A stretch of 64,000 bases of DNA from Candidatus Aegiribacteria sp. Its GTDB lineage: Bacteria > Fermentibacterota > Fermentibacteria > Fermentibacterales > JCC-6. The translations under genes were made by a program, and so were the position numbers. The notes beneath the pieces were generated by a model. That model was given only the letters and a program-made list of their open reading frames with translations, was not told the DNA's origin and searched no databases. The stretch is taken from contig WTBT01000017.1 of NCBI GenBank assembly GCA_013138965.1, positions 1 to 64,000 of the forward strand, written 5' to 3'. Shown here piece after piece: positions 1 to 64,000 of the stretch. Numbering within the stretch: the stretch's first letter is position 1; every line of letters starts with the position of its first letter.

Positions 1-16
1 CTGCCTTTGCGACCTT

Positions 17-730
17 TCAGTCGAGGAACAGCTCCAGGGCGGCTTCCAGTTCTTCCGTATTGACCCAGGTGTCGAAGCAGGGGCCGTTCCGCCACTCGTT
101 CAGAACACCCACAGTAATAATAGGATGCACATCCAGAATTCCCAGTGAAAGATCAACAGGGCAGGCCACCGCGACAATAAGTGAAGGCCCGGTTTTCTCT
201 ACTATGCTTCTGGCAGAGGTTCCACCCGAGGCTATGGCAAAGTGAGCGCCGAACCTGTCCTTTATCTCGAGAAGATTCCCTATGGGACATTTGCCGCATC
301 TTTCGCAGGAATCGGGATTGAAGGTCAGCCTGATGAGACATTCGTGATTCTGAAGGCAATGAGGCACCAGAATAAGTACTTCATCGGAACTGAATTTCCT
401 GCATGTTTCAGACAGCGCTTTCCGGTTGTTCATGGCCACGACCATCTTCTCCGGTGTATGGTGGGGAAAAGTGTGAACCGACTGCAGCGCCTTCAGAGTC
501 CAGAATGAAAGCCTGAGTGGTATCGGGTTGTCTGCTACACCCTTTTCATACAGAAATCCGTATACCTGGAATGCAGTGATAGTCAGCAATCCCGCCGCGA
601 ATGAAAGTGTAAATCCTGCGCCTGCGACCAGGAGCAGAAGGAATACGATCAGTGCCGGAGCAATGGAAAACAGCAGAAGCCCGGTATGGAACAGCAGTCC
701 GGCCTTTTTAAGTTTTTCCAAATTTATCAC
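17..730 (-). CDS. DUF116 family membrane-anchored cysteine protein
   Basis: The protein matches the DUF116 family, whose function is unknown. The first 60 residues are strongly hydrophobic and probably form two membrane segments. The soluble part carries the family's cysteine pattern: C125 in VPHCLQ, C131, then C142, C145 and C148 in SCERCGKCPIG, which suggests a metal or Fe-S site. It also has the conserved IASGGTS, VACPVDLSLGI and NGPCFDTWVN blocks. The gene overlaps the end of fmt by 23 bases and sits third in a def-fmt-DUF116 operon; DUF116 genes are often found next to fmt in other bacteria. The length (237 aa) is normal. The reaction is not known and I do not assign one. A purine-rich AAAGG follows the stop, probably the ribosome-binding site of a next gene outside the window. 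Confidence 0.85.
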   Translation of the reverse strand: MINLEKLKKAGLLFHTGLLLFSIAPALIVFLLLLVAGAGFTLSFAAGLLTITAFQVYGFLYEKGVADNPIPLRLSFWTLKALQSVHTFPHHTPEKMVVAMNNRKALSETCRKFSSDEVLILVPHCLQNHECLIRLTFNPDSCERCGKCPIGNLLEIKDRFGAHFAIASGGTSARSIVEKTGPSLIVAVACPVDLSLGILDVHPIITVGVLNEWRNGPCFDTWVNTEELEAALELFLD

Positions 731-1631
731 CGGTTTTCATCCTGGCGCCCCGGAGGAATTCAGCGGCACTCATTACGCTTTTTGAAGCCGGCTGGAGTTT
801 AATGATTTCCAGTGACTCCTCTCCCCCGCATCCCACAAGAAGCGAACCTGATCTGAACACTACCTCTCCGGGATTCGCGTCGAAATAAGATACCCTTGCT
901 TCGGCAATTTTCAGGAGTTTTCCAGAATACATTGTTCTTGCCCCCGGAGATGGCTGAAAAGCCCTTACCTTTCGCTCAAGGTACTGAGCAGACCTGTTCC
1001 AGTCCAGCCAGGTCTCATCTGTTGTTATCTTATCGGCGTAAAGTGCTTTCTCCGTCTGGCTTTTTGGAACCAGCTTCCCAGTGGAATACTCTTCAATAAC
1101 ATCGATAAGGTTGTTTGCAGCTTTCACCGACAGTCTCTCCTGCAGTGAACCGGTGGTGTCCGCGGGGAGTATTCTCTCATGATATACGGCTATAACAGGC
1201 CCTGTATCCCATCCGCTGTCCGTAAGCATGAATGAGACCCCTGTTTCCTCCCTGCCATCGAGTATTGCCCTGGCGATCGGGGCGGCTCCTCTGTATTCAG
1301 GCAGAAGAGATGGGTGAATATTGACCACACCAAGCGGCGATGCCGCCAGAAGCTTCTTCGGCAGCCAGGCACCGTATGCTGCCGACACCATCAGTTCCGG
1401 TTTCATGGACTTGAGGGTTCCAGCGAAATCCCCGGTAAGTTTTTCCGGTTGACGAATTTCAAGCCGGTTCTTATGAGCATACTCAGCCACTGGAGGCTGG
1501 CGCAGCTTCTTACCCCGGCCTGCCGGCCGGGGCGGTCTTGAAACGACACACAGGATATTATGCTCCGATTCGATGAGCGCCCTCAGGCATGGTATGGCAA
1601 AGCCGGAAGTGCCCAGAAAGATGATTCTCAT
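708..1631 (-). CDS. fmt: Methionyl-tRNA formyltransferase
   Basis: This enzyme formylates initiator Met-tRNA with 10-formyl-THF in the cytoplasm. The N-terminal Rossmann-like start MRIIFLGTSGFAIP, the folate-site motif NIHPSLLPEYRGAAPI (about residues 104-119, with the catalytic Asn and His) and the later TDSGWDTGPVI block containing the catalytic Asp are all present. A C-terminal tRNA-binding domain follows. At 307 aa it has the usual length. The start codon overlaps the stop of def (TGATG), so the two are probably translationally coupled. The pairing with deformylase is the classic arrangement for N-terminal formyl-Met metabolism. Confidence 0.95.
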   Translation of the reverse strand: MRIIFLGTSGFAIPCLRALIESEHNILCVVSRPPRPAGRGKKLRQPPVAEYAHKNRLEIRQPEKLTGDFAGTLKSMKPELMVSAAYGAWLPKKLLAASPLGVVNIHPSLLPEYRGAAPIARAILDGREETGVSFMLTDSGWDTGPVIAVYHERILPADTTGSLQERLSVKAANNLIDVIEEYSTGKLVPKSQTEKALYADKITTDETWLDWNRSAQYLERKVRAFQPSPGARTMYSGKLLKIAEARVSYFDANPGEVVFRSGSLLVGCGGEESLEIIKLQPASKSVMSAAEFLRGARMKTGDKFGKT

Positions 1632-2161
1632 CAGAGAATCCTGTTGTCAGGGCCGTATTCCCTCTTTATTTCAGAAAGTTGCTTTTTTACAAGCCGTTTT
1701 CTTATAGGACTGAGGCGGTCTACAAAAAGAATTCCATCCAGATGGTCATTCTCATGCTGGACTGCTCTGGCGGTGTAATCATCCAGTTCAAGAGTAAACC
1801 GCTTGCCTGAGAAATCGTAAGCAGTAACGACCGCGCTCAATGGTCTCCTGAGATACTCGAATATCCCCGGAATGCTCAGACATCCTTCTTCATCCTTATT
1901 CAGAGGTCCCGATGTTGTAACCTCAGGATTGATGAAAATTGAATGGTCCTTCAGGCTGAGTTCCTCGGAATTGAGTATGAATACCCTTACATTCTCCCCA
2001 ATCTGCGGGGCCGCGAGGCCAAGTCCTCTCTCAAGTCTCAAGATATCAAGCATATCCGCGAGCAGGGAATGAAGAAACTCCTGCTCCGAAGAGATATCGA
2101 TTCCCCTCGACCTGTTTCTCAGTATTTTCGAACCGTAATACTGAAGCTTTCTTGATGACAT
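1631..2161 (-). CDS. def: Peptide deformylase
   Basis: Metalloenzyme that removes the formyl group from nascent proteins. All three family motifs are visible: GLGLAAPQIG (residues 46-55), EGCLSIPG (92-99, metal ligand C94) and QHENDHLDG (135-143, ligands H136 and H140, catalytic E137). Length 176 aa is typical. First gene of the def-fmt-DUF116 set; yajC lies 34 bases upstream in the same direction, so the whole block may be one transcript. Confidence 0.96.
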   Translation of the reverse strand: MSSRKLQYYGSKILRNRSRGIDISSEQEFLHSLLADMLDILRLERGLGLAAPQIGENVRVFILNSEELSLKDHSIFINPEVTTSGPLNKDEEGCLSIPGIFEYLRRPLSAVVTAYDFSGKRFTLELDDYTARAVQHENDHLDGILFVDRLSPIRKRLVKKQLSEIKREYGPDNRIL

Positions 2162-2195
2162 GGCTAACCTTCACATCCTGACAAAACCCATACGG

Positions 2196-2636
2196 TTATT
2201 TGCAGGTAGCTTCGCTCTGGTTCTGGCTCTCGATCTGCAGGGAGTTCCTGTCTACATCTATCTTGACTCCATCGGCGATTTTTACTGTGACCACGTCATC
2301 ACCCTTGAGATTCGTAATTATACCGTGAATTCCACCACTTGTTACAACTTTGTCATCCCGCTTGAGTTCACTCCGCATTGCTTTCAGCATCTTGGCCTGC
2401 TTCTGCTGAGGACGGATCATCAGAAAATAGAATATCGCTATGATGGCAATCATCGGGAGGAAGCTCATGATGCCGCCGCCACCCATGCATGCCTGAGGCG
2501 ACGCTTCCTCTGCAGGAGCACCTGTTTCAGTGATTGTGGTGGTGGTTTCGATCACTTCAGCGGTTCCCGTTCTGGATTCACTCTGCGCGAATACGATACC
2601 GGTCAGAATTATCAAGACTATCAACATTTTTTTCAT
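2196..2636 (-). CDS. yajC: Preprotein translocase subunit YajC
   Basis: YajC is an inner-membrane accessory of SecDF-YidC. The diagnostic segment is a single transmembrane helix followed by FYFLMIRPQQKQAK and then the small KVVTSGGIHGIITNLKGD beta domain. This copy has an unusual N-terminal extension: a signal-peptide-like MKKMLIVLIILTGIVFAQ, then a Thr/Glu-rich linker of about 35 residues and a CMGGGG stretch before the canonical helix. It may therefore be processed, or have a second membrane segment. No secD or secF is present in the window. Confidence 0.9.
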   Translation of the reverse strand: MKKMLIVLIILTGIVFAQSESRTGTAEVIETTTTITETGAPAEEASPQACMGGGGIMSFLPMIAIIAIFYFLMIRPQQKQAKMLKAMRSELKRDDKVVTSGGIHGIITNLKGDDVVTVKIADGVKIDVDRNSLQIESQNQSEATCK

Positions 2637-2648
2637 TTTATCTCCCTG

Positions 2649-3524
2649 TCAGGATCGAGGTTTTGGAATACCGGACTTCATACCTATCCAGCTTCCTGCA
2701 GCACCGGATGAAGCTCCCAGAATCAGAACCAGCATTACCCATTTTACGGGTAAAAATTCGTGGGGTACACTGGACGAAAGCATCCAGGATACGGCCACTG
2801 TCAACAAAAGGCTGCCTGCGGCCCCGGCCACACCAGTAAGCAACCCCTCACCGAGGAACGGTACTCTTACAAACCACCCCGGTGCCCCTACTATACTCAT
2901 TATCTGTACTGCCAGTGCCCTTCTAGTAACGGCAAGCCTGACGGTATTCGCCACAACAAGCGAAAGACTCACAGCCAGTACAAGCCCGGCGAGTATGACC
3001 AGCTTCGCAAGAATATCCACCGCCCTTGTCAAGCCCGGCAGATACTCCTTACCGTAGACTATGTCCTCAACGCCATCCATTCCCGATACTGTCCTGGCCA
3101 GACCGCCGACTTTATCAGAAGTTCTGTAATCGGGTTGAAGTGATATCTGGATAGAGGCCGGAAGATGAAACTGGGGGCCAAGGAGTGTAAGAAGATCGGC
3201 CTGTTCCGGCAGATCCGCTCTGAAAACGGCTTCCGCCTCCTCCGGGGATACGTAATAAACCGATCTGACCCCTTCCATACCGGAAATTATATCCGCAAGA
3301 TTGACCGCTTCAACTTCAGTGATGTTGTCTCTCAGGAAAACTTCAATACCTACATTCTCCTGCTCGTTCTTAAGAGCTGTCCCGAGGTTCCATGATATGA
3401 TCAGAAAGATATCGAATACCATGAAAGAGAGGCTGACCATCAGGAGAGTTATCAGAAACGAACCAAGTTTTCTCCGGATATTCAGCAGGCCTTCATTAAT
3501 CGCATTCTTTATAAGATGAATCAT
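2649..3524 (-). CDS. ftsX: Cell division permease FtsX
   Basis: Membrane partner of FtsE that transmits ATPase activity to periplasmic cell-wall hydrolases during division. The topology is typical: a short cytoplasmic N-terminus, a first helix near residues 20-45, a large periplasmic domain of about 120 residues, then three helices. Length 291 aa is normal. Its start overlaps the ftsE stop by four bases (ATGA). An M23 peptidase of the kind FtsEX controls is encoded in the window (10966-12378), but a functional link is only an inference. Confidence 0.9.
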   Translation of the reverse strand: MIHLIKNAINEGLLNIRRKLGSFLITLLMVSLSFMVFDIFLIISWNLGTALKNEQENVGIEVFLRDNITEVEAVNLADIISGMEGVRSVYYVSPEEAEAVFRADLPEQADLLTLLGPQFHLPASIQISLQPDYRTSDKVGGLARTVSGMDGVEDIVYGKEYLPGLTRAVDILAKLVILAGLVLAVSLSLVVANTVRLAVTRRALAVQIMSIVGAPGWFVRVPFLGEGLLTGVAGAAGSLLLTVAVSWMLSSSVPHEFLPVKWVMLVLILGASSGAAGSWIGMKSGIPKPRS

Positions 3525-4204
3525 AACTGTCTGTATCCATCCCAGATGCCGGGATTCACCAGATGTCCCCTCTCCAGATACAGGAACCTTGCGGTTCCAG
3601 CCGGAACCTGCCTGGGATCATGGGTAGCAAGAATAACCGCCGTTCCTGACCTGTTGATCTCAATAAGGAGATCGATAACCCTTCGCGATACTTCAGGATC
3701 AAGATTTCCGGTAGGCTCATCGGCAAGGAGTATGACAGGGTGGGCAACCATAGCCCTTGCAATGGCAACCCGCTGCTGTTCTCCTCCTGACAGCTCATGA
3801 GGGTATGAACTCCTCCGATGGTTGAGTTCCATCTCCGCGAGGAGCGAGAATACCCTCCTTCTTATAGCCTTTGGCGATGTTCCGGCGACCTGCAGGGGCA
3901 GAGCAACATTATCGAATACAGTCCTTTCCGGAAGAAGCCGGAAATCCTGGAATACAATACCCAGCTTACGCCTGAGAAGGGGGAGATCATCTTTTCTTAT
4001 CCTGTCCGATCTGTATCCCGCAACTTCAACTGTGCCGATACTCGGCAGGTCACCCATCCAGATATGTCTGAAGAGTGTGGTTTTACCCGCGCCGCTGGGT
4101 CCTGATACTACAAGGAATTCCCCTCGCTGTACCTTAAAATTTATGTTCTCGAGGGCAGGCCAGTCGTTGTAGAATCTGCTGACATTCTGGAAGGTGAGCA
4201 TCAT
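3521..4204 (-). CDS. ftsE: Cell division ATP-binding protein FtsE
   Basis: ABC ATPase of the FtsEX complex at the inner membrane. Walker A GPSGAGKTT (residues 35-43), signature LSGGEQQR (around 138) and Walker B VILLADEPTG (around 158) are intact, followed by the H-loop THD. Length 227 aa fits FtsE. It overlaps ftsX by four bases. The upstream S4-domain gene ends at 4204, where FtsE begins, so the stop and start codons overlap by one base. Confidence 0.93.
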   Translation of the reverse strand: MMLTFQNVSRFYNDWPALENINFKVQRGEFLVVSGPSGAGKTTLFRHIWMGDLPSIGTVEVAGYRSDRIRKDDLPLLRRKLGIVFQDFRLLPERTVFDNVALPLQVAGTSPKAIRRRVFSLLAEMELNHRRSSYPHELSGGEQQRVAIARAMVAHPVILLADEPTGNLDPEVSRRVIDLLIEINRSGTAVILATHDPRQVPAGTARFLYLERGHLVNPGIWDGYRQL

Positions 4205-4476
4205 TACTCCTCCATTCCGACTATTCTGCAGTAATCCTGTCGATCCTTTCTGGATACATGCTTCACCGACGGGATATCAAGCACCTCAACTGTTAACATT
4301 GAGCCATCAGGTTTCACGATTTCAAGCAGATCGCCATTATTAACTGAACAGGATGCCCTCACTGCCTTTTTATAAATGGAGATAAAGCCGGCTTTACAGG
4401 CTTTACCGGCGATGGAACGGGTTTTGAATATGCCCATCAGTTTAAGGTAAACATCAATCCGCACTTGTACCATCAT
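4204..4476 (-). CDS. Small S4-domain RNA-binding protein (Hsp15/RqcP-like)
   Basis: The 90-residue protein is essentially one S4 RNA-binding fold: VRIDVYLKLMGIFKTRSIAGKAC is the typical helix-turn start, followed by GFISI, GDLLEI and a C-terminal strand. Hsp15 and RqcP of this size bind stalled 50S subunits carrying peptidyl-tRNA. It overlaps the preceding chaperone gene by 23 bases, so it is made in the same operon as three periplasmic folding factors and ftsEX. Placement in the family is good; which of the two roles applies cannot be decided. Confidence 0.75.
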   Translation of the reverse strand: MMVQVRIDVYLKLMGIFKTRSIAGKACKAGFISIYKKAVRASCSVNNGDLLEIVKPDGSMLTVEVLDIPSVKHVSRKDRQDYCRIVGMEE

Positions 4477-5689
4477 TTTCCAGGAAGTAGATCACCGTCA
4501 TTTCACTTCGCAAAGAATCAACAAGGGAATTGTACGTATCCTGGTAGATAACCTGCTGTACAAGTCCGTCAAGCTCCGCCTCTGTGTATGAGTTCCAATC
4601 GATATCTCCAGAGTCTTCGTAGAGCCTGATAATGACAACGGCTGCAGAACTCTCCAGAACAACCGGTTCGGAACAGGAACCAATCTCAAGCCCTTCAACC
4701 GCTTCGGCTACTTCATACAGCCATAGTTTCAACGGTATCATCCCCATGTCGCCGTCGCTTTCGGAACTTGACATGTCCCGGCTGTACACTCGGGCGGCAT
4801 CCTCAAATGATAACAGTGAATTGCGGATATCACAGAGTATACTATCTGCTTCAGCTACTGTACGTTCGATATCTGCAGGATCTATGGGAACAACCCTGAG
4901 TATATGGCTGGCTTCAATAGTACCGTCTTCGTTTCTGCCGTCCAGCCTGATTATGTGTATGCCGAAGGGAGTCACAACCGGTTCGCTTATTTCGCCTGTT
5001 TCAAGGGCAAATGCGGCATCCTCAAAGGCATAAGTCATCTCTCCCGGGCCGAATGATCCCAGATAACCTCCGTTCCTGGCGGAACCGTCATCCGAATATT
5101 CCATCGCAAGCTCTTCAAAAGACTCACCGGAGAGTATTCTCGCCCTTATTCGATTCATTTCTTCTACGACTTCATCGAAATCAGGGCCGGCAGGAAGAAC
5201 GGGAAGATATATCCATCCTATATGCCTGGGCATTATTATTTCCTCAACAAGTTCAGGGTTTGCAAGCAGATACGTCTCCGGACTCAATGGCATATCCTGC
5301 ATGGCAGCCTGAACTTTCCTGAAGATAAACATCTGTGCAGCCTGATTATCAGCCAGAACTTCGGTGATGTATTCGATATCCGCGTCAAACCCCTGCGGGC
5401 TGAGATCAAGCTGTTCATCAACAAGAACCTGGATCTCGTCATCGGTGGGATAGAATCCGGCACCCACCGCAGCATTCACGATCAGGCGGGTCTCAATCAG
5501 TTCCTCAAGCGCATCATAGTACTCAGGGGTTTCCGAATCTATCTGGTAGCTGTCGACCGGATCCAGACCCATCTGAACAAGTAATCGCTCAACCTCCGAA
5601 TGCAGTATGGGGCTGTTGTCAACAACGGCCACTACCTTCTCCAGAGGGAAGAACATTGTCAGAAGCATCGAAACAAGCAGTGCAGTCAT
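4454..5689 (-). CDS. surA: SurA-like periplasmic peptidyl-prolyl isomerase, two parvulin domains
   Basis: Exported chaperone/isomerase expected to help outer-membrane proteins fold. An N-terminal hydrophobic signal (MTALLVSMLLTMFFPLEKVV) is followed by a SurA-N-like helical region, VAVVDNSPILHSEV. A clear parvulin domain lies near residues 155-260, with NGGYLGSFGPGEM and FGIHIIRLDGR. A second, weaker parvulin module follows (EASHILRVVPI to MGMIPLKLW). Length 411 aa and two isomerase domains match SurA. It overlaps the next upstream chaperone gene by four bases. SurA is the best label, though PpiD/PrsA-like use is possible. Confidence 0.8.
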   Translation of the reverse strand: MTALLVSMLLTMFFPLEKVVAVVDNSPILHSEVERLLVQMGLDPVDSYQIDSETPEYYDALEELIETRLIVNAAVGAGFYPTDDEIQVLVDEQLDLSPQGFDADIEYITEVLADNQAAQMFIFRKVQAAMQDMPLSPETYLLANPELVEEIIMPRHIGWIYLPVLPAGPDFDEVVEEMNRIRARILSGESFEELAMEYSDDGSARNGGYLGSFGPGEMTYAFEDAAFALETGEISEPVVTPFGIHIIRLDGRNEDGTIEASHILRVVPIDPADIERTVAEADSILCDIRNSLLSFEDAARVYSRDMSSSESDGDMGMIPLKLWLYEVAEAVEGLEIGSCSEPVVLESSAAVVIIRLYEDSGDIDWNSYTEAELDGLVQQVIYQDTYNSLVDSLRSEMTVIYFLENDGTSAD

Positions 5690-6585
5690 TCTGCCTCTCC
5701 TCCGTCTGTACTGTCAATATCATCAGTATATTGTCCGGCGCCGTGAATTGACATGGCATTAAAATAAACTTCCCTGCTCGACGCGGCAATTTCAAGAATG
5801 CTGTCTCTTGCTGCATCCATTCTCTCTCTGTAGATATCATCGGCAAGGCTTCTCACAACCCGGGACGTGTCTTCAAGCGGCCTGATCTCATCAACAAGAA
5901 ATATGTGCCATCCGTAAGCAGTATTCGTAACTTCTCCCAGACCTTCAATAACCGCGTGATCTCTTGGTACTCCGTACATAATGAGCTCACCGGCTGTCAG
6001 AAATCCGAGATCACCTCCGATGCCGGCTTTCTGCCCTATTGAAAGCCTTTCGGCAGTTATCTGAAAATTTTCACCCCATGAAAGTCTTTCATGTATTGAA
6101 TCGGCGGTGAATTCATCGGAAACCAGTATCTGGTAGTAGTGCCGCTCAACCATGTAGGCAAGGCTGTCGGATCTCATGAACCGGAATACATCTAAGTTGT
6201 CGGGAAAAGGTATGCCTCCGTATACGCTCGAAAGCAGTTCATCCCTCAGGTAGATCTGCCTTGCCCTGTCCTGTAGAAGCCTGCTCTTTCTAGTATTCTC
6301 CAGACCCCGCTGCGCAGCCAGTGCGGCCAGCAGTTCGTCCTCGATCCATTCTTCAAGGACCGAAGGATCGATCCCGACGATTGCCATATCTTCCAGGAAG
6401 ATCACAGAACTGTCTACTCTCGCAACAACAAGACGAGAATCCACACTGCTGCTTATTTCCGGCAGCTCAATGGAGCCAACCGAAGCTATCCTCCTGTTAA
6501 TGACAATTATAACAGCAACTGTTACAGCAAGAGTAATGCCGACAAGTATCCAGACCGCCCAGGTCAGGTGCTTTTTGTTAAAAAT
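5686..6585 (-). CDS. Membrane-anchored parvulin-like isomerase (non-ATG start likely)
   Basis: The C-terminal part has the parvulin signatures GIGGDLGFLTAGE and AYGWHIFLVDE, after a helical N-domain (IDPSVLEEWIEDELLA). The ORF track begins at GTG 6444. The same frame stays open upstream and encodes KKHLTWAVWILVGITLAVTV, an obvious signal anchor, so I extend the gene to an ATT codon at 6585. A CTG at 6567 is the alternative; there is no ATG, GTG or TTG between 6445 and the upstream stop. AAAGG lies about ten bases before the ATT, and the start would overlap the stop of the preceding ppiC gene. The isomerase call is solid; the exact start is inferred. Confidence 0.75.
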   Translation of the reverse strand: MFNKKHLTWAVWILVGITLAVTVAVIIVINRRIASVGSIELPEISSSVDSRLVVARVDSSVIFLEDMAIVGIDPSVLEEWIEDELLAALAAQRGLENTRKSRLLQDRARQIYLRDELLSSVYGGIPFPDNLDVFRFMRSDSLAYMVERHYYQILVSDEFTADSIHERLSWGENFQITAERLSIGQKAGIGGDLGFLTAGELIMYGVPRDHAVIEGLGEVTNTAYGWHIFLVDEIRPLEDTSRVVRSLADDIYRERMDAARDSILEIAASSREVYFNAMSIHGAGQYTDDIDSTDGGEAE

Positions 6586-7393
6586 GCTCCAGCAGCCTTT
6601 CCGGATAGAGCACTATATCGTGGTTCATCTCAAGGACTTCGAGTTTAGCCATGATGGCTTCCTGCTGCATTGCCTGCGTAAGCTCCATGGTGACCACCTG
6701 CCGAATCTCTTCAACTGAAGGCTCGGGGGTGAGAAGCTGAGTTTCAACAACTTTAATGATATGGTAACCGGCATCGGTTTCAACCACATTGCTTACTTCT
6801 CCCTCTTCAAGCCTGAAGGCAGCTTCATCAAAAGAGATATAACCCGACTGCCCCCTCATGATCCAGCCCAGGTCTCCGCCATCCTCAGCGCTTGGGCCAA
6901 TGGAGTATTCCTGTGCGAGAGTCATAAAATCCGAACCGGCGTGGATTCTTGCCAGAAGTGAGTTCGCAAGGTTCTGATCCTGCACGATAATATGTCTTAT
7001 ATGGGCGCTTTTACTGTAAGTGCTGAGCCATACATCCGCGTAGTTCTCTATCTCAAGCTGTGAAGGCTGCAATCCATTGACTATTTCAGCCATGAACGCC
7101 TCAAGAAGTATCTGCCTTCTGGCCTGCTCGATTACTTCTCTGACTGCAGGATCTGAGTCAAGACCGCTGTTCTCAGCTGCCTGAATCATTATTTCCTCTC
7201 TGACCCAGGATTCAAGAACCTCAATTGCGCTGGCTTCGGAGGTTATCCCGAGATACTGAACGTTCTGCTCTCCTCCGATCATTTTTATGATATCATCCCA
7301 TGTTAAAGTAACGTCATCAACAGTGGCGATAACTTCAGCAGAGGCTGCCGCCGGAATTAGCAGAATCAACGCGAAGTATGCAATGAATCTCAT
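6578..7393 (-). CDS. Periplasmic parvulin-type peptidyl-prolyl isomerase
   Basis: Start moved from the track's 7447 to the ATG at 7393 because GGAGG lies five bases before it and the protein then opens with a clean signal peptide, MRFIAYFALILLIPAAASA. A SurA/PpiC-like N-domain (VDDVTLTWDDI, EEIMIQAAENSGL) precedes one parvulin domain at about residues 140-235, with RHIIVQ, GGDLGWIMRG and AGYHIIKVVE. It is the first of three consecutive folding-factor genes. A 204-base gap separates it from mfd. Confidence 0.85.
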   Translation of the reverse strand: MRFIAYFALILLIPAAASAEVIATVDDVTLTWDDIIKMIGGEQNVQYLGITSEASAIEVLESWVREEIMIQAAENSGLDSDPAVREVIEQARRQILLEAFMAEIVNGLQPSQLEIENYADVWLSTYSKSAHIRHIIVQDQNLANSLLARIHAGSDFMTLAQEYSIGPSAEDGGDLGWIMRGQSGYISFDEAAFRLEEGEVSNVVETDAGYHIIKVVETQLLTPEPSVEEIRQVVTMELTQAMQQEAIMAKLEVLEMNHDIVLYPERLLEHF

Positions 7394-7597
7394 TTCTTCC
7401 TCCATGTTTGTTTTGAATAAGCAAAGTATACACAGCTGAACTGTCAATCTCTACACTGTAGCTGTCCTGGAGTTCCAACGGACACGCTCCTGGACTAACC
7501 GAACAACATGACTGTGCCGCAGGCCACCAGGACAGTTGTCGCCGCGACAGGGAAATATAAGGGATGCCATACATGTTGAACCACTGCCGACCACCGA

Positions 7598-10500
7598 TTA
7601 TTCCGGGCTGAGGTATCGAAGGAGGCTGAGAATCCTCTTCCGCTTTTCCCTGTCGGTTAAGCCCTTCAGGCTGATATTAACAATTATCCGCCCCGTTTTC
7701 TCTACAATAATTCTCACCTTCATACTGTCAGGCGCAGATCTTGATACGTCCATACCTGGACTGAATACAACACGTGCGGCTGAACCGCTTACGACAACTT
7801 CTTCAATGCCTGCCCGTTTAGCCAGATATCCTATCCTTGCCCTCTCAGCACAATTAAGCACCGATTCCTCCGGTTCACCGAATCTATCCGAAAGGTATTC
7901 TATCCATTCATCTATCTCCCTCTCACATGAGGCTCTCCATACATTGCGATAGATCCTGACCCTCTCAGATACATCAGGCACATAGGATGGAGGTATGAAA
8001 GAATCACCTGGTATTTCAACCCTGACATCAGTATCCGATCCGGTATCGATTCCCTCAAGGCGTCTGGCTTCCTGCCTGATAAGCTCCTCGAAAAGCGCAT
8101 AGCCTATTGAGATCATCTGACCGTGCTGAGATGCTCCAAGAAGTTCTCCGGCGCCCCTTATCTCAAGATCACGCATGGCTATGTTCCATCCCGATCCAAG
8201 TTCGGTAAATCTGCGTATGGCATCGATGCGGTTCCCGGCTTCAGGTTTCAGCTTGCTCCTGTCGGGTACGATCAGGTAGCAGTAGGCCTGATGATGGCTC
8301 CTTCCCACCCTTCCTCTCAGCTGATACAGGTCCGCAAGTCCGAACATGTGGGCATTATCTATAATGATAGTGTTGACTCTTGGAAGATCCAGGCCGGATT
8401 CTATGATTGATGTGCACAGCAGGATATCGTACTTGCCCTCCATGAATGTATGCATCACGTTCTCAAGCTTCCTCGGATTCATCTGTCCGTGCCCTACCGC
8501 TATTCTCACTTCCGGCAGCAGGGAATGAAGCTTCTCTCTCATCATCTCGATGGACTGGATTCGGTTATGCACGAAGAATACCTGCCCATCCCTCTCCAGT
8601 TCCCTTAGAACAGCTTTGGCGATTATTCTTGAATTGAACCCCAGCAGTTCTGTGTGAACAGGATACCTGTCTCTGGGGGGGGTTGCGATTATGGAGATAT
8701 CCCGAAAGCCCGATAAGGCCATATGAAGGGTTCTGGGAATGGGGGTTGCGGACATGGCCAGCGTATCAACACCCTTCATCAATTCCCTCATGTACTCCTT
8801 CTGCCTGACTCCGAAACGGTGCTCTTCATCAACCACAAGCAGGCCGAGCCTGTTGAAACGGATATCCTTCTGCAGAAGCCGGTGGGTTCCTATAATAATA
8901 TCAACATCACCCACAGCGAGTTTTTCTATGGTCTTTCTCTGTTCCTGCTTTGTTCTGAACCTGCTGAGCATCTCCACCTTTACCGGGAATTCCGCCAGCC
9001 TGTCTCTGAATGTGGAGTAATGCTGTTCAGCCAGAACGGTGGTCGGGACCAGTACAGCAGCCTGAAAACCTGAATCAACTGCACGGAATACCGCCCTGAT
9101 AGCCACTTCCGTCTTACCGTAGCCTACATCACCGCAGACCAGCCTGTCCATTGGACTATCCCTCAGAAAGTCTTTCATAACCTTCTGTATTGTCTTCATC
9201 TGGTCGGGAGTCTCTTCGTATGGAAAGCTGTTTTCGAGGGCTTCCAGGTGGTGGCCGGGAAGCCCCAGGGGTTCTCTTTTCATCGCCTTTCTGCCTGCAT
9301 ACAATGCGGCAAGCCTTCCGGCAATTGCCTTCGCTTTTTTTCTCGCGCTCGAGACCCGCTTGCTCCAGGATATGCTGCCTATTTTATCGAGCTTTGGCTG
9401 GATCTTTTCAGGAGCCATGAATTTCTGTACGGAGCTTATTTCGTCAATCGGGACCAGAAGCCTGTCACCGTCCCTGTATTCAATTGCAAGGCAGTCAAGT
9501 ACTATGCCGGACGTCTCGACCTGTTCCAGGCCTGTAAAGCGACCTATCCCGTAGCGTTTGTGAACTATCATATCTCCGGGGGATACCTCCCCCGCATCCT
9601 CCAGACTGGAGCCGCCTCTGTATCTCCTTACCCGTTCCGGTCTCCTCCTTCCGGAGAGCAGCTTTCTCTCAGCCAGAACGACAAGTCCTTTGTCAGTCAT
9701 CTGGAAACCCTCCGAAATGGAAAGCAGACCTGTATCGATACTGATCCCATCAGGGATCAGCTCCAGGAATGTCTCCTCCTCGGCCAGGGAATCACACAGG
9801 ACAGCTGTTCTGAAGCCCTTTTCAGTCCACTTTTCAAACTGCCTGATCATCTCCGTGCGATGATCTTGAAAACTCATCTGTGGAAGAGTTCTGTAATAAA
9901 CATCAACATCCCCCTCAGGGAATGGATCGAACCTGACTATCCTCCTGCATGATTCAAGTTTTCTGCGGATATCTTCCCTGCAGAAGAACTGACTGCTGAA
10001 ACTGAAAGGAATGTCCTGCGGTGAATAGTTGTTCATGTTGAAAGTCAGCGCATCTTCAATATGCGCTATTATTGAATCAGGGTCGGACATTATGAGTGTT
10101 CCGTCATCTGGTATGTAATCCAGTATACTGCAGCAGTCTTCAAGAAACACCGGCAGATAGTGTTCGATACCCGGAAAATCGTTGGCGGTCCAGAGCTTTT
10201 CGCTGAAAGGATGGTCTTCGGAAACCGTTTCTATTGCCCTGTTCCAATGATCCGGTGAGAGTATGACCTCCCTTGCAGGCAGAAGCTGGCATTCCTGTAT
10301 ATCCCTTATGCTTCTCTGGGATCTCTGGTCGAACAGACGCAGGGATTCAAGCTCATCACCAAAGAATTCCAGCCTTACAGGATTGTCCATTCCGTACGTT
10401 CCTATATCGACTATGCCACCCCGCCGCGCCCACCTGGCCTGCTCCCAGACGCTTCCTTCTTTCTGGAATCCTGCTGCAAGAAGCCAGTTCTCAAGTTCCC

Positions 10501-10969
10501 TGATGGATAACCTCATGCCTTTGTAAAGACGGAAGCATGAGAAATTTTCCTTTGATGGTATTTTTTTTATAAGGGCGGACGCCGGCATCACTACAAGGCT
10601 TCTTCTTTTTCCGGCTTTGAGTTCCGCCATACATTCCACCCGGTCGGATATGACACCTGGATGGGCTGGTTCACCTTCGAATGGAAGAGTTTCGTAGGCT
10701 GGAAAATAGAGGACTTCTTCCAGTATACCGTTCAGATCATCCCTTATGCTCTCCGCGTCAGCAACAGAGGGTGTAACCAGAACTGTGGGGCCGGCAAGTC
10801 TGTGGGCTGCCGCCGCGGCAAACGAAATGGCGGATCCCCCGAGGCCTCCAACAGAAGTAAGCTTTTTCGAGGCCAGGCTGGACAACATGTCAGTGAACAC
10901 TGAATCCCAGAAGAACTCGTTGATCACCCAGTTCTTTACTGTATCAGGGGTCCTCTCTTCTTCTGTCAT
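7598..10969 (-). CDS. mfd: Transcription-repair coupling factor
   Basis: Mfd displaces stalled RNA polymerase and recruits UvrA. The UvrB-like N-region is followed by the polymerase-interaction domain (VHKRYGIGRFTGLEQ, about residue 463) and the superfamily 2 helicase. The helicase has Walker A GDVGYGKTEV (about 615), DEEHRFG (about 718), SATPIPRTL and the LRGRVGRS motif VI. The TRCF C-terminal domain completes 1123 aa, a normal length. I use the ATG at 10969 rather than 11044 because it makes an ATGA overlap with the M23 peptidase gene upstream, which indicates coupling. Confidence 0.95.
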   Translation of the reverse strand: MTEEERTPDTVKNWVINEFFWDSVFTDMLSSLASKKLTSVGGLGGSAISFAAAAAHRLAGPTVLVTPSVADAESIRDDLNGILEEVLYFPAYETLPFEGEPAHPGVISDRVECMAELKAGKRRSLVVMPASALIKKIPSKENFSCFRLYKGMRLSIRELENWLLAAGFQKEGSVWEQARWARRGGIVDIGTYGMDNPVRLEFFGDELESLRLFDQRSQRSIRDIQECQLLPAREVILSPDHWNRAIETVSEDHPFSEKLWTANDFPGIEHYLPVFLEDCCSILDYIPDDGTLIMSDPDSIIAHIEDALTFNMNNYSPQDIPFSFSSQFFCREDIRRKLESCRRIVRFDPFPEGDVDVYYRTLPQMSFQDHRTEMIRQFEKWTEKGFRTAVLCDSLAEEETFLELIPDGISIDTGLLSISEGFQMTDKGLVVLAERKLLSGRRRPERVRRYRGGSSLEDAGEVSPGDMIVHKRYGIGRFTGLEQVETSGIVLDCLAIEYRDGDRLLVPIDEISSVQKFMAPEKIQPKLDKIGSISWSKRVSSARKKAKAIAGRLAALYAGRKAMKREPLGLPGHHLEALENSFPYEETPDQMKTIQKVMKDFLRDSPMDRLVCGDVGYGKTEVAIRAVFRAVDSGFQAAVLVPTTVLAEQHYSTFRDRLAEFPVKVEMLSRFRTKQEQRKTIEKLAVGDVDIIIGTHRLLQKDIRFNRLGLLVVDEEHRFGVRQKEYMRELMKGVDTLAMSATPIPRTLHMALSGFRDISIIATPPRDRYPVHTELLGFNSRIIAKAVLRELERDGQVFFVHNRIQSIEMMREKLHSLLPEVRIAVGHGQMNPRKLENVMHTFMEGKYDILLCTSIIESGLDLPRVNTIIIDNAHMFGLADLYQLRGRVGRSHHQAYCYLIVPDRSKLKPEAGNRIDAIRRFTELGSGWNIAMRDLEIRGAGELLGASQHGQMISIGYALFEELIRQEARRLEGIDTGSDTDVRVEIPGDSFIPPSYVPDVSERVRIYRNVWRASCEREIDEWIEYLSDRFGEPEESVLNCAERARIGYLAKRAGIEEVVVSGSAARVVFSPGMDVSRSAPDSMKVRIIVEKTGRIIVNISLKGLTDREKRKRILSLLRYLSPE

Positions 10970-12378
10970 TCCGTTGATGTGCTGTTCGAATCTGTATCCT
11001 CGATACGCGGAGCCGGTATGTCCATTCCCGCCATCATGGACCATGTACGTTCAAGAACCGGAAGCTGAAGCATGAAGGAATCAAGATCATTCTCAAGAAG
11101 AGGATTCGCTGGAGGGAGTATTTCAGAAGCGGGGTTCACGTAGGAGCCGTTCTTCTTCATCTCAAAATGAACATGAGGCCCTGTCGAAAGACCTGTGCTT
11201 CCTACATAACCTATTACATCACCCTGCCTTACATAGGACCCTATCTCCTGGTGCCGGGCGTAGCCGCTCATATGTCCGTATCCTGTCTCATAGCCGTTGG
11301 CATGCCGTACCCGTACCATGTTCCCATACCCCCCGTTGAAGCTCCTGACAGTTATTACACCATCTCCGACCGCGTATATCTCTGTACCCATTGGAGCCGC
11401 GTAGTCTATACCCCGGTGGGCTCTCGTGTATCCGAGAACCGGATGCATTCTGGAATCGGCATAGGGAGAGCTTATTCTGCCGAATGGAACCGGCATTTTA
11501 AGGAACATCGTTCTGAGCGAAGCCCCGTCCCGGTGATAGTGATCAAGTATTATGGCTGTTCCATCGGGAGCAAGGGAATCGGGCTGATGGAAGAATGGAA
11601 TGGCTTCAGTCATTCCTCCGAGGGCGAAATCATACTTGGCAGCGATTATTCTGCGAAATGTGGTCTCGGATGAGCCGGGGTATCTGGTCTCCTCCAGCAG
11701 CACCCACACACTGTCACCAGGCTGCACATCGTAATAAAAATCGATATCGTAGACGAAAAGCCTGTTGGCAAGTTCATTCTCGAGTCCTTTTATGTAGGCT
11801 ACCTTTCTTACCGAATCACGTGCGGTCACAATGTACCCGGAGGGTGTAAGGTCCGGAGGAACACCGCCGCTGGCAATACTTTCCCATACGGAACTGCGTA
11901 CAGCAAGCGTAACTGCACGAAGCCTTCTGTACTGCTCTACAGGAACCCAGAACCAATCGACAGGTTCAGAATTTCCATCGAATTCTATGCAGTAGTATCC
12001 CCTGCCGTTCCTGGGTCTTGCCCTGACTTCCGCAAGTATATCCCTCGTGTAGATCGCTTCAAGGGTATCACCCACGTGAACTGAGGTCCATCCAAGGCTG
12101 TCAATGAAAATCTCACAGCAGTTAAGGTATCTGGTTCCTTCAATACCGGTTGAAAACAGAAGCGCGCCGAGTGTCCCCCCCTCTTCAACACCGGCTGTTC
12201 GAATATCTATTGTATCTGCCAGAATTGAATTCAGGGAATCTGTCAGGTATTCAAGCTCGGAAAGATGATACCTGAAGGGCCAAACACCCCCTGTACCAGG
12301 AGAATGAGGTTTCCTGAACAGAAAAGTGGCTCCCATTGCCAGAAGGAATATCGAGATGAGAATTATTCTTGATCGCAT
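10966..12378 (-). CDS. M23-family zinc endopeptidase with signal anchor
   Basis: Cell-wall endopeptidase of the LytM/DipM type. An N-terminal anchor (MRSRIILISIFLLAMGATF) leads into an OapA/LysM-like region and then the catalytic M23 domain. The zinc ligands HRGIDYAAP (about residue 326) and HVHFEM (about 403) and the GYGHMS motif are intact, so it should be active. The start at 12378 is chosen for GGGAAG seven bases upstream; ATG 12423 is possible but overlaps the previous gene by about 30 bases. It lies between the BioD/DRTGG gene and mfd. Confidence 0.88.
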   Translation of the reverse strand: MRSRIILISIFLLAMGATFLFRKPHSPGTGGVWPFRYHLSELEYLTDSLNSILADTIDIRTAGVEEGGTLGALLFSTGIEGTRYLNCCEIFIDSLGWTSVHVGDTLEAIYTRDILAEVRARPRNGRGYYCIEFDGNSEPVDWFWVPVEQYRRLRAVTLAVRSSVWESIASGGVPPDLTPSGYIVTARDSVRKVAYIKGLENELANRLFVYDIDFYYDVQPGDSVWVLLEETRYPGSSETTFRRIIAAKYDFALGGMTEAIPFFHQPDSLAPDGTAIILDHYHRDGASLRTMFLKMPVPFGRISSPYADSRMHPVLGYTRAHRGIDYAAPMGTEIYAVGDGVITVRSFNGGYGNMVRVRHANGYETGYGHMSGYARHQEIGSYVRQGDVIGYVGSTGLSTGPHVHFEMKKNGSYVNPASEILPPANPLLENDLDSFMLQLPVLERTWSMMAGMDIPAPRIEDTDSNSTSTE

Positions 12379-12392
12379 TGGGTGCTTCCCGG

Positions 12393-13586
12393 CTATTGCC
12401 TGTAAAAGATCTTTGTTAACCATGACCTCAGCCGGTCCATGGGTTTTCCCGTTGTTTCTTTCTGTGTACGTCCTGAAGTCTGCAGGCATCTTATCATTCG
12501 TTCAATGTCCACATTCTCCTTGACCGTTCTGAGGATCTCGGAAATCTTGACTGACTCACCGGGTTCAATCTTGAATATCCGCCTGTTCAGAATTGATACG
12601 GAATCTCCAGCGCTTTTCAATGATCTGTAGAGAGGAATATCCAGTTTATCACATGCATTGGACATATAGGATTCGTTTTCACTAGGCTTCCCGCAAAGCA
12701 CTATCGCCCCGGGTCCTTTCTCCAGGCTGCCCGAAAGTCTTCTGGCCAGTATGGCGTCAATTACTTCGCGTCTTTTTGAACTGAGCAGAAGGGCGCTCTC
12801 AGGGGTGTCGGAGATCTCCGAAATAATTTCGCCGCTGCTTCCGAATCCCGCGATGAAGCCCTCAACGGGAACATCTCTGTTCTTCTTCCAGGAGATGAGC
12901 GTTTCAACCCCGAGTTCACGGCTCAGCATTCCCAATGAAGGGTTCGCGAAAGATTTTACGTATGGAATATATCCGAAAACAGGTATTCCCCTTTCAGAGA
13001 ACCATGGGTCAAGATACTTCCGGACCTTCTCCATTTTACTTTCATGCACTTTGTTTATTATGACTCCAAGCAGAGGTATATCCCTGTCATGGAAAAGACT
13101 GCTGCAGAGGGTGAATCTGTCTATGGTCCTTCCAATACCCGCGTTGAGGACAAGGAGCACCGGAATATTCATCAGGCTGGCTACGCTGGCATTGCAGAGG
13201 TTGAAGACCGAACCTACACCTGGATGTCCTGTTCCCTCCACAACCACCACATCCGATATGGACCTTAAATGCCTGTAAGCCTTCAATATCTTCTTTTTCA
13301 TGTCAGAGGGGTGGCCCTCCGCGAGGAATTTCTCTGATATTCCGGATGACATTGTAAACGGCGCTGTATACTCCAGCGGAATGTTGAGGCCCAGCGAAGT
13401 ATTTACAAGAAAGGTATCCTCACCCACTGGTTCCCCGTCCACAACGGTGGTCTTCTGCCCGAGGGGTTTCATGAAGGATGCGCCGCCTTCAAAGTGTTTT
13501 ACAAGCCATGAAATGAGCCCAAGGCTGAGCGTGGTTTTTCCAGCGTTCATATCACTTCCGGCTATGTATATTCCATTCTTATCCAT
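12393..13586 (-). CDS. BioD-like P-loop protein with DRTGG domain
   Basis: The N-terminal half resembles dethiobiotin synthetase: GSDMNAGKTT is the P-loop (residues 10-19), VVVVEGTGHPGVG is the Walker B region, and VLLVLNAGIG and GVIINKV follow. The C-terminal half (from about residue 215) resembles the DRTGG regulatory domain. This pairing is the same as the N-terminal part of long phosphotransacetylases, but here there is no transacetylase domain and no pta or ackA nearby. It may sense a nucleotide or acyl metabolite. Function is not assigned. It shares an operon with upp upstream and the M23 peptidase downstream. Confidence 0.7.
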   Translation of the reverse strand: MDKNGIYIAGSDMNAGKTTLSLGLISWLVKHFEGGASFMKPLGQKTTVVDGEPVGEDTFLVNTSLGLNIPLEYTAPFTMSSGISEKFLAEGHPSDMKKKILKAYRHLRSISDVVVVEGTGHPGVGSVFNLCNASVASLMNIPVLLVLNAGIGRTIDRFTLCSSLFHDRDIPLLGVIINKVHESKMEKVRKYLDPWFSERGIPVFGYIPYVKSFANPSLGMLSRELGVETLISWKKNRDVPVEGFIAGFGSSGEIISEISDTPESALLLSSKRREVIDAILARRLSGSLEKGPGAIVLCGKPSENESYMSNACDKLDIPLYRSLKSAGDSVSILNRRIFKIEPGESVKISEILRTVKENVDIERMIRCLQTSGRTQKETTGKPMDRLRSWLTKIFYRQ

Positions 13587-13615
13587 TTTTATACCTGAAT
13601 CATAATTCTGCAGCG

Positions 13616-14233
13616 TTATTTTCCTTTGTAGAGCCTGTCGCCGAAATCGCCAAGTCCGGGAAGTATGAACCAGTTCTCATCAAGTTCCCTGTCAACGGAT
13701 ACCGTTATGAATGTCAGATTATCGTAATCTCTCAGCCTGAATATTCCTTCAGGCGCCGCGACAATACTTATCAGGATGATGCTTTCCGCACCCTTTTCCA
13801 GAACATAGTCGATTACGCTCCGGGCTGTTCCAGCGGTCGCAAGCATGGGGTCGAGGATTATGAGGTCCCTTCCTCTGATATTCTGAATGGAATCGTAGAG
13901 CCATTCAGCCTCACCTGTCTTTTCATTCCTTTTCATCGCTATGAAAGCTACAGGAGATTCGGGAAGGAGTTCCTGAAAGGGCGCAAGAAGCGCCAGTCCC
14001 GCCCTCATAACAGGAAGAAGCATGGGATACTCAGCGCACTCTTCACCGAAGGTCTCCTCCATAGGAGTCTCAACAGACAGCGGCAGCGTTCCCAGGTTTC
14101 TTGTTGCTTCCACCGCCAGCATAAAACCGAGCCTGTAAGCAAGTTTTCTGAATTCATCCGGCGGGGTCTGACGGTCCCTGAGTCTTGTCAGAATACTTCT
14201 TGCGATGGGATGCTCAAATTCAATGGTTTCCAT
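13616..14233 (-). CDS. upp: Uracil phosphoribosyltransferase
   Basis: Pyrimidine salvage enzyme making UMP from uracil and PRPP. The PRPP loop DLIILDPMLATAGTA and the uracil-binding C-terminus ILPGLGDFGDRLYKGK are both present, along with MLLPVMRAGLALL. Length 205 aa is typical. First gene of a minus-strand operon, divergent from tyrS; a 43-base palindrome lies in the shared upstream region. Confidence 0.95.
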   Translation of the reverse strand: METIEFEHPIARSILTRLRDRQTPPDEFRKLAYRLGFMLAVEATRNLGTLPLSVETPMEETFGEECAEYPMLLPVMRAGLALLAPFQELLPESPVAFIAMKRNEKTGEAEWLYDSIQNIRGRDLIILDPMLATAGTARSVIDYVLEKGAESIILISIVAAPEGIFRLRDYDNLTFITVSVDRELDENWFILPGLGDFGDRLYKGK

Positions 14234-14301
14234 AATTCTCTCCAGTATTATGTTCTGTGTTACGAACAGTCGAAAACATAAGCACCCGGAGAATGTTTTG
14301 C

Positions 14302-14344
14302 CAGGAGTGTGTCTGACAATGTTTCATTGTCTGACACACTCCTG
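14302..14344. repeat. 43-bp palindrome, reduced copy of the AGGAGTGTGTC repeat family
   Basis: Two 20-base arms (CAGGAGTGTGTCTGACAATG and its complement with one mismatch) flank a TTT loop. The arm is close to the terminal repeats of the element at 26685-26847 (AGGAGTGTGTCCGATAATG), so this looks like a copy with the interior lost. It sits between the divergent upp and tyrS genes, in the tyrS leader or promoter region. Confidence 0.7.
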
Positions 14345-14372
14345 ATTAGAGTCAGCTGAAGGGAGCCGACCT

Positions 14373-15602
14373 TTGGAATTATTGAGAATACTCAGTAAAA
14401 GAGAACTTATCTATCAGATGACAGATGAAGAGAAGCTCGCGGAGCTTCTTGATGGCCCCTCACTGAGCTTCTACATAGGTTTTGACGCGACAGCAGGCAG
14501 CCTCCATCTGGGGCATCTGGTTCCCATTATGATAGCCAGACATCTTCAGAATGCAGGTCATAAGCCGATCATCCTTGTTGGCGGAGGGACAGCGCTTGTA
14601 GGTGATCCTTCATGCAGAAACGCCGAACGCTCCTTCGAATCGAAAAAAACGGTTTCCGCCTGGGCTGACTCCATCTCCGTCCAGCTGGAACATTTTCTTG
14701 ATTTCAAGTCGAAGGAAAACGGAGCTTTGCTTCTTAACAATTACAGCTGGCTTTCGAAAATGAACTATCTTGATTTCCTCAGGGATGTCGGACGCCATTT
14801 CAGCGTTAACAGGATGCTGGCAGCCGAGTCGGTAAAACTCAGGCTGGAAACGGGTATTTCCTTCCTTGAGTTCAGCTACAGCCTTCTCCAGGCTTACGAT
14901 TTTCTTCACCTTTACCGCGAATACGGATGTATTCTTCAGGTGGGTGGTTCAGACCAGTGGGGCAATATCGTAGCCGGTCTTGATCTCATAAGACGTTCGG
15001 AAGGCGCGGAGACCTGGGGTTTCACATGTCCGCTTGTTACAACCGCCTGTGGCGAAAAAATGAGTAAATCCCAGGCAGGCGGCGCCATCTGGCTTGATCC
15101 ATCAATGACCAGTCCCTACGAATACTACCAGTTCTGGATAAATGTAAATGATAAGGATGCCATTTATTTTCTGAAGCTTTACACCTTCATTTCCATGAAT
15201 GAAATAGAAGAGCTGTCACTACTTGAAGGCGCGGAGATCAGACGGGTCAAGGAAAGACTTGCCTTTGAGGCTACGACTCTCACACACGGCAGAGAGGAAG
15301 CTCTCAAGGCGGAGATAGCATCCCGCGCGCTCTTCGCTGGAAACGGGGATCAGGAGGACGTTCCAAGCCTTGAAATTTCCACTGAAAGGCTCAGGAATGG
15401 TGTATCCTGCCTTGACCTTTTCGTCGAGACCGGCCTCTGTCAAAGCAGAAGTGAAGTCCGCAGGCTCGCGAAACAGGGCGGCCTGTACATTGAAGACAAC
15501 CGCGTAAGCGATCCTGTTGATAATCTCGCCCCGGAGGACACACCTGAAAGCATACTCCTCCGAGCCGGTAAAAAGCGGTATTGCAAAGTAATCTTCAAAT
15601 AA
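14373..15602 (+). CDS. tyrS: Tyrosyl-tRNA synthetase
   Basis: Class I aminoacyl-tRNA synthetase. HLGHLVPI is the HIGH motif (about residue 46), GGSDQWGN is the tyrosine-binding block and KMSKS is intact. The C-terminal S4-type domain (CLDLFVETGLCQSRSEVRRL) binds tRNA. The start is TTG at 14373, with AGGGAG about eight bases upstream. Length 409 aa is normal. It is the only plus-strand gene in the first 31 kb and appears to be monocistronic. Confidence 0.95.
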   Translation: MELLRILSKRELIYQMTDEEKLAELLDGPSLSFYIGFDATAGSLHLGHLVPIMIARHLQNAGHKPIILVGGGTALVGDPSCRNAERSFESKKTVSAWADSISVQLEHFLDFKSKENGALLLNNYSWLSKMNYLDFLRDVGRHFSVNRMLAAESVKLRLETGISFLEFSYSLLQAYDFLHLYREYGCILQVGGSDQWGNIVAGLDLIRRSEGAETWGFTCPLVTTACGEKMSKSQAGGAIWLDPSMTSPYEYYQFWINVNDKDAIYFLKLYTFISMNEIEELSLLEGAEIRRVKERLAFEATTLTHGREEALKAEIASRALFAGNGDQEDVPSLEISTERLRNGVSCLDLFVETGLCQSRSEVRRLAKQGGLYIEDNRVSDPVDNLAPEDTPESILLRAGKKRYCKVIFK

Positions 15603-15682
15603 TCCCGGATTAGCAGATACGGCTTCATATCGGGTAGGAAGGTGGGATTACCCGCGCCGACCGGGCGTATGGTTCTGAAAAG

Positions 15683-16375
15683 CTACATGAAAAGAGCTTT
15701 CAGGAATGCCCAGGAACTACTTTGAAGATCAAGTATTATCTCATCAGTTATTTCAATGTTGTCAAATGATATATCCATAGTGGCAGTATCGCCTGAATCA
15801 TATCCGAATAGAGCAAAGATACCAGGATCCTGATAAGCATCATCTGTAGCTGTAAGAGTCCATCCATAAGGCTCATCACCGGAGGTCCCGGCCCAGTATT
15901 TCCCTCCGATCAGATGTCCGTTCATCTCCAGCCTGAGCCAGTACTCCTGCCCATAGACAAATTGACACGGCGTCAGCGCAAGTGTCGTTCCCTGTCCAAG
16001 TCCATCGATTCTTACCAGAACCAGATTGCTGTTGGTATCAGATATTTCTATGAAAATGCCATATCCATGTGTCGGCATGAGATTGAATCGTCCTGCTATT
16101 CCAATCATGCTGCCTTCGTTAGCTATCACATTTGCCCTGCAGGTATAGTCGGATACACTCATGCTCGTCGGTAGATCACTGATCATGGAAAGGGCGTAAG
16201 CTGTGTCCGAAGCTGTCTGAGAGAAGCAATATCTGCCTGCGTTTACCGCATAGGATGCGCCGGTGGAGAGTTCCAGCCAGCCGTCTGCATTGCCATCGCT
16301 GAAATCATCAGATATGAGTACATTAGAAAAAGCTGCTGCTGTGATGACTGTAAGTGAAATGATCAAAATCTTCAT
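15683..16375 (-). CDS. Secreted lectin-like (LamG/concanavalin fold) protein
   Basis: A signal peptide (MKILIISLTVITAAAFS) is followed by DDFSDGNADGWLELSTG and a series of beta strands such as YGIFIEISD, YWLRLEMNG and FDNIEI. This is the usual pattern of LamG-like/DUF1080 jelly-roll domains that bind carbohydrate. No catalytic residues can be named. GAGGAGA lies just before the start. It is separated from its neighbours by 130 bases and may be its own transcript. Function is unknown. Confidence 0.6.
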   Translation of the reverse strand: MKILIISLTVITAAAFSNVLISDDFSDGNADGWLELSTGASYAVNAGRYCFSQTASDTAYALSMISDLPTSMSVSDYTCRANVIANEGSMIGIAGRFNLMPTHGYGIFIEISDTNSNLVLVRIDGLGQGTTLALTPCQFVYGQEYWLRLEMNGHLIGGKYWAGTSGDEPYGWTLTATDDAYQDPGIFALFGYDSGDTATMDISFDNIEITDEIILDLQSSSWAFLKALFM

Positions 16376-16505
16376 ATTTCTCTCCTCAACTAATTAATCT
16401 GCTTATAAACGCAAGCTGACTGATTTACCTTCAGTATATGCAGCCCTCAGAATATTATTCCAGCCACGAAAACAATAGGAGCATGTATTGTTGAAGCGAT
16501 ACTGT

Positions 16506-17021
16506 TCAGCGGATACCGCCACTACTGGTCGAGCTGCCTCTGCCGCTTCCAGAGGTGCCGGACCCGCCTCTTGTGGCACCAGATTCTGTTCCTGTATAAC
16601 GCATGTTTTCAACGGTATAGCTCAGGCTTGCAACCTTATCCTGAAGATCCTCAAGATCGGCTCTCAGCGAATCATTTTCCAGTGTAAGGCTGTCCAGTGA
16701 AAGATACAGGACATCCATGGAATCCTGCAGGCCCCTTATATCAGAGATTGCAATAAGCTTCTGAACCTGAGCCTCACCGGCCGGAGTCTCGTGCGAAGTT
16801 CTTGCATGTCTTACACCCGGCTCGTCGCCGTACTCAATAGCCGTTAACCTCTCATCGAGGGTTTCAAGATCACTTCCGAATTCCTCGATCATCTCCATCA
16901 GGTCCGAATCATCGTAAGCCACTGTGGTTTCGAGATCATCCACCCTTTCCTCAAGCTCTCCAACTCCGGGCATGTTACATCCCAGCAGCAGAATTACAGC
17001 AAAAACAAGAAAATACTTCAT
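16506..17021 (-). CDS. Coiled-coil lipoprotein
   Basis: A short signal ends in the lipobox LLLGC (Cys at about residue 15), so the protein should be lipid-anchored in an envelope membrane. Most of the chain is heptad-like (ELEERVDDLETTVAYDD, LQDSMDVLYLSLDSLTLEN, LRADLEDLQDKVASL), predicting a long coiled coil, and the last 25 residues are Gly/Ser/Arg-rich. This resembles Lpp- or YbgF-type spacer proteins in shape, not in sequence. The start overlaps the AMMECR1 stop by four bases. Confidence 0.6.
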   Translation of the reverse strand: MKYFLVFAVILLLGCNMPGVGELEERVDDLETTVAYDDSDLMEMIEEFGSDLETLDERLTAIEYGDEPGVRHARTSHETPAGEAQVQKLIAISDIRGLQDSMDVLYLSLDSLTLENDSLRADLEDLQDKVASLSYTVENMRYTGTESGATRGGSGTSGSGRGSSTSSGGIR

Positions 17022-17575
17022 ATGGAACCCGCGCCCTCCTTTTCCTCGCAGAATACTTCCGCGGTGTAAGTAAATATCTGAACACCATCTCTCTTCCAGC
17101 AGTCGGGGGGCAGCCCTGCCTTAAGGCAGGTATGGGAAAGAAAGGTCTCGCGGTCCCATCCGGCCTCGACAGCGACCTGCGGCAGGAGTGTTCCCGATCT
17201 GAACCCGTATTTAATGTAAATACCATGTTCCCCTGGAATGACATCTTCCGGATCGGCAGGGATCATCGGGGTAAGAAGAGATATGTCAATTTCAAGCTCA
17301 TCAACTTCCTCAGGTTCAACGGGCGAAAACCTCGGATCCCGGACAGCCGCAGAGGCAGCCATCTCGATTATGGTGTTTCCAAGCGACCCCGTTCCCGCAA
17401 AATGCCCTATGCAGCCCCTCAAGGCGCCGTTCTTCTTAATGGTTACGAATGCGCCTCCGTCTCTCCTGAAAACCTCTTCATCGGGCACCGCGGGAAGCTC
17501 TTCCCCTGAAGCGGCCGCAAAAATGGTCCTTCTGGCGAGATCAATGATACTGTTTCTATCAGCCGCCGATGTCAT
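17018..17575 (-). CDS. AMMECR1 domain protein (AmmeMemoRadiSam system A)
   Basis: The AMMECR1 fold is marked by LRGCIGHFAG and the later LLPQVAVEAGWDRETFL and CWKRDGVQIFTY. The family works with MEMO and a radical-SAM protein in a poorly understood system. I start at ATG 17575 instead of 17659 because that ATG forms an ATGA overlap with the MEMO gene; the extra N-terminus in the track is an out-of-family, Arg-rich stretch. The radical-SAM partner is not in the window. Confidence 0.85.
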   Translation of the reverse strand: MTSAADRNSIIDLARRTIFAAASGEELPAVPDEEVFRRDGGAFVTIKKNGALRGCIGHFAGTGSLGNTIIEMAASAAVRDPRFSPVEPEEVDELEIDISLLTPMIPADPEDVIPGEHGIYIKYGFRSGTLLPQVAVEAGWDRETFLSHTCLKAGLPPDCWKRDGVQIFTYTAEVFCEEKEGAGSI

Positions 17576-18387
17576 ATTCCGACCTCCCGGCCGCAGTAGC
17601 CGGCGAAGTAACCGACAACAGAACTGCTGTCTCCGCTCGCGGCAGCTGATGTCTCCCACATTATCTCCCCGAACCTGTTCTGCTCCATGATAACGGCATA
17701 ATTCATGAGGGTAAGGATGGGGCCGATGCCGCAGGCCTCAGCGCCTTCTTGAATCGCTATCTCCATATTCCGGGTGTTTCCGCTTATGAATGCCTCTATG
17801 ATCTTCCTGTCCTTTTTCTCCGCCGTATCCAGTGAATGGTAGTGCGAAAGATCGCTTGACGCGATTATCAGAGTATTATCAAAACCCCTTGCTGCTTCGG
17901 AGATCATCTCGGCCAGCTGCTTTGAATAATCAGCTGAGGCGGATCCCTGAAGTATTACTGCTATTGAGGAACCGGGCCATCTCACCTGAACGAAGGGTAT
18001 CTGCACCTCTGCCGAATGCTCGCTGCGGTGAGCCGCCGGCTGGAAGCTCAGCCCGGCCTGAAGAAGACGGGATGTGATCTCCCTCTGTACCAAAGCTGTT
18101 CCCAGCGGTGTTGAGTAACCTTCTCCATCGTATATGGAAGCGCCCCTGACAGGATAACGGTGAGGCGGCGCAATTATGATAACGTTCAAAACATCATCAG
18201 GAGCGGACGCGAAGGCGGCCCCTGCCACAGCGCCGGAGTAGACGTATCCCGCGTGAGGGCTGATAATGCCGGTGATAAAATCATCGACCGGCCTGCCTGA
18301 TCCTGATATGAATGAGCTGACAAGCTCTTCAAGGCTTTCCCTGTCAGAAGGGTAGAACGTCCCTGCTACAACTGGCTTTCGTATCAT
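17572..18387 (-). CDS. MEMO1-like protein (AmmeMemoRadiSam system B)
   Basis: MEMO-family protein, structurally related to class III extradiol dioxygenases. Recognised by RKPVVAGTFYPSD at the N-terminus, ISPHAGYVYSGAVAG, APPHRYPVRGASIY, SSDLSHYH and the C-terminal SSVVGYFAGY. The metal-site histidines in PHAGY and LSHYH are kept. Length 271 aa is typical. It overlaps dapB (18384) by four bases and AMMECR1 by four bases, so lysine biosynthesis and this pair are co-translated. Confidence 0.88.
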   Translation of the reverse strand: MIRKPVVAGTFYPSDRESLEELVSSFISGSGRPVDDFITGIISPHAGYVYSGAVAGAAFASAPDDVLNVIIIAPPHRYPVRGASIYDGEGYSTPLGTALVQREITSRLLQAGLSFQPAAHRSEHSAEVQIPFVQVRWPGSSIAVILQGSASADYSKQLAEMISEAARGFDNTLIIASSDLSHYHSLDTAEKKDRKIIEAFISGNTRNMEIAIQEGAEACGIGPILTLMNYAVIMEQNRFGEIMWETSAAASGDSSSVVGYFAGYCGREVGI

Positions 18388-19121
18388 TTTCCGCTCCAGT
18401 TTCTCCGCATGAGATCATCCATTGTGTAAATACCAGGCGCCTTTCCTTTTAGATATTCGGCTGCTTTAAGGGCGCCTGCCGCGAATGTTCTCCTTCCAGT
18501 CGCCGAATGGGAAAGCAGAAGCCTTTCCCCTTTTCCCAGAAGATAGAGCTGATGATCACCGACAACGTCTCCACCCCGCAGAGAGTGAATTCCCGTTTCG
18601 CCAGGAGACCTCGGTCCTGCAGCGCCGGATCTGCCGAACATTCTTCTGCTGCTGCCGCCACCACTATTTTCCCATATTTCAGCAAGGGTAATGGCGGTTC
18701 CGCTGGGGCTGTCAATCTTCCCCGAATGATGGCACTCAACAATTTCAAGATCAAAATCTCCCGCAAGCATCTCTGCCGCGGTTGACAGCAATTTTCCGAG
18801 TGCGTATATGCCGATGCTCATATTCGATGAAGCGAACACAGCCCTTTCCTTCACCCACCCGGCGAGCATTTCCTTCTCGTGATAACCCAGCCCCGTTGTG
18901 CCGGTAACCAGCGCCGCTGAGCTTGGTGAAAGCAGTCTGTCAAGGTCGTTCCATGCGGATGGCAGGGAAAAATCCAGAACCACATCAACCTCTTCGGGAA
19001 GAGGGACATCGGCTTTCATGCCGGGCGGAACCACATCATAGCACGCTATGACAGAATCGCCGGCCTCCTCCAGCAGAAGCCTGCCCATTCTTCCGGAGCT
19101 GCCGAATACGCAGAGCTTCAT
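18384..19121 (-). CDS. dapB: 4-hydroxy-tetrahydrodipicolinate reductase
   Basis: Second step of the diaminopimelate branch, NAD(P)H-dependent. The nucleotide-binding start is FGSSGRMGRLL, and the catalytic motif VECHHSGKIDSPSGTA contains the His pair and Lys. TGTTGL is also conserved. Length 245 aa is normal. It overlaps dapA upstream by four bases and MEMO downstream by four bases. Confidence 0.95.
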   Translation of the reverse strand: MKLCVFGSSGRMGRLLLEEAGDSVIACYDVVPPGMKADVPLPEEVDVVLDFSLPSAWNDLDRLLSPSSAALVTGTTGLGYHEKEMLAGWVKERAVFASSNMSIGIYALGKLLSTAAEMLAGDFDLEIVECHHSGKIDSPSGTAITLAEIWENSGGGSSRRMFGRSGAAGPRSPGETGIHSLRGGDVVGDHQLYLLGKGERLLLSHSATGRRTFAAGALKAAEYLKGKAPGIYTMDDLMRRNWSGK

Positions 19122-19987
19122 CGGATGATTCCAGCCTCTTCCAGTGCCCTTGAAAGCTCCGGAACCAGTTCCTCACTCATAGAAACCAGTGGAAGGCGGA
19201 GTTCATCACTTATCATACCCATCAAAGAGAGAGCTTTTTTCAGAGGAATGGGGTTTGTTTCGAGGAACATCGCCTTCATCAGAGGATAGAGCCTCGCCTG
19301 CAACGCACGAGCCGAATCTAGTTCTCCCGCTGCGCTCAGGGATACAAGATCCGACATCTCGGCTGGTGCGATATTGGAAACCACCGATATAACTCCGGAG
19401 CTGCCCAGTGCTACCTGGGCCATGGCGATCGGATCATCTCCGCTCAATACAGTGATATCGCAGAGATTGCGGATTGCTGTGACCCGTTCGGCGGAGCCGG
19501 CTGCATCCTTGATGGCTACGATTCGGGGATGCCGGGAAAGGACAGCTATTGTCTCCGGCAGCATGTTCGTACCTGTCCGGCCGGGTACATTGTAGAGTAT
19601 CACGGGACAGTCAACCGCGTCGGCGACCCTGGTGTAGTGTTCGATCTGCCCCCCTGGAGTAGGCTTATTATAGTAAGGTGTTATGAGAAGCACGCCATCC
19701 ACACCCATTGCGTCGGCTTCCTGGGAAAGCTCTATTGAGGAGGCAGTACCGTTCGTTCCTGTGCCCGCAATCACGGGAACCCGGCCTGCGGCCGCCTCCA
19801 TCACCGTCTCGATCACCATCATATGTTCTTTTTTGGTCAAAGTTGCCGCTTCGCCTGTGCATCCGCAGGCCAGGAGGCCGTCTATTCCCTTTTCAATCTG
19901 CCAGTTCACAAGGGCCCTCAGCGAATCCTCGTCTACAGCCCCGTTCCGAAAAGGCGTGACAAGGGCAGTTATCGCGCCGGCGAACAC
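19118..19987 (-). CDS. dapA: 4-hydroxy-tetrahydrodipicolinate synthase
   Basis: Condenses pyruvate and aspartate semialdehyde. The Schiff-base lysine is in VAIKDAAGS, the active tyrosine in LYNVPGRTG and the substrate loop in CGCTGEAATLT. Length 289 aa and the TIM-barrel start GAITALVTPF are typical. First gene of dapA-dapB-MEMO-AMMECR1; the slipin gene stops four bases upstream. Confidence 0.95.
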   Translation of the reverse strand: MFAGAITALVTPFRNGAVDEDSLRALVNWQIEKGIDGLLACGCTGEAATLTKKEHMMVIETVMEAAAGRVPVIAGTGTNGTASSIELSQEADAMGVDGVLLITPYYNKPTPGGQIEHYTRVADAVDCPVILYNVPGRTGTNMLPETIAVLSRHPRIVAIKDAAGSAERVTAIRNLCDITVLSGDDPIAMAQVALGSSGVISVVSNIAPAEMSDLVSLSAAGELDSARALQARLYPLMKAMFLETNPIPLKKALSLMGMISDELRLPLVSMSEELVPELSRALEEAGIIR

Positions 19988-19990
19988 GGC

Positions 19991-20752
19991 CTAGCCCTTG
20001 TTCCCGCCATCGAGTCTGTTTATGAAGGGTTTAAGAAGCTCTATGGGAAGCGGGAATATTAGTGTGGAATTATTCTCCACTGCTATTTCCGAAAGTGTCT
20101 GCAGGTAACGAAGCTGCAGAGCAACAGGATGAGCGTCGATTATGTCAGCGGCTTCGGCAAGCTTGGCGGCAGCCTGGAATTCAGCATCTGCCCTTATTAT
20201 CTTGGCTCTTCTGTCCCTCTCCGCCTCGGCCTGCTTTGCCATCACCCTCTGCATGTCTTCGGGAAGGTCCACATGCTTAACCTCTACCGTGCTTACCTTT
20301 ATACCCCATGGATCTGTCATTCTGTCAAGTATGTCCTGAAGCTTACCGTTGATCTCATCCCTTTTGGAAAGAAGGTCATCAAGGGTTGCCTCACCAAGAA
20401 CACTCCTAAGAGTTGTCTGCGCGAGCTGGCTTGTAGCGTATACGTAATTTTCTACTTCCAGGATTGCTTTCTTCGGGTCAATGACCCTGAAGTAAACAAC
20501 TGCGTTGACTCTTACGGATACGTTGTCATGGGTTATAACATCCTGCGGCGGCACATCCATGGCTACCACCCTCAGATCAACCCGCCTGATACTGTCTATC
20601 ATGGGCCAGACGATTATCAGTCCAGGACCCTTCAGGCCTATCACCTTGCCCAGCCTGAAAATAACACCCCTCTGATATTCCTTGAGAACTTTAAGCGCCG
20701 ATGCCAGGAAAAGGAACAGGATCACCACTACTACTATAATTCCCGGGCCCAT
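19991..20752 (-). CDS. Slipin (SPFH/stomatin-like membrane protein)
   Basis: Bacterial stomatin homologue: one N-terminal helix ([17 protein letters not shown]), then the SPFH domain with [22 protein letters not shown] and [11 protein letters not shown], then an Ala/Glu-rich coiled coil. Slipins organise membrane microdomains and nearly always pair with an NfeD protein, as here 34 bases upstream. Length 253 aa is typical. Confidence 0.92.
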
Positions 20753-20786
20753 TGTTACTCCCTTCTTCTCCGCGATTGTTTACGAT

Positions 20787-21119
20787 TTATTCGTTATCAA
20801 CTTCAAGTATCATTGAGTCTTCCTCAATGCCTACTATTTTCACTGTATTTCCCTCTGAGAGGACGGTGGATCTTGCTGCAGGAAGGCACCACCAGAGTTC
20901 GCCTCTTACCTCAACGATAGACCTGTCCATGAAGCCTGATGCCTTTCTTATTATCCCCGTTTCACCTATCATGGCCCGTTCACCTGTCACCTTTGGTGAC
21001 TTCTGGGCTTTCAGCCCGAGGTAAAGCTGAATAAGTCCCAGTATCAGCAGAACTACCCCGCCTGTTATGACAAGCGGAGCGATGTTCGTGTTCATCTGTA
21101 TCCCATTGAATATCATCAT
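20787..21119 (-). CDS. Short NfeD family protein
   Basis: A single hydrophobic helix (residues about 13-35) is followed by the small OB-fold NfeD domain: MIGETGIIRKASG, GELWWCLPA and GNTVKIVGIEEDSMILEV. It is the short form without the ClpP-like protease domain. Pairing with the slipin gene is the conserved arrangement. Its start overlaps the stop of the PilT-like gene by four bases. Confidence 0.85.
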   Translation of the reverse strand: MMIFNGIQMNTNIAPLVITGGVVLLILGLIQLYLGLKAQKSPKVTGERAMIGETGIIRKASGFMDRSIVEVRGELWWCLPAARSTVLSEGNTVKIVGIEEDSMILEVDNE

Positions 21120-22225
21120 TCCATCCTCCAGTCCGAAGCGGTTTCTATACCCTTGAGCTTAAGATCGAGTTTAGTGGGATTTGATGCCGCGGCAAGGGCT
21201 GTTTCCCTGTCTATCTTTTCATCCACAAGAAGATTATACAGAGCCATGTCAAAGGTCTGCATTCCGTACTGTGAATAGCTCTTCTCCATCGTTTCGGTCA
21301 GAAGGTAGGTTTTGTCGGGATTGATGATACACGCGCTTACCGTAGACGATTGTACAAGGACCTCCGCAGCAAGAACTCTTCCATTATCCTCACCTATGCC
21401 GGGAAGAAGTCTCTGGGAAACTATCCCGATTATTAACTGCCCCAGCTGGAGCCTGATAAGATGCTGCTGCGCCTGGGGAAATACATCTATGATCCTGGAT
21501 ATGGTTTCCATCGCATTGGTTGTATGGAGTGTGCTGAGCACAAGATGCCCTGTTTCCGCTCCGATAAGGGCTGTGGAGATCGACTCGACATCCCTCATTT
21601 CTCCTATGAGGATTACATCCGGGTCCTGTCTGAACACTGCTCTCAGGCCGGTACTCCAGTCTCTGGTATCAATTCCCACTTCCCTCTGACATATGGTGCA
21701 ATTGATGTCCGAGTGAAGAAATTCAATGGGGTCCTCTATCGTTACGATATGGGCGGAACGGTTCTGGTTTATATGATTTATCATCGCTGCTATGGTTGTC
21801 GACTTCCCCGTTCCGGTGGCTCCGGTAACCAGAACTAGCCCCCGCTGTTCCATGGAAATCTTCTTCACAATATCAGGAAGGCCGAGATCATCTAAATCAG
21901 GAACTTCAAAGGGGATCTTCCTCATAACCATCGCCGGAGTTCCGCGCTGATGATAGATGTTGACTCTGAACCTGGCCCTGTCCTCAAGCGAGTAACTCAG
22001 ATCCAGTTCGTCACCCCTGGCAAACTCCTCGGCCTGACTATCGGTGATCATTTCACCAATGAGACGCTGAATATGTTCAACCCTCATGGTTGCGAATCCC
22101 TCTACATGTACTATTTCACCTGATTTTCTGATTATCGGCTTACTGCCCACCTTGAAGTGCATGTCACTGACATCATCATCAAGCACAGCATTTAGAAGCT
22201 TGTCAATAGCCTTTTCACTTGACAT
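21116..22225 (-). CDS. PilT/PilU-type twitching motility ATPase (first copy)
   Basis: Hexameric retraction ATPase. Walker A TGATGTGKSTT (about residue 137), the Asp box TIEDPIEFLH, Walker B LIGEMRD and the His box TGHLVLSTLHT are intact. The start is placed at ATG 22225 because the 30 residues before it in the track overlap nadD; GGGAG lies ten bases before. It is far from the main pilus cluster and is more divergent than the copy at 56322, so it may be the PilU-like accessory. Confidence 0.88.
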   Translation of the reverse strand: MSSEKAIDKLLNAVLDDDVSDMHFKVGSKPIIRKSGEIVHVEGFATMRVEHIQRLIGEMITDSQAEEFARGDELDLSYSLEDRARFRVNIYHQRGTPAMVMRKIPFEVPDLDDLGLPDIVKKISMEQRGLVLVTGATGTGKSTTIAAMINHINQNRSAHIVTIEDPIEFLHSDINCTICQREVGIDTRDWSTGLRAVFRQDPDVILIGEMRDVESISTALIGAETGHLVLSTLHTTNAMETISRIIDVFPQAQQHLIRLQLGQLIIGIVSQRLLPGIGEDNGRVLAAEVLVQSSTVSACIINPDKTYLLTETMEKSYSQYGMQTFDMALYNLLVDEKIDRETALAAASNPTKLDLKLKGIETASDWRME

Positions 22226-22796
22226 ACAGACCATTCTCCCTGATGTAGTTCCTGACACTGTCAGGTACAAGATAGCGTGTGTTGAGTTCTCTGGCAAACC
22301 TGTCCCTGAGGTCACATGATGAAATGCTTACTCCGGGAATCTCAAATGTCTCTACTAAGGATCTATATTTCATATTGATGGATTCCGCTTCGTATCCGGA
22401 TCTTGTACCCGCCACCATTTTCGCCATTTTTGATATGCGTTCAGGATCCTTCCAGGTATGAAGTTCCTTAAGGGTGTCCATACCCATGATAAAGCAGATC
22501 TTCATCTCCATACCGCTGAGCTTCTCAATGAGGTTTACTGTCCATGATGTTCCATTAAAAGGTTCCAGGTTCGCTGCGGTCAGTTCAGGGCAATCAGCGA
22601 CCGCAAGTTCCGTCATGCGGAAACGGTGCCCGAAAGAGGTTATCCGTCTTCCCGGTTTATGTGGAGGAATTCTTGCTGGAACAAGCAGTACTTCTTCAAG
22701 ATCAAACTGATGGAAGGCCTCCAGGGCCAGAACCAGATGGCCGAAATGGGGAGGGTCAAATGTCCCGCCCAGGAGCCCTGTCATTTCACAGTTCAT
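22215..22796 (-). CDS. nadD: Nicotinate-nucleotide adenylyltransferase
   Basis: NAD biosynthesis enzyme. The nucleotidyltransferase start GGTFDPPHFGHLVLA carries the HxGH motif, and SISSCDLRDRF holds the ISSTxIR-like motif. Length 193 aa is typical. It overlaps the bamD-like gene by 11 bases; an alternative ATG at 22784 (MTGLLGG) is equally plausible and removes the overlap. Confidence 0.93.
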   Translation of the reverse strand: MNCEMTGLLGGTFDPPHFGHLVLALEAFHQFDLEEVLLVPARIPPHKPGRRITSFGHRFRMTELAVADCPELTAANLEPFNGTSWTVNLIEKLSGMEMKICFIMGMDTLKELHTWKDPERISKMAKMVAGTRSGYEAESINMKYRSLVETFEIPGVSISSCDLRDRFARELNTRYLVPDSVRNYIRENGLYVK

Positions 22797-23526
22797 CCAG
22801 TTTGGATTGCAGTTCTGTGATCTGTTCTTCGCTCAATTCGCATTCGTCCATTGCTCTGCGGTAGAATTCCCTGGCGGTATATTCGTTATCCTTTTCGGAA
22901 TAGACGTCTCCAAGAGAGATAAGCGCCTCCCCCATGCAATCGGTATCGCCATAATCGTTCAACGCTTCCCTGAGGTAGAGCAGCGAGGCATCAAACCTGT
23001 CTCGTCTTGCATAGAACTGACCTATGAACAGCGCTCTCCTGGAAAGATGATTATTCACATCATTCATAAGATCTGCAGCATCTTCCATCAGTGATGATCC
23101 GGGGTATTCATCGAAGAAACTCTCCAGTTCAGCCTTGCAGTTCAGTACAGGTGTCAGGTCCTTCCTGTAATCCTTACGCTGACTCCACCACACCCTTGCT
23201 GACTGATACGCACAGTCATCAGCCCACTGGCTTCTGGTGTATTCTCTCTCGACCCTGTCAAAGTAGAAAAGCGCATCGGCCCAGTACCTGCTGCCGGCCT
23301 CAGCCATGCCCAGCCTGTACAGATAGAAATCTATATCGGATGATCCCGGGTACATGAACATCAATTCGGTGTACAGCCTTGATGCGCCTCTGAAATCGGA
23401 TTCCAGAAACGCTTCATCAGCCAGTTCTTCTACCTGCTCAAGATTCATTCCCGTAGTGTTGTATGATCTGCCGCAAGCCGCGACGAGTACCAGGGCAGCC
23501 GCAAGTGCCACAATATTCCTTCTCAT
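22786..23526 (-). CDS. bamD: BamD-like outer-membrane assembly lipoprotein
   Basis: Lipobox LVAAC (Cys about residue 18) and five TPR-like helical pairs: FLESDFRGASRLYTELMFMYP, YWADALFYFDRVEREY, FFDEYPGSSLMEDAADLM and later repeats. Length 246 aa and the FxxYPxS spacing match BamD, the essential partner of BamA in outer-membrane protein insertion. BamA is not in the window. The next upstream gene, also a TPR lipoprotein, ends at 23527, one base away. Confidence 0.75.
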   Translation of the reverse strand: MRRNIVALAAALVLVAACGRSYNTTGMNLEQVEELADEAFLESDFRGASRLYTELMFMYPGSSDIDFYLYRLGMAEAGSRYWADALFYFDRVEREYTRSQWADDCAYQSARVWWSQRKDYRKDLTPVLNCKAELESFFDEYPGSSLMEDAADLMNDVNNHLSRRALFIGQFYARRDRFDASLLYLREALNDYGDTDCMGEALISLGDVYSEKDNEYTAREFYRRAMDECELSEEQITELQSKLDEL

Positions 23527-24537
23527 TCAGATATCCTGCTCCATCCGTTCGTAATCGTAGGTTAAAGAATCTCTTCTTGCGGCGGCAAGTACAGAAAATT
23601 GTGAAGATGAACCCGGTGAAACGCTGCACGCCCTTCTATACCACTGAAGGGCGTTTTCAATATTCCCGTTCCCCTCCTCCATAAACCCGAGCATGTAAGC
23701 TGACTCGATCCTCTCTCCCGAGAAATTTGAATTCCACACTTCAAGGAGTTTCTCCCTGGCGAGGGTCCGCCGATTCTCCGCAATGTCTGTTTCTGCAGCA
23801 TCAAGCAGAAGATGTATTCTTCTGAGCCGCGCATCCGGTTGTATCCCGCCAAGTCTGTCAAGTTCCGTAAGAACCGCAAGTTCCTGCTCGGTACGGGATG
23901 TATAGGGCAGGAGAGCGACCTTGGCCCTGAGAATTTCCTCCCTCAGATCTGTTCTGGGTCTTGGAATCCTGTCCAGTTCAACAAGGAAGATCTCCGCTGT
24001 AATTGTAAGTATGCTGTCAGCGGCAGCTGAGCCTGCAAGGGTATCCGGAATCGCGGCAAGAAGCTCAAGATGGTTGCCCGCGAAAACACCCCTGAAAAGC
24101 CATTCGGATTCGAAGATATCCTGAATTTCGTAATTCAGCGCGTTTTCAAAACAGTAAAAAGCCTGAAGGGAATCTGAATTTCTTGCCATTTCCCATGCCA
24201 GTCTTCTCCAGAGCTCGCCTATCTCCCGCGGGTTGATATCACCATAATCATCCGACAGCAGGGTTACCGCTACTCTTGCCTTCTGCCTGTAAAGTGAACT
24301 TCTTTCCGATTGTGCGGCCAGTACAGCTGTCTCGGCGTAATCCAGCAGCAGCTCCGGCTGGCTGTCTCCGTGGGCTAACGCCTCTTCAAAGAGCATAACC
24401 GCCTGTACGTAGTTTCCGGATTGTCTAAGTAATCTAGCCTCTTCAAGTGTATCACCGCCGGTCTCCCCGCCGCCACCGCACCCGGCAGAAACCAGAACCA
24501 GCAGAAACAGATTCAGCACAATTCCAACGCGTGACAC
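23527..24537 (-). CDS. TPR-containing lipoprotein
   Basis: The track starts this ORF at 24699, but residues 1-54 read through the palindromic element at 24537-24702. The GTG at 24537 gives a proper lipoprotein signal (VSRVGIVLNLFLLVLVSAGC) and is my start. The rest is TPR-like helices (LRQSGNYVQAVMLFEEAL, ENALNYEIQ, NIENALQWYRRAC). AGGA, five bases before the GTG, lies inside the element. Exact function unknown; it sits next to the bamD-like gene and may serve the same envelope machinery. Confidence 0.7.
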   Translation of the reverse strand: MSRVGIVLNLFLLVLVSAGCGGGGETGGDTLEEARLLRQSGNYVQAVMLFEEALAHGDSQPELLLDYAETAVLAAQSERSSLYRQKARVAVTLLSDDYGDINPREIGELWRRLAWEMARNSDSLQAFYCFENALNYEIQDIFESEWLFRGVFAGNHLELLAAIPDTLAGSAAADSILTITAEIFLVELDRIPRPRTDLREEILRAKVALLPYTSRTEQELAVLTELDRLGGIQPDARLRRIHLLLDAAETDIAENRRTLAREKLLEVWNSNFSGERIESAYMLGFMEEGNGNIENALQWYRRACSVSPGSSSQFSVLAAARRDSLTYDYERMEQDI

Positions 24538-24702
24538 TAGTGTCCTGTCAAGTGTCAGATGTCGTGAGGTTGCGAAGTGATTTGGTGTTCCTGCAAGGCG
24601 CGGATGAAGGCGCATAGCAGCGCTATGTAACCGAATCCGTAACGCCGCAGGGATGCCAAAGGACGAGCAGGATCCGACAGTTGATGCTTGACGTGACACT
24701 AG
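24537..24702. mobile_element. MITE-like long palindromic element with CTAG flanks
   Basis: CTAG at both ends (24537-24540 and 24699-24702) flanks about 158 bases whose two halves are complementary along nearly the whole length. The termini pair as TGTCcTGTCAAG and TGTCaCGTCAAG, the middle as TTTGG..CCTGC..CGGAT, and the centre is CATAGC-AGC-GCTATG. It has no coding sense. Transcribed, it would form one long imperfect hairpin. It lies between 24709-25299 and the downstream lipoprotein gene and abuts the latter's start codon. Confidence 0.75.
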
Positions 24703-24708
24703 AACTGT

Positions 24709-25299
24709 TTATTCAGCCCGGCTGGAGTAGAACAGGTATACGAGGCTTGCCACAACACCGGATACAATTATGGGTTCCAGTATTCCACCACCCCTGTTTT
24801 CAGGCAGATCACCGGAAAGCCACTCCCATTCTTCTGATCCGTTAAGAACTTCAGCATCTGACCAGGATATTTTATCCACTTCAATTCCACTTGTTCTGAC
24901 GGTCATGAGTATGCTTCCATCAGCATCCAGCAAAGTGGATGACAGTTCACATTTAGCAATTCTTTCAACCCGTTTTGAGCCTATTATCCATGGTCTGCTT
25001 ACATCTCCGTATTCCACAAGTAATTCCATAGGTCTGACGCTCAAAACCATCCAGGAGCTGTCTGAATTTACATCCCGTTCGAATACGGTTATTCCATTCT
25101 CGTGCAGGATGGATGAAACGGTCTGTTTTATGAACCAGTTCCCAGAATGCTCTCCGATTATCTCTATCAGAATCTCATCAGCTCCATAGGAAGAGAGGGT
25201 CTCCGGAAGCTCCTGGAGAGCCAGCAAGATCGCGTCTTCGGCCAGTTCCATATTCGATGGAACCATAGCAAGCAATACGGTCATCAGAATAGTATACAT
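24709..25299 (-). CDS. Hypothetical protein with C-terminal membrane anchor
   Basis: Not recognised. The 196-residue protein has a weak N-terminal hydrophobic stretch (MYTILMTVLLAMVP), a mixed alpha/beta body and a C-terminal helix GILEPIIVSGVVASLVYLF followed by YSSRAE, so it is probably exported and anchored at its end. The body (EILIEIIGEHSGNWFIKQTV, WMVLSVRPMELLVEYGD) vaguely recalls small lipoprotein-like or CsgG-like envelope proteins, but I cannot support a family. It precedes two TPR lipoproteins in the same direction. Confidence 0.6.
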   Translation of the reverse strand: MYTILMTVLLAMVPSNMELAEDAILLALQELPETLSSYGADEILIEIIGEHSGNWFIKQTVSSILHENGITVFERDVNSDSSWMVLSVRPMELLVEYGDVSRPWIIGSKRVERIAKCELSSTLLDADGSILMTVRTSGIEVDKISWSDAEVLNGSEEWEWLSGDLPENRGGGILEPIIVSGVVASLVYLFYSSRAE

Positions 25300-25427
25300 T
25301 TCTGTTCCTTCATATTAGCAATTGAACTCAATCTGAAATCCTCTTCCCGAACTTCAGACAACACGATGAATTGATAACTTCACATAAAGGCAAAGATAAA
25401 ACCGGAGGCGATGATACGCCACACCCA

Positions 25428-26684
25428 TCATTCAAGGACCTCAGCGGTAAGGTCGGATCCTGCCCCTCCGGTTATCCGGCATCTGATGATACGTCCCGGC
25501 TCGACGCTTCGATCGAAACAGCACGCTCCATCAACTTCCGGCGCGTCAAGGCGTGAATGCCCCAGCAGAGGTGTATCCGCCAGAACATCCATTATCTCCC
25601 CCTCCAGCCTGTCAGCCCAGATAATGTTATGTTCATCCGCTGCGTCCCCTATTCTCGCAAGTCTTGATTGAACGATGTTTTCATCGGCAAGGTCTTCAGC
25701 GGTATGTCGGGAGAATTCCATGGTACCCTCTTCAGGCCAGTATGGAAATGCGGCAATCGTTCTGATGCATCGGTATCTAGAAAGGAATTCAATCAGCTCA
25801 TTAAAATCCTCTTCGGTCTCACCGGGATACCCCGCAATCAATGTTGTTCTTACCGAAAGCATCTTTTCAGAATTCTCAAATTCATCGAAAAGTTTCCTTA
25901 TGTGGTCTCCGGTATAGGGTCTGCCCATCCTTTCAAGTATCCTGTCTGAAACATGCTGGACAGGCATATCAATATAAGGCATTACGTTTTCATGTTTCGC
26001 GAGAAGTGAGAGAAAATCATAAGGATAATAAGCGGGATGAATGTAGTACAGCCTGAACCAGATATCAGGATACGTACCCGCAAGTTGAGAGATCAACCAG
26101 GATATTCCGTCCCTGCCGCGCTTCCAGCTTGCGGTATCCTGGCCGACAATTCCTATCTCAGCCACTCCCTGTTCAGCAAGGCGCTCCGCGTCCATAAGGA
26201 TCTCCTCCGGGCTTCTGTCTCTTCTTGCGCCTCTTATAAGAGGAATAGTACAGTAAGCGCAGTTGTTGGAGCATCCTTCAGATATTTTAAGATACCTTGA
26301 GATCCTGCCTCCGGCAGGTTCAGGGCCAGAAGCCGGCTGTATCGAAAGGTAATCCTCAAGACGGGATGTATCCCCCGGGGCTATTATCAGATCAAAATCC
26401 TCCAGCCCTCCTGACCCATCATCAGGATATCTGCCGGGCAGGCAGCCCGCAAGGATCAGAATTCTTCCCGGCCTTTCATTTTTCCATTCCAGAGCCTGCT
26501 GGGTCGCTTCAAGGGATTCGTCCACTGCCGGCTTAATAAAGGCGCAAGTATTTATAAGAAGCAGATCAGTATCCTCAAGATTCCCGGTTATCTCCCACCC
26601 GGCTTCAGTCAGGCAGCCTGCAAAAGCATCCGAATCAGCTTCGTTCTTGGGGCAGCCCAGGGTCAGAATAAAAGCTTCCGGCAT
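25428..26684 (-). CDS. rimO: Ribosomal protein uS12 methylthiotransferase RimO
   Basis: Radical-SAM methylthiotransferase acting on S12. The N-terminal domain has LGCPKNEADSD, NTCAFI and AGCLPGRYP, whose cysteines hold one cluster. The radical-SAM triad is CSNNCAYCTIP, and a C-terminal TRAM domain follows. Length 418 aa is normal. The start ATG directly abuts the palindromic element at 26685-26847, so its whole leader comes from that element; no good ribosome-binding site is visible. Confidence 0.93.
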   Translation of the reverse strand: MPEAFILTLGCPKNEADSDAFAGCLTEAGWEITGNLEDTDLLLINTCAFIKPAVDESLEATQQALEWKNERPGRILILAGCLPGRYPDDGSGGLEDFDLIIAPGDTSRLEDYLSIQPASGPEPAGGRISRYLKISEGCSNNCAYCTIPLIRGARRDRSPEEILMDAERLAEQGVAEIGIVGQDTASWKRGRDGISWLISQLAGTYPDIWFRLYYIHPAYYPYDFLSLLAKHENVMPYIDMPVQHVSDRILERMGRPYTGDHIRKLFDEFENSEKMLSVRTTLIAGYPGETEEDFNELIEFLSRYRCIRTIAAFPYWPEEGTMEFSRHTAEDLADENIVQSRLARIGDAADEHNIIWADRLEGEIMDVLADTPLLGHSRLDAPEVDGACCFDRSVEPGRIIRCRITGGAGSDLTAEVLE

Positions 26685-26847
26685 TAGGAGTGTGTCCGAT
26701 AATGTACATTGAGCAGAATATTCTCACGGCTGAGATAGAATGCTCGCAGATTTGAGGAGAATACTGAATGTATTTGACGATAATATACGAGTATTATAGC
26801 CAGCTGTGTGGGTTTTATGCCAATGTACATTGTTGGATACACTCCTA
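26685..26847. mobile_element. MITE-like element with 27-bp terminal inverted repeats, TA-flanked
   Basis: The termini are 27 bases: left TAGGAGTGTGTCCGATAATG plus tacattg, right its complement with four differences. The 109-base interior is non-coding and AT-rich. The ends start with TA, which fits a TA target duplication. It fills the lolA-rimO gap exactly: the lolA stop TAG is the right end of the element and the rimO ATG follows the left end. The related 43-base palindrome is at 14302. Confidence 0.75.
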
Positions 26848-27435
26848 CATCTCCTCCGGATTCACGATGGTGTACCCATCGGGCAGGACCAGCTCGAATA
26901 TGCCTTCCGGGCAGGAATCATCAGTTGTCAGATCCCGGATCGCATACTCGGTTCTGTTGCCGTTGTAATCGGTTGTTGAAAAGAGGAACGGCAGACTGTC
27001 GGAAAGGGTAAAACCCACTTTCATGCGGCTTATTCCCTCTCCGAAATCTCCTTCGAGCAGAATGATCAGGCTGTCGCCGCTTAACCGGGGTGTTTCAGCA
27101 ATTGCTGTATCGGCGCACTTCTCAAGCATATGAAGGAAACTTCCCGGCTCTCCCGATGGATAGAGCAGAACCTGCCGCAGATCAGCCTCGATCGTATACA
27201 GAACTGATCCGTCGTAACCCATGGCCGATCCATCCGGTTCGGTATAGGAAAGCAAAAACAGGTCAGGGTGACCTAAATACATCGTTCCTGAGGATGTTTC
27301 CTCCTCGAGCGTAAGCGCCCAGGAATCTGTCTGAGCAAACGATCCTGTCATAAAAACGGTGTTTCTCATCTTTTCAAGCAGAGGATTCATGGAAGATGAA
27401 GCTGTTATGGAAATCAGCAGACACAGGTAGAGCAT
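26845..27435 (-). CDS. LolA-like periplasmic lipoprotein carrier
   Basis: A signal-like N-terminus is followed by the LolA/LolB-type beta barrel pattern: FMTGSFAQTDSW, GTMYLGHPDLFLLSYTEP, GYDGSVLYTIEADLRQVLLYP. The region around YLGHPDLFLLSY matches the family's PxxFRxxY strand loosely. GAAGGAAG before the ATG is a good ribosome-binding site. The stop codon is contributed by the adjoining element, so the natural C-terminus may have been a little different. LolA is the best guess. Confidence 0.65.
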   Translation of the reverse strand: MLYLCLLISITASSSMNPLLEKMRNTVFMTGSFAQTDSWALTLEEETSSGTMYLGHPDLFLLSYTEPDGSAMGYDGSVLYTIEADLRQVLLYPSGEPGSFLHMLEKCADTAIAETPRLSGDSLIILLEGDFGEGISRMKVGFTLSDSLPFLFSTTDYNGNRTEYAIRDLTTDDSCPEGIFELVLPDGYTIVNPEEM

Positions 27436-27458
27436 ATTTCTTCCTTCAAAAGTGACGG

Positions 27459-28115
27459 TCAGGGGTTAATCGGATTACTGTGGAGAAGAGACGCGTCAAC
27501 CGTCGCATCGGTTCCAATCACTATAACAATTCCCGAATGCTCCGGAGCGACAGTTGATATTATATCCCCCCCCGGCTGAACAGGTACTGATGAATGCGAC
27601 GACAGCCATGAGGACAGAGAATCTGAGACAATGTTCGCCTGCTCCTCTAAACCATCAGGGTAAAGAACCAGGGTTACATCCGGAGCTCCCGGGTCTTCTA
27701 TGGCCAGAGGAGGAGTGCCGGTGGCTGCAATAAGTATTTCAAGCTGTGAAACCGTGAAAATCACGGACGGTATGCCCACGACCGCAACCAATGGAAATTC
27801 CACAGGAATGCTGCCGGCACTCTCAACTGGAATTTCACTGATTCCGGTCAATTCGTATTCTATCCTCCTTACCGCAAGCTGAGCATCACTGTTCAGGCGG
27901 GAGTCGGGGAAACGGTAAATAAGGGAATTGAAAGTTTCCTTCGAATTCGACAGGCTTCCCCTGAAATACTGCTGACAGGCTCTCGTGAAAACGGATAAGT
28001 CATCGTCGTCCCCGACCGAGTAGCCCGCATGGTCAAAACCCTTATTTCCACCGCCGCAGGCGAGAGCAAGTACCAGAATCGGCAGCACGGAATACAGAAG
28101 TCTATTCCTCATCAT
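27459..28115 (-). CDS. Lipoprotein with TPR-like region
   Basis: Starting at ATG 28115 (the track's 28148 lies deeper inside ftsK) gives MMRNRLLYSVLPILVLALAC, a clear lipobox. The next 80 residues look like one or two TPR units (ACQQYFRGSLSNSKETFNSLIYRFPDSRLNSDAQLAV), then a beta-rich C-terminal part (PDVTLVLYPDGL, GIVIVIGTDATVDASLL). Function not recognised. It overlaps ftsK by 14 bases and precedes the lolA-like gene. Confidence 0.6.
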   Translation of the reverse strand: MMRNRLLYSVLPILVLALACGGGNKGFDHAGYSVGDDDDLSVFTRACQQYFRGSLSNSKETFNSLIYRFPDSRLNSDAQLAVRRIEYELTGISEIPVESAGSIPVEFPLVAVVGIPSVIFTVSQLEILIAATGTPPLAIEDPGAPDVTLVLYPDGLEEQANIVSDSLSSWLSSHSSVPVQPGGDIISTVAPEHSGIVIVIGTDATVDASLLHSNPINP

Positions 28116-30336
28116 TTTTCTCTTTCTCATCCTCTCCCTCAAGCTCATCCATAGTTATCAGCACCGCCCTGGCCTTGCTGCCCTGAAATGGTCCGACTAC
28201 ACCGGCCTGTTCAAGCATGTCGATCAGGCTGGCGGCTCTTGAATAACCCACTCTCAATCTTCTCTGAATTATTGACACCGATCCCTGCTGAGTATGAACC
28301 ACAACCTGTTTAGCCTTTCCGAACAGAGGGTCGTCTATCTTTATTATGCATGGATCACCGATGTTCCAGCTGTCATCATCCGGGAATTCAAATTCGAACG
28401 GTATCTCCGGCTGGTCACGAAGGTGCTCGACTATTGTTCTTGTTTCTTCCGTTGATATGAAAGAGCCGTGAACTCTGACCGGCTCGGGTGAGGTGGTCGG
28501 AAGGTAGAGCATATCTCCTTTGCCTAGGAGCTTTTCCGCACCGTTCATATCAAGGATAGTGCGTGAATCGGTTTTTGACTGCACATTGAACGCTATCCTC
28601 GAAGGAAAATTCGCCTTGATCACCCCGGTTATTACATCAACTGAAGGGCGCTGCGTAGCCAGAACCATATGAATCCCTACAGCCCTTGCCATGTGCGCCA
28701 GCCTCGAAATCGCCGGCTCGATTTCCCTTGAGACGGTATGCATCAGGTCCGCGAGCTCATCAATGAATACTACGATATATGGCAGCCTCTCATCCTCCGA
28801 CTCCTGAGTAATCCTGGAATTGAACTCATCGATGGAGCGTACGCCGATTCTTGAAAGTCTCTTGTAACGGTCTTGCATTTCGGATACAAGAGCCTCGAGA
28901 AGCGCGGTTGCCTTATCCGTTTCAATTACCACCGGAGCCCACAGGTGTGGAATTCCTTCGTAAATGGACAGTTCCAGCATCTTGGGATCTATCATGGCCA
29001 GTCTTACCTCGGATGGAGTCTTTGTCAGGAGAAGGGACGCGATTATTGAGTGCATGCAGACACTTTTACCCGAACCGGTAGCTCCCGCTATCAGCAGATG
29101 GGGCATGGTTGCGATATCGGTAACGAAAGGTTTACCCTCTATCATTTTACCCAGCGCGATGGGAAGCTTCTCGTTTGATATCTCATGCATCACCTCCCTT
29201 AGATATACCGTCTCGGGAACAGGGTTGGGTACTTCAATTCCAACCGCGCCCTTGCCTGGAATAGGAGCGAGAATACGGATCCTTCTGGCCTTCAGGGCAA
29301 GGGCAAGATCATCCGAAAGGGAAACGAATTTGTTGACTTTGATACCCGGTCCCGGTTCCACTTCGAACCTTGTAATAACCGGTCCCGGGTAAGAACCGGA
29401 TACGCTGCAATCTATACCGAAATCTTCCAGCTTCTCAAGAAGCAGATCAGACAGGTTATCCAGCTTCTCATCGGTCATCCTTACCCGTGCTTTTTCATCG
29501 GGAAGATCAAGGCAGGATAAGGGAGGGGGAATGTATCCATCGATATCACCGCTACCGGTATTCGCGCAGGTTTTCAAACCGCCTGTCAGCGCTTCAGGAC
29601 TGACCTTGTTTCGCACATTTTCCGGTTTCTCAGGTTTTACACGGTCTGCCGTTCCGGCGTCTCTATCGGGCTGAACATCATCCCGTGCCCCGAAGGTTAT
29701 CCGGGGAACAGATTCATCCGGTTCATTTCGTGACCATACATTTGATTCTTCAGTATCAGATACTTTTCCTTTCCTTGACTTCTTTTTCTTCTTTTTCCCG
29801 CCATTTCCACTTATCAATTTTGAGAACCTGTCAGCGATTGACTCGAAATCACTGCTTATATCCCAGCCAGTGAAAGCCACAAGTGAAGCCACAAACGCTG
29901 TAAAAAGAATCAGGAAGGTTATGAGAGTTCCGGTAACGGGAAGGAGAATATCTCCCGGAGCCCCCGCAATACTGCCGCCGGGAATATTGTGAAACCCGTC
30001 TATCCTTCTGCTTATCGCGAAATCAAGCACGGCAGCAAAGAAGTAGCCGATGACAGCGATACCCGACAGGATCCTGAATCCGGTTTTCCTGAATTTGAAA
30101 CCAAGGAGCCATGCGCCTGTCTGAAAGAGAAAAAGCGGTATGAGAATGGAAAGAGATCCCAGTTTCCCGTAAAGAAACCGGCGTATATCACCCGCAATTC
30201 CCGGTACCGGTACAGCAAGCACCGCTATCAGCGCCGCGCCCAGAAAAAGCACTGTTACCAGAATAGCGTTACGAAGCCTGCGGGGCTTTTTCCTTCTTGC
30301 TTTTCTTGCTACCCGGCGTCTATTTCCCGAAGACAT
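28102..30336 (-). CDS. ftsK: DNA translocase FtsK/SpoIIIE
   Basis: Septal DNA pump for chromosome segregation. There are four N-terminal membrane helices (to about residue 165), a short charged linker with a KKKKKKSRKGK stretch, then the motor: Walker A GATGSGKSVC (about residue 420), Walker B YIVVFIDELADL and ATQRPSVDVITGVIKANFPSR. The C-terminal gamma winged-helix (RRLRVGYSRAASLIDMLEQAGVVGP) reads KOPS-like sites. The start overlaps the HU-fusion stop by one base (TAATG). Confidence 0.95.
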   Translation of the reverse strand: MSSGNRRRVARKARRKKPRRLRNAILVTVLFLGAALIAVLAVPVPGIAGDIRRFLYGKLGSLSILIPLFLFQTGAWLLGFKFRKTGFRILSGIAVIGYFFAAVLDFAISRRIDGFHNIPGGSIAGAPGDILLPVTGTLITFLILFTAFVASLVAFTGWDISSDFESIADRFSKLISGNGGKKKKKKSRKGKVSDTEESNVWSRNEPDESVPRITFGARDDVQPDRDAGTADRVKPEKPENVRNKVSPEALTGGLKTCANTGSGDIDGYIPPPLSCLDLPDEKARVRMTDEKLDNLSDLLLEKLEDFGIDCSVSGSYPGPVITRFEVEPGPGIKVNKFVSLSDDLALALKARRIRILAPIPGKGAVGIEVPNPVPETVYLREVMHEISNEKLPIALGKMIEGKPFVTDIATMPHLLIAGATGSGKSVCMHSIIASLLLTKTPSEVRLAMIDPKMLELSIYEGIPHLWAPVVIETDKATALLEALVSEMQDRYKRLSRIGVRSIDEFNSRITQESEDERLPYIVVFIDELADLMHTVSREIEPAISRLAHMARAVGIHMVLATQRPSVDVITGVIKANFPSRIAFNVQSKTDSRTILDMNGAEKLLGKGDMLYLPTTSPEPVRVHGSFISTEETRTIVEHLRDQPEIPFEFEFPDDDSWNIGDPCIIKIDDPLFGKAKQVVVHTQQGSVSIIQRRLRVGYSRAASLIDMLEQAGVVGPFQGSKARAVLITMDELEGEDEKEKNDEE

Positions 30337-30866
30337 TATATCTGCCTCACGGTATTTCCCTTATTGTCCGATGTAAACGCCGGATCGCTTTCAAGTGTGC
30401 CGTCTATCCAGTACTGATACTTCAATGTCTGTCCTGAAACAGCCTGTATCTCGCCAACCCAGCTTCCATCCGGAAGGCGCTGCATCGGATTGCTTACTTC
30501 GTTCCAGTTGTTGAATTTCCCAACGACAGACACCGTCATGGCGTTTTTGGCGCTAAGGCACAGAAAATCCACAGTAACCCTTTTTCCGAGCTTATCCTGT
30601 ACAGCATCCTTAAGATCATTGTAAGGTCTGAAAACAGGCCTGATCCTTGGAGGTATCTCTATTATTCCATCTCCCTGTGGATCACGGGCTCTTCTTTTTC
30701 TTCCCTCTTTGGTCTCGAAACAGCCGAAACCCCTGAGATAGATAACCTCTCCGTTACACAGCTGCTCCGTAATAGTATCCAGCAGAGTTGCGATTACCGA
30801 TCTTGCCACTTTCCTGCTCACGCCGGTCTTTTCAGCTACCGCTCCCGCAAGTTCATCCTTTGTCAT
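30336..30866 (-). CDS. HU/IHF-type DNA-binding protein fused to a CBM48 glycogen-binding domain
   Basis: Residues 1-90 are an HU/IHF protomer: MTKDELAGAVAEKTGVSRKV, then the core LRGFGCFETKEGRKRRARDP and a C-terminal RPVFRPYNDLKDAV. Residues about 105-176 are an AMPK-beta/CBM48 type carbohydrate-binding module: VSVVGKFNNWNEVSNPM, LPDGSWVGEIQ, LKYQYWIDGTLESDPAF, GNTVRQI. The aromatic and Asn positions used for glucan binding (FNNW, W, DG) are kept. The usual HU is about 90 aa, so the fusion doubles it. GGAGG precedes the ATG. It is translationally coupled to ftsK. Confidence 0.88.
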   Translation of the reverse strand: MTKDELAGAVAEKTGVSRKVARSVIATLLDTITEQLCNGEVIYLRGFGCFETKEGRKRRARDPQGDGIIEIPPRIRPVFRPYNDLKDAVQDKLGKRVTVDFLCLSAKNAMTVSVVGKFNNWNEVSNPMQRLPDGSWVGEIQAVSGQTLKYQYWIDGTLESDPAFTSDNKGNTVRQI

Positions 30867-31007
30867 AATTCCTCCGAGTTACCGGCAGTACCGCTCTCTG
30901 AAAGGATAAGCGCCTCTAAATACAAGATATCGAATATTTATCTCTCCATCTTAACAGACGTTGAAGTCAATACATCACCATTCGTAATCCGTCAACCTGC
31001 AGAACAT

Positions 31008-31076
31008 GGGGTCAGGTCTTGCATTTGAGCATTACTGTTGTTTTATTTTCAATGCTCTAATGCAGGACCTGCCCCC
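31008..31076. repeat. REP-like inverted repeat, GGGGTCAGGTC type
   Basis: Two 26-base arms (left begins GGGGTCAGGTCTTGCATT, right is its complement with three mismatches) surround a 17-base loop, followed by TTTT. It occupies the gap between the divergent HU-fusion and aroK genes. It looks like a short repetitive extragenic palindrome of the type mobilised by REP-associated transposases; no such transposase is in the window. Confidence 0.7.
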
Positions 31077-31151
31077 TTTTGCTAAGTGTCGTAAGTGACC
31101 TCCGGCCCCGAAATACTAACCCCGGCTCCTGAATTTGATTATCATCATTCA

Positions 31152-31682
31152 ATGAACAGCTTGAATAAGAACGGATTGATCTTCATTGCGGGCCCTCCCT
31201 GCTCCGGCAAATCAACCACCGGAAAACTCCTTGCCCTGAAACTCGGCCTGCCTTTCCACGATCTGGATACCCTTATTGAGGAGGCCGCCGCAATGAGCAT
31301 TCCCTGTATCTTCAGCCGGTTGGGAGAGGAAGAATTCAGAAGGCTGGAATCGGATACACTCGATTCCCTGCTCTCAACCGATGAAAGAATAGTCCTTGCT
31401 CTTGGAGGCGGCTGCCTTCTGGAAAACAGCAATCTCCCGGCGGTCAGGAATAAGGGGATCCTGATTACTCTTACAGCATCAAATGACGTGCTGCTGAAAA
31501 GGAAAAAGATTCAGAAGGGAAACAGACCCCTTGCGATGAACGATAAAGCATTCATTGAACTGCTGAAGAAAAGGAATGAACACTACAATTCACTGCCCAA
31601 CCGAATAGACACATCAGGCATCACCCCCGAAGAAGCCGTCCTTGAAATAATAACAATTCTGGGGTCGGGCCCAGCCCCTTAA
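31152..31682 (+). CDS. aroK: Shikimate kinase
   Basis: Phosphorylates shikimate in aromatic amino-acid synthesis. Walker A GPPCSGKSTTG, the substrate Asp in FHDLDTLIEE, the EEFRRLE arginine region, the LALGGGC loop and the NRPLA lid are all visible. I use the ATG at 31152; the track's GTG at 31095 adds 19 residues unlike the family. The last codons (encoding GSGPAP) lie in a GGGGTCGGGCCC palindrome, so the C-terminus may have been altered by a repeat. Confidence 0.88.
   Translation: MNSLNKNGLIFIAGPPCSGKSTTGKLLALKLGLPFHDLDTLIEEAAAMSIPCIFSRLGEEEFRRLESDTLDSLLSTDERIVLALGGGCLLENSNLPAVRNKGILITLTASNDVLLKRKKIQKGNRPLAMNDKAFIELLKKRNEHYNSLPNRIDTSGITPEEAVLEIITILGSGPAP
31661..31678. repeat. GGGGTC-type palindrome overlapping the aroK 3' end
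   Basis: GGGGTCGGG and CCCAGCCCC form a near-perfect 18-base palindrome just before the aroK stop. It shares its GGGGTC start with the inverted repeat at 31008, so aroK is bracketed by similar GC-rich palindromes. It could also act as a terminator between the convergent aroK and vapC genes, though there is no T-run. Confidence 0.4.
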
Positions 31683-31689
31683 CGCCCCC

Positions 31690-32112
31690 TCATTCACCCC
31701 ACGGATTTAATAATTTCACACCACTTTGCTTCATGTCAGCCACATTTCTAGTAACAACCATCAAATTATGGGCAATACCTGTAGCTGCAATGAGTGAATC
31801 AATTGCCGGCATCGGCCGCCCCTTTTTCTCAGCAATACACTGGATTTCCCCCCATACTGTTGAGATACCAAGGTCTATTTCAATGATCCTGTTGTGAAAT
31901 CTTTCTTTCAATTCGGTTTCAACCCAATTCTGTAATTCTTCTTTTTTTCTTGATTCAGGTAATTTCTCAATGCCTTTGTGCAGTTCTCCAAATGTAAGAA
32001 CAGATACATAGAAATCTGTTTCATTTTCGCTTAGTAACCAATCCACCACCTTTTTTTCAGGTCTTGATTTTACCAGTTCTGAAATCAGGCAGGTATCAAG
32101 CAGGAATTTCAT
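31690..32112 (-). CDS. vapC: PIN-domain toxin (VapC/FitB-like ribonuclease)
   Basis: Probable RNase toxin. The PIN acidic residues are seen in FLLDTCLISELV (D6), the TFGELHKG Glu, PAIDSLIAATG (Asp) and the C-terminal VTRNVADM. Length 140 aa is typical for VapC. It overlaps the upstream Phd-like antitoxin gene by four bases, the normal antitoxin-first order. Substrate unknown. Confidence 0.88.
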   Translation of the reverse strand: MKFLLDTCLISELVKSRPEKKVVDWLLSENETDFYVSVLTFGELHKGIEKLPESRKKEELQNWVETELKERFHNRIIEIDLGISTVWGEIQCIAEKKGRPMPAIDSLIAATGIAHNLMVVTRNVADMKQSGVKLLNPWGE

Positions 32113-32360
32113 AGCTCAATTTCCCTGGAAAAGCTTTTATCGCGTTCAAAATCGAGAGATTCTTCAGCCAGAGGAGAGTTGTGCATGAATTCAAGTAGAT
32201 TGATTTTTGGTTTGACAATTTTCTGATATTCTTCTATTGAAAGAATTACAACAGATTCTTTCCCATTCTTTGTCACAATTTGCGGGCCGTCATGACGCGC
32301 TTTTTCAACTACCTTACTGAATTTGTTTTTGGCTTCCTGCAATTGCCATACACTTTTCAT
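32109..32360 (-). CDS. Phd/YefM-family antitoxin
   Basis: The N-terminal Phd DNA-binding fold is plain: WQLQEAKNKFSKVVEKA, then GPQIVTKNGKESVVILSIEEYQKI. The C-terminal 30 residues would wrap and inhibit the toxin. GGAGG precedes the ATG. It is the first gene of the pair and should repress its own promoter; a strong promoter with tandem 9-base repeats lies directly upstream. Confidence 0.88.
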   Translation of the reverse strand: MKSVWQLQEAKNKFSKVVEKARHDGPQIVTKNGKESVVILSIEEYQKIVKPKINLLEFMHNSPLAEESLDFERDKSFSREIEL

Positions 32361-32383
32361 GATATGCCTCCAAAATAATCTAT

Positions 32384-32433
32384 CTAGCCTGTCTAGCCTG
32401 TTAATATATAATGTTTCCTGATTACGTTGTCAA
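32384..32433 (-). promoter_or_regulatory. Promoter and tandem-repeat operator of the Phd-VapC module
   Basis: On the minus strand, TTGACA (32428-32433) and TATATA (32405-32410) are separated by exactly 17 bases, a textbook sigma-70 promoter. Two perfect back-to-back copies of ACAGGCTAG (32393-32401 and 32384-32392) lie across the expected transcription start, between promoter and ribosome-binding site. This is where an autoregulating Phd-type antitoxin would bind. Confidence 0.65.
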
Positions 32434-32472
32434 CAATATCAGGAGCGAGGAGTGGGCGCCAAAATTAGACGG

Positions 32473-33525
32473 TTATTTAAGCGAATAGAATTTCCCTGGG
32501 TGCTGCATGACAACACCGGCCATTTCCAAACTGAGCAGTTCAGACTGGAGCACTGCGGTACCAACTCCCGCCAGTCTTAACAGCTGGTTGAAATGGAGTG
32601 TTTCGATGGACAGGTGTTCCAGAATCGCGCTTGCGGCATCACTTTCCGGTTCAAAGGTTTCTCCCGATTTTCCCGGATCGCGCGCCAGGCCCAGAGGTTC
32701 CAGCACATCGGCTGCAGTAATGACCACCCCCGCCCCGTCACGCAGCAGCATATTCGTGCCCATCGAAAAGGCTCTTGTCACTTCCCCGGGCACAGCGAAT
32801 ACATCCTTTCCCTGATCAAGCGCCGTATTCACGGTTATCATTGTGCCGCTCCTTTTGCCGGCCTCCACAACCACAACCCCTCTTGAAAAACCGCTGATAA
32901 GCCTGTTTCTCTCGGGAAATCTATACCTGGCAGGTTCCGTGCCGGGAGGATATTCGCTGAGGATAACTCCATTTCCAAGGATCATCTCGGACAGTCTGTC
33001 ATGCTCCGGGGGGTAGCATAGGTCAAGGCCGTTCCCAAGAACCGCCATGGTTACCCCGCCTGCTTCAATGGCGCCTCTATGCGCTTCTCCGTCGATGCCC
33101 CTGGCCAGGCCGCTGACCACCGCGACACCGCTTCTTACGAAATCCCGCGCGAGTTTTCTGGCCACCTTCCTTCCATAAGCCGTACATCGCCTTGAGCCTA
33201 TCACCGCGATCGCGGGCATACCAAGAAATCTTTCAAGATCTCCCCTGTAAAACAATACGACAGGCGGATCGGGTATGTTAATCAGAATATCGGGATAGTC
33301 TTCACTGCCGTAGATGACAACTCCCATACGATGCGAAGAAACGGATTCAGTCTTACGCTCGATCTCTTCAGCGTCCGGCATTCCCCCGCGGATTTCCCTT
33401 TTCAGTAAGTCAACCGCTTCATCGGGTGTGTGGTTGCGAAGAAGCCTTCTAATATCTTCCCTGCTCACTTTTTCCCATGATGCCAGCCAGACTGCGTTGT
33501 TCAATAAAGCAACATCAGGATTCAT
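32473..33525 (-). CDS. dprA: DNA processing protein DprA
   Basis: Single-stranded-DNA binding RecA loader used in natural transformation. The Rossmann-like core has IAVIGSRRCTAYGRKVARKL, SGLARGIDGEAHRGAI, TMAVLGNGLDLCYPPEH, LSEYPPG and RFPERNRLISG. A C-terminal winged-helix domain (HLSIETLHFNQLLRLAGV) is present. Length 350 aa is normal. It lies downstream of obgE-mntA-hepT in the same direction and is followed by the Phd-VapC module. Confidence 0.94.
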   Translation of the reverse strand: MNPDVALLNNAVWLASWEKVSREDIRRLLRNHTPDEAVDLLKREIRGGMPDAEEIERKTESVSSHRMGVVIYGSEDYPDILINIPDPPVVLFYRGDLERFLGMPAIAVIGSRRCTAYGRKVARKLARDFVRSGVAVVSGLARGIDGEAHRGAIEAGGVTMAVLGNGLDLCYPPEHDRLSEMILGNGVILSEYPPGTEPARYRFPERNRLISGFSRGVVVVEAGKRSGTMITVNTALDQGKDVFAVPGEVTRAFSMGTNMLLRDGAGVVITAADVLEPLGLARDPGKSGETFEPESDAASAILEHLSIETLHFNQLLRLAGVGTAVLQSELLSLEMAGVVMQHPGKFYSLK

Positions 33526-33540
33526 GGAAATACTTTCGTT

Positions 33541-33894
33541 TCAATCTCCCTGCTTTCCCGAATCCTGCAGTATTTTCATCATTTGAATTTTCAAGACTGG
33601 AATGTTTTCGTTCACAATGCCCCAAACGATCTCATAATCAACTCCAAAGTAATGGTGTATAAGGCGATCTCTCAACCTAGCCATTTCTTTCCATTCCACT
33701 TCAGGATAGATTTGTTTGATTCTGTCCGGGATATTCTTGGAGGCTTCTCCAATGATTTCAAAACTTCTTACGAAGGCTCTTTTTGCTATTTCATCATTAA
33801 GAAATTCATCTTTACTGAGTGCTGATGACTGAATGATAAGGAAATCAGCTTCAACATGGATGTGACGTACTAAATCAAGATGCAATTTCGACAT
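33541..33894 (-). CDS. hepT: HepT-like (DUF86) toxin
   Basis: HEPN-fold ribonuclease toxin. The hallmark RX4HXY motif is present exactly as RDRLIHHY. The preceding helices (RAFVRSFEIIGEASKNIPD) also match DUF86. I move the start to ATG 33894, with GAGG eight bases upstream, which leaves a 20-base overlap with mntA. In studied pairs MntA AMPylates the Tyr of this motif to silence HepT. Confidence 0.85.
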   Translation of the reverse strand: MSKLHLDLVRHIHVEADFLIIQSSALSKDEFLNDEIAKRAFVRSFEIIGEASKNIPDRIKQIYPEVEWKEMARLRDRLIHHYFGVDYEIVWGIVNENIPVLKIQMMKILQDSGKQGD

Positions 33895-34240
33895 ACTCAA
33901 CCTCATGCAATATTCGTTCACCAATATATGGGCTTAAACTCTGTTTGGTGACCAGGTCATAATTGTTTCCAATATTCTCCTCGATAAAATCGCATAATAG
34001 ATTAAAACACCTGTAATTATGGTGTTCATTATCAAACTCGACCAATATGTCATAATCGCTTGATGGAGTATCATCACCCCTTACCACTGATCCAAACAGC
34101 CCAATATTTCTCACACCTATTTCAGCAAGCTCCTGCCGATGCGCTTCAAAGATGGCGAATATATGCTTTTTCCTATTCATAATATTCAATATAACCTTTT
34201 CACATGCAGAAGGAAAATGCATTTCAACAGCACTTTTCAC
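33875..34240 (-). CDS. mntA: MntA-like minimal nucleotidyltransferase antitoxin
   Basis: Pol-beta-like nucleotidyltransferase with the GSX10DXD signature (GSVVRGDDTPSSDYD), as in MntA antitoxins that AMPylate HepT. The start at 34240 makes an ATGA overlap with the obgE stop. A shorter start at M21 (MNRKKHIFAIF) would look more like the family, so about 20 N-terminal residues are uncertain. Gene order here is mntA then hepT. Confidence 0.82.
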   Translation of the reverse strand: MKSAVEMHFPSACEKVILNIMNRKKHIFAIFEAHRQELAEIGVRNIGLFGSVVRGDDTPSSDYDILVEFDNEHHNYRCFNLLCDFIEENIGNNYDLVTKQSLSPYIGERILHEVEYVEIAS

Positions 34241-35241
34241 TCTTCAGCATCCCTCAATCGGCGTATGGAAGCAGCTATCCTGCGCAGAAACTCATCCATT
34301 CCCAGGCCGGTAACCGCGCTTATTACAATTGAACCTTCGGGCAGCGTTTCAAGAATGGTCGTTTTCTCTTCTTCATCTATAAGATCAGCTTTGGAAAGCA
34401 CTACTATCTCATCCAGTTCTTCCAGGTCAGGCTTGTATGCCATTACCTCTTCCCGGACGGTTCTGTACTGCTCGGCAGGCTCCATCTCCAGCCCGGCTCC
34501 AACTATGAATATGAGTATCCTGTTCCGCTCAACATGCCTCAGGAACCGCAGGCCGAGGCCTACCCCTTCGCTGGCGCCCTCGATCAAACCGGGAAGATCG
34601 GCCAGCACGAAACTGAACCCCCTTGCCATCCTCACCATTCCAAGAGCCGGGTTCAGGGTGGTGAAAGGGTATCCTGCGATCCTTGGCCTTGCTGCGCTCA
34701 CTGCGGATAGAATTGTCGATTTACCGGCATTGGGGACACCAATCAAACCGGCATCAGCAATAAGGCTCAGTTCAAGCCGGATCTTCCTGTAGGAGCCCGG
34801 TTCCCCTTTAGTAGCCTTCCGCGGTGCCCTTACCTTTGGAGTAGCGAATGAGGTGTTTCCTTTCCCGGGCTTTCCGCCGGGAGCAACCAGCAACTCCTGT
34901 CCAGCCTCTGTAAGGTCACCGAGCTGCTCAGCGCTGTCAGAATCGAACACCACGGTTCCGGGGGGAATCCTGAGAACTGTTTTCTCTCCCCCTCTGCCCG
35001 TCTTGTTGCTGGAACCGCCGGATCTTCCCTTTTCCGCCCTGAAAATGGCTCCGTTCCTGAAGTCCGCAAGCGTGGTAAGCTTAGGATCAACAACAAGAAC
35101 AACATCACCGCCGGCGCCCCCGTCACCACCGTTGGGACCGCCCTTGGGCACAAACGCTTCACGACGGAAAGAGACTATGCCGTCCCCTCCCTTTCCACCG
35201 TATACCTCTATAGCTACAAGATCAATAAACCGAGTTTTCAT
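34237..35241 (-). CDS. obgE: GTPase Obg/CgtA
   Basis: Essential ribosome-associated GTPase. The glycine-rich Obg fold is at the N-terminus (FIDLVAIEVYGGKGGDGIVSF, GGPNGGDGGAGGDV), followed by the G domain: GVPNAGKST (G1), YPFTT (G2), DLPGLIEGAS (G3), SKADL (G4), SAVTG (G5). I use ATG 35241, preceded by AAGGA, rather than 35268. The usual rplU and rpmA neighbours are absent. The stop is coupled to mntA. Confidence 0.94.
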   Translation of the reverse strand: MKTRFIDLVAIEVYGGKGGDGIVSFRREAFVPKGGPNGGDGGAGGDVVLVVDPKLTTLADFRNGAIFRAEKGRSGGSSNKTGRGGEKTVLRIPPGTVVFDSDSAEQLGDLTEAGQELLVAPGGKPGKGNTSFATPKVRAPRKATKGEPGSYRKIRLELSLIADAGLIGVPNAGKSTILSAVSAARPRIAGYPFTTLNPALGMVRMARGFSFVLADLPGLIEGASEGVGLGLRFLRHVERNRILIFIVGAGLEMEPAEQYRTVREEVMAYKPDLEELDEIVVLSKADLIDEEEKTTILETLPEGSIVISAVTGLGMDEFLRRIAASIRRLRDAEE

Positions 35242-35425
35242 AAATCCTTTTTCATTGTACAGAGACAACCATTAGTATTTTGCCTGATTCCACTCAGATT
35301 ATAAGAGTTTGCTGTCTATTACTCAAACATCGATATATGGTACGCTGCACAGATAGAGAGTATTATTGATTAAATCTGCAAACCACCGATCCGTTCTGTC
35401 GCAGGGACAGTGAAGGGATATTCAT

Positions 35426-36988
35426 TTGATTTCAAACAGTACTTCTGTAACGATACTGCTTATTTCAGTAGCAATTATTATTTTAACCGTTTTCCATCCC
35501 TACCCTTACGACAATGTGGTAACAAGATGGGCTCTTTCAAGGCAACTGATTGATAACGGTTCCATCAACATAGATCCGTATATCAAGTATACAAGCGACA
35601 GGGCTTTTTCGAACGATCATTACTATTGCGATAAGGCTGTACTTACATCAGTTGCCGCAGCCATACCTTACGGAATAACCAGAACCATAGCTAATCTAAT
35701 AAGTCTTGAAATACCACCATCAGCTTACAGGTACATCGCTGAGCGTCTTTCCGCAGGTATTTCCTTCATACTTCTTTTGTTCTTCTTGATGAAGGAACTC
35801 AACCGAACAAAGAAACCTACCTTTCTTCCGCTGCTGGCGCTTGGGGCAGGAAGCATTCTTCTACCCTACTCAACCCTTCTATACGGTCATGTTCCCGCTG
35901 CATTCTTCCTTTTCATGAGTTACTATTTCCAGAACAGGAATAAATACCTGCAGGCAGATATCTTCGGCGCACTGGCAGCGGCAACGGAATTCCCTGTGAT
36001 GCTGCCATTCCTTATACTTGCAGCCTACCGTGGGAAAAAGTACTGGAGTCTATCAAGAATTCTGCAACTTGCTGGAATTATCGTTCTGGCATTTCTGCCT
36101 CAGCTTATTCACAACTGGGTCGCCTTCGGCAACCCTTTAACCATGGGGTACTCATTGGAAACAGCCGAAGCTTTTGAGGGAATGAGCAGGGGGCTTTTCG
36201 GTTTTACGCTCCCTTCCCTCAAAGCAGTCTACCTTCTTATGCTGTCACCCGAGCGAGGGCTTTTCTTTTACATGCCATGGACGGTTCTGGGTATTGCCGG
36301 GTTCTTCCGGGGTAAACAATTAATTTCGGTACTAAAAAATAATCCTCTCCCTCTTATGATGATTACCTATTTAATCCTGTTCACAGCCTATTACATGCCA
36401 ACAGGCGGCTGGGCTTTCGGGCCGAGACATCTTATCCCTATAATACCGTTTTTTGCCATAGGACTCGCTAAATTTGTATCCATAAGCAGGAAATATCTAT
36501 TCATGGCTGCTCTGCTTGTGCTGCCATCGATTCTCATCGCGCTTATCGGAACTTTCGGAGAGATTCATCAGCCCGTTCATCCGGTTGAGAATCCACTCCC
36601 CATACCTCAATGGAATATCGGGCTGACGATGATGCTCAATGGCCACCATTCACTGTGGCTTCTCGGTTCCGTGGGAGCAGCATGCATCATCATAGCATTA
36701 CTGGCATTATGGGGATTGTCTATCAAAAAAAGCAAGTTATCATGGAAGGGCATCGCAATACTGTTTCTATGGTGCCTGCTTATTATTCCATCAGCATTAC
36801 AGAACTGGGGTGGAAAAACTGACTACTACAGAGCAGTGCTGGCTGAACACAGACAGCAATGGAAGCTGGCTTCTGAATACTATGAAGCTGCGGCAGAAGA
36901 TCCATCTGCGCCTGAAATAGTTCTTGATAAGTATGAATTCTGCAGATTGATGCATTTGAACGATTCCAGATCCAGACTGGAATTCTGA
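35426..36988 (+). CDS. Polytopic membrane protein, GT-C-like
   Basis: About ten membrane helices over 450 residues, an early periplasmic loop with LIDNGSINIDPYIKYTSD and the YGHVPAAFFLFMSYYF and GGWAFGPRHLIPIIPF segments. This layout is that of GT-C type glycosyltransferases using lipid-linked sugars, though no family signature is certain. A short C-terminal soluble tail (HRQQWKLASEYYEAAAEDPSAPEIV) resembles one TPR. Start is TTG 35426 with GAAGGG eight bases before. Inference only for the sugar-transfer role. Confidence 0.6.
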   Translation: MISNSTSVTILLISVAIIILTVFHPYPYDNVVTRWALSRQLIDNGSINIDPYIKYTSDRAFSNDHYYCDKAVLTSVAAAIPYGITRTIANLISLEIPPSAYRYIAERLSAGISFILLLFFLMKELNRTKKPTFLPLLALGAGSILLPYSTLLYGHVPAAFFLFMSYYFQNRNKYLQADIFGALAAATEFPVMLPFLILAAYRGKKYWSLSRILQLAGIIVLAFLPQLIHNWVAFGNPLTMGYSLETAEAFEGMSRGLFGFTLPSLKAVYLLMLSPERGLFFYMPWTVLGIAGFFRGKQLISVLKNNPLPLMMITYLILFTAYYMPTGGWAFGPRHLIPIIPFFAIGLAKFVSISRKYLFMAALLVLPSILIALIGTFGEIHQPVHPVENPLPIPQWNIGLTMMLNGHHSLWLLGSVGAACIIIALLALWGLSIKKSKLSWKGIAILFLWCLLIIPSALQNWGGKTDYYRAVLAEHRQQWKLASEYYEAAAEDPSAPEIVLDKYEFCRLMHLNDSRSRLEF

Positions 36989-37022
36989 CTGATTCCCTGC
37001 TTCAGCATCGAACAGTTTCATT

Positions 37023-37382
37023 TTACCAAGATGCTATACCGTCAACCATGTTGCCATGATTTGGAGCTAAATTTGGACAGGGAACTGAGTAATTGTCTCC
37101 AGTATGCGCTATTGTATACCCGATCTTCGCAGTGTGGCATATTAGCAGAGTCGCATTTGCCAGAATATCGGATGTTTCCAGGTCTCCAATCAGGCAGAAT
37201 GTACTATTAGCCGCATAATAAATGGCTTCACAGTTAGCCAGTGTATGCATGTTGCTTCGGCAGGATACCTCGTCTGCCTGCTCTTTTACTATTGTAAATT
37301 TAGGTATTGCGATTGCAGCCAGAATACCAATTATCACCACGACTATCATGAGTTCTATCAGTGTGAAGCCTTTTCTGTTCAT
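37023..37382 (-). CDS. Type IV pilin-like protein (first paralogue)
   Basis: The prepilin motif is classical: KGFTLIELMIVVVIIGILAA, with cleavage expected after the Gly before FTLIE and Glu at +5. The body is short (119 aa in all) and contains Cys in VSCRSN, LLICHTA and SVPCPN, positions shared with the paralogue at 50077. GAGG lies seven bases before the ATG. It is on the minus strand inside an otherwise plus-strand block. Processing by PilD (not in window) and assembly by the PilB/PilC proteins at 55-61 kb is expected. Confidence 0.88.
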   Translation of the reverse strand: MNRKGFTLIELMIVVVIIGILAAIAIPKFTIVKEQADEVSCRSNMHTLANCEAIYYAANSTFCLIGDLETSDILANATLLICHTAKIGYTIAHTGDNYSVPCPNLAPNHGNMVDGIASW

Positions 37383-37733
37383 TTTGCTACCTCATTCATG
37401 GATTGCAAGGTAACTGAGTTCTTCTGCCATAAACAAATGCATAATACTTACCAGCATGATTACAGTCATATTATTTTAGGATACTTAATATATTTCTTAA
37501 CTGTCTGGTTAATGTCTGGCATTATTCCAGTTTTACCTGGATTTCTGCTTCCGGTGCATCACACCTGGAGATTTGACTCAACCCGGTAACGCATTGTATG
37601 ATTATTTAAAGAAAGCAGACAGAATACAGGAAAAGCTGACAGGCTTATTGAGCCAGACTGGTGAGTGATAAATCAGTTTCTCCGTCAGTTATCGGCAATT
37701 GAGGAGAATGTAACCTATATTTAAGGTATTAAT
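37383..37733. other. 351-base intergenic region with possible coding remnant
   Basis: The left part is the pilin leader with a candidate sigma-54 site. Between about 37560 and 37668 a plus-strand frame reads DLTQPGNALYDYLKKADRIQ and ends at TGA, with no start codon and no upstream continuation. It looks like the tail of a lost gene, but it is too short to identify. Nothing else is evident, apart from AAGG seven bases before the GTG start of the next gene. Confidence 0.35.
37437..37454 (-). promoter_or_regulatory. Possible sigma-54 promoter of the first pilin gene
   Basis: Minus-strand CTGGTAAGTATTATGCAT has GG and GC ten bases apart, the sigma-54 (-24/-12) spacing, with one deviation in the TTGC half. 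It lies about 55 bases before the pilin ATG, similar to the stronger site upstream of the second pilin. Confidence 0.45.
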
Positions 37734-38678
37734 GTGGCAAATTTTGCAGTAACAGGGGTTGCAGGATATATAGCACCCAGGCACCTTGATGCTATAGTAA
37801 CAACGGGAAATCGAATAGTCGCCGCGCTGGATCCGCATGATTCCGTGGGCATCCTGGACAGGTACTGCCCTGATGCGAGATTCTTCCCCGAGCCGGAAAG
37901 ATTCGACCGGCATATAGAGAAACTTCGAAGAACAGGTGAGGAAAAACGGATACACTGGATGAGCATCTGTTCGCCTAATTATCTTCACGACGCTCATATC
38001 AGAATGGCATTCCGCGTGGGAGCCGATGTTATCTGTGAAAAACCGATAGTCCTGAATCCATGGAATCTGGACGCTCTTCAGGAACTCGAGGGGGAAACAG
38101 GCTGCCGTGTGTGGTCCGTTCTGCAGCTTAGACTTCACCCTTCCATAATCGCTCTGAAAAAGAGGATCACTGAAGACAATCCCGGCAGAAAATATGAGAT
38201 CGAGCTGACATATATAACGCCGCGCGGCCCCTGGTATCTTTCCTCCTGGAAAGGCAACATGGAGCGCTCAGGCGGACTCGCCACGAATATCGGGGTGCAC
38301 TTCTACGATATGCTTAGCTGGATATTCGGAGCGGTGGAGAAAAGCGAAGTTCACATATCTGAACCAACTCGCTGTTCGGGATTTCTTGAACTCGAGAAGG
38401 CAAGAGTCAAATGGTATCTCTCAATAAACAGAGAGGATTCACCTCTGTTCAATAGAAATAACGAACCTTCAACCTATCGAGTTATTTCCATCGATGATGA
38501 TGAACTGGAATTCACGCAGGGATTTACGGGGCTTCATACTCAGCTGTACGAAAAGACTCTTGCAGGATCGGGCTTCGGGATCGAAGATGTACGGCCATCC
38601 ATACAGCTGATACACAACATTCGCGAATCAGATCCGATTGGAATTAACAGAAACTCTCACCGATTTACATTAAAGTAG
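37734..38678 (+). CDS. wbpB: WbpB/WlbA-like UDP-sugar 3-dehydrogenase (Gfo/Idh/MocA)
   Basis: Oxidoreductase that oxidises C3 of a UDP-N-acetylglucosaminuronate before transamination. It shows the NAD-binding start AVTGVAGYIAPRHLDAI, CEKPIVLNPWNLDAL with the conserved Lys, and SGGLATNIGVHFYDMLSW with the catalytic-region His. Length 314 aa and the immediate wbpD neighbour (eight bases apart) support WbpB/WlbA. GTG start with AAGG seven bases upstream. Confidence 0.85.
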   Translation: MANFAVTGVAGYIAPRHLDAIVTTGNRIVAALDPHDSVGILDRYCPDARFFPEPERFDRHIEKLRRTGEEKRIHWMSICSPNYLHDAHIRMAFRVGADVICEKPIVLNPWNLDALQELEGETGCRVWSVLQLRLHPSIIALKKRITEDNPGRKYEIELTYITPRGPWYLSSWKGNMERSGGLATNIGVHFYDMLSWIFGAVEKSEVHISEPTRCSGFLELEKARVKWYLSINREDSPLFNRNNEPSTYRVISIDDDELEFTQGFTGLHTQLYEKTLAGSGFGIEDVRPSIQLIHNIRESDPIGINRNSHRFTLK

Positions 38679-38686
38679 GGATTGAT

Positions 38687-39274
38687 ATGTCAGATTTCTT
38701 TGTCCACGAGTCCGCATATGTTGATAAGGGTGCCGTTATCGGCAGGGGAAGCAGCATCTGGCATTTCAGCCATATTATGTCAGGCGCGGAATTGGGCGAA
38801 GAATGCACCCTCGGTCAGAATGTCTTCATTCAGAGTAATGTGAAAATCGGCAATTTCTGCAAGATACAGAACAATGTTTCTGTTTATGAGGGAGTAATTC
38901 TCGAAGATTACGTTTTTTGCGGCCCTTCAATGGTATTCACGAATATCAAGGACCCCAGATGCAAATACCCGCAGAAAGGTTCGGAGTTCTATGTAAAAAC
39001 GCTGGTCCGGGAAGGAGCATCAATAGGCGCAAACGCCACTATCGTATGCGGCCATACTATCGGCAGACACGCTTTCATCGGTTCAGGAGCCGTAGTAACC
39101 GGTGATGTTCCCGATTACGCCCTTATGGTCGGTGTTCCCGCAAAACGAGTTGGATGGGCATGCGAATGCGGGGAGATTCTGCGTGAATTTGACAGAGATA
39201 TACGGTGCCCCGAGTGTGGAATGATATACAATCTGGACGAAAGCGGACGGTTGATTCACAATGTACAGGGATAA
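38687..39274 (+). CDS. wbpD: WbpD/WlbB-like N-acetyltransferase (left-handed beta helix)
   Basis: Hexapeptide-repeat acyltransferase expected to acetylate the 3-amino group made downstream of WbpB. The typical start is FFVHESAYVDKGAVIGRGSSIWHFSHI, with QNVFIQSNVKIGNFCKIQNN and the ASIGANATIVCG turns. The C-terminal CECGEILREF and CPECGMIY form a zinc-ribbon-like CxC and CxxC pair seen in this family. Length 195 aa is normal. Confidence 0.88.
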   Translation: MSDFFVHESAYVDKGAVIGRGSSIWHFSHIMSGAELGEECTLGQNVFIQSNVKIGNFCKIQNNVSVYEGVILEDYVFCGPSMVFTNIKDPRCKYPQKGSEFYVKTLVREGASIGANATIVCGHTIGRHAFIGSGAVVTGDVPDYALMVGVPAKRVGWACECGEILREFDRDIRCPECGMIYNLDESGRLIHNVQG

Positions 39275-40214
39275 GAGAATAGGCATCGTTGTACCTGCGT
39301 ACAATGAGGAAACACAGATCGAACGCACAGTTCAAACGATGCCGGATTTTGTCGATAAAATTATCGTTATTGATGATAAGAGCAATGACAGAACAGTGGA
39401 AATCGTAGAAAGCCTTGAAAAAGATGACCGCCGGATTATCCTGATTCACCACGAGAAGAACGGGGGCGTCGGCAAGGCAATAGGAACCGGTTACATCTGG
39501 TGCAGGAATAACGATATCGATATCGCCGTAGTAATGGCTGGCGATGGCCAGATGGACCCGGATGACATGCCGGAACTTCTTGATCCAGTGGTAGAAGACC
39601 GTGCTGATTATACAAAAGGCAATCGCCTTATTACAGGAGAGGCCTGGAAGAAAATTCCCCATGTTCGTTACTTCGGTAACTCCGCGCTTACCTTGCTTAC
39701 GAAAATAGCCTCCGGCTACTGGCATGTCACCGATTCTCAGACCGGATACACAGCGCTGAATCGCAAAGCGCTTCACCTGCTTCCCCTCGAAGATATCTAC
39801 CCGCGGTACGGCATGCCAAACGATTTCCTCGTAACCTGTAATATCTACAACATGCGTGTAATGGACGTGCCCATCAACCCGGTTTACGATATAGGTGAAA
39901 AGAGCGGTATAAGAATATCGAAAGTACTGTTTTCTTTACCTATGCTGTTAATTCGGCTTTTTTTTCGACGGATGGTGCAGAAGTACATCATCCGTGATTT
40001 TCACCCTCTGATTTTTTTCTATGCCTTCGGAGGATTCCTCTTCCTTATCGATATACCACTAACCATACGCCTGTTCTATTATTGGGAAATGACGGCGAAT
40101 ATTCCGAAAATAAATGCCCTTGCGATACTGTTCTGCACCTTCATCGGCATGCAGTCGATTCTTTTTGCCATGCTTTTCGATATGGAAGCGAACAGGGATT
40201 TGAGGGGAAAGTAA
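39261..40214 (+). CDS. GT2 glycosyltransferase with C-terminal membrane helices (DPM1-like)
   Basis: Family 2 GT-A fold: IGIVVPAYNEETQIERTV, VIDDKSNDRT (first Asp motif), VVMAGDGQMDPDDMPEL (the DxD region) and SQTGYTALNRKAL. Two membrane helices follow at about residues 245-305 (PLIFFYAFGGFLFLIDIP). It may make a polyprenyl-phosphate sugar for the GT-C proteins nearby. It overlaps wbpD by 14 bases. Confidence 0.85.
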   Translation: MYRDKRIGIVVPAYNEETQIERTVQTMPDFVDKIIVIDDKSNDRTVEIVESLEKDDRRIILIHHEKNGGVGKAIGTGYIWCRNNDIDIAVVMAGDGQMDPDDMPELLDPVVEDRADYTKGNRLITGEAWKKIPHVRYFGNSALTLLTKIASGYWHVTDSQTGYTALNRKALHLLPLEDIYPRYGMPNDFLVTCNIYNMRVMDVPINPVYDIGEKSGIRISKVLFSLPMLLIRLFFRRMVQKYIIRDFHPLIFFYAFGGFLFLIDIPLTIRLFYYWEMTANIPKINALAILFCTFIGMQSILFAMLFDMEANRDLRGK

Positions 40215-40388
40215 CCTCTTGACTTCACCAGAGATTTGGCTGCGAGTGATATCATTTAACCAGGATGAAAGGAATGATTATTCCGGGTCTGAGATTATGC
40301 TCAATGGACTATATTGAGAGCGGTTCAGCAGTGGTTGTACTGAAACAGGTAAAATATTTATTCGCATTAATAATTAAGGACATGTGAG

Positions 40389-41342
40389 ATGATAACAAAC
40401 AAAAAATTATTCATAACCGGTGGAGCCGGATTTATTGCAAATACCATTATTTCAAGATTGATAAATGATAACTCCATAACAGTATATGATAATTTTCATC
40501 GGGATACACTAACAGGTAGCGGATATGATACTCATAGGAACATTGAAATCATCAATGGTGATGTTCTTGACTATGAAAAAGTTCTGGAAAGCATGCAAGG
40601 TGCTGATATTGTCATTCATGCCGCTGCTATTGCCGGAATTGATACTGTTATCAAAGAACCGACAAAAACAATGATCGTAAACATGATCGGTACTGCAAAT
40701 GTCCTGAAAGCTGCGAAAGTTCATTGTATTAAAGATCGTTTTGTAGACTTCTCTACTTCCGAAGTCTTCGGCAGCATGGCATTCAAATCCACGGAGGATG
40801 CCGATACTGTTGCCGGCAGCGCGGGAGAAGCCAGATGGACATATGCTGTCAGTAAGCTTGCAGGTGAACACCTTTCAATCGCATATTATAGAGAGTTTGG
40901 GCTACCTGTTGTTTCCGTTCGTCCTTTTAATGTATATGGACCTGGTCAAACAGGTGAAGGTGCAATACAGGTTTTTATTAAGAGAGCATTAAAGAATGAA
41001 GATTTGCATATTTACGGCGATGGTAATCAGATTCGCGCATGGTGTTATGTGGATGATTTCGTTAACTGTCTGATGAAGTGTATCGAATACCCTGCAGCAA
41101 TCGGAGAATCTTTCAATATCGGCAATTCACGAGCCGTTGTTACTACATATGGACTGGCACAAACGGTTTGCAGGGTTTTGAATTCCAGTTCGGAAATTAT
41201 TTTCAAACCGGCCCTTTCCGCAGAAATTGAGTTGAGAATACCATCGGTGGAAAAAGCATATAAAATGCTTGATTTTAAAGCGGTAATTGATTTGGATGAG
41301 GGTATAAAAAGGACAGCGAAATGGTTCAAACAAAATGATTAG
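40389..41342 (+). CDS. NAD-dependent nucleotide-sugar epimerase/dehydratase
   Basis: Extended short-chain dehydrogenase: NAD motif [19 protein letters not shown], catalytic Ser in DFSTSEVFG and YxxxK in [20 protein letters not shown] and WCYVDDFV are typical of UDP-sugar epimerases. The exact sugar is not clear. The region from here to about 44.4 kb is visibly more AT-rich than its neighbours. It overlaps the aminotransferase gene by eight bases. A 174-base gap before it has only a doubtful 40-codon ORF. Confidence 0.88.
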
Positions 41343-42420
41343 ACTGGCAAAACCGAGTATACCGGAAGTTGCTATTAATAATGTAAGAGAAATATTCAAA
41401 TCCGGCGATCTGGTGCAGGGCAAGTATGTAAAGGAATTCGAAACAGCACTGCAGAAATATCTGAATACAAGCAATTCTATTATTGTCTCGTCTGGAACAG
41501 CAGCACTTCATCTCTGTCTGATGGCACTTGGGATAAAAGAAGGTGATGAAGTAATTGTTCCGGCTTTTACTTTTCCCGCGACTGCCAATGTGATCGAAAT
41601 TGTGGGTGCAGTACCTGTTCTGGTTGACATCAGCTTCAATGACTATTGCCTGAATGTTTCCAGGATTATCTCAAAAATAACGGATAAAACAAAGGCGATA
41701 ATTCCCGTACATGAATTCGGGCAGTCTGCTGATATTGAGCCCATAATGCAAATAGCCCGGAAATACAATCTCATGATAATCGAAGATGCAGCCTGTGCTC
41801 TCGGTACCGAATACAATGGTAAAAAAGCAGGAACATTCGGAAATGTCGGTTGTTACAGTTTTCATCCTCGCAAAGCTATTACAACCGGTGAAGGTGGTCT
41901 GATCGTTACAGATGACAGGATAATTGCGGATAAGGTTCGAGCCTTGAGAAACCATGGTATTTCAGATACAAATGACTTTACTTATGCCGGATTGAATTAT
42001 AGAATGACGGATTTTCAGGCTGCTATCGGGTTAGCCCAGATGGATAATATAGAAAAAGCAATTGAGAACAGAATTGAAATGGCGCACAGTTATGACAAAC
42101 TCCTTGAAAATTGCGATTATATCAGAACCCCCGATATTCTCCCTATTAGAAGAAATATTTATCAAACTTATCATATTCTTCTGGATGAGATAATTGACCG
42201 TGATAAATTGATTGTGAATTTACGGGATAATGGGGTGCAGACAAATTTCGGAGCTCATGCACTGCATTGCCTGACATACTTCAGAGAGAAATATGGCTAT
42301 GAAGATATTGATTTCCCTATCTCTAAACAGGCTTATAAGAACGGACTGGCACTGCCTCTTGGAGACCACTTGAAAAACGAAGACATCAAGTTCATAGTAG
42401 AAAAACTAAAAATGATATAA
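41335..42420 (+). CDS. DegT/DnrJ/EryC1 PLP-dependent sugar aminotransferase
   Basis: The PLP-lysine lies in [16 protein letters not shown], preceded by [17 protein letters not shown] and [15 protein letters not shown]. Length 361 aa is typical. In the pathway this could be the missing WbpE-type step that transaminates the 3-keto-sugar made by WbpB, or it could serve a different amino sugar; perosamine-type aminotransferases look alike. Confidence 0.88.
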
Positions 42421-42443
42421 GAAAACCATGCAGGGATTGTGAT

Positions 42444-42977
42444 ATGGAAACCATCAGAAATAAGGATTATCAGAGCCACACCAACGGTAGGTTTAATGAA
42501 GATGATTTTAGATCTCTGGGGGAAAATGTAGTATTCGAACACGGTGTGTTGGTTTTTCATCCGGATAGTATCACTATCGGGAACAATGTCTACATCGGTC
42601 ATAATACTATTCTCAAGGGTTATTATAAGAATGAAATGATCATCGGAGACGATACCTGGATAGGACAAGGCTGCTTTTTCCATAGCGCTGGCGGGTTGAA
42701 GGTTGGGAAAGCCGTGGGAATAGGACCAATGGTTAAAATACTGACATCGGCACACAGCGATGGTGACACATCAAAACCTGTAATGTTCAACGAGCTGGAA
42801 TTCAAGGAAGTCATAATAGAAGATGGATGCGATATCGGGGTCGGCTCGATTATTTTACCTGGTATAAGAGTGGGCGAAGGTTCAATTATTGGCGCAGGTT
42901 CCGTTGTAACAAGAGATGTCCCATCATATTGCGTTGTAGCCGGGGTACCTGCAAGACTCCTGAGAAACAGGAGGTGA
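42444..42977 (+). CDS. Hexapeptide-repeat acyltransferase
   Basis: Left-handed beta-helix protein with repeating turns (SITIGNNVYIGHNTILKG, GKAVGIGPMVKILTSAH, GCDIGVGSIILPGIRVGEG) and a terminal VPARLLRN. Resembles maltose-acetyltransferase/CysE-type O- or N-acetyltransferases in sugar loci. The active His is probably in LTSAHSDGD. Acceptor unknown. The gene starts 24 bases after the aminotransferase stop. Confidence 0.85.
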   Translation: METIRNKDYQSHTNGRFNEDDFRSLGENVVFEHGVLVFHPDSITIGNNVYIGHNTILKGYYKNEMIIGDDTWIGQGCFFHSAGGLKVGKAVGIGPMVKILTSAHSDGDTSKPVMFNELEFKEVIIEDGCDIGVGSIILPGIRVGEGSIIGAGSVVTRDVPSYCVVAGVPARLLRNRR

Positions 42978-43066
42978 ACCGGATCAGCCGAAGAAATATA
43001 CACTTGGTGATAGAAGAAGCTCCTCCGGGTGTTCTACACCGCTAAACAGAAATTGAATTGATTGAT

Positions 43067-44428
43067 ATGAACAGATCTGATAAGAAAAGCCACAGGATAC
43101 ACAGAATATTCCTCGGAATTGGTGAAGTTGCTGGATATTATACAAATCTTAAAAAAGGTTTCGATGAACTTGGGATAAAATCGTACTTTTTCAGCATTGA
43201 TGGTCACCCGTTCAGTTATGGTAATGACAATAAAAAGAAAAATCCATATATGAGGTTGATGACATTGTTCTTATCCAGGAAAATATCAGCAAAGAAAAGG
43301 AAATCACTGTGTGAACTCTGGTGGACCTTATTACTGGTGATGATACTGTTTCCCCTGCGATTGGCCTTGCTTATCTGGTCATTATTCTGGTGTGATGTTT
43401 TCGTTTTTCATGGTACATCTTCTTTCTTTCACGGCACATCTTCCTTTTTTGAGATGTATGACTTACCAATACTGAAGCTGTTCGGCAAGCGGATTATCTG
43501 GGTATTTCATGGCAGTGACACAAGACCGGCCTACATAAGTGGTTCAAGTGTTTCAAAAGATTATGGCTGCTTGATTGAAAAATGTGCCAGGATTGCAAAA
43601 ATGCAGAAGAAATGGGTCAGGCGAATAGAACACTACGCCGATGTCATCATAAGCCATCCTCCAAGTTCACATTTTAGTGAGAAGAAATTTGTGCGATACC
43701 TCACGATCGGGAATCCATTTTCCTGCAGTTATAATAAGAATACTGATGATAATATCGTAGAAGCAAATAAGATAATGCGAATTGTCCACGCTCCCTCCTT
43801 CTCCGAATTCAAGGGATCAGGTGTATTCCGCGATATTATCGGAAGGATGAAAAATAAGGGATACTCCCTTGAGTTTATCGAAATAGTCGGTAAACCAAAT
43901 TCAGAAGTATTAAAGGAACTGGCTGACTGTGATTTTGTGATCGATCAGCTATACTCTGATACAGTAATGGCCGGTCTGGCTACTGAAGCCGCTTTTTTGG
44001 GGAAACCTGCAGTGGTCGGAGGTTACGCATCAATCGAGGATATGGGAATCCTGCATGGCGCGCCTGTCCCTCCAACCGAATATCACAATCCGGATGAAAT
44101 TGAAACCGCAATCGAAAAACTTATTACGAATCATGAACATCGAGTTAAGCTGGGAGAAAATGCAAAGGACTTTGTACTGAAACAATGGGCTCCCGCAAAA
44201 GTGGCTGAACGATTCCTGCGCGTCATCAATGATGACTATCCTGAAGAATGGCTTTATGACCCGAAAGATATTCGGTATCTTCACGGATGCGGGATTTCAG
44301 AGCATAATGTAAAGGCATTATTAACACAATTCGTGAGGCATGCGGGAAAAGAAGGTTTGTGCCTGTCTGATAAACCGGAATTGGAAGATAAGATCATTGA
44401 GTTCTCTTATTCCGATGCATCTGAATGA
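43067..44428 (+). CDS. Glycosyltransferase (GT-B fold, family 1/4-like)
   Basis: N-terminal domain with GEVAGYYTNLKKGFDELG and WVFHGSDTRPAY, C-terminal domain with RIVHAPSFSEFKGSGVF and VIDQLYSDTVMAGLATEAAFLGKPAV, the usual donor-site arrangement. A hydrophobic stretch at about residues 90-110 suggests membrane association. FHGTSSF is repeated twice in tandem just after it (about residues 115-130). ATG 43067 is preferred to TTG 43058; neither has an obvious ribosome-binding site. Confidence 0.75.
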   Translation: MNRSDKKSHRIHRIFLGIGEVAGYYTNLKKGFDELGIKSYFFSIDGHPFSYGNDNKKKNPYMRLMTLFLSRKISAKKRKSLCELWWTLLLVMILFPLRLALLIWSLFWCDVFVFHGTSSFFHGTSSFFEMYDLPILKLFGKRIIWVFHGSDTRPAYISGSSVSKDYGCLIEKCARIAKMQKKWVRRIEHYADVIISHPPSSHFSEKKFVRYLTIGNPFSCSYNKNTDDNIVEANKIMRIVHAPSFSEFKGSGVFRDIIGRMKNKGYSLEFIEIVGKPNSEVLKELADCDFVIDQLYSDTVMAGLATEAAFLGKPAVVGGYASIEDMGILHGAPVPPTEYHNPDEIETAIEKLITNHEHRVKLGENAKDFVLKQWAPAKVAERFLRVINDDYPEEWLYDPKDIRYLHGCGISEHNVKALLTQFVRHAGKEGLCLSDKPELEDKIIEFSYSDASE

Positions 44429-44492
44429 ATTTAGATAATTGTGAATTAATGATGCTTATTAAATATTCACATAGTTATACAAGTATTATATT

Positions 44493-45413
44493 ATGAGTAT
44501 AGTTAAGTTAAAGTCTAACTGGTACAGTAGAATTCTTCTCATTATAGTGCTGCTTGCGGTTACCTGGATGGTATGGAAGAATATTTCTGAAATATCCAGT
44601 TATGATTTTGAATTGAAGTATGAATATTTCATTGCAGGTTCTATTTTAATTATCATAAATTATCTATACTGTTTTTTGATCTGGCATCGGCTAACAATTT
44701 CTATGGGGCTGCATGTTCCAATGATCAGGGCTGCAAGAGGATGGTTTCTTTCATATCTTGGCAAATATGTTCCGGGAAAGATTACACTCTTACTGGTCAG
44801 AATGGATGCATACCGCGGTTTTTCAAAGAAGAAAGTGGCAGTTGCTACAATGGTGGAATACATTATCGCACTTACCGCTTCATGTCTGGTGTTGCTTATT
44901 TCAGTATCCTTTTCTCCGGGCATTGTTCCAGGATATGTACGCTGGATAGCGGCTGCAGGTGCTACTGTGATGCTGACTGTCCTATATCCTCCATTTCTTA
45001 GAACACTCGTAAACATGGGATTCAGATTAATAAAGCAAACTCCTTTGCTTGAGGTTCCGAAATTCAGAAATATTCTGTCCTTCATTGGAGCCTATATTAT
45101 TGCCTTTCTTTTATCAGGTCTTGCACTTTTTCTTATATTTAACTCCCTTTCGCCCGTAAGCTTCAGATATTATCTTATCATCACAGGCATTTACAGTATC
45201 GCAGGATTAATTGGTCTTGCAGCATTCTTTGCTCCCAGCGGCATCGGTGTCCGGGAGGGTGTGCTGTTTCTTATCCTGCCCGCATTTATTGCAAAACCAA
45301 CTGTAATTGTTGGTGTGATCGCCATACGTCTTGTAACTACCGCAGTAGAGCTTTTTCTGGTGGCTGTTTTTGTTATCGCCCAAAAAATCTTCTCAAATAA
45401 GAGATTGAAATGA
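44493..45413 (+). CDS. UPF0104/lysylphosphatidylglycerol-synthase-like membrane protein
   Basis: Eight or so membrane helices with GWFLSYLGKYVPGKI and the family mark AAFFAPSGIGVREGVLFLI. Members of this family are flippase-like or lipid-modifying proteins and are common in glycan loci. It may translocate a lipid-linked sugar. It overlaps the next gene by four bases (ATGA). Confidence 0.82.
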   Translation: MSIVKLKSNWYSRILLIIVLLAVTWMVWKNISEISSYDFELKYEYFIAGSILIIINYLYCFLIWHRLTISMGLHVPMIRAARGWFLSYLGKYVPGKITLLLVRMDAYRGFSKKKVAVATMVEYIIALTASCLVLLISVSFSPGIVPGYVRWIAAAGATVMLTVLYPPFLRTLVNMGFRLIKQTPLLEVPKFRNILSFIGAYIIAFLLSGLALFLIFNSLSPVSFRYYLIITGIYSIAGLIGLAAFFAPSGIGVREGVLFLILPAFIAKPTVIVGVIAIRLVTTAVELFLVAVFVIAQKIFSNKRLK

Positions 45414-47173
45414 TTGTATTCATCAGTACTTTAATCTTCTTTTCAGTAGTGGCTGTATCCATCAGCGGATGGGGAGTTCTAGCGCTTCCTAACTCAGAAT
45501 CGTGGTCAAGGAAATTCGGCGCTGGAAGCCTGCTGATGTTTTTCCTTATATCGGCTGCCGGATGGTCAGGGCTTCTTGTACCTGCCCTGCTATGGGCAAT
45601 CCTTGCCATCGGAACTCTTCTATGGGTTCGACCAGGACGGTTCTCTATGCCCAGGGGCAGCGTAATGCTAGCACTCTGCGGATTGATACTTTTCCCTCTT
45701 ATACTCCTCCCGCCGATTTCCAGAGACGCAATGATTCATCATCTTTATCAGGCCAGGATCTGGCTTGAAGCAGGAAGGATTGTCAGACCGGATTGGTCTG
45801 GAATTTTCAGTTATCCATACCTGGTCGAATCTTTCTATACGATTACAGGCGGAACTTTCGGATTCAGAGTCTCAAGAGCGGTAAGTCTTCTTGGTTTCCT
45901 TGCCGGCTGCTCCGTGGTTACAGGTTACTTCCTCAGGAAAGGAAGAAAGAAGATTGCGATTCTTTCTCTGATTGTGCTGATGAGTATTCCTGAACTTGTC
46001 AGAAATGCAACCTGGAGTTATTCAGATTCTTTTCTTATCTTCTTTTCTCTTCTCGCCTATCTGGAGCTTATCAGAAAAGAAGCTAATCCCGTTCTTGCGG
46101 TACTGTGGGCTGGAGGCGCGAGCTGCTGTAAGTACAACGGTTTCATTGTGCTTCTATCCGTCTGTATTCTTCTGCCGTATTTCTTTAGAAACATGACCAG
46201 GAGAGCTGTTCTATATTCTATTTTCGCTGCTCTCTTTACCACGGCATGGTGGGTTATTCCAAATATCCTGCAATGGGGTAATCCGGTATATCCGCTGTTT
46301 CAGGGGATCTTCGGCCCTGATACTCAGCTTAACAGCAGAGCAGCTGGATACTATGCCATGAACACTGTCAGTACCTCTCTCAATGGAATCCTGGATTACC
46401 TCCTTCTTCCTGTCCGAATATCGCTTCATGGAGAGTGGAACAATCCTGCTCTGTTCGACGGGTCATCCGGACCCTTGCTTCTGGCAGGCACGATCCTTGC
46501 TTTTCCATTAGTGAAATACAAAAGACGGAAATTCCTGCTGCCGTTTATTTATATGGTTATAACACTGATCGCAAATGGAGCAGCTGTCAGGGTTCGATAC
46601 CTTCTTCCAGGTCTTGTAATGCTATCCATTCCGGTATCAGAAGCATTCGGAAACCTTCTCATGAACAGAAGTAAAATCATGAGATCTGCTGCACTTCTTC
46701 TGATTTCTGTATGCGTGATCTGGTCAGCAGACAAAATCATGAACCTTTACGTACACGAAAGACCATGGGAATTTCTGGATGATGAAACATATCTTGATGA
46801 AAACGCTTTCTATTATGACTTTTTTCAGAAATGTGATCGCTACATATCCCAAAGTGATACAACGCTGTTAGTTAATATGAACCGTCCATTCTATTTTCCA
46901 GGATATGCTGTTTTCGATCATAAAGTAGTGCCGTTTGAATTGATGGAGATGCTCTGGGCAGGAATGGATTCCGGGGAGATGATGAATGCACTCCGGAACA
47001 GGGGAATAACTCATTTAGCCCTGGATATGTTTCTTACCTCAATAAATATTACTCCGGAATTATCAGCCGGTGAACTGGAACAATGGAGGAAATTCCTCTC
47101 CTTCAATCTTCATCCATTATTAACTGTTGACCGCTTCATTCTGTTCAGGCTCAAATCCGGTCCCGGCTCTTAA
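45410..47173 (+). CDS. Large GT-C-like membrane glycosyltransferase
   Basis: Twelve or more predicted helices over 500 residues, an early periplasmic loop PPISRDAMIHHLYQARIWLEA and ATWSYSDSFLIFFSLLAYLE, then a C-terminal soluble domain (DYFFQKCD-like segment to LFRLK). The Asp in the first loop is the expected position of a GT-C catalytic acid. Family 39/83-like by shape only. The gap to 47192 carries the AAGGAG ribosome-binding site of the next gene. Confidence 0.65.
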   Translation: MIVFISTLIFFSVVAVSISGWGVLALPNSESWSRKFGAGSLLMFFLISAAGWSGLLVPALLWAILAIGTLLWVRPGRFSMPRGSVMLALCGLILFPLILLPPISRDAMIHHLYQARIWLEAGRIVRPDWSGIFSYPYLVESFYTITGGTFGFRVSRAVSLLGFLAGCSVVTGYFLRKGRKKIAILSLIVLMSIPELVRNATWSYSDSFLIFFSLLAYLELIRKEANPVLAVLWAGGASCCKYNGFIVLLSVCILLPYFFRNMTRRAVLYSIFAALFTTAWWVIPNILQWGNPVYPLFQGIFGPDTQLNSRAAGYYAMNTVSTSLNGILDYLLLPVRISLHGEWNNPALFDGSSGPLLLAGTILAFPLVKYKRRKFLLPFIYMVITLIANGAAVRVRYLLPGLVMLSIPVSEAFGNLLMNRSKIMRSAALLLISVCVIWSADKIMNLYVHERPWEFLDDETYLDENAFYYDFFQKCDRYISQSDTTLLVNMNRPFYFPGYAVFDHKVVPFELMEMLWAGMDSGEMMNALRNRGITHLALDMFLTSINITPELSAGELEQWRKFLSFNLHPLLTVDRFILFRLKSGPGS

Positions 47174-47191
47174 CCGCGGAAGGAGTTCAGA

Positions 47192-48121
47192 ATTTTCATT
47201 TACGCTTGTTTAAGCCTGGCGCTTCTTTCCGGTCATGTTCCATATCAATCAGGCCGGCATGAATTTACAGTGATAAATGAAGTAAGGGATCTTGAAATAG
47301 TCAGTCTTTATGTCTGGGGCGCAGGACATAAAAGCAAAGGGGATAACAGACTGCATTCCAGTTTACAGCCGGATTCAAGTGTTACTTTATCTTTGCCATC
47401 GGGAAATTGCAACATCCTCGCGTTTGATGAGTTGGGCAACTCATATGGTATCGCTGGAAACTATCAGAAAAACGCTCCCGATACTATTACTGTCGACCTG
47501 GAATACCTTACTTCCGGAAGACCAAACGCTGATTATGGACATTATATGCTGAACCTGACTAATTCACTTCACGGATTTGCACTGGATACGCTTATGCTCT
47601 CTTCAAAACAGCTTATCGAAGACATCATAATAGATGATTTCAGAATATTCCCCGGAGCCAGTACCATTATCTGGCTGGATAAAGGTATCTATTCGATCAA
47701 TGTTGTAGATCAGATCGGCAGAATATACAGTGCAGATTATATCACCGTACCGTCTGACAGCTGCGTTGTTAGTATAATCAGCACTATGATCATCAATCCG
47801 CAACCACCTGTTGGAATAACAGGAAACGGCTCTGGATCACTCTTTATAGAGAACTGTCTTCCGATGTCAGTGATTACGGAAATGCAAATAATCGCACAGA
47901 ATGTTTCGGATGGGATTTTCCTGGATAGTATAGCCCTTCAGCCCGGAGCAAGCATAATTGCGAAGCTGAATCCGGGAAATTATTCGGTAACGGCAACAGA
48001 CGAATTTGGCGCTGAATACAACATTTCCATTGAGCAGCAGGATACGGGAACACTAAGATTGCCGATAGTAAATGAATATCTGCATTATGATTTCAGCTTT
48101 CCCAAAAACGGTCTGGAATAA
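47192..48121 (+). CDS. Exported protein with three tandem beta-rich repeats, ATT start
   Basis: The track starts at GTG 47270 without a ribosome-binding site. The frame stays open back to the previous stop and has AAGGAG (47180-47185) six bases before an ATT at 47192, followed by a signal sequence (FIYACLSLALLSG). I take the ATT as the start. The mature part has three related units of about 60-85 residues, each ending in the pattern LxPxxS...LxxGxYxxxxxDxxGxxY (for example SLQPDSSVTLSLPSG, IFPGASTIIWLDKG, ALQPGASIIAKLNPG). This looks like a small beta-sandwich repeat. Function unknown; it lies between two GT-C membrane proteins. Confidence 0.7.
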   Translation: MFIYACLSLALLSGHVPYQSGRHEFTVINEVRDLEIVSLYVWGAGHKSKGDNRLHSSLQPDSSVTLSLPSGNCNILAFDELGNSYGIAGNYQKNAPDTITVDLEYLTSGRPNADYGHYMLNLTNSLHGFALDTLMLSSKQLIEDIIIDDFRIFPGASTIIWLDKGIYSINVVDQIGRIYSADYITVPSDSCVVSIISTMIINPQPPVGITGNGSGSLFIENCLPMSVITEMQIIAQNVSDGIFLDSIALQPGASIIAKLNPGNYSVTATDEFGAEYNISIEQQDTGTLRLPIVNEYLHYDFSFPKNGLE

Positions 48122-48124
48122 CAA

Positions 48125-50005
48125 ATGGGTGGTAATACGGCTCTGACCAACTGGCTCAGTATCAATTCGCTCGCCTGGTCGCTTCTTCGTATCGCAATTG
48201 TCTGGCTTGCTTTTTATGGCGCAGGTTCACTGACAATGCGATTCAGTTTAATGAAAAAGCACTTCAGGTTGATGCCTTCGGTTATCCCCGGAATGCTTAT
48301 TTACATGGGAGTAATAGTACTTCTTTCACTACTTCATCTGCTCACCAGAGGATTTTTACCCATCTTCATAATAATGGGTGCTTTAACCGGGCTGGTACTA
48401 CTTTACGTGCGATTGAAAAAGTACTTCTCCATTTTCCGCTTCAAATTGGAGCATTCTGTAATTATCCTGCCTTTCCTCCTGGCAGGATACATTCTGATTA
48501 CAAATATGATGCTGACGGGTCGTCCGGAAATGAATTTCAATGATACCCAGGTGACTTACCTTGTTCAACCAGACAGATGGCTGAATGATGGTCAGATTAG
48601 CTTTCTTGATGAAACAATATTTTCTGCCTTTCCAATGACTTCGGAAATGCTGTTACTGCTGCCTTCTTCACTTGCAGCTGATAGAGTGGATCAACTTATT
48701 CTAGGCCAGCTGTTTGAACTGAGCATGACTATTGGATTGATCCTGCTTGGCATGGCAATACTCGGGTTCGGGTGGAAATGGTATCCGGCTGCATTGATCA
48801 GTATTACCGGATGCTCCACAATTCTTCTATGGTGCCATTTCGCCAAACCCGATGCTACTGCTCTCTTCTTTGTCACAATTGCCCTGACTATTCTATTTAA
48901 ACAGATAATAGATAAGGATTACCATTCCGATTTGTCAGCATTTATAGTAATGGGTCTGGCGTTGACATCAAAAATTACAATTTACATTGTGCTTATTCCG
49001 TTTATCATAATGTATGTGTATAATATTTTATATAATAAACCTGACAGATATTATAGATTTTCAAGCATTATTCTGTTGATTATACTACCTCTTATTTTTA
49101 TGTTGCGGACGTTTATCCATACAGGAACTTTCTTCTACCCGCATGCTTCATTTACATCTCTACTGAAGCCTGAATGGCTGATGCCTGAAATACATCTTAC
49201 TTACTTTACATTCAACGATAGAAGTTCTGATTTCTACCCGACTGTAGGAATTCTTCAGAATATCTGGCATTACTTCGGAACCTGGAACTCTTCTATTTTT
49301 CTTCTGCTTGGAGGATACATTCTCACAATAAAGAGAAAGTATCTGAAAAGAAGAACTTTGATCATCACTGGTGTTGGGATTTACGCGATTATTTCCCTTA
49401 TTATGTTCTATCCTGCTTGGTGGGGGGCAAAATACGGAATAATGCTGATTCCCTTTGCCACACTGTTCGGTCTTTCTATGTTCAGGCACCTGAAATATGG
49501 CCTGGTTTCCGCGACTGTTCTGACAGTAATAATATATTTCATATATGACACTTCTTTATCACCAACTGAACACTACGGATTGGAATTCAGAACCGGACTG
49601 ATCGAATCCTATGTATGCAACGATTGGAAGGCATCAGGTTTGCAGTTTATCGAGAAACAACCTGAACTGAAAGCGACACTATGGATGAATTCCCATCTTC
49701 CGGGTAATTCAACAATCCTTTCATTTTTTGATAGAAAACGCTATTTCTATAATCACAGGTGGATTACTGCATTTGAGCATCCTGTTGCCGCGCAGATATA
49801 TTTAAGCAACAGTATTGAGTATGAAATCATGATTCTTAAAGAGTTGGATATAGATTATATCATCCTTGTAGAAAGTAACCCCGCGCCATTCGATGATGAG
49901 AACTCAGTTGAACTCTTTTCAAGAATCGGCCGGGGAGATGTGCTTGAACCGTTTGCGAATATCGATGGACACACAATATACAGGTTTTACCCTTCAAACC
50001 TGTGA
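48125..50005 (+). CDS. Large polytopic membrane protein, GT-C-like
   Basis: About 13 membrane helices, with the periplasmic MNFNDTQVTYLVQPDRWLND loop near residue 140 and a C-terminal soluble domain of about 120 residues (LWMNSHLPGNSTILSFFDRK, DIDYIILVESNP). Its shape matches the preceding GT-C-like proteins. The C-terminal part has the form found at the end of several bacterial GT39-like proteins. The start is three bases after the stop of the repeat protein. A strong hairpin follows the stop. Confidence 0.65.
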   Translation: MGGNTALTNWLSINSLAWSLLRIAIVWLAFYGAGSLTMRFSLMKKHFRLMPSVIPGMLIYMGVIVLLSLLHLLTRGFLPIFIIMGALTGLVLLYVRLKKYFSIFRFKLEHSVIILPFLLAGYILITNMMLTGRPEMNFNDTQVTYLVQPDRWLNDGQISFLDETIFSAFPMTSEMLLLLPSSLAADRVDQLILGQLFELSMTIGLILLGMAILGFGWKWYPAALISITGCSTILLWCHFAKPDATALFFVTIALTILFKQIIDKDYHSDLSAFIVMGLALTSKITIYIVLIPFIIMYVYNILYNKPDRYYRFSSIILLIILPLIFMLRTFIHTGTFFYPHASFTSLLKPEWLMPEIHLTYFTFNDRSSDFYPTVGILQNIWHYFGTWNSSIFLLLGGYILTIKRKYLKRRTLIITGVGIYAIISLIMFYPAWWGAKYGIMLIPFATLFGLSMFRHLKYGLVSATVLTVIIYFIYDTSLSPTEHYGLEFRTGLIESYVCNDWKASGLQFIEKQPELKATLWMNSHLPGNSTILSFFDRKRYFYNHRWITAFEHPVAAQIYLSNSIEYEIMILKELDIDYIILVESNPAPFDDENSVELFSRIGRGDVLEPFANIDGHTIYRFYPSNL

Positions 50006-50026
50006 CTATTTTAGCAATTACACTGA

Positions 50027-50052
50027 AGCGGCGGGTTTTAAAACCCGCCGCT
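50027..50052. terminator. Bidirectional terminator-like hairpin
   Basis: A perfect 26-base palindrome with AGCGGCGGG arms and a TTTTAAAA centre lies between the convergent GT-C gene (plus) and the pilin gene (minus). A short TTT follows on the plus strand. It probably ends both transcripts. Confidence 0.7.
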
Positions 50053-50076
50053 TTCGCAATCTGATAAATCAGACTT

Positions 50077-50451
50077 TTACTGCCAGGATGTTATACCAGT
50101 TACAATACTACCATGAGAAAGAGGAGCACCAGCAGTAGCGCATGGAATGTTGTAACCTGTGGCAGTGACATTACCTGCTACATATGCAATTCCAGGATTG
50201 GCGGTAGGACAGTGGAGCAGGTTAGCGTTGTCCATCACTCCAGAATTAGTAAGATCGTTAACAGATGTGAAGTAGCTATGACCGCCGTGGTATATGGATT
50301 CACCGGTACCCAGACACCTGAGATTGCTCCTGCAGGATACCTGCTCCGCCTGATCCTTGACGCTGGAGAACTTCGGTATCGCTATGGCAGCAAGGATACC
50401 GATGATGACCACAACGATCATCAGCTCGATGAGGGTGAAACCTTTTTTCAT
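50077..50451 (-). CDS. pilA: Type IV pilin-like protein (second paralogue)
   Basis: Prepilin motif KKGFTLIELMIVVVIIGILA directly after the start, at ATG 50451 with AAAGGA six to seven bases upstream (the track's 50481 adds a non-homologous 10 residues). 124 aa; Cys in SCRSN, LLHCPTAN and NIPCATAG match the paralogue at 37023. It is the pilin closest to pilR/pilS/pilC/pilT/pilB and has the best sigma-54 site, so it is the best candidate for the major pilin. Confidence 0.9.
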   Translation of the reverse strand: MKKGFTLIELMIVVVIIGILAAIAIPKFSSVKDQAEQVSCRSNLRCLGTGESIYHGGHSYFTSVNDLTNSGVMDNANLLHCPTANPGIAYVAGNVTATGYNIPCATAGAPLSHGSIVTGITSWQ

Positions 50452-50517
50452 TTTGATTCCTTTCGACTTTGGGGTTAACATTAATACCTTTCAGAATCTT
50501 CATTCTTACTATACACT

Positions 50518-50536
50518 GAAGCAATATGTTTGCCAA
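50518..50536 (-). promoter_or_regulatory. Sigma-54 promoter of the second pilin gene
   Basis: Minus-strand TTGGCAAACATATTGCTT fits the -24/-12 consensus: GG and GC are ten bases apart and TTGC is exact. It lies about 67 bases before the pilin ATG. A PilR-like sigma-54 activator is encoded 1.5 kb away, as in the classic PilS-PilR control of pilA. Confidence 0.7.
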
Positions 50537-50665
50537 GCCATAATATCCGGTGTTTATTCCGTCATGAGCACATATTATTACTTCCCGAATATCTAAGATG
50601 GTGTGATAAACGAAAGACACCTATTGCAAATTGCAAGACCGGGGTTCTATTACGCATTCAGCAAT

Positions 50666-52003
50666 TCAGAAATCAGTGAAGAATGGGCGGTTCGGATTAT
50701 CCTTAATCGTGGCATCTATCAGGCGGTCGGCCAATTCCTCGCGGGACATGCTGAAATCACCGACATCCAATACACCTTTAGACAGATCAACGTCCGGATT
50801 GAACCATGTTGCCATACGCTCGAACCATCCGGAGAAATTCCCGGTTGACAGAAGAACGATATCCGGCCTTCTGTCCTCCACATATTTCAGTACCCATCCG
50901 CCGTAAAGAAGGTCATTGCTTCTGAGAAAGAAAACCGATTCGTACGGTGCGGGAGCGAAGTACTCCTTTATTTCATTTTGCTGATCGGGCAGGGGGTTCC
51001 ATTGCAGAACTCCCGCCGTGAGAACGGCTCCTGCGGCCAATATGCCAGCGAAGCGCCTCCAGCTGTATATGACGTTCATACCTGCGGCGGCAAGCGCCAG
51101 GATTACAAAAAGGGAAAGAATCGCGGTCTGGGTTGTTCCCGCTGCCATGGGATTGATATAGGCAACAAATAGCAGATCGAGAACAACCAGTATTTCCAGT
51201 CTAATCAGTAGTTTCCTATCGGTTCCGAAAAGCCGTATTGCTCCGATGATCGCAGGTAACAGAAGGACAGGCCATAGAATTCTCCAGAGGGCTCCGAGAT
51301 GCCGGAGCAGAACATCTGCTGAAATACCCCACATACTTCCGCCGTACACTTCCCTGTACCCTCCCGCCGTTACCTGCCTGATGAATTTACCCACTGCTCC
51401 GGTGCTGCCCCAGTCTACTATTGCACCCGAAGCTGAATACAGAGGAAGCGCAAGGTATAGACTCAATCCAAGCAGGAGGCCGCAGAAGAACTGCAGTACT
51501 GAGGAGCGTTTGAACTCAAACAGGACAACAAGGAAGATCCCCTGCGGGTGAATTGCCAGGGCGAGCCCCAGAAGGAACCCCGCTTCAAGGTTGAAGGGCG
51601 GTTTTCTGAAGTACGCAACCGCGTATATCAGAAAAAGGAAACCGTAAGCATCCCAGATAAGAAGTCTTCCGGCAATCGAAGGCAGCAGGAGAATCCCGGT
51701 GAGAAAAAATAGTGAGGAAACTGTGTGCTTCTTTGTTATCAGGACCAGCGCTGATGCCGCGACAAACGCGAATAGTACTCTTAAACCCTCTTCCCCGAAG
51801 AGTATCCATGACAATCTTGATGAAAGGCTTACAAGGGGAAGACCGGGCGGATGGTTGATGCCTCCAAGCCGCGCAACTGTAAGAAACTCACCCCCGTCTT
51901 CAACAGGGATGCCCCTCTGGCCGGTTAGAAAAGCAATGAAGAACAGTATCAGAAAACAAAATGCTGTTACCGGTAAACGCATACTGCCACTATTGCGCGT
52001 CAT
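50666..52003 (-). CDS. DUF2723 family membrane protein
   Basis: The N-terminal signature VEDGGEFLTVARLGGINHPPGLPL is that of DUF2723, a group of large GT-C-like membrane proteins common in FCB bacteria. About nine helices follow, then a short soluble tail (ESVFFLRSNDLLYGGWVLKYV, RRPDIVLLSTGNFSG). At 445 aa it is short for the family. It overlaps the pilR stop by four bases, so it is co-transcribed with the pilus regulators. Confidence 0.75.
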   Translation of the reverse strand: MTRNSGSMRLPVTAFCFLILFFIAFLTGQRGIPVEDGGEFLTVARLGGINHPPGLPLVSLSSRLSWILFGEEGLRVLFAFVAASALVLITKKHTVSSLFFLTGILLLPSIAGRLLIWDAYGFLFLIYAVAYFRKPPFNLEAGFLLGLALAIHPQGIFLVVLFEFKRSSVLQFFCGLLLGLSLYLALPLYSASGAIVDWGSTGAVGKFIRQVTAGGYREVYGGSMWGISADVLLRHLGALWRILWPVLLLPAIIGAIRLFGTDRKLLIRLEILVVLDLLFVAYINPMAAGTTQTAILSLFVILALAAAGMNVIYSWRRFAGILAAGAVLTAGVLQWNPLPDQQNEIKEYFAPAPYESVFFLRSNDLLYGGWVLKYVEDRRPDIVLLSTGNFSGWFERMATWFNPDVDLSKGVLDVGDFSMSREELADRLIDATIKDNPNRPFFTDF

Positions 52004-53397
52004 GAATCATCCTTTTCCCCTGCGTATTTTTCCAGCTTTCTGTAAAGGGTGCTTTCATTGATGCCCAGGATTTTAGCGGCAAGGCGTTTCTGCCCCCTCG
52101 CCTGGTGCTCCAGCACGTACAGGGTATATGCTTTCTCTATCTCATCCAGGGTAGGATTCTTCTTGCGGGGACGTTCATCCATAATCCCTGATTCCGAATG
52201 CAGCTGTTCCGCTTCACCGGGATGCCTGATGAAGTCCGGGATGTCGTTCACGCCTATTTCCTCACCCTGTGTCATTACACAAAGACGTTCAACCACGTTC
52301 TCAAGTTCACGTACATTTCCGGGCCAGTCATAATCGGACAGTATCTTTCTTGCTTCAGCGGTAATCGTTTTAAGCTGTTCACCTGTTTCAGCTGAATAAT
52401 CTTCAAGGAATTTATCCAGAAGAAAGGGAATGTCAGATCTTCTTTCCCTGAGGGGGGGAACATGGAGAGGAATAACGTTCAGCCTGTAATAAAGATCCGC
52501 TCTGAAAGCATCGGTCTTCACCATTTCACCAAGATCGACATTGGTTGCCGCTATTATCCTGGCCTCGAAGGGGACATGTCTGGTTCCGCCAACAGGGAGC
52601 ACCTGACGTTCCTGAAGCGCCCTTAGCAGTTTAACCTGAAGTTCCCTGTCAAGCTCACCTATTTCATCCAGAAAGAACGTCCCTCCCCTTGCGGCTACAA
52701 GGAGCCCCTCCTTGTCCTTGTAAGCGCCTGTGAAGGATCCCTTCATATGACCGAAAAGCTCACTTTCAAGAAGACTGCGGGAAAAACTTCCGCAGCTTAC
52801 GCCCATGAAGGGTTTGTCAGATCTGGAACTTATGCTGTGAATGGCCCTTGCGATGAGTTCCTTGCCTGTACCGCTTTCGCCTGTGATTATTACTGTGCTG
52901 TTCTTGTCCGCAACCATCCTTACTTTTGCAAGCAGTTCAACAATGGGCCTGGATTTTCCAATTATCTCCTCAACAGAGTATTTAGACCGGATTTTTTTTC
53001 TGAGTTCCCGGTTCTCCCTCTTAAGATCCCTTGTGCTGAGGGCTTTCTCTATTGAAATCAGAAGCTGGTCGACTTCAAAGGGTTTTACAAGATAATCCGT
53101 GGCTCCGTTCCGCATTGCCTTGACTGCCGAATCCACGCTTGAGAAGGCTGTCATTATTATGCCGATGAGACCGGGGGATCTTTCCCGGAGCTGCGAAAGA
53201 ACATCGAAACCGCTTATTCCGGGCATCTTCACATCAACTACAAGTATATCCGGCATTGATTTTATACCGGCTTCAACAGCCTGTTCTCCTGTGGAATAGC
53301 ATGACACATCGTATCCATGCTCTTCCAGAAGTATTGAAAGCCATTCAAGCATGGGCTTCTCATCATCAACAATCATTACGGAAAGAGGTCCGGTCAT
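52000..53397 (-). CDS. pilR: PilR-like NtrC-family sigma-54 response regulator
   Basis: Receiver domain (MIVDDEKPM, phospho-Asp in ILVVDVKMPG), AAA+ domain (Walker A GESGTGKELIA, sigma-54 contact loop GSFTGA, DEIGELDRELQ, RADLYYRLNV), and a Fis-type C-terminal helix-turn-helix (RLAAKILGINESTLYRKL). The loop reads GSFTGA in place of GAFTGA, a tolerated variant. Start at ATG 53397 with AAGGAG seven bases upstream; the track's 53430 overlaps pilS. Confidence 0.88.
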   Translation of the reverse strand: MTGPLSVMIVDDEKPMLEWLSILLEEHGYDVSCYSTGEQAVEAGIKSMPDILVVDVKMPGISGFDVLSQLRERSPGLIGIIMTAFSSVDSAVKAMRNGATDYLVKPFEVDQLLISIEKALSTRDLKRENRELRKKIRSKYSVEEIIGKSRPIVELLAKVRMVADKNSTVIITGESGTGKELIARAIHSISSRSDKPFMGVSCGSFSRSLLESELFGHMKGSFTGAYKDKEGLLVAARGGTFFLDEIGELDRELQVKLLRALQERQVLPVGGTRHVPFEARIIAATNVDLGEMVKTDAFRADLYYRLNVIPLHVPPLRERRSDIPFLLDKFLEDYSAETGEQLKTITAEARKILSDYDWPGNVRELENVVERLCVMTQGEEIGVNDIPDFIRHPGEAEQLHSESGIMDERPRKKNPTLDEIEKAYTLYVLEHQARGQKRLAAKILGINESTLYRKLEKYAGEKDDS

Positions 53398-53398
53398 G

Positions 53399-55054
53399 CT
53401 AATCTCCTTCAGCTTCAACCGCGACTGCATCAGGCGGCGCTATCGGTATACTTACTCTGACAATTGTGCCTTCTCCAGGTTCCGATTCGATATCCATTCG
53501 CCCTCTGTGATCACGCGCCACTTTCCTGGCTACGAACAGCCCGAGACCTGTTCCCTCCTTCTTGGTGGTGAAGAACGGATCAAATATATGCGCCATGACT
53601 TCATCAGGTATTCCGGGACCGTTATCATGTACGCTGAGTTCAACCATACCCTCCATGGAAGATTTTGCAAGGGAAACGGTGATTTCCCCGTCAGATGAGT
53701 TTTCAAGGACCTCAACGCTGTTACGCATGATATTCGTAAGCAACTGCACGAGCCTTGCCTGGTTGCCGAATACTATGAAATCGCCCTCAATGAGAGATTC
53801 TATATTAATAAGCCCACCGAAACCCTGCCTGGCTACATCAATTGCTTCATTTACAACAGCTTCAAGCGATACCGAGTTTGTATAGGAGACGGTATTCTCG
53901 CGGGATAACTCAAGATAACCCTCTATTATCTCCGATATCCTCTTCGCCTGATGGCCTATAAGTTCGGTCATTCTGTCCGTCTTCCTCCAGTCCAGCGTGC
54001 CCATCTGAAGAATATGAGCGGCGCCGCTCATGGATGCCAGAGGATTTCTGATTTCATGCGCCATGGTACTTGAGAGTCGGCCGATCGCAGCAAGCTTTTC
54101 CTGCTCCTGAAGCTGCTTTTTAAGCTCGAATGTCTCGGTGATATCCGTCATGGTCACAAGGGCTCCCGCCGAATTGCCTTCATGATCAAGAAATGTACCC
54201 ATTCTGCATTCCAGAATCGCTTCATCCATACTTAACTCTATAACCGGAGGCATGCCGCCTGATAATTGAAATTCCTTCAGCATTGTATATATGTTCGTGT
54301 TGTATACCCGTTCACGCCATTTATCACCCAGTGAAAGAATTTCACGGCCGGCCTGGTTGATACTTACCGGGTTTCCAGAATTGTCTATGACCAGTATACC
54401 GTCTGAAAGGCTTTCAAGTATTTCGCGGGACATGGTTCTGGCTTCTCTCAGCTGTCTGAGAATTCCATCAGCCCTTCCCTTCTCAAACAGCAGATGCTGT
54501 GAAAGGTATCCTGAAACAAGCCCGGTGATTGTGAGAAATCCAGCGTATATCATCACGAAAAGGAGAGCGTACTGGAATGAAATATCCGATGGGACAGTAT
54601 TCATCAATTGTTCAAAAGCGCTCCCCGTGGGTGTAACATCGACCATACCGGAAATAGTGATGAAAGCCAGGGAAGCGATCATCAGCGAATCCAGCACGGC
54701 TATCGTTACACCACCGCGTATGCCGAGGTATACACCTGCTGTAAATGTATGAATAAAGAAGAACGCGGTGAATGGGCCGTCGAAGCCGCCTGCCATTCGA
54801 ATAAGCAGTGAGGCCAGGATCGAATCCAGAATGAATATGCCCCACAGCTGCCATTCCTTCGCCCTCTGATTTCTTCTTAAGAGGAAATCAAGAAATACCG
54901 TAAGAACAACCACGGAGCCTACGATGGAATAGACTCTTCCGACACTTGACCAGCCAAGGAACAGGATACCGAAGAGGACGAAAAGACCGAATACGATGAG
55001 GCGCCCCACCTGGAACCAGGTGCGGCGCGTCATCGTAAGTATATTCTTATGCAT
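53399..55054 (-). CDS. pilS: PilS-like sensor histidine kinase
   Basis: Six N-terminal membrane helices (to about residue 190), a PAS domain (SDGILVIDNSGNPVSINQAG), the phospho-acceptor H-box MAHEIRNPLASM (about residue 333), then N, G1 and G2 boxes of the ATPase (NIMRNSVEVLE, NGPGIPD, GTGLGLFVARKV). The architecture matches PilS. It is one base from the pilR start, forming a two-component pair. Confidence 0.88.
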   Translation of the reverse strand: MHKNILTMTRRTWFQVGRLIVFGLFVLFGILFLGWSSVGRVYSIVGSVVVLTVFLDFLLRRNQRAKEWQLWGIFILDSILASLLIRMAGGFDGPFTAFFFIHTFTAGVYLGIRGGVTIAVLDSLMIASLAFITISGMVDVTPTGSAFEQLMNTVPSDISFQYALLFVMIYAGFLTITGLVSGYLSQHLLFEKGRADGILRQLREARTMSREILESLSDGILVIDNSGNPVSINQAGREILSLGDKWRERVYNTNIYTMLKEFQLSGGMPPVIELSMDEAILECRMGTFLDHEGNSAGALVTMTDITETFELKKQLQEQEKLAAIGRLSSTMAHEIRNPLASMSGAAHILQMGTLDWRKTDRMTELIGHQAKRISEIIEGYLELSRENTVSYTNSVSLEAVVNEAIDVARQGFGGLINIESLIEGDFIVFGNQARLVQLLTNIMRNSVEVLENSSDGEITVSLAKSSMEGMVELSVHDNGPGIPDEVMAHIFDPFFTTKKEGTGLGLFVARKVARDHRGRMDIESEPGEGTIVRVSIPIAPPDAVAVEAEGD

Positions 55055-55097
55055 ACTTCGGTATCTCTTAGGAACAGCAGGGATTTACCGCCGCTGA

Positions 55098-56306
55098 TCA
55101 GGCTCCCACAGTACCGATAAGGTCGAAGATCGGAAGGTACATGGCAATAACTATACCTCCGACTATCGCCCCCAGAACAACGATCATGATCGGTTCGAGT
55201 GTTGCCGTAAGGCCAGCGACAGCCGTATCCACCTCTTCCTCGTAGAAATCGGCGATTTTCATGAGCATGGTATCGATTCCGCCGGTCTCTTCTCCCACTG
55301 CGATCATCTGGGTCACCATGCCCGGGAAAACACCGGAAGCCTGCAGTGGATTGGAGATGTTCTCACCTCCTGAAATGCTGGTTCGTGCTTCCATGATCGC
55401 ATCAGCTATGATCCTGTTTCCTGATGTCTTGGAGGTTATGCTCAGGCCATCAAGTATGGATACACCGCTTGATATAAGGGTACCCAGAGTCCTTGAGAAA
55501 CGGGCTATTGACATCTTTCTTAACATCATGCCGAAGATGGGCATTTTGAGTTTTATGTTATCAATGACCTTCTCGCCGTTCTTGGTTCTGTAGTACATCT
55601 TGTAGCCGGAGATCAGCGCGGCAAAGCCTATCAGGATGAGAAGTATGTTAGCCTGAACGAACTCTGAAAGGTTTACGACGATCTGAGTAGGCACCGGCAG
55701 CGAACCGCCCATGTCTGCAAACATCTGCTCGAAAATAGGTATGACAAAAAGCAGGAGAGCCATTACGACCACGATAACTACTACCAGAACAACCATAGGA
55801 TACATCATTGCTGATTTTATCTTGCTCTTCAGAGCGGTTGATTTTTCAAGGTGAGTGGAAAGCCTGTTGAGGATGGTATCCAGAATACCGCCCTGTTCAC
55901 CTGCCGCAACCATGTTCACGTACAGATCTGAGAAAACCTTGTTGTGCTTGCCCATGGAATCGGCCAGGGTTCCTCCCTTTTCTACATCCGCTGTGACATC
56001 TTCGATAATCTCCTGGAAAACCTTGTTTTCCTGCTGTTGGGCGAGTATCTGAAGACACTTGACAAGGGGAAGTCCCGCGTCGATCATCACAGCGAACTGC
56101 CGGGTGAATGTCGAAAGTTCCTTGTCCTTGACACCTGACCCTATTACACCAAAGGTGGATATATCAAACCCTTTGCCCTTGATCCTGGTTATACTCACCC
56201 CCCTCTGGGTGAGGAGCGCTTCCGCTTCCGCCTTTTTAGCGGCAGAAATCTTTCCCGACATCTTTCTGCCGGCCCTGTTTGTTCCTTCCCATCTGAACTC
56301 AGGCAT
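55098..56306 (-). CDS. pilC: Type IV pilus inner-membrane platform protein PilC
   Basis: T2SS_F protein with two duplicated cytoplasmic domains (FTRQFAVMIDAGLPLVKCL and FSRTLGTLISSGVSILDGL) and three membrane helices. Length 402 aa and the N-terminal PEFRWEGTNRAGRKMSG are typical. It bridges PilB/PilT motors and the pilin base. Flanked by pilS and pilT. Confidence 0.93.
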   Translation of the reverse strand: MPEFRWEGTNRAGRKMSGKISAAKKAEAEALLTQRGVSITRIKGKGFDISTFGVIGSGVKDKELSTFTRQFAVMIDAGLPLVKCLQILAQQQENKVFQEIIEDVTADVEKGGTLADSMGKHNKVFSDLYVNMVAAGEQGGILDTILNRLSTHLEKSTALKSKIKSAMMYPMVVLVVVIVVVMALLLFVIPIFEQMFADMGGSLPVPTQIVVNLSEFVQANILLILIGFAALISGYKMYYRTKNGEKVIDNIKLKMPIFGMMLRKMSIARFSRTLGTLISSGVSILDGLSITSKTSGNRIIADAIMEARTSISGGENISNPLQASGVFPGMVTQMIAVGEETGGIDTMLMKIADFYEEEVDTAVAGLTATLEPIMIVVLGAIVGGIVIAMYLPIFDLIGTVGA

Positions 56307-56321
56307 TTCCGCCTCCTATTG

Positions 56322-57392
56322 CTAAATGATGTCTCTTCCAGTTGCTATCATCTGTTCCAGTTCCCCGATATCGTGGGATCGTTCCAGGGCAACCTCTCTG
56401 GTTATTTCCTTCTTTCTGTAAAGGTCAAAGAGAGACTGGTTCATCGTTTTCATACCATACTTGTGACCGGCCTGCATAAGCCCGTAAATCTGGTGAAGTT
56501 TGTCCTGGCGAATCGTTGCCTTGACTGCCGGGTTGCATACAAGAATCTCCGCAGCCAGAGCCCTGCCCGATCCTCTGGCCTTCGGTACCAGCTGCTGTGT
56601 AAGTATGCCTATGGTTACGAATGACAACTGGCTTCTGATCTGGTCCTGGCTTCCCGTTGGAAACGAGTCGATAATCCTGTTGATGGATTCATAAGTGGAG
56701 TTGGTGTGCAGTGTAGCCAGTGTAAGGTGGCCTGTCTCGGCGATATTAAGGGCCACCTGCATGGTTATCATATCCCTCATCTCACCGATCAGAACTACAT
56801 CCGGATCCTGCCTCAGCACGTATCTCAGTGAATTGTCAAAGGATTTGGTGTCCTGTCCGATCTCCCTCTGATTGATGATACCCTTATCATGATGATGTAC
56901 GTATTCTATGGGATCCTCAATGGTTATGATATGACAATGCCTTGTAGCGTTTATCTTCCGGAGCATTGACGCGAGTGTAGTTGATTTTCCGCATCCTGTC
57001 GGGCCGGTAACAAGAATAAGGCCCTGCCGTTTTTCTGAGAAGGTCTCCACGACTTTCGGGAGTCCGAGTTCTTCGAATGAAAGTATCTCATGGGGAATGG
57101 ATCTGATGGCACAGGCAACACAGCCCCTCTGAAAAAATACATTGGCTCTGAACCTTGAAAGGCCTTTGATCCCGAATGCGAAGTCAAGCTCCTTTTCAAG
57201 CTCGAACCTCTTCTTCTGCTCATCCTTGATAAGGCTGTAAACGAGGTTCTGGGTATCCTGGGCTGTCAGAGGATCGTACTCCATCCTTTCCAGCTCGCCA
57301 TCTATTCTGATAACCGGAGGGGTTCCAACGGTAAGATGAAGGTCGGTAGCCCGTCTTTCCATCATATCCTTCAAAAGAGTTTTAATAATCAT
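56322..57392 (-). CDS. pilT: Type IV pilus retraction ATPase PilT (second copy)
   Basis: Hexameric retraction motor: Walker A GPTGCGKSTT (about residue 132), TIEDPIEYVHHH, LIGEMRDMIT and TGHLTLATLHTNS. The start MERRATDLHLTVGTPPVIRIDGE is the PilT N-domain. Length 356 aa is normal. It lies directly upstream of pilC and is the more canonical of the two PilT-type genes in the window. Confidence 0.93.
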   Translation of the reverse strand: MIIKTLLKDMMERRATDLHLTVGTPPVIRIDGELERMEYDPLTAQDTQNLVYSLIKDEQKKRFELEKELDFAFGIKGLSRFRANVFFQRGCVACAIRSIPHEILSFEELGLPKVVETFSEKRQGLILVTGPTGCGKSTTLASMLRKINATRHCHIITIEDPIEYVHHHDKGIINQREIGQDTKSFDNSLRYVLRQDPDVVLIGEMRDMITMQVALNIAETGHLTLATLHTNSTYESINRIIDSFPTGSQDQIRSQLSFVTIGILTQQLVPKARGSGRALAAEILVCNPAVKATIRQDKLHQIYGLMQAGHKYGMKTMNQSLFDLYRKKEITREVALERSHDIGELEQMIATGRDII

Positions 57393-57393
57393 A

Positions 57394-59205
57394 TCAGGCC
57401 GAATGTCCTTCCTCTGTCTGCTGAGCGGCTCCGCTCTTCAATTCCTCTATGACCTTCAGTATTTCCCGATCATCTTCAGCGGTACCCCTTGTAACTTCCT
57501 CAAGTGTCGTAATACCAGCCTTCAACTTCGCAACAGCATCCATTCTAAGTGTTTTCATCCCGTTTCGGACAGCGAGAACCCGCAGCTGTCCTGCGGTAAC
57601 CTTTTCAATAATAGACTGCTTTATATTCTTATCAATTGCAAGCACTTCGTAAAGACCCGTTCTTCCTCTGTAACCGGAACCGCTGCATTTACTGCATCCT
57701 TTACCCTTATATGTTGTATGACCGACCATCTCAGCGGGGTCTACTCCCGCTGCCCTGTATTCATCATCCGAGTACTCATGGGGGTTCTTGCAGTGTTTGC
57801 AGATCTTTCTGACAAGTCTCTGGGCCATGATCGTTCGAACTGCTGACGCTACCAGGAATGGCTTGATACCTATGTCAATCAACCTGTTCACTGTACTTGG
57901 AGCATCATTCGTATGTATCGTGGAGAAAACCAGATGCCCGGTGAGCGCGGCTTTTATAGCTATGGTGGCAGTTTCAAGGTCTCTTATTTCACCCACCATG
58001 ATTATGTTTGGATCCTGCCTGAGAATAGCTCTGAGAGCCGAGGCGAAATCGTATCCCTTGCTGAAATCGATCTGAGACTGGGATAAACCTTCTATATTGT
58101 ACTCCACCGGTTCTTCAGCTGTATGGATGTTCACTTTTTCCGTATTCAGTGAGCTGAGAGCAGAATAAAGAGTTGTTGTCTTACCGCTTCCCGTAGGGCC
58201 TGTTACAAGAACGATACCGTACGGAGAACTGACCCCCTGCAGGAATATCTTAAGCGCATCTTCGGGAAAGCCCAGTTCCCGGAGGTCGAGTTCCAGGCTG
58301 CCCCTGTCAAGGATACGCAGTACGATCTTCTCCCCGTTGATAGTAGGCACCGCGCTTACCCGGAAGTCTATCGATCTTCCACTAATTATGGCCTTGATTC
58401 GTCCATCCTGAGTTTTTCTTTTCTCTGCTATATTCATACCGGACATTATCTTAAGCCTGCTTATAATCTGAGGCTGCACTTTCTTGGGAAGTTTTCTGAC
58501 CACGAAACATTTGCCGTCGCGCCTGTATCTTACTCTGAGGTACTTCTCGTACGGCTCTATATGAATATCACTGATTTCAGTAAGAACGGCCTTGGAAATG
58601 ATCGCGTTTACAAATGCTACTATTGGACCTTCAGAGAGATTAGCGTACTCATCCTCCAGATCGTTTTGCTCATAGTCCTCTTCCTCTTCATCCTCGTATC
58701 CAAGAGTTTGCACTATTTCCAGATCATCGAGCTCTTCCTCATAATCTTCCAGCTGATCTTTTACCGTCACAAGGGCGTCCTGCTTGCCGTACATGTCGTT
58801 CTGGGCTCTTCTTACGGCAGAGGGGGCTGAAGCATAGACAATGACTTCTTTTCCCACTGCGAATTTTACATCATCTATTGCGTAAAGATCCCCCGGGGAA
58901 CCCATACCGATATGCAGGTAGTCCTTTTCCTCTTTAAAGGGAATCAGGAGGTATCTCCTGGCAGTCTCACCCGGAAGTGAATCCGCAAGGGCGGGATCAA
59001 ACTCCATTTCATTCAGAAATACGGGTTTAACAGAATAGATCTCGGATAGATATTCGGTGATAAGGTCTTCAGGTATAATACCCGTTGACACCAGCTGATC
59101 AGCAAGTTCGATCTCGCCGGGTCCGTACTCGCTCACTATCTTGTCAATTTCATCCCTGGTGACCATCCCGGATTCCAGAAGCATCATACCAAGCCTGCTG
59201 AGCAA
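57394..59205 (-). CDS. pilB: Type IV pilus extension ATPase PilB (copy 1)
   Basis: GspE/PilB ATPase: an N-terminal MshEN-type domain (SRLGMMLLESGMVTRDEID), an acidic insert (EEEEDYEQNDLEDE), Walker A GPTGSGKTTT (about residue 340), Asp box TAEEPVEYNI, VGEIRDLETA and the tetracysteine zinc motif CKHC...CSKC. 603 aa. pilT follows one base after the stop. Confidence 0.92.
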   Translation of the reverse strand: MLSRLGMMLLESGMVTRDEIDKIVSEYGPGEIELADQLVSTGIIPEDLITEYLSEIYSVKPVFLNEMEFDPALADSLPGETARRYLLIPFKEEKDYLHIGMGSPGDLYAIDDVKFAVGKEVIVYASAPSAVRRAQNDMYGKQDALVTVKDQLEDYEEELDDLEIVQTLGYEDEEEEDYEQNDLEDEYANLSEGPIVAFVNAIISKAVLTEISDIHIEPYEKYLRVRYRRDGKCFVVRKLPKKVQPQIISRLKIMSGMNIAEKRKTQDGRIKAIISGRSIDFRVSAVPTINGEKIVLRILDRGSLELDLRELGFPEDALKIFLQGVSSPYGIVLVTGPTGSGKTTTLYSALSSLNTEKVNIHTAEEPVEYNIEGLSQSQIDFSKGYDFASALRAILRQDPNIIMVGEIRDLETATIAIKAALTGHLVFSTIHTNDAPSTVNRLIDIGIKPFLVASAVRTIMAQRLVRKICKHCKNPHEYSDDEYRAAGVDPAEMVGHTTYKGKGCSKCSGSGYRGRTGLYEVLAIDKNIKQSIIEKVTAGQLRVLAVRNGMKTLRMDAVAKLKAGITTLEEVTRGTAEDDREILKVIEELKSGAAQQTEEGHSA

Positions 59206-59217
59206 AAATATCCCCCT

Positions 59218-61011
59218 TTATTCGTTCGAGATTGTTTCCCGCAGAACTTCATCGAATGTTGTATGTCCGGTTTCAAGCTTTCTGAGAGCTGCTTCTCTCA
59301 GATTCACCATACCCTTCTTCAGCGCTTCTTTTTCGATCTCTATACTGCTGGCATCACTCTCTATCAGCTGCCTTATATCTTCGTCAATACGCATGACTTC
59401 AAAGATTCCCATTCTACCCTTATAACCTGTTTTGTTGCAGTACGAACAGCCGATCCCTTCGCAAAGTTCGACGCCCCTGAATCGCTCAGGGTCAATTCCC
59501 GCATCGATGAAGGCATCTTCCGGAACATGGATCGGGGTCTTGCATTTGGAGCAAACCTTTCTGATAAGTCTCTGAGAGGCGATACATACTATCGACGTAC
59601 TCAGCATGAATGGTTCAGTTCCCATGTCTATAAGCCTGTTTATAGTGCTGGGAGCATCGTTCGTATGTGTAGTTGAAAGCACCAGGTGCCCGGTAAGAGC
59701 GGCCCTTATCGCTATTTCACAGGTTTCCTTGTCACGAATTTCTCCGACCATGATTATGTCCGGATCCTGGCGAAGGTAAGCTCTGAGGGCGTTGGCGAAA
59801 GTCAACCCGACATCGGAATTCATCTGAACCTGGTTGACACCCTTCAGATTGAATTCTACCGGGTTTTCAGCTGTCATTATGTTTACGCCGACATTGTTAA
59901 GCTCTGTAAGGGCCGAGTACAGTGTGGTCGTTTTACCGCATCCGGTGGGGCCGGTGACCAGGACAATTCCAAAGGGTCTATGGATGCCTCTTCTGAATTC
60001 TTTGAGAGGTTCTTCTTCAAATCCAAGCTTTTCAAGGTCAAGAATAACGGCGCTGCGGTCCAGCAGCCTGATTTCAACCTTTTCACCGAAAAGGGTGGGC
60101 AGGGTCGCGAGCCTCAGGTCTACAAACTTGTCACCGACCAGTATCTTCTGCCTTCCATCCTGCGGAAGATGATGTTCAGCGATATTCATTCCACCTATGA
60201 TTTTAAGTCGACTGACCATAGATGTCCTGTACTTCCGGCTTGGACGCATTACCTCGTGAAGAATGCCGTCTATCCTGAATCTGACTCTGATGTATCTCTC
60301 GAAGGGTTCGAAATGAATATCACTTGCTCCCCTCCTTACCGCATCCGCAATGAGACTGTTCACGAGCTTGACCACAGGAGAATCCGAAATACTGTAATCA
60401 AGATCTTCCTCTTCGATCTCCTCTTCTTCATCATCCTGAATTATCATGGATTCAAAGACATCGTCGCCCATAAGCATCTCACTGCCTTCGACAATGCCTT
60501 CCTCATCGATATCGGCAAGGGCTTCATTTATAGTGTTGCCCCTCTGCTTTTTCTCTGTTTCATCTATGGGTACGATAGCCTCGGAATCCGGGTAAAACCT
60601 TGACAGGCCTTTTTTTATCATACTGGAAGCGCATATGTGGGGTTCAATATCCATTCCCAGTGAGAATCGCAGATCATCAATTGCGAAGAGGTTGTTGGGG
60701 TCGGTCATGGCAACGATAAGCTTTCTGCCTTCTCTGCTGATAGGAATAACTTCATATCTTCTTGCTATATCAGCTGATATAAGATGTATGGTATCCTCAT
60801 CAATGTCTAATACATTGAGATTTGAACTCTCTATGCTCTGCTGTCTTGCCAGGAATTTGTTCAGGTCCTCTTCCGAAATGGCCTGGATATTCACCAGATG
60901 GTACCCGAGCCTGCTGCCTTCTTCACTCTGTTTGCTTAGTGCCTTATCAAGCTGCTTGCTCGTTATTATTCCTGAATTCAGAAGGAGCTGACCTATCTTT
61001 ATGCTCATCAA
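59218..61011 (-). CDS. PilB/GspE-like extension ATPase (copy 2)
   Basis: Similar domain order to its downstream neighbour: MshEN domain (IGQLLLNSGIITSKQLDKAL), acidic insert (EEEEIEEEDLDY), Walker A GPTGCGKTTT (about residue 355), TAENPVEFNLKG, VGEIRDKETCE, zinc CSKC...CSYC. 597 aa. It is a tandem paralogue of the next gene; either both build mixed hexamers or one serves a type II-like system. It is the first gene of the pilus operon. Confidence 0.88.
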   Translation of the reverse strand: MMSIKIGQLLLNSGIITSKQLDKALSKQSEEGSRLGYHLVNIQAISEEDLNKFLARQQSIESSNLNVLDIDEDTIHLISADIARRYEVIPISREGRKLIVAMTDPNNLFAIDDLRFSLGMDIEPHICASSMIKKGLSRFYPDSEAIVPIDETEKKQRGNTINEALADIDEEGIVEGSEMLMGDDVFESMIIQDDEEEEIEEEDLDYSISDSPVVKLVNSLIADAVRRGASDIHFEPFERYIRVRFRIDGILHEVMRPSRKYRTSMVSRLKIIGGMNIAEHHLPQDGRQKILVGDKFVDLRLATLPTLFGEKVEIRLLDRSAVILDLEKLGFEEEPLKEFRRGIHRPFGIVLVTGPTGCGKTTTLYSALTELNNVGVNIMTAENPVEFNLKGVNQVQMNSDVGLTFANALRAYLRQDPDIIMVGEIRDKETCEIAIRAALTGHLVLSTTHTNDAPSTINRLIDMGTEPFMLSTSIVCIASQRLIRKVCSKCKTPIHVPEDAFIDAGIDPERFRGVELCEGIGCSYCNKTGYKGRMGIFEVMRIDEDIRQLIESDASSIEIEKEALKKGMVNLREAALRKLETGHTTFDEVLRETISNE

Positions 61012-61196
61012 ACCTCCAAAACCAACTTATGCCCCAGACTAAGTGCAACACTCGTACAATTATACCCGCTCAGGTTCTGTTGTACATTCACAGTACATGA
61101 GTAATGTTTCATCAGGGCAATAATGAGCATATATATAAATGAAGTAAATAGCCAGATTGTTACGGTGGGAATTCGGTGATTTGTTATATTTGTTAT

Positions 61197-64000
61197 TTAG
61201 AAATTGATGGTTACCCAGATGTTCATTCCTACATCCCGCTGATTATACTGTGAATTGACCCTGTCGGTTTTCCAACCGAAGATACCTGTAAGCCCGGCAG
61301 TAACCGTACCGAAATCGTAATTCAGAGCAGGTTCTATTCGCCACTCCTCCCTGTCGGTCTGAAGGTGTGCGCCAACGGAACTGCCGAAAAGCTCGCTCCT
61401 GGATCTGGACCTGGTCACACTGAGGCTTGTTGTCAGATCGCTCCGAAAACTTATCCGAAGCTTGTTGAGCAGCGGCAGAGGTATGGCAAACCCCCCGGGA
61501 GCACTGAATGAGTATTGAATTCTAAGTTGAAGGTTACTGTTGCTGCTTTCAGTCTTCGCATGAGTTCCGGTAAAGCTCTGCATTACTGTTCTGGCAACAT
61601 TGTCGCTGAGTGTAATCTGCACATCGTTCATGAGAGTAATGCTGATGTTGAACAGGGGCGTCCAGTTTGTCTTTTTCGTCTCCGTAGTCGGTGTATAGAC
61701 ATCACTTTCAAATCTTCCGCTCTCGCCTGTTTCAATACTGTATCCGGAGCTGACTGAACCTGTTCTTATGATATTACTCAATCCGGCCAGCCTGTTCAAT
61801 CCGGACCAGGAAAAGGAAATGGAGGGCCAGGTCTTCGATCTCTGATTGTTCCAGAATCCGGAATAGAGATTTCTGTTTTCCGATGATCTGTACTCCAGCC
61901 TGACAGACATCGAGGACACAGGCCTGAATCCTCCGGAAATCTGTAAGTTCCATCCTTTTGTCCTGTTCCAGGGAACCACATCGTCAAGTACCGGATCGAG
62001 ACCTGTCTGATAACGCCAGTCGGGAATGAATTCCATATCCCTGTACTCACTGCCTTCAGTTTCCGAATATGTGATGTTCGGATCATTGATCATGTTTGCC
62101 CAGCGCTCAAGCTTCATCAGGAACCACCTGGGGCTTCCCGGTTCAGCCTCCTCGTCCAGCCTTTCATCCCGCAGTTTCGCAAGGCTTCTTATGGTATGCA
62201 CAAGCCCGATTCTGACATTAACCCGTTTGGTGGCGGAAATCGAATATCCGGGCAACCCCAGCGAATCGACGCCTGAGATAGTATGCGGAGCAAGCCTGGA
62301 TTGACCGTAGTGGGAATCAAAGGAGAATCTGGGATTCAGATAGTCAAACAGATTTATATCCTGGGAAATACTGATATTCTGATTCCTTGATATCTCCCTC
62401 CCGACGTTCACGCCCAGGTTCCCCTCCCAGGGGAACAGCAGATCCCGCGAAAGTCCCAGGGAACCACTGGCGGATAGTCCCTTCCAGAGGTTGAATGTAA
62501 TCGACCCGCTGGATGACAGTGTTCTTAAAATCGTTGCTCTGGTCTGTACAGTATCGTCACTGACAAAGCTCCATCTCGTATTCCAGTTGTTTCTTCTTGA
62601 TAAGGACCAGCTCAGCCGAGTCGGCCTTATTCTGAAGAATTCAATGACAGGCAGGGTGAACAGATGCATCCTTCCGGTACTGATGTCATACGAAAGTGAA
62701 GCCTCGGCTGCACTGGAAGTATCCCTGGTTGAAGGTGTCATGCCGTAACCACGCGTATATGTATGCAGAAACCTGAAAGGATCTATAAAGTACCTTCCCG
62801 GCAATGATTCGGCATTGCTGTTCTTTCGGAGCTGGAAACCGGTGCTCCAGCTTCTGTTCTGCCTTCGCTCATTCCATGATTCGGAATCGTTGAGGCGGTA
62901 ATCGGAGCCGGATTGAAATACAGGTTTGGAAATGTTCAGCGACCATGCGAAATTCGCCGGAGCGTAGAGTGACCAGAGAGGGGGGGTAAATCGATTCAGG
63001 TACATGGTCGCTCCGGCGCTATAGGTGATCTGCGTATATCCCTGCCCGGACCTGCTCCCCAGCCCGTGAAAATCGGAATCTATCTCCCTGTAATCACCCC
63101 TCAGGGATAGAAGATCGGCTATATCGATACCAGCGGTTATTCTATGCGCCGTCCCCGAATTACTCCATGGCTGGTCAAGCGTAATATCATCAACCCATAC
63201 CGTGGTGTTCAATGGAGTAAACGAGTTGTTACGCAGGCCAAGGCTCATCTCCATGATTCTGGCAAAATTCGGGGAACCCCGTACAGCCAGCTCCCCCTCC
63301 GTGATATACTCGAGCTCTGATTCATCCTTCCTTGCCTTCAAATCCACAAGATCATCAAGGGTTACCTCTACTATCTGCCAGCCGGGCTCGATGCCGACTC
63401 CTATCTCGTAGTAATTGAGGCTGTCGGTCCCCAGCCTGTAAACCAGCTCCGAATCGAACTGTTCTTCTCCGTGTACCAGGAATCGTATCTGCTTGTATCC
63501 GGTATAATCCTCCCCGCTGTAAAAACTCTGTGTTGCCAGGCCGTAATGTCCGCCGGCTATGTTCTCAGCTGCAAGAGAGAGTGACCGCTCAAGCCGCGGG
63601 TCGCCGTACTCATCCTCTCCCGGATCAACACCGGGAGGTGGATTGTTGGCGTACTCGGGATTATCTTTATTGTTGACTGTGGAAATGTACATTTTTTCCG
63701 AAGGAGATACAGGTGTACCTGTTGTATCATCATGGAAAACACCTAACTCTTCCCACCTGTTGCCCACAATCTCAAGATCATATATCTGTACAGTATCAGC
63801 ACTTGTAAAATTATCTATCCAGAGCCTTGCAAAGCTGATCTTTTCCCATGTTGGCGTTCCTGTCAGGAATCCGGGAACAGAAACCACTGTTGTGTCAGCC
63901 AGCGGAATCTCAATGAGCATCCATCCATTTTCATTAGGACCGGATATTATGTAATCCGAATTATCTACAGGTATGTTGATCCGGAAGAAGGAATTGGAGC
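61197..64000 (-). CDS. SprA-like giant outer-membrane protein, 5' end outside window
   Basis: The frame is open from 64000, so the gene continues past the window; 934 residues of the C-terminal part are visible. The N-side shows WMLIEIPLADTTV, LRFLVHGEEQFDSELVYRLG and DSLNYYEIGVGIEPGWQIVEV, as in SprA, the type 9 secretion translocon of Bacteroidota. The rest is a Ser/Arg-rich series of beta strands ending in Phe (IWVTINF), the usual C-terminal signal of outer-membrane barrels. SprA is my best call, but other large barrels are possible. Confidence 0.6.
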   Translation of the reverse strand, partial: SNSFFRINIPVDNSDYIISGPNENGWMLIEIPLADTTVVSVPGFLTGTPTWEKISFARLWIDNFTSADTVQIYDLEIVGNRWEELGVFHDDTTGTPVSPSEKMYISTVNNKDNPEYANNPPPGVDPGEDEYGDPRLERSLSLAAENIAGGHYGLATQSFYSGEDYTGYKQIRFLVHGEEQFDSELVYRLGTDSLNYYEIGVGIEPGWQIVEVTLDDLVDLKARKDESELEYITEGELAVRGSPNFARIMEMSLGLRNNSFTPLNTTVWVDDITLDQPWSNSGTAHRITAGIDIADLLSLRGDYREIDSDFHGLGSRSGQGYTQITYSAGATMYLNRFTPPLWSLYAPANFAWSLNISKPVFQSGSDYRLNDSESWNERRQNRSWSTGFQLRKNSNAESLPGRYFIDPFRFLHTYTRGYGMTPSTRDTSSAAEASLSYDISTGRMHLFTLPVIEFFRIRPTRLSWSLSRRNNWNTRWSFVSDDTVQTRATILRTLSSSGSITFNLWKGLSASGSLGLSRDLLFPWEGNLGVNVGREISRNQNISISQDINLFDYLNPRFSFDSHYGQSRLAPHTISGVDSLGLPGYSISATKRVNVRIGLVHTIRSLAKLRDERLDEEAEPGSPRWFLMKLERWANMINDPNITYSETEGSEYRDMEFIPDWRYQTGLDPVLDDVVPWNRTKGWNLQISGGFRPVSSMSVRLEYRSSENRNLYSGFWNNQRSKTWPSISFSWSGLNRLAGLSNIIRTGSVSSGYSIETGESGRFESDVYTPTTETKKTNWTPLFNISITLMNDVQITLSDNVARTVMQSFTGTHAKTESSNSNLQLRIQYSFSAPGGFAIPLPLLNKLRISFRSDLTTSLSVTRSRSRSELFGSSVGAHLQTDREEWRIEPALNYDFGTVTAGLTGIFGWKTDRVNSQYNQRDVGMNIWVTINF

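Follow-up and report, generated by a model that had tools for sequence, protein, structure and literature searches.

The gene for initiation factor 3 (IF3), infC, has an AUU, AUC or AUA start codon and is autoregulated. To our knowledge, very few other bacterial genes have a near-cognate start that is conserved. In Escherichia coli, by the account that a later paper cites, an AUU start limits expression of pcnB (Binns and Masters 2002, cited in PMC13009471). In Staphylococcus aureus reporters the AUU of cvfC1 and the AUA of ccpN reach about 10% of the level given by AUG, and near-cognate starts, at only four sites in the genome, are proven there by ribosome profiling and reporters (PMC13009471). 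The GTC start of Streptomyces sigR is repressed by IF3 and fixes the proportion in which two co-encoded proteins are made (PMC5472188). Among 61,358 AUG starts followed by ancestral reconstruction, two changed to CUG and one to AUU (PMC5622118), with counts of this kind resting on annotations that avoid CUG and AUU codons.

A gene for a putative exported protein in a Candidatus Aegiribacteria/Fermentibacteria MAG (G000) is very probably a further member of this small class. It was found in a window of 64,000 nt, the whole stretch of DNA analysed, to which coordinates refer unless a locus is named, on the plus strand unless stated. From the stop codon of the upstream gene (TAA, 47171-47173) the order read is CCG CGG AAG GAG TTC AGA ATT TTC ATT TAC GCT TGT TTA AGC CTG, after which the frame continues GCG CTT CTT TCC GGT. 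The AAGGAG Shine-Dalgarno sequence (47180-47185) ends 6 nt before the ATT (47192-47194), the spacing being proper here and alike in orthologues, and very probably, to judge from the comparison with relatives, this ATT is the start and has been maintained as a near-cognate one. The gene (47192-48121) then has 309 codons plus stop, 26 codons more than the form beginning at the GTG of the automatic call (47270-47272), and the additional part includes a hydrophobic stretch. Rereading bore out what the earlier note had said of the position and frame of AAGGAG and of the lack of any in-frame ATG, GTG or TTG ahead of 47270; none is able to supply the full conserved N-terminus.

An unbiased count of the codons that follow a Shine-Dalgarno sequence near the front of long frames, over 1.1 Mb of G000, has no excess of ATT or ATC, with 9 ATT observed and 8.8 expected, and 7 ATC observed and 6.6 expected. 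CTG (13 observed, 6.9 expected) and ATA (12 observed, 6.5 expected) are slightly in excess. As ATT and ATC are no commoner than expected, the 47192 site alone proves little and comparison is needed; it is because of the orthologue evidence that the ATT start is accepted. Inference of starts from coding potential was too noisy and was dropped.

Six further genomes of the genus have full-length orthologues, with 48-76% identity, and G006 has a C-terminal fragment. The start regions of G000 and G015 are identical, AAGGAG TTCAGA ATT, and the counterparts are AAGGAG TTCAGT ATC in G018, GGGAGG TAGAAT ATC in G010 and AAGGA ACGCATT ATT in G011, so that the distance from Shine-Dalgarno to ATT or ATC is 6-7 bases in all five. 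In G010 a TAG stands in frame two codons ahead of the ATC and leaves no other sensible start for the N-terminus. In the protein alignment all share a common first column, with G007 beginning three residues earlier. The ATG that the earlier note thought orthologues might have at this position is found in just two, G013 and G007; G018, G010 and G011 read ATC, ATC and ATT. The near-cognate codon is accordingly conserved between species in five genomes and four independent lineages, though an isoleucine conserved at one column in four lineages could, in isolation, arise by chance. By this alignment the non-AUG start has been conserved and does not reflect a point change, and the ATT start is very probably genuine.

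Over some 1.5 kb (45.8-47.35 kb; 45800-47350) G000 and G015 share about 96-100% identity, against a background of about 82%. Judged by that identity, the tract has recombined recently, and it takes in the end of the upstream gene as well as the start of the ATT gene. Because the recombined tract is shared, G000 and G015 are counted once, which makes the near-cognate lineages four.

Other starts and readings have to be set against these data. No canonical start codon precedes GTG 47270 in the frame, and initiation there would yield a protein without export and leave the upstream open frame untranslated. This is improbable, since the GTG is not preceded by a Shine-Dalgarno sequence and comes after the hydrophobic segment, which would be lost, as the earlier note had pointed out; moreover its column reads GTG, GTG, TTG, CTG, GCT, TTT and GTG in G000, G015, G018, G010, G013, G011 and G007 respectively, and the segment ahead of it retains frame and hydrophobicity in seven species. 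Absence of the signal peptide from orthologues, which the earlier note had seen as the way its proposal might fail, is not encountered: the hydrophobic N-terminus is kept in all seven, G000 included. An equally improbable start is a nearby codon, either the second ATT (47198-47200) or codon 7, which is the canonical ATG in G018 and TTG in G011 and might be usable without a Shine-Dalgarno sequence. Codon 7 is, however, TTA in G000 and CTT in G010 and is 24 nt from the Shine-Dalgarno sequence, too great a distance, and across orthologues constancy is confined to the first ATT/ATC column.

The upstream frame is contiguous and in phase with the ATT gene in G000 and G015, so read-through of TAA 47171 would fuse the upstream membrane protein to the exported protein. 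That there is such a fusion is very unlikely: the upstream gene of G018 is in a different frame and stops 82 nt short of the open frame, G010, G011 and G013 carry different sequence upstream, and the TAG of G010 stands in the way besides. ATT is one base away from ATG and the genome is a MAG; the chance that faulty sequencing or assembly has turned ATG into ATT is negligible. G015, an independent assembly of high coverage (79.8 according to the contig name), has the same ATT, three more species have ATC or ATT, and the error would need to recur in five assemblies; the correction to ATG that the earlier note contemplated has not materialized. Comparison of the sequences effectively excludes point error, upstream read-through and the rejected GTG, and favors initiation at ATT 47192.

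The segment that initiation at the ATT would add, (M/I)FIYACLSLALLSGHVPYQSGR (47192-47257), is probably a Sec signal sequence. A structure model, of low confidence with a mean pLDDT of 61.5, is all-beta apart from an N-terminal helix at residues 2-13. There is no lysine or arginine ahead of the hydrophobic stretch in G000, making it a weak signal sequence, and R or K is present there in G010 and G018. As to the three repeats that the earlier note ascribed to the protein, DELGNSYGI, DQIGRIYSA and DEFGAEYNI, following GNCNILAF, GIYSINVV and GNYSVTAT, are similar by eye without statistical confirmation, and BLASTP self-comparison of the protein did not detect repeats. Searches of Pfam, NCBIfam and PDB sequences gave no family or homologue, and the proteins closest in fold, at TM-scores of about 0.2, are multi-domain beta-sandwich proteins, which permits the description ‘beta-sandwich-like’ and does not indicate function.

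The gene is located between two multi-pass membrane protein genes in a glycan-type cluster, with LPG-synthase-like and glycosyltransferase-like genes nearby. The upstream one (45410-47173) is in the same frame and ends directly before the ATT gene. The product of the downstream one (48125-50005) is glycosyltransferase-like with a weak LIC_10190 match, below the cut-off for that family. Of the seven full-length orthologues, six are followed by this gene, and so is the partial copy of G006. As a working hypothesis, the most likely role of the ATT gene is low, IF3-sensitive expression of an exported accessory partner of the downstream membrane protein, with the start codon keeping the amount of this partner small.

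Near-cognate starts recur in this uncultured genus. Candidates were picked by Shine-Dalgarno or coding signal and then checked across its genomes. The second in the window is a PpiC-like gene (5686-6585, minus strand; ATT at 6583-6585). Its start is ATT or ATC in 14 of 16 genomes, in several of which a stop codon stands in frame two codons ahead of it, and this gene is probably the other candidate of the earlier note. Two candidates in one window, which that note had called unusual, are so by E. coli standards, but such starts recur in this genus. For infC (17/17 genomes where found) the start is ATC or ATT behind AGGAGG; in G004 the scripted pick was a neighboring ATA, and the ATT that aligns with the other genomes was taken instead. 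A TatD-radical-SAM fusion (L099:12591-13958, contig C76 of G000, minus strand), beginning cag gga gga tct gat CTG GAG, has CTG ahead of its DTHCH motif in each of the 17 genomes listed, and in G000 the first canonical start is behind that motif and would delete it. Gene finders normally accept ATG, GTG and TTG only, and proteins are therefore truncated, with loss of signal sequences and, in the case of the TatD fusion, of catalytic motifs.

A UMF1-like transporter (L094:5291-6580, C108, plus strand) has CTG in 15 of 17 genomes, with canonical codons nearby in G001 and G005; four of the CTG genomes (G016, G018, G012 and G004) also have an in-frame TTG, GTG or ATG 5-6 codons upstream. The 3-methyladenine DNA glycosylase-like gene, Mpg (L113:8191-8772, C6, minus strand), has CTG (or ATT) behind AGGAGG; of 16 genomes, 13 have the CTG and two have GTG. 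The start of an NtrC-type response regulator (L109:8078-9346, C15, plus strand) is ATA in G000 and ATC in six relatives, 7 of 13 altogether, and ATG in G007 and G001. On the same contig and strand a GatD-like gene (L109:11418-12800) has a probable CTG start after AGGAGGTGA TCC AAA in G000 and after GGGAGGTGA TCG AAA in G015. Its open frame of 463 codons lacks a canonical start for 56 codons in both, the N-terminus is nearly identical between them despite many synonymous changes, and, by length alone, the frame recurs in many genomes. Between G000 and G015 a near-cognate start is needed in 3 of 200 reciprocal-best orthologue pairs (the ATT gene, the glycosylase and the GatD-like gene), or about 1.5%, a rough estimate from this pair alone, with a wide error of roughly 0.3-4%.

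The initiator tRNA found is a single one with a CAU anticodon and GGG/CCC stem, and the 42 distinct tRNA sequences include no initiator with a different anticodon. Initiation at ATT 47192 would then be by the normal initiator tRNA(CAU), positioned by AAGGAG and with the codon read as formyl-Met, and would supply the exported protein with its signal sequence. By analogy with infC, pcnB or sigR, expression is rather likely to be low and IF3-dependent; we infer use of the ATT in the cell and low expression, and IF3 sensitivity from codon type only.

A hairpin over the Shine-Dalgarno sequence may reduce initiation further. Its possible arms, which are suggestive only, are at about 47174-47190 and 47216-47232 (hairpin 47174-47232, plus strand), with the Shine-Dalgarno predicted to pair with CTT CTT TCC at codons 15-18. 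The predicted exposure of the Shine-Dalgarno is below that of 98% (G000) and 99% (G018) of 133 ATG genes with a strong Shine-Dalgarno, and below that of 97-99.5% of synonymous recodings (fractions 0.005 and 0.028); G010 and G011 have the same direction without significance. The consensus has one compensatory change in nine pairs from four sequences, too few for proof, and no comparable hiding is seen in UMF1, Mpg, TatD and infC, the other near-cognate genes amenable to this test. That a hairpin conceals the ribosome-binding site of the ATT gene is a tentative reading, with somewhat less than an even chance of being right.

IF3 itself has a peculiarity in the lineage. In its (C/A)RIMDY motif serine replaces the usual arginine in 17 of 17 genomes (in G000 the gene is L086:1486-2007, minus strand), and the solved IF3 sequences compared, which from their sequence we take to be of E. 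coli, Bacillus/Geobacillus-type and Thermus-type, have arginine. A link between this serine and lax start selection is possible and is a lead only. More speculatively, and less likely than not, CUG, AUU, AUC and AUA might be stable conserved starts of many ordinary Aegiribacteria genes (at least 3/200 pairs, ~1.5%), far above model bacteria and perhaps by way of a less strict IF3 with Ser for Arg, so that the start codon would be a lineage-wide expression dial. The recurrence of CTG, ATT, ATC and ATA starts in the genus is a more interesting result than the single ATT gene. With several near-cognate starts kept in up to 17 genomes, variation of start-codon discrimination between phyla becomes testable.

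From the perspective of the described systems, the ATT gene is like infC in that a near-cognate start is behind a strong Shine-Dalgarno sequence and conserved between species. In contrast to the self-regulating infC, its product is probably exported and has no known connection with translation. As with pcnB of E. coli it is one gene whose expression an AUU start would limit, and the difference, as far as the cited account of pcnB goes, is that pcnB is a cytoplasmic enzyme and there is no orthology. It shares with cvfC1 and ccpN a conserved near-cognate start that follows an extended Shine-Dalgarno sequence; unlike S. aureus, Aegiribacteria would, to judge from sequence, have more such genes and use CTG as well. 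Finally, like sigR, the ATT gene has a conserved non-canonical start, which in sigR sets stoichiometry with a co-encoded partner and may do so here, though the sigR codon is GTC and its product is a stress-response regulator.
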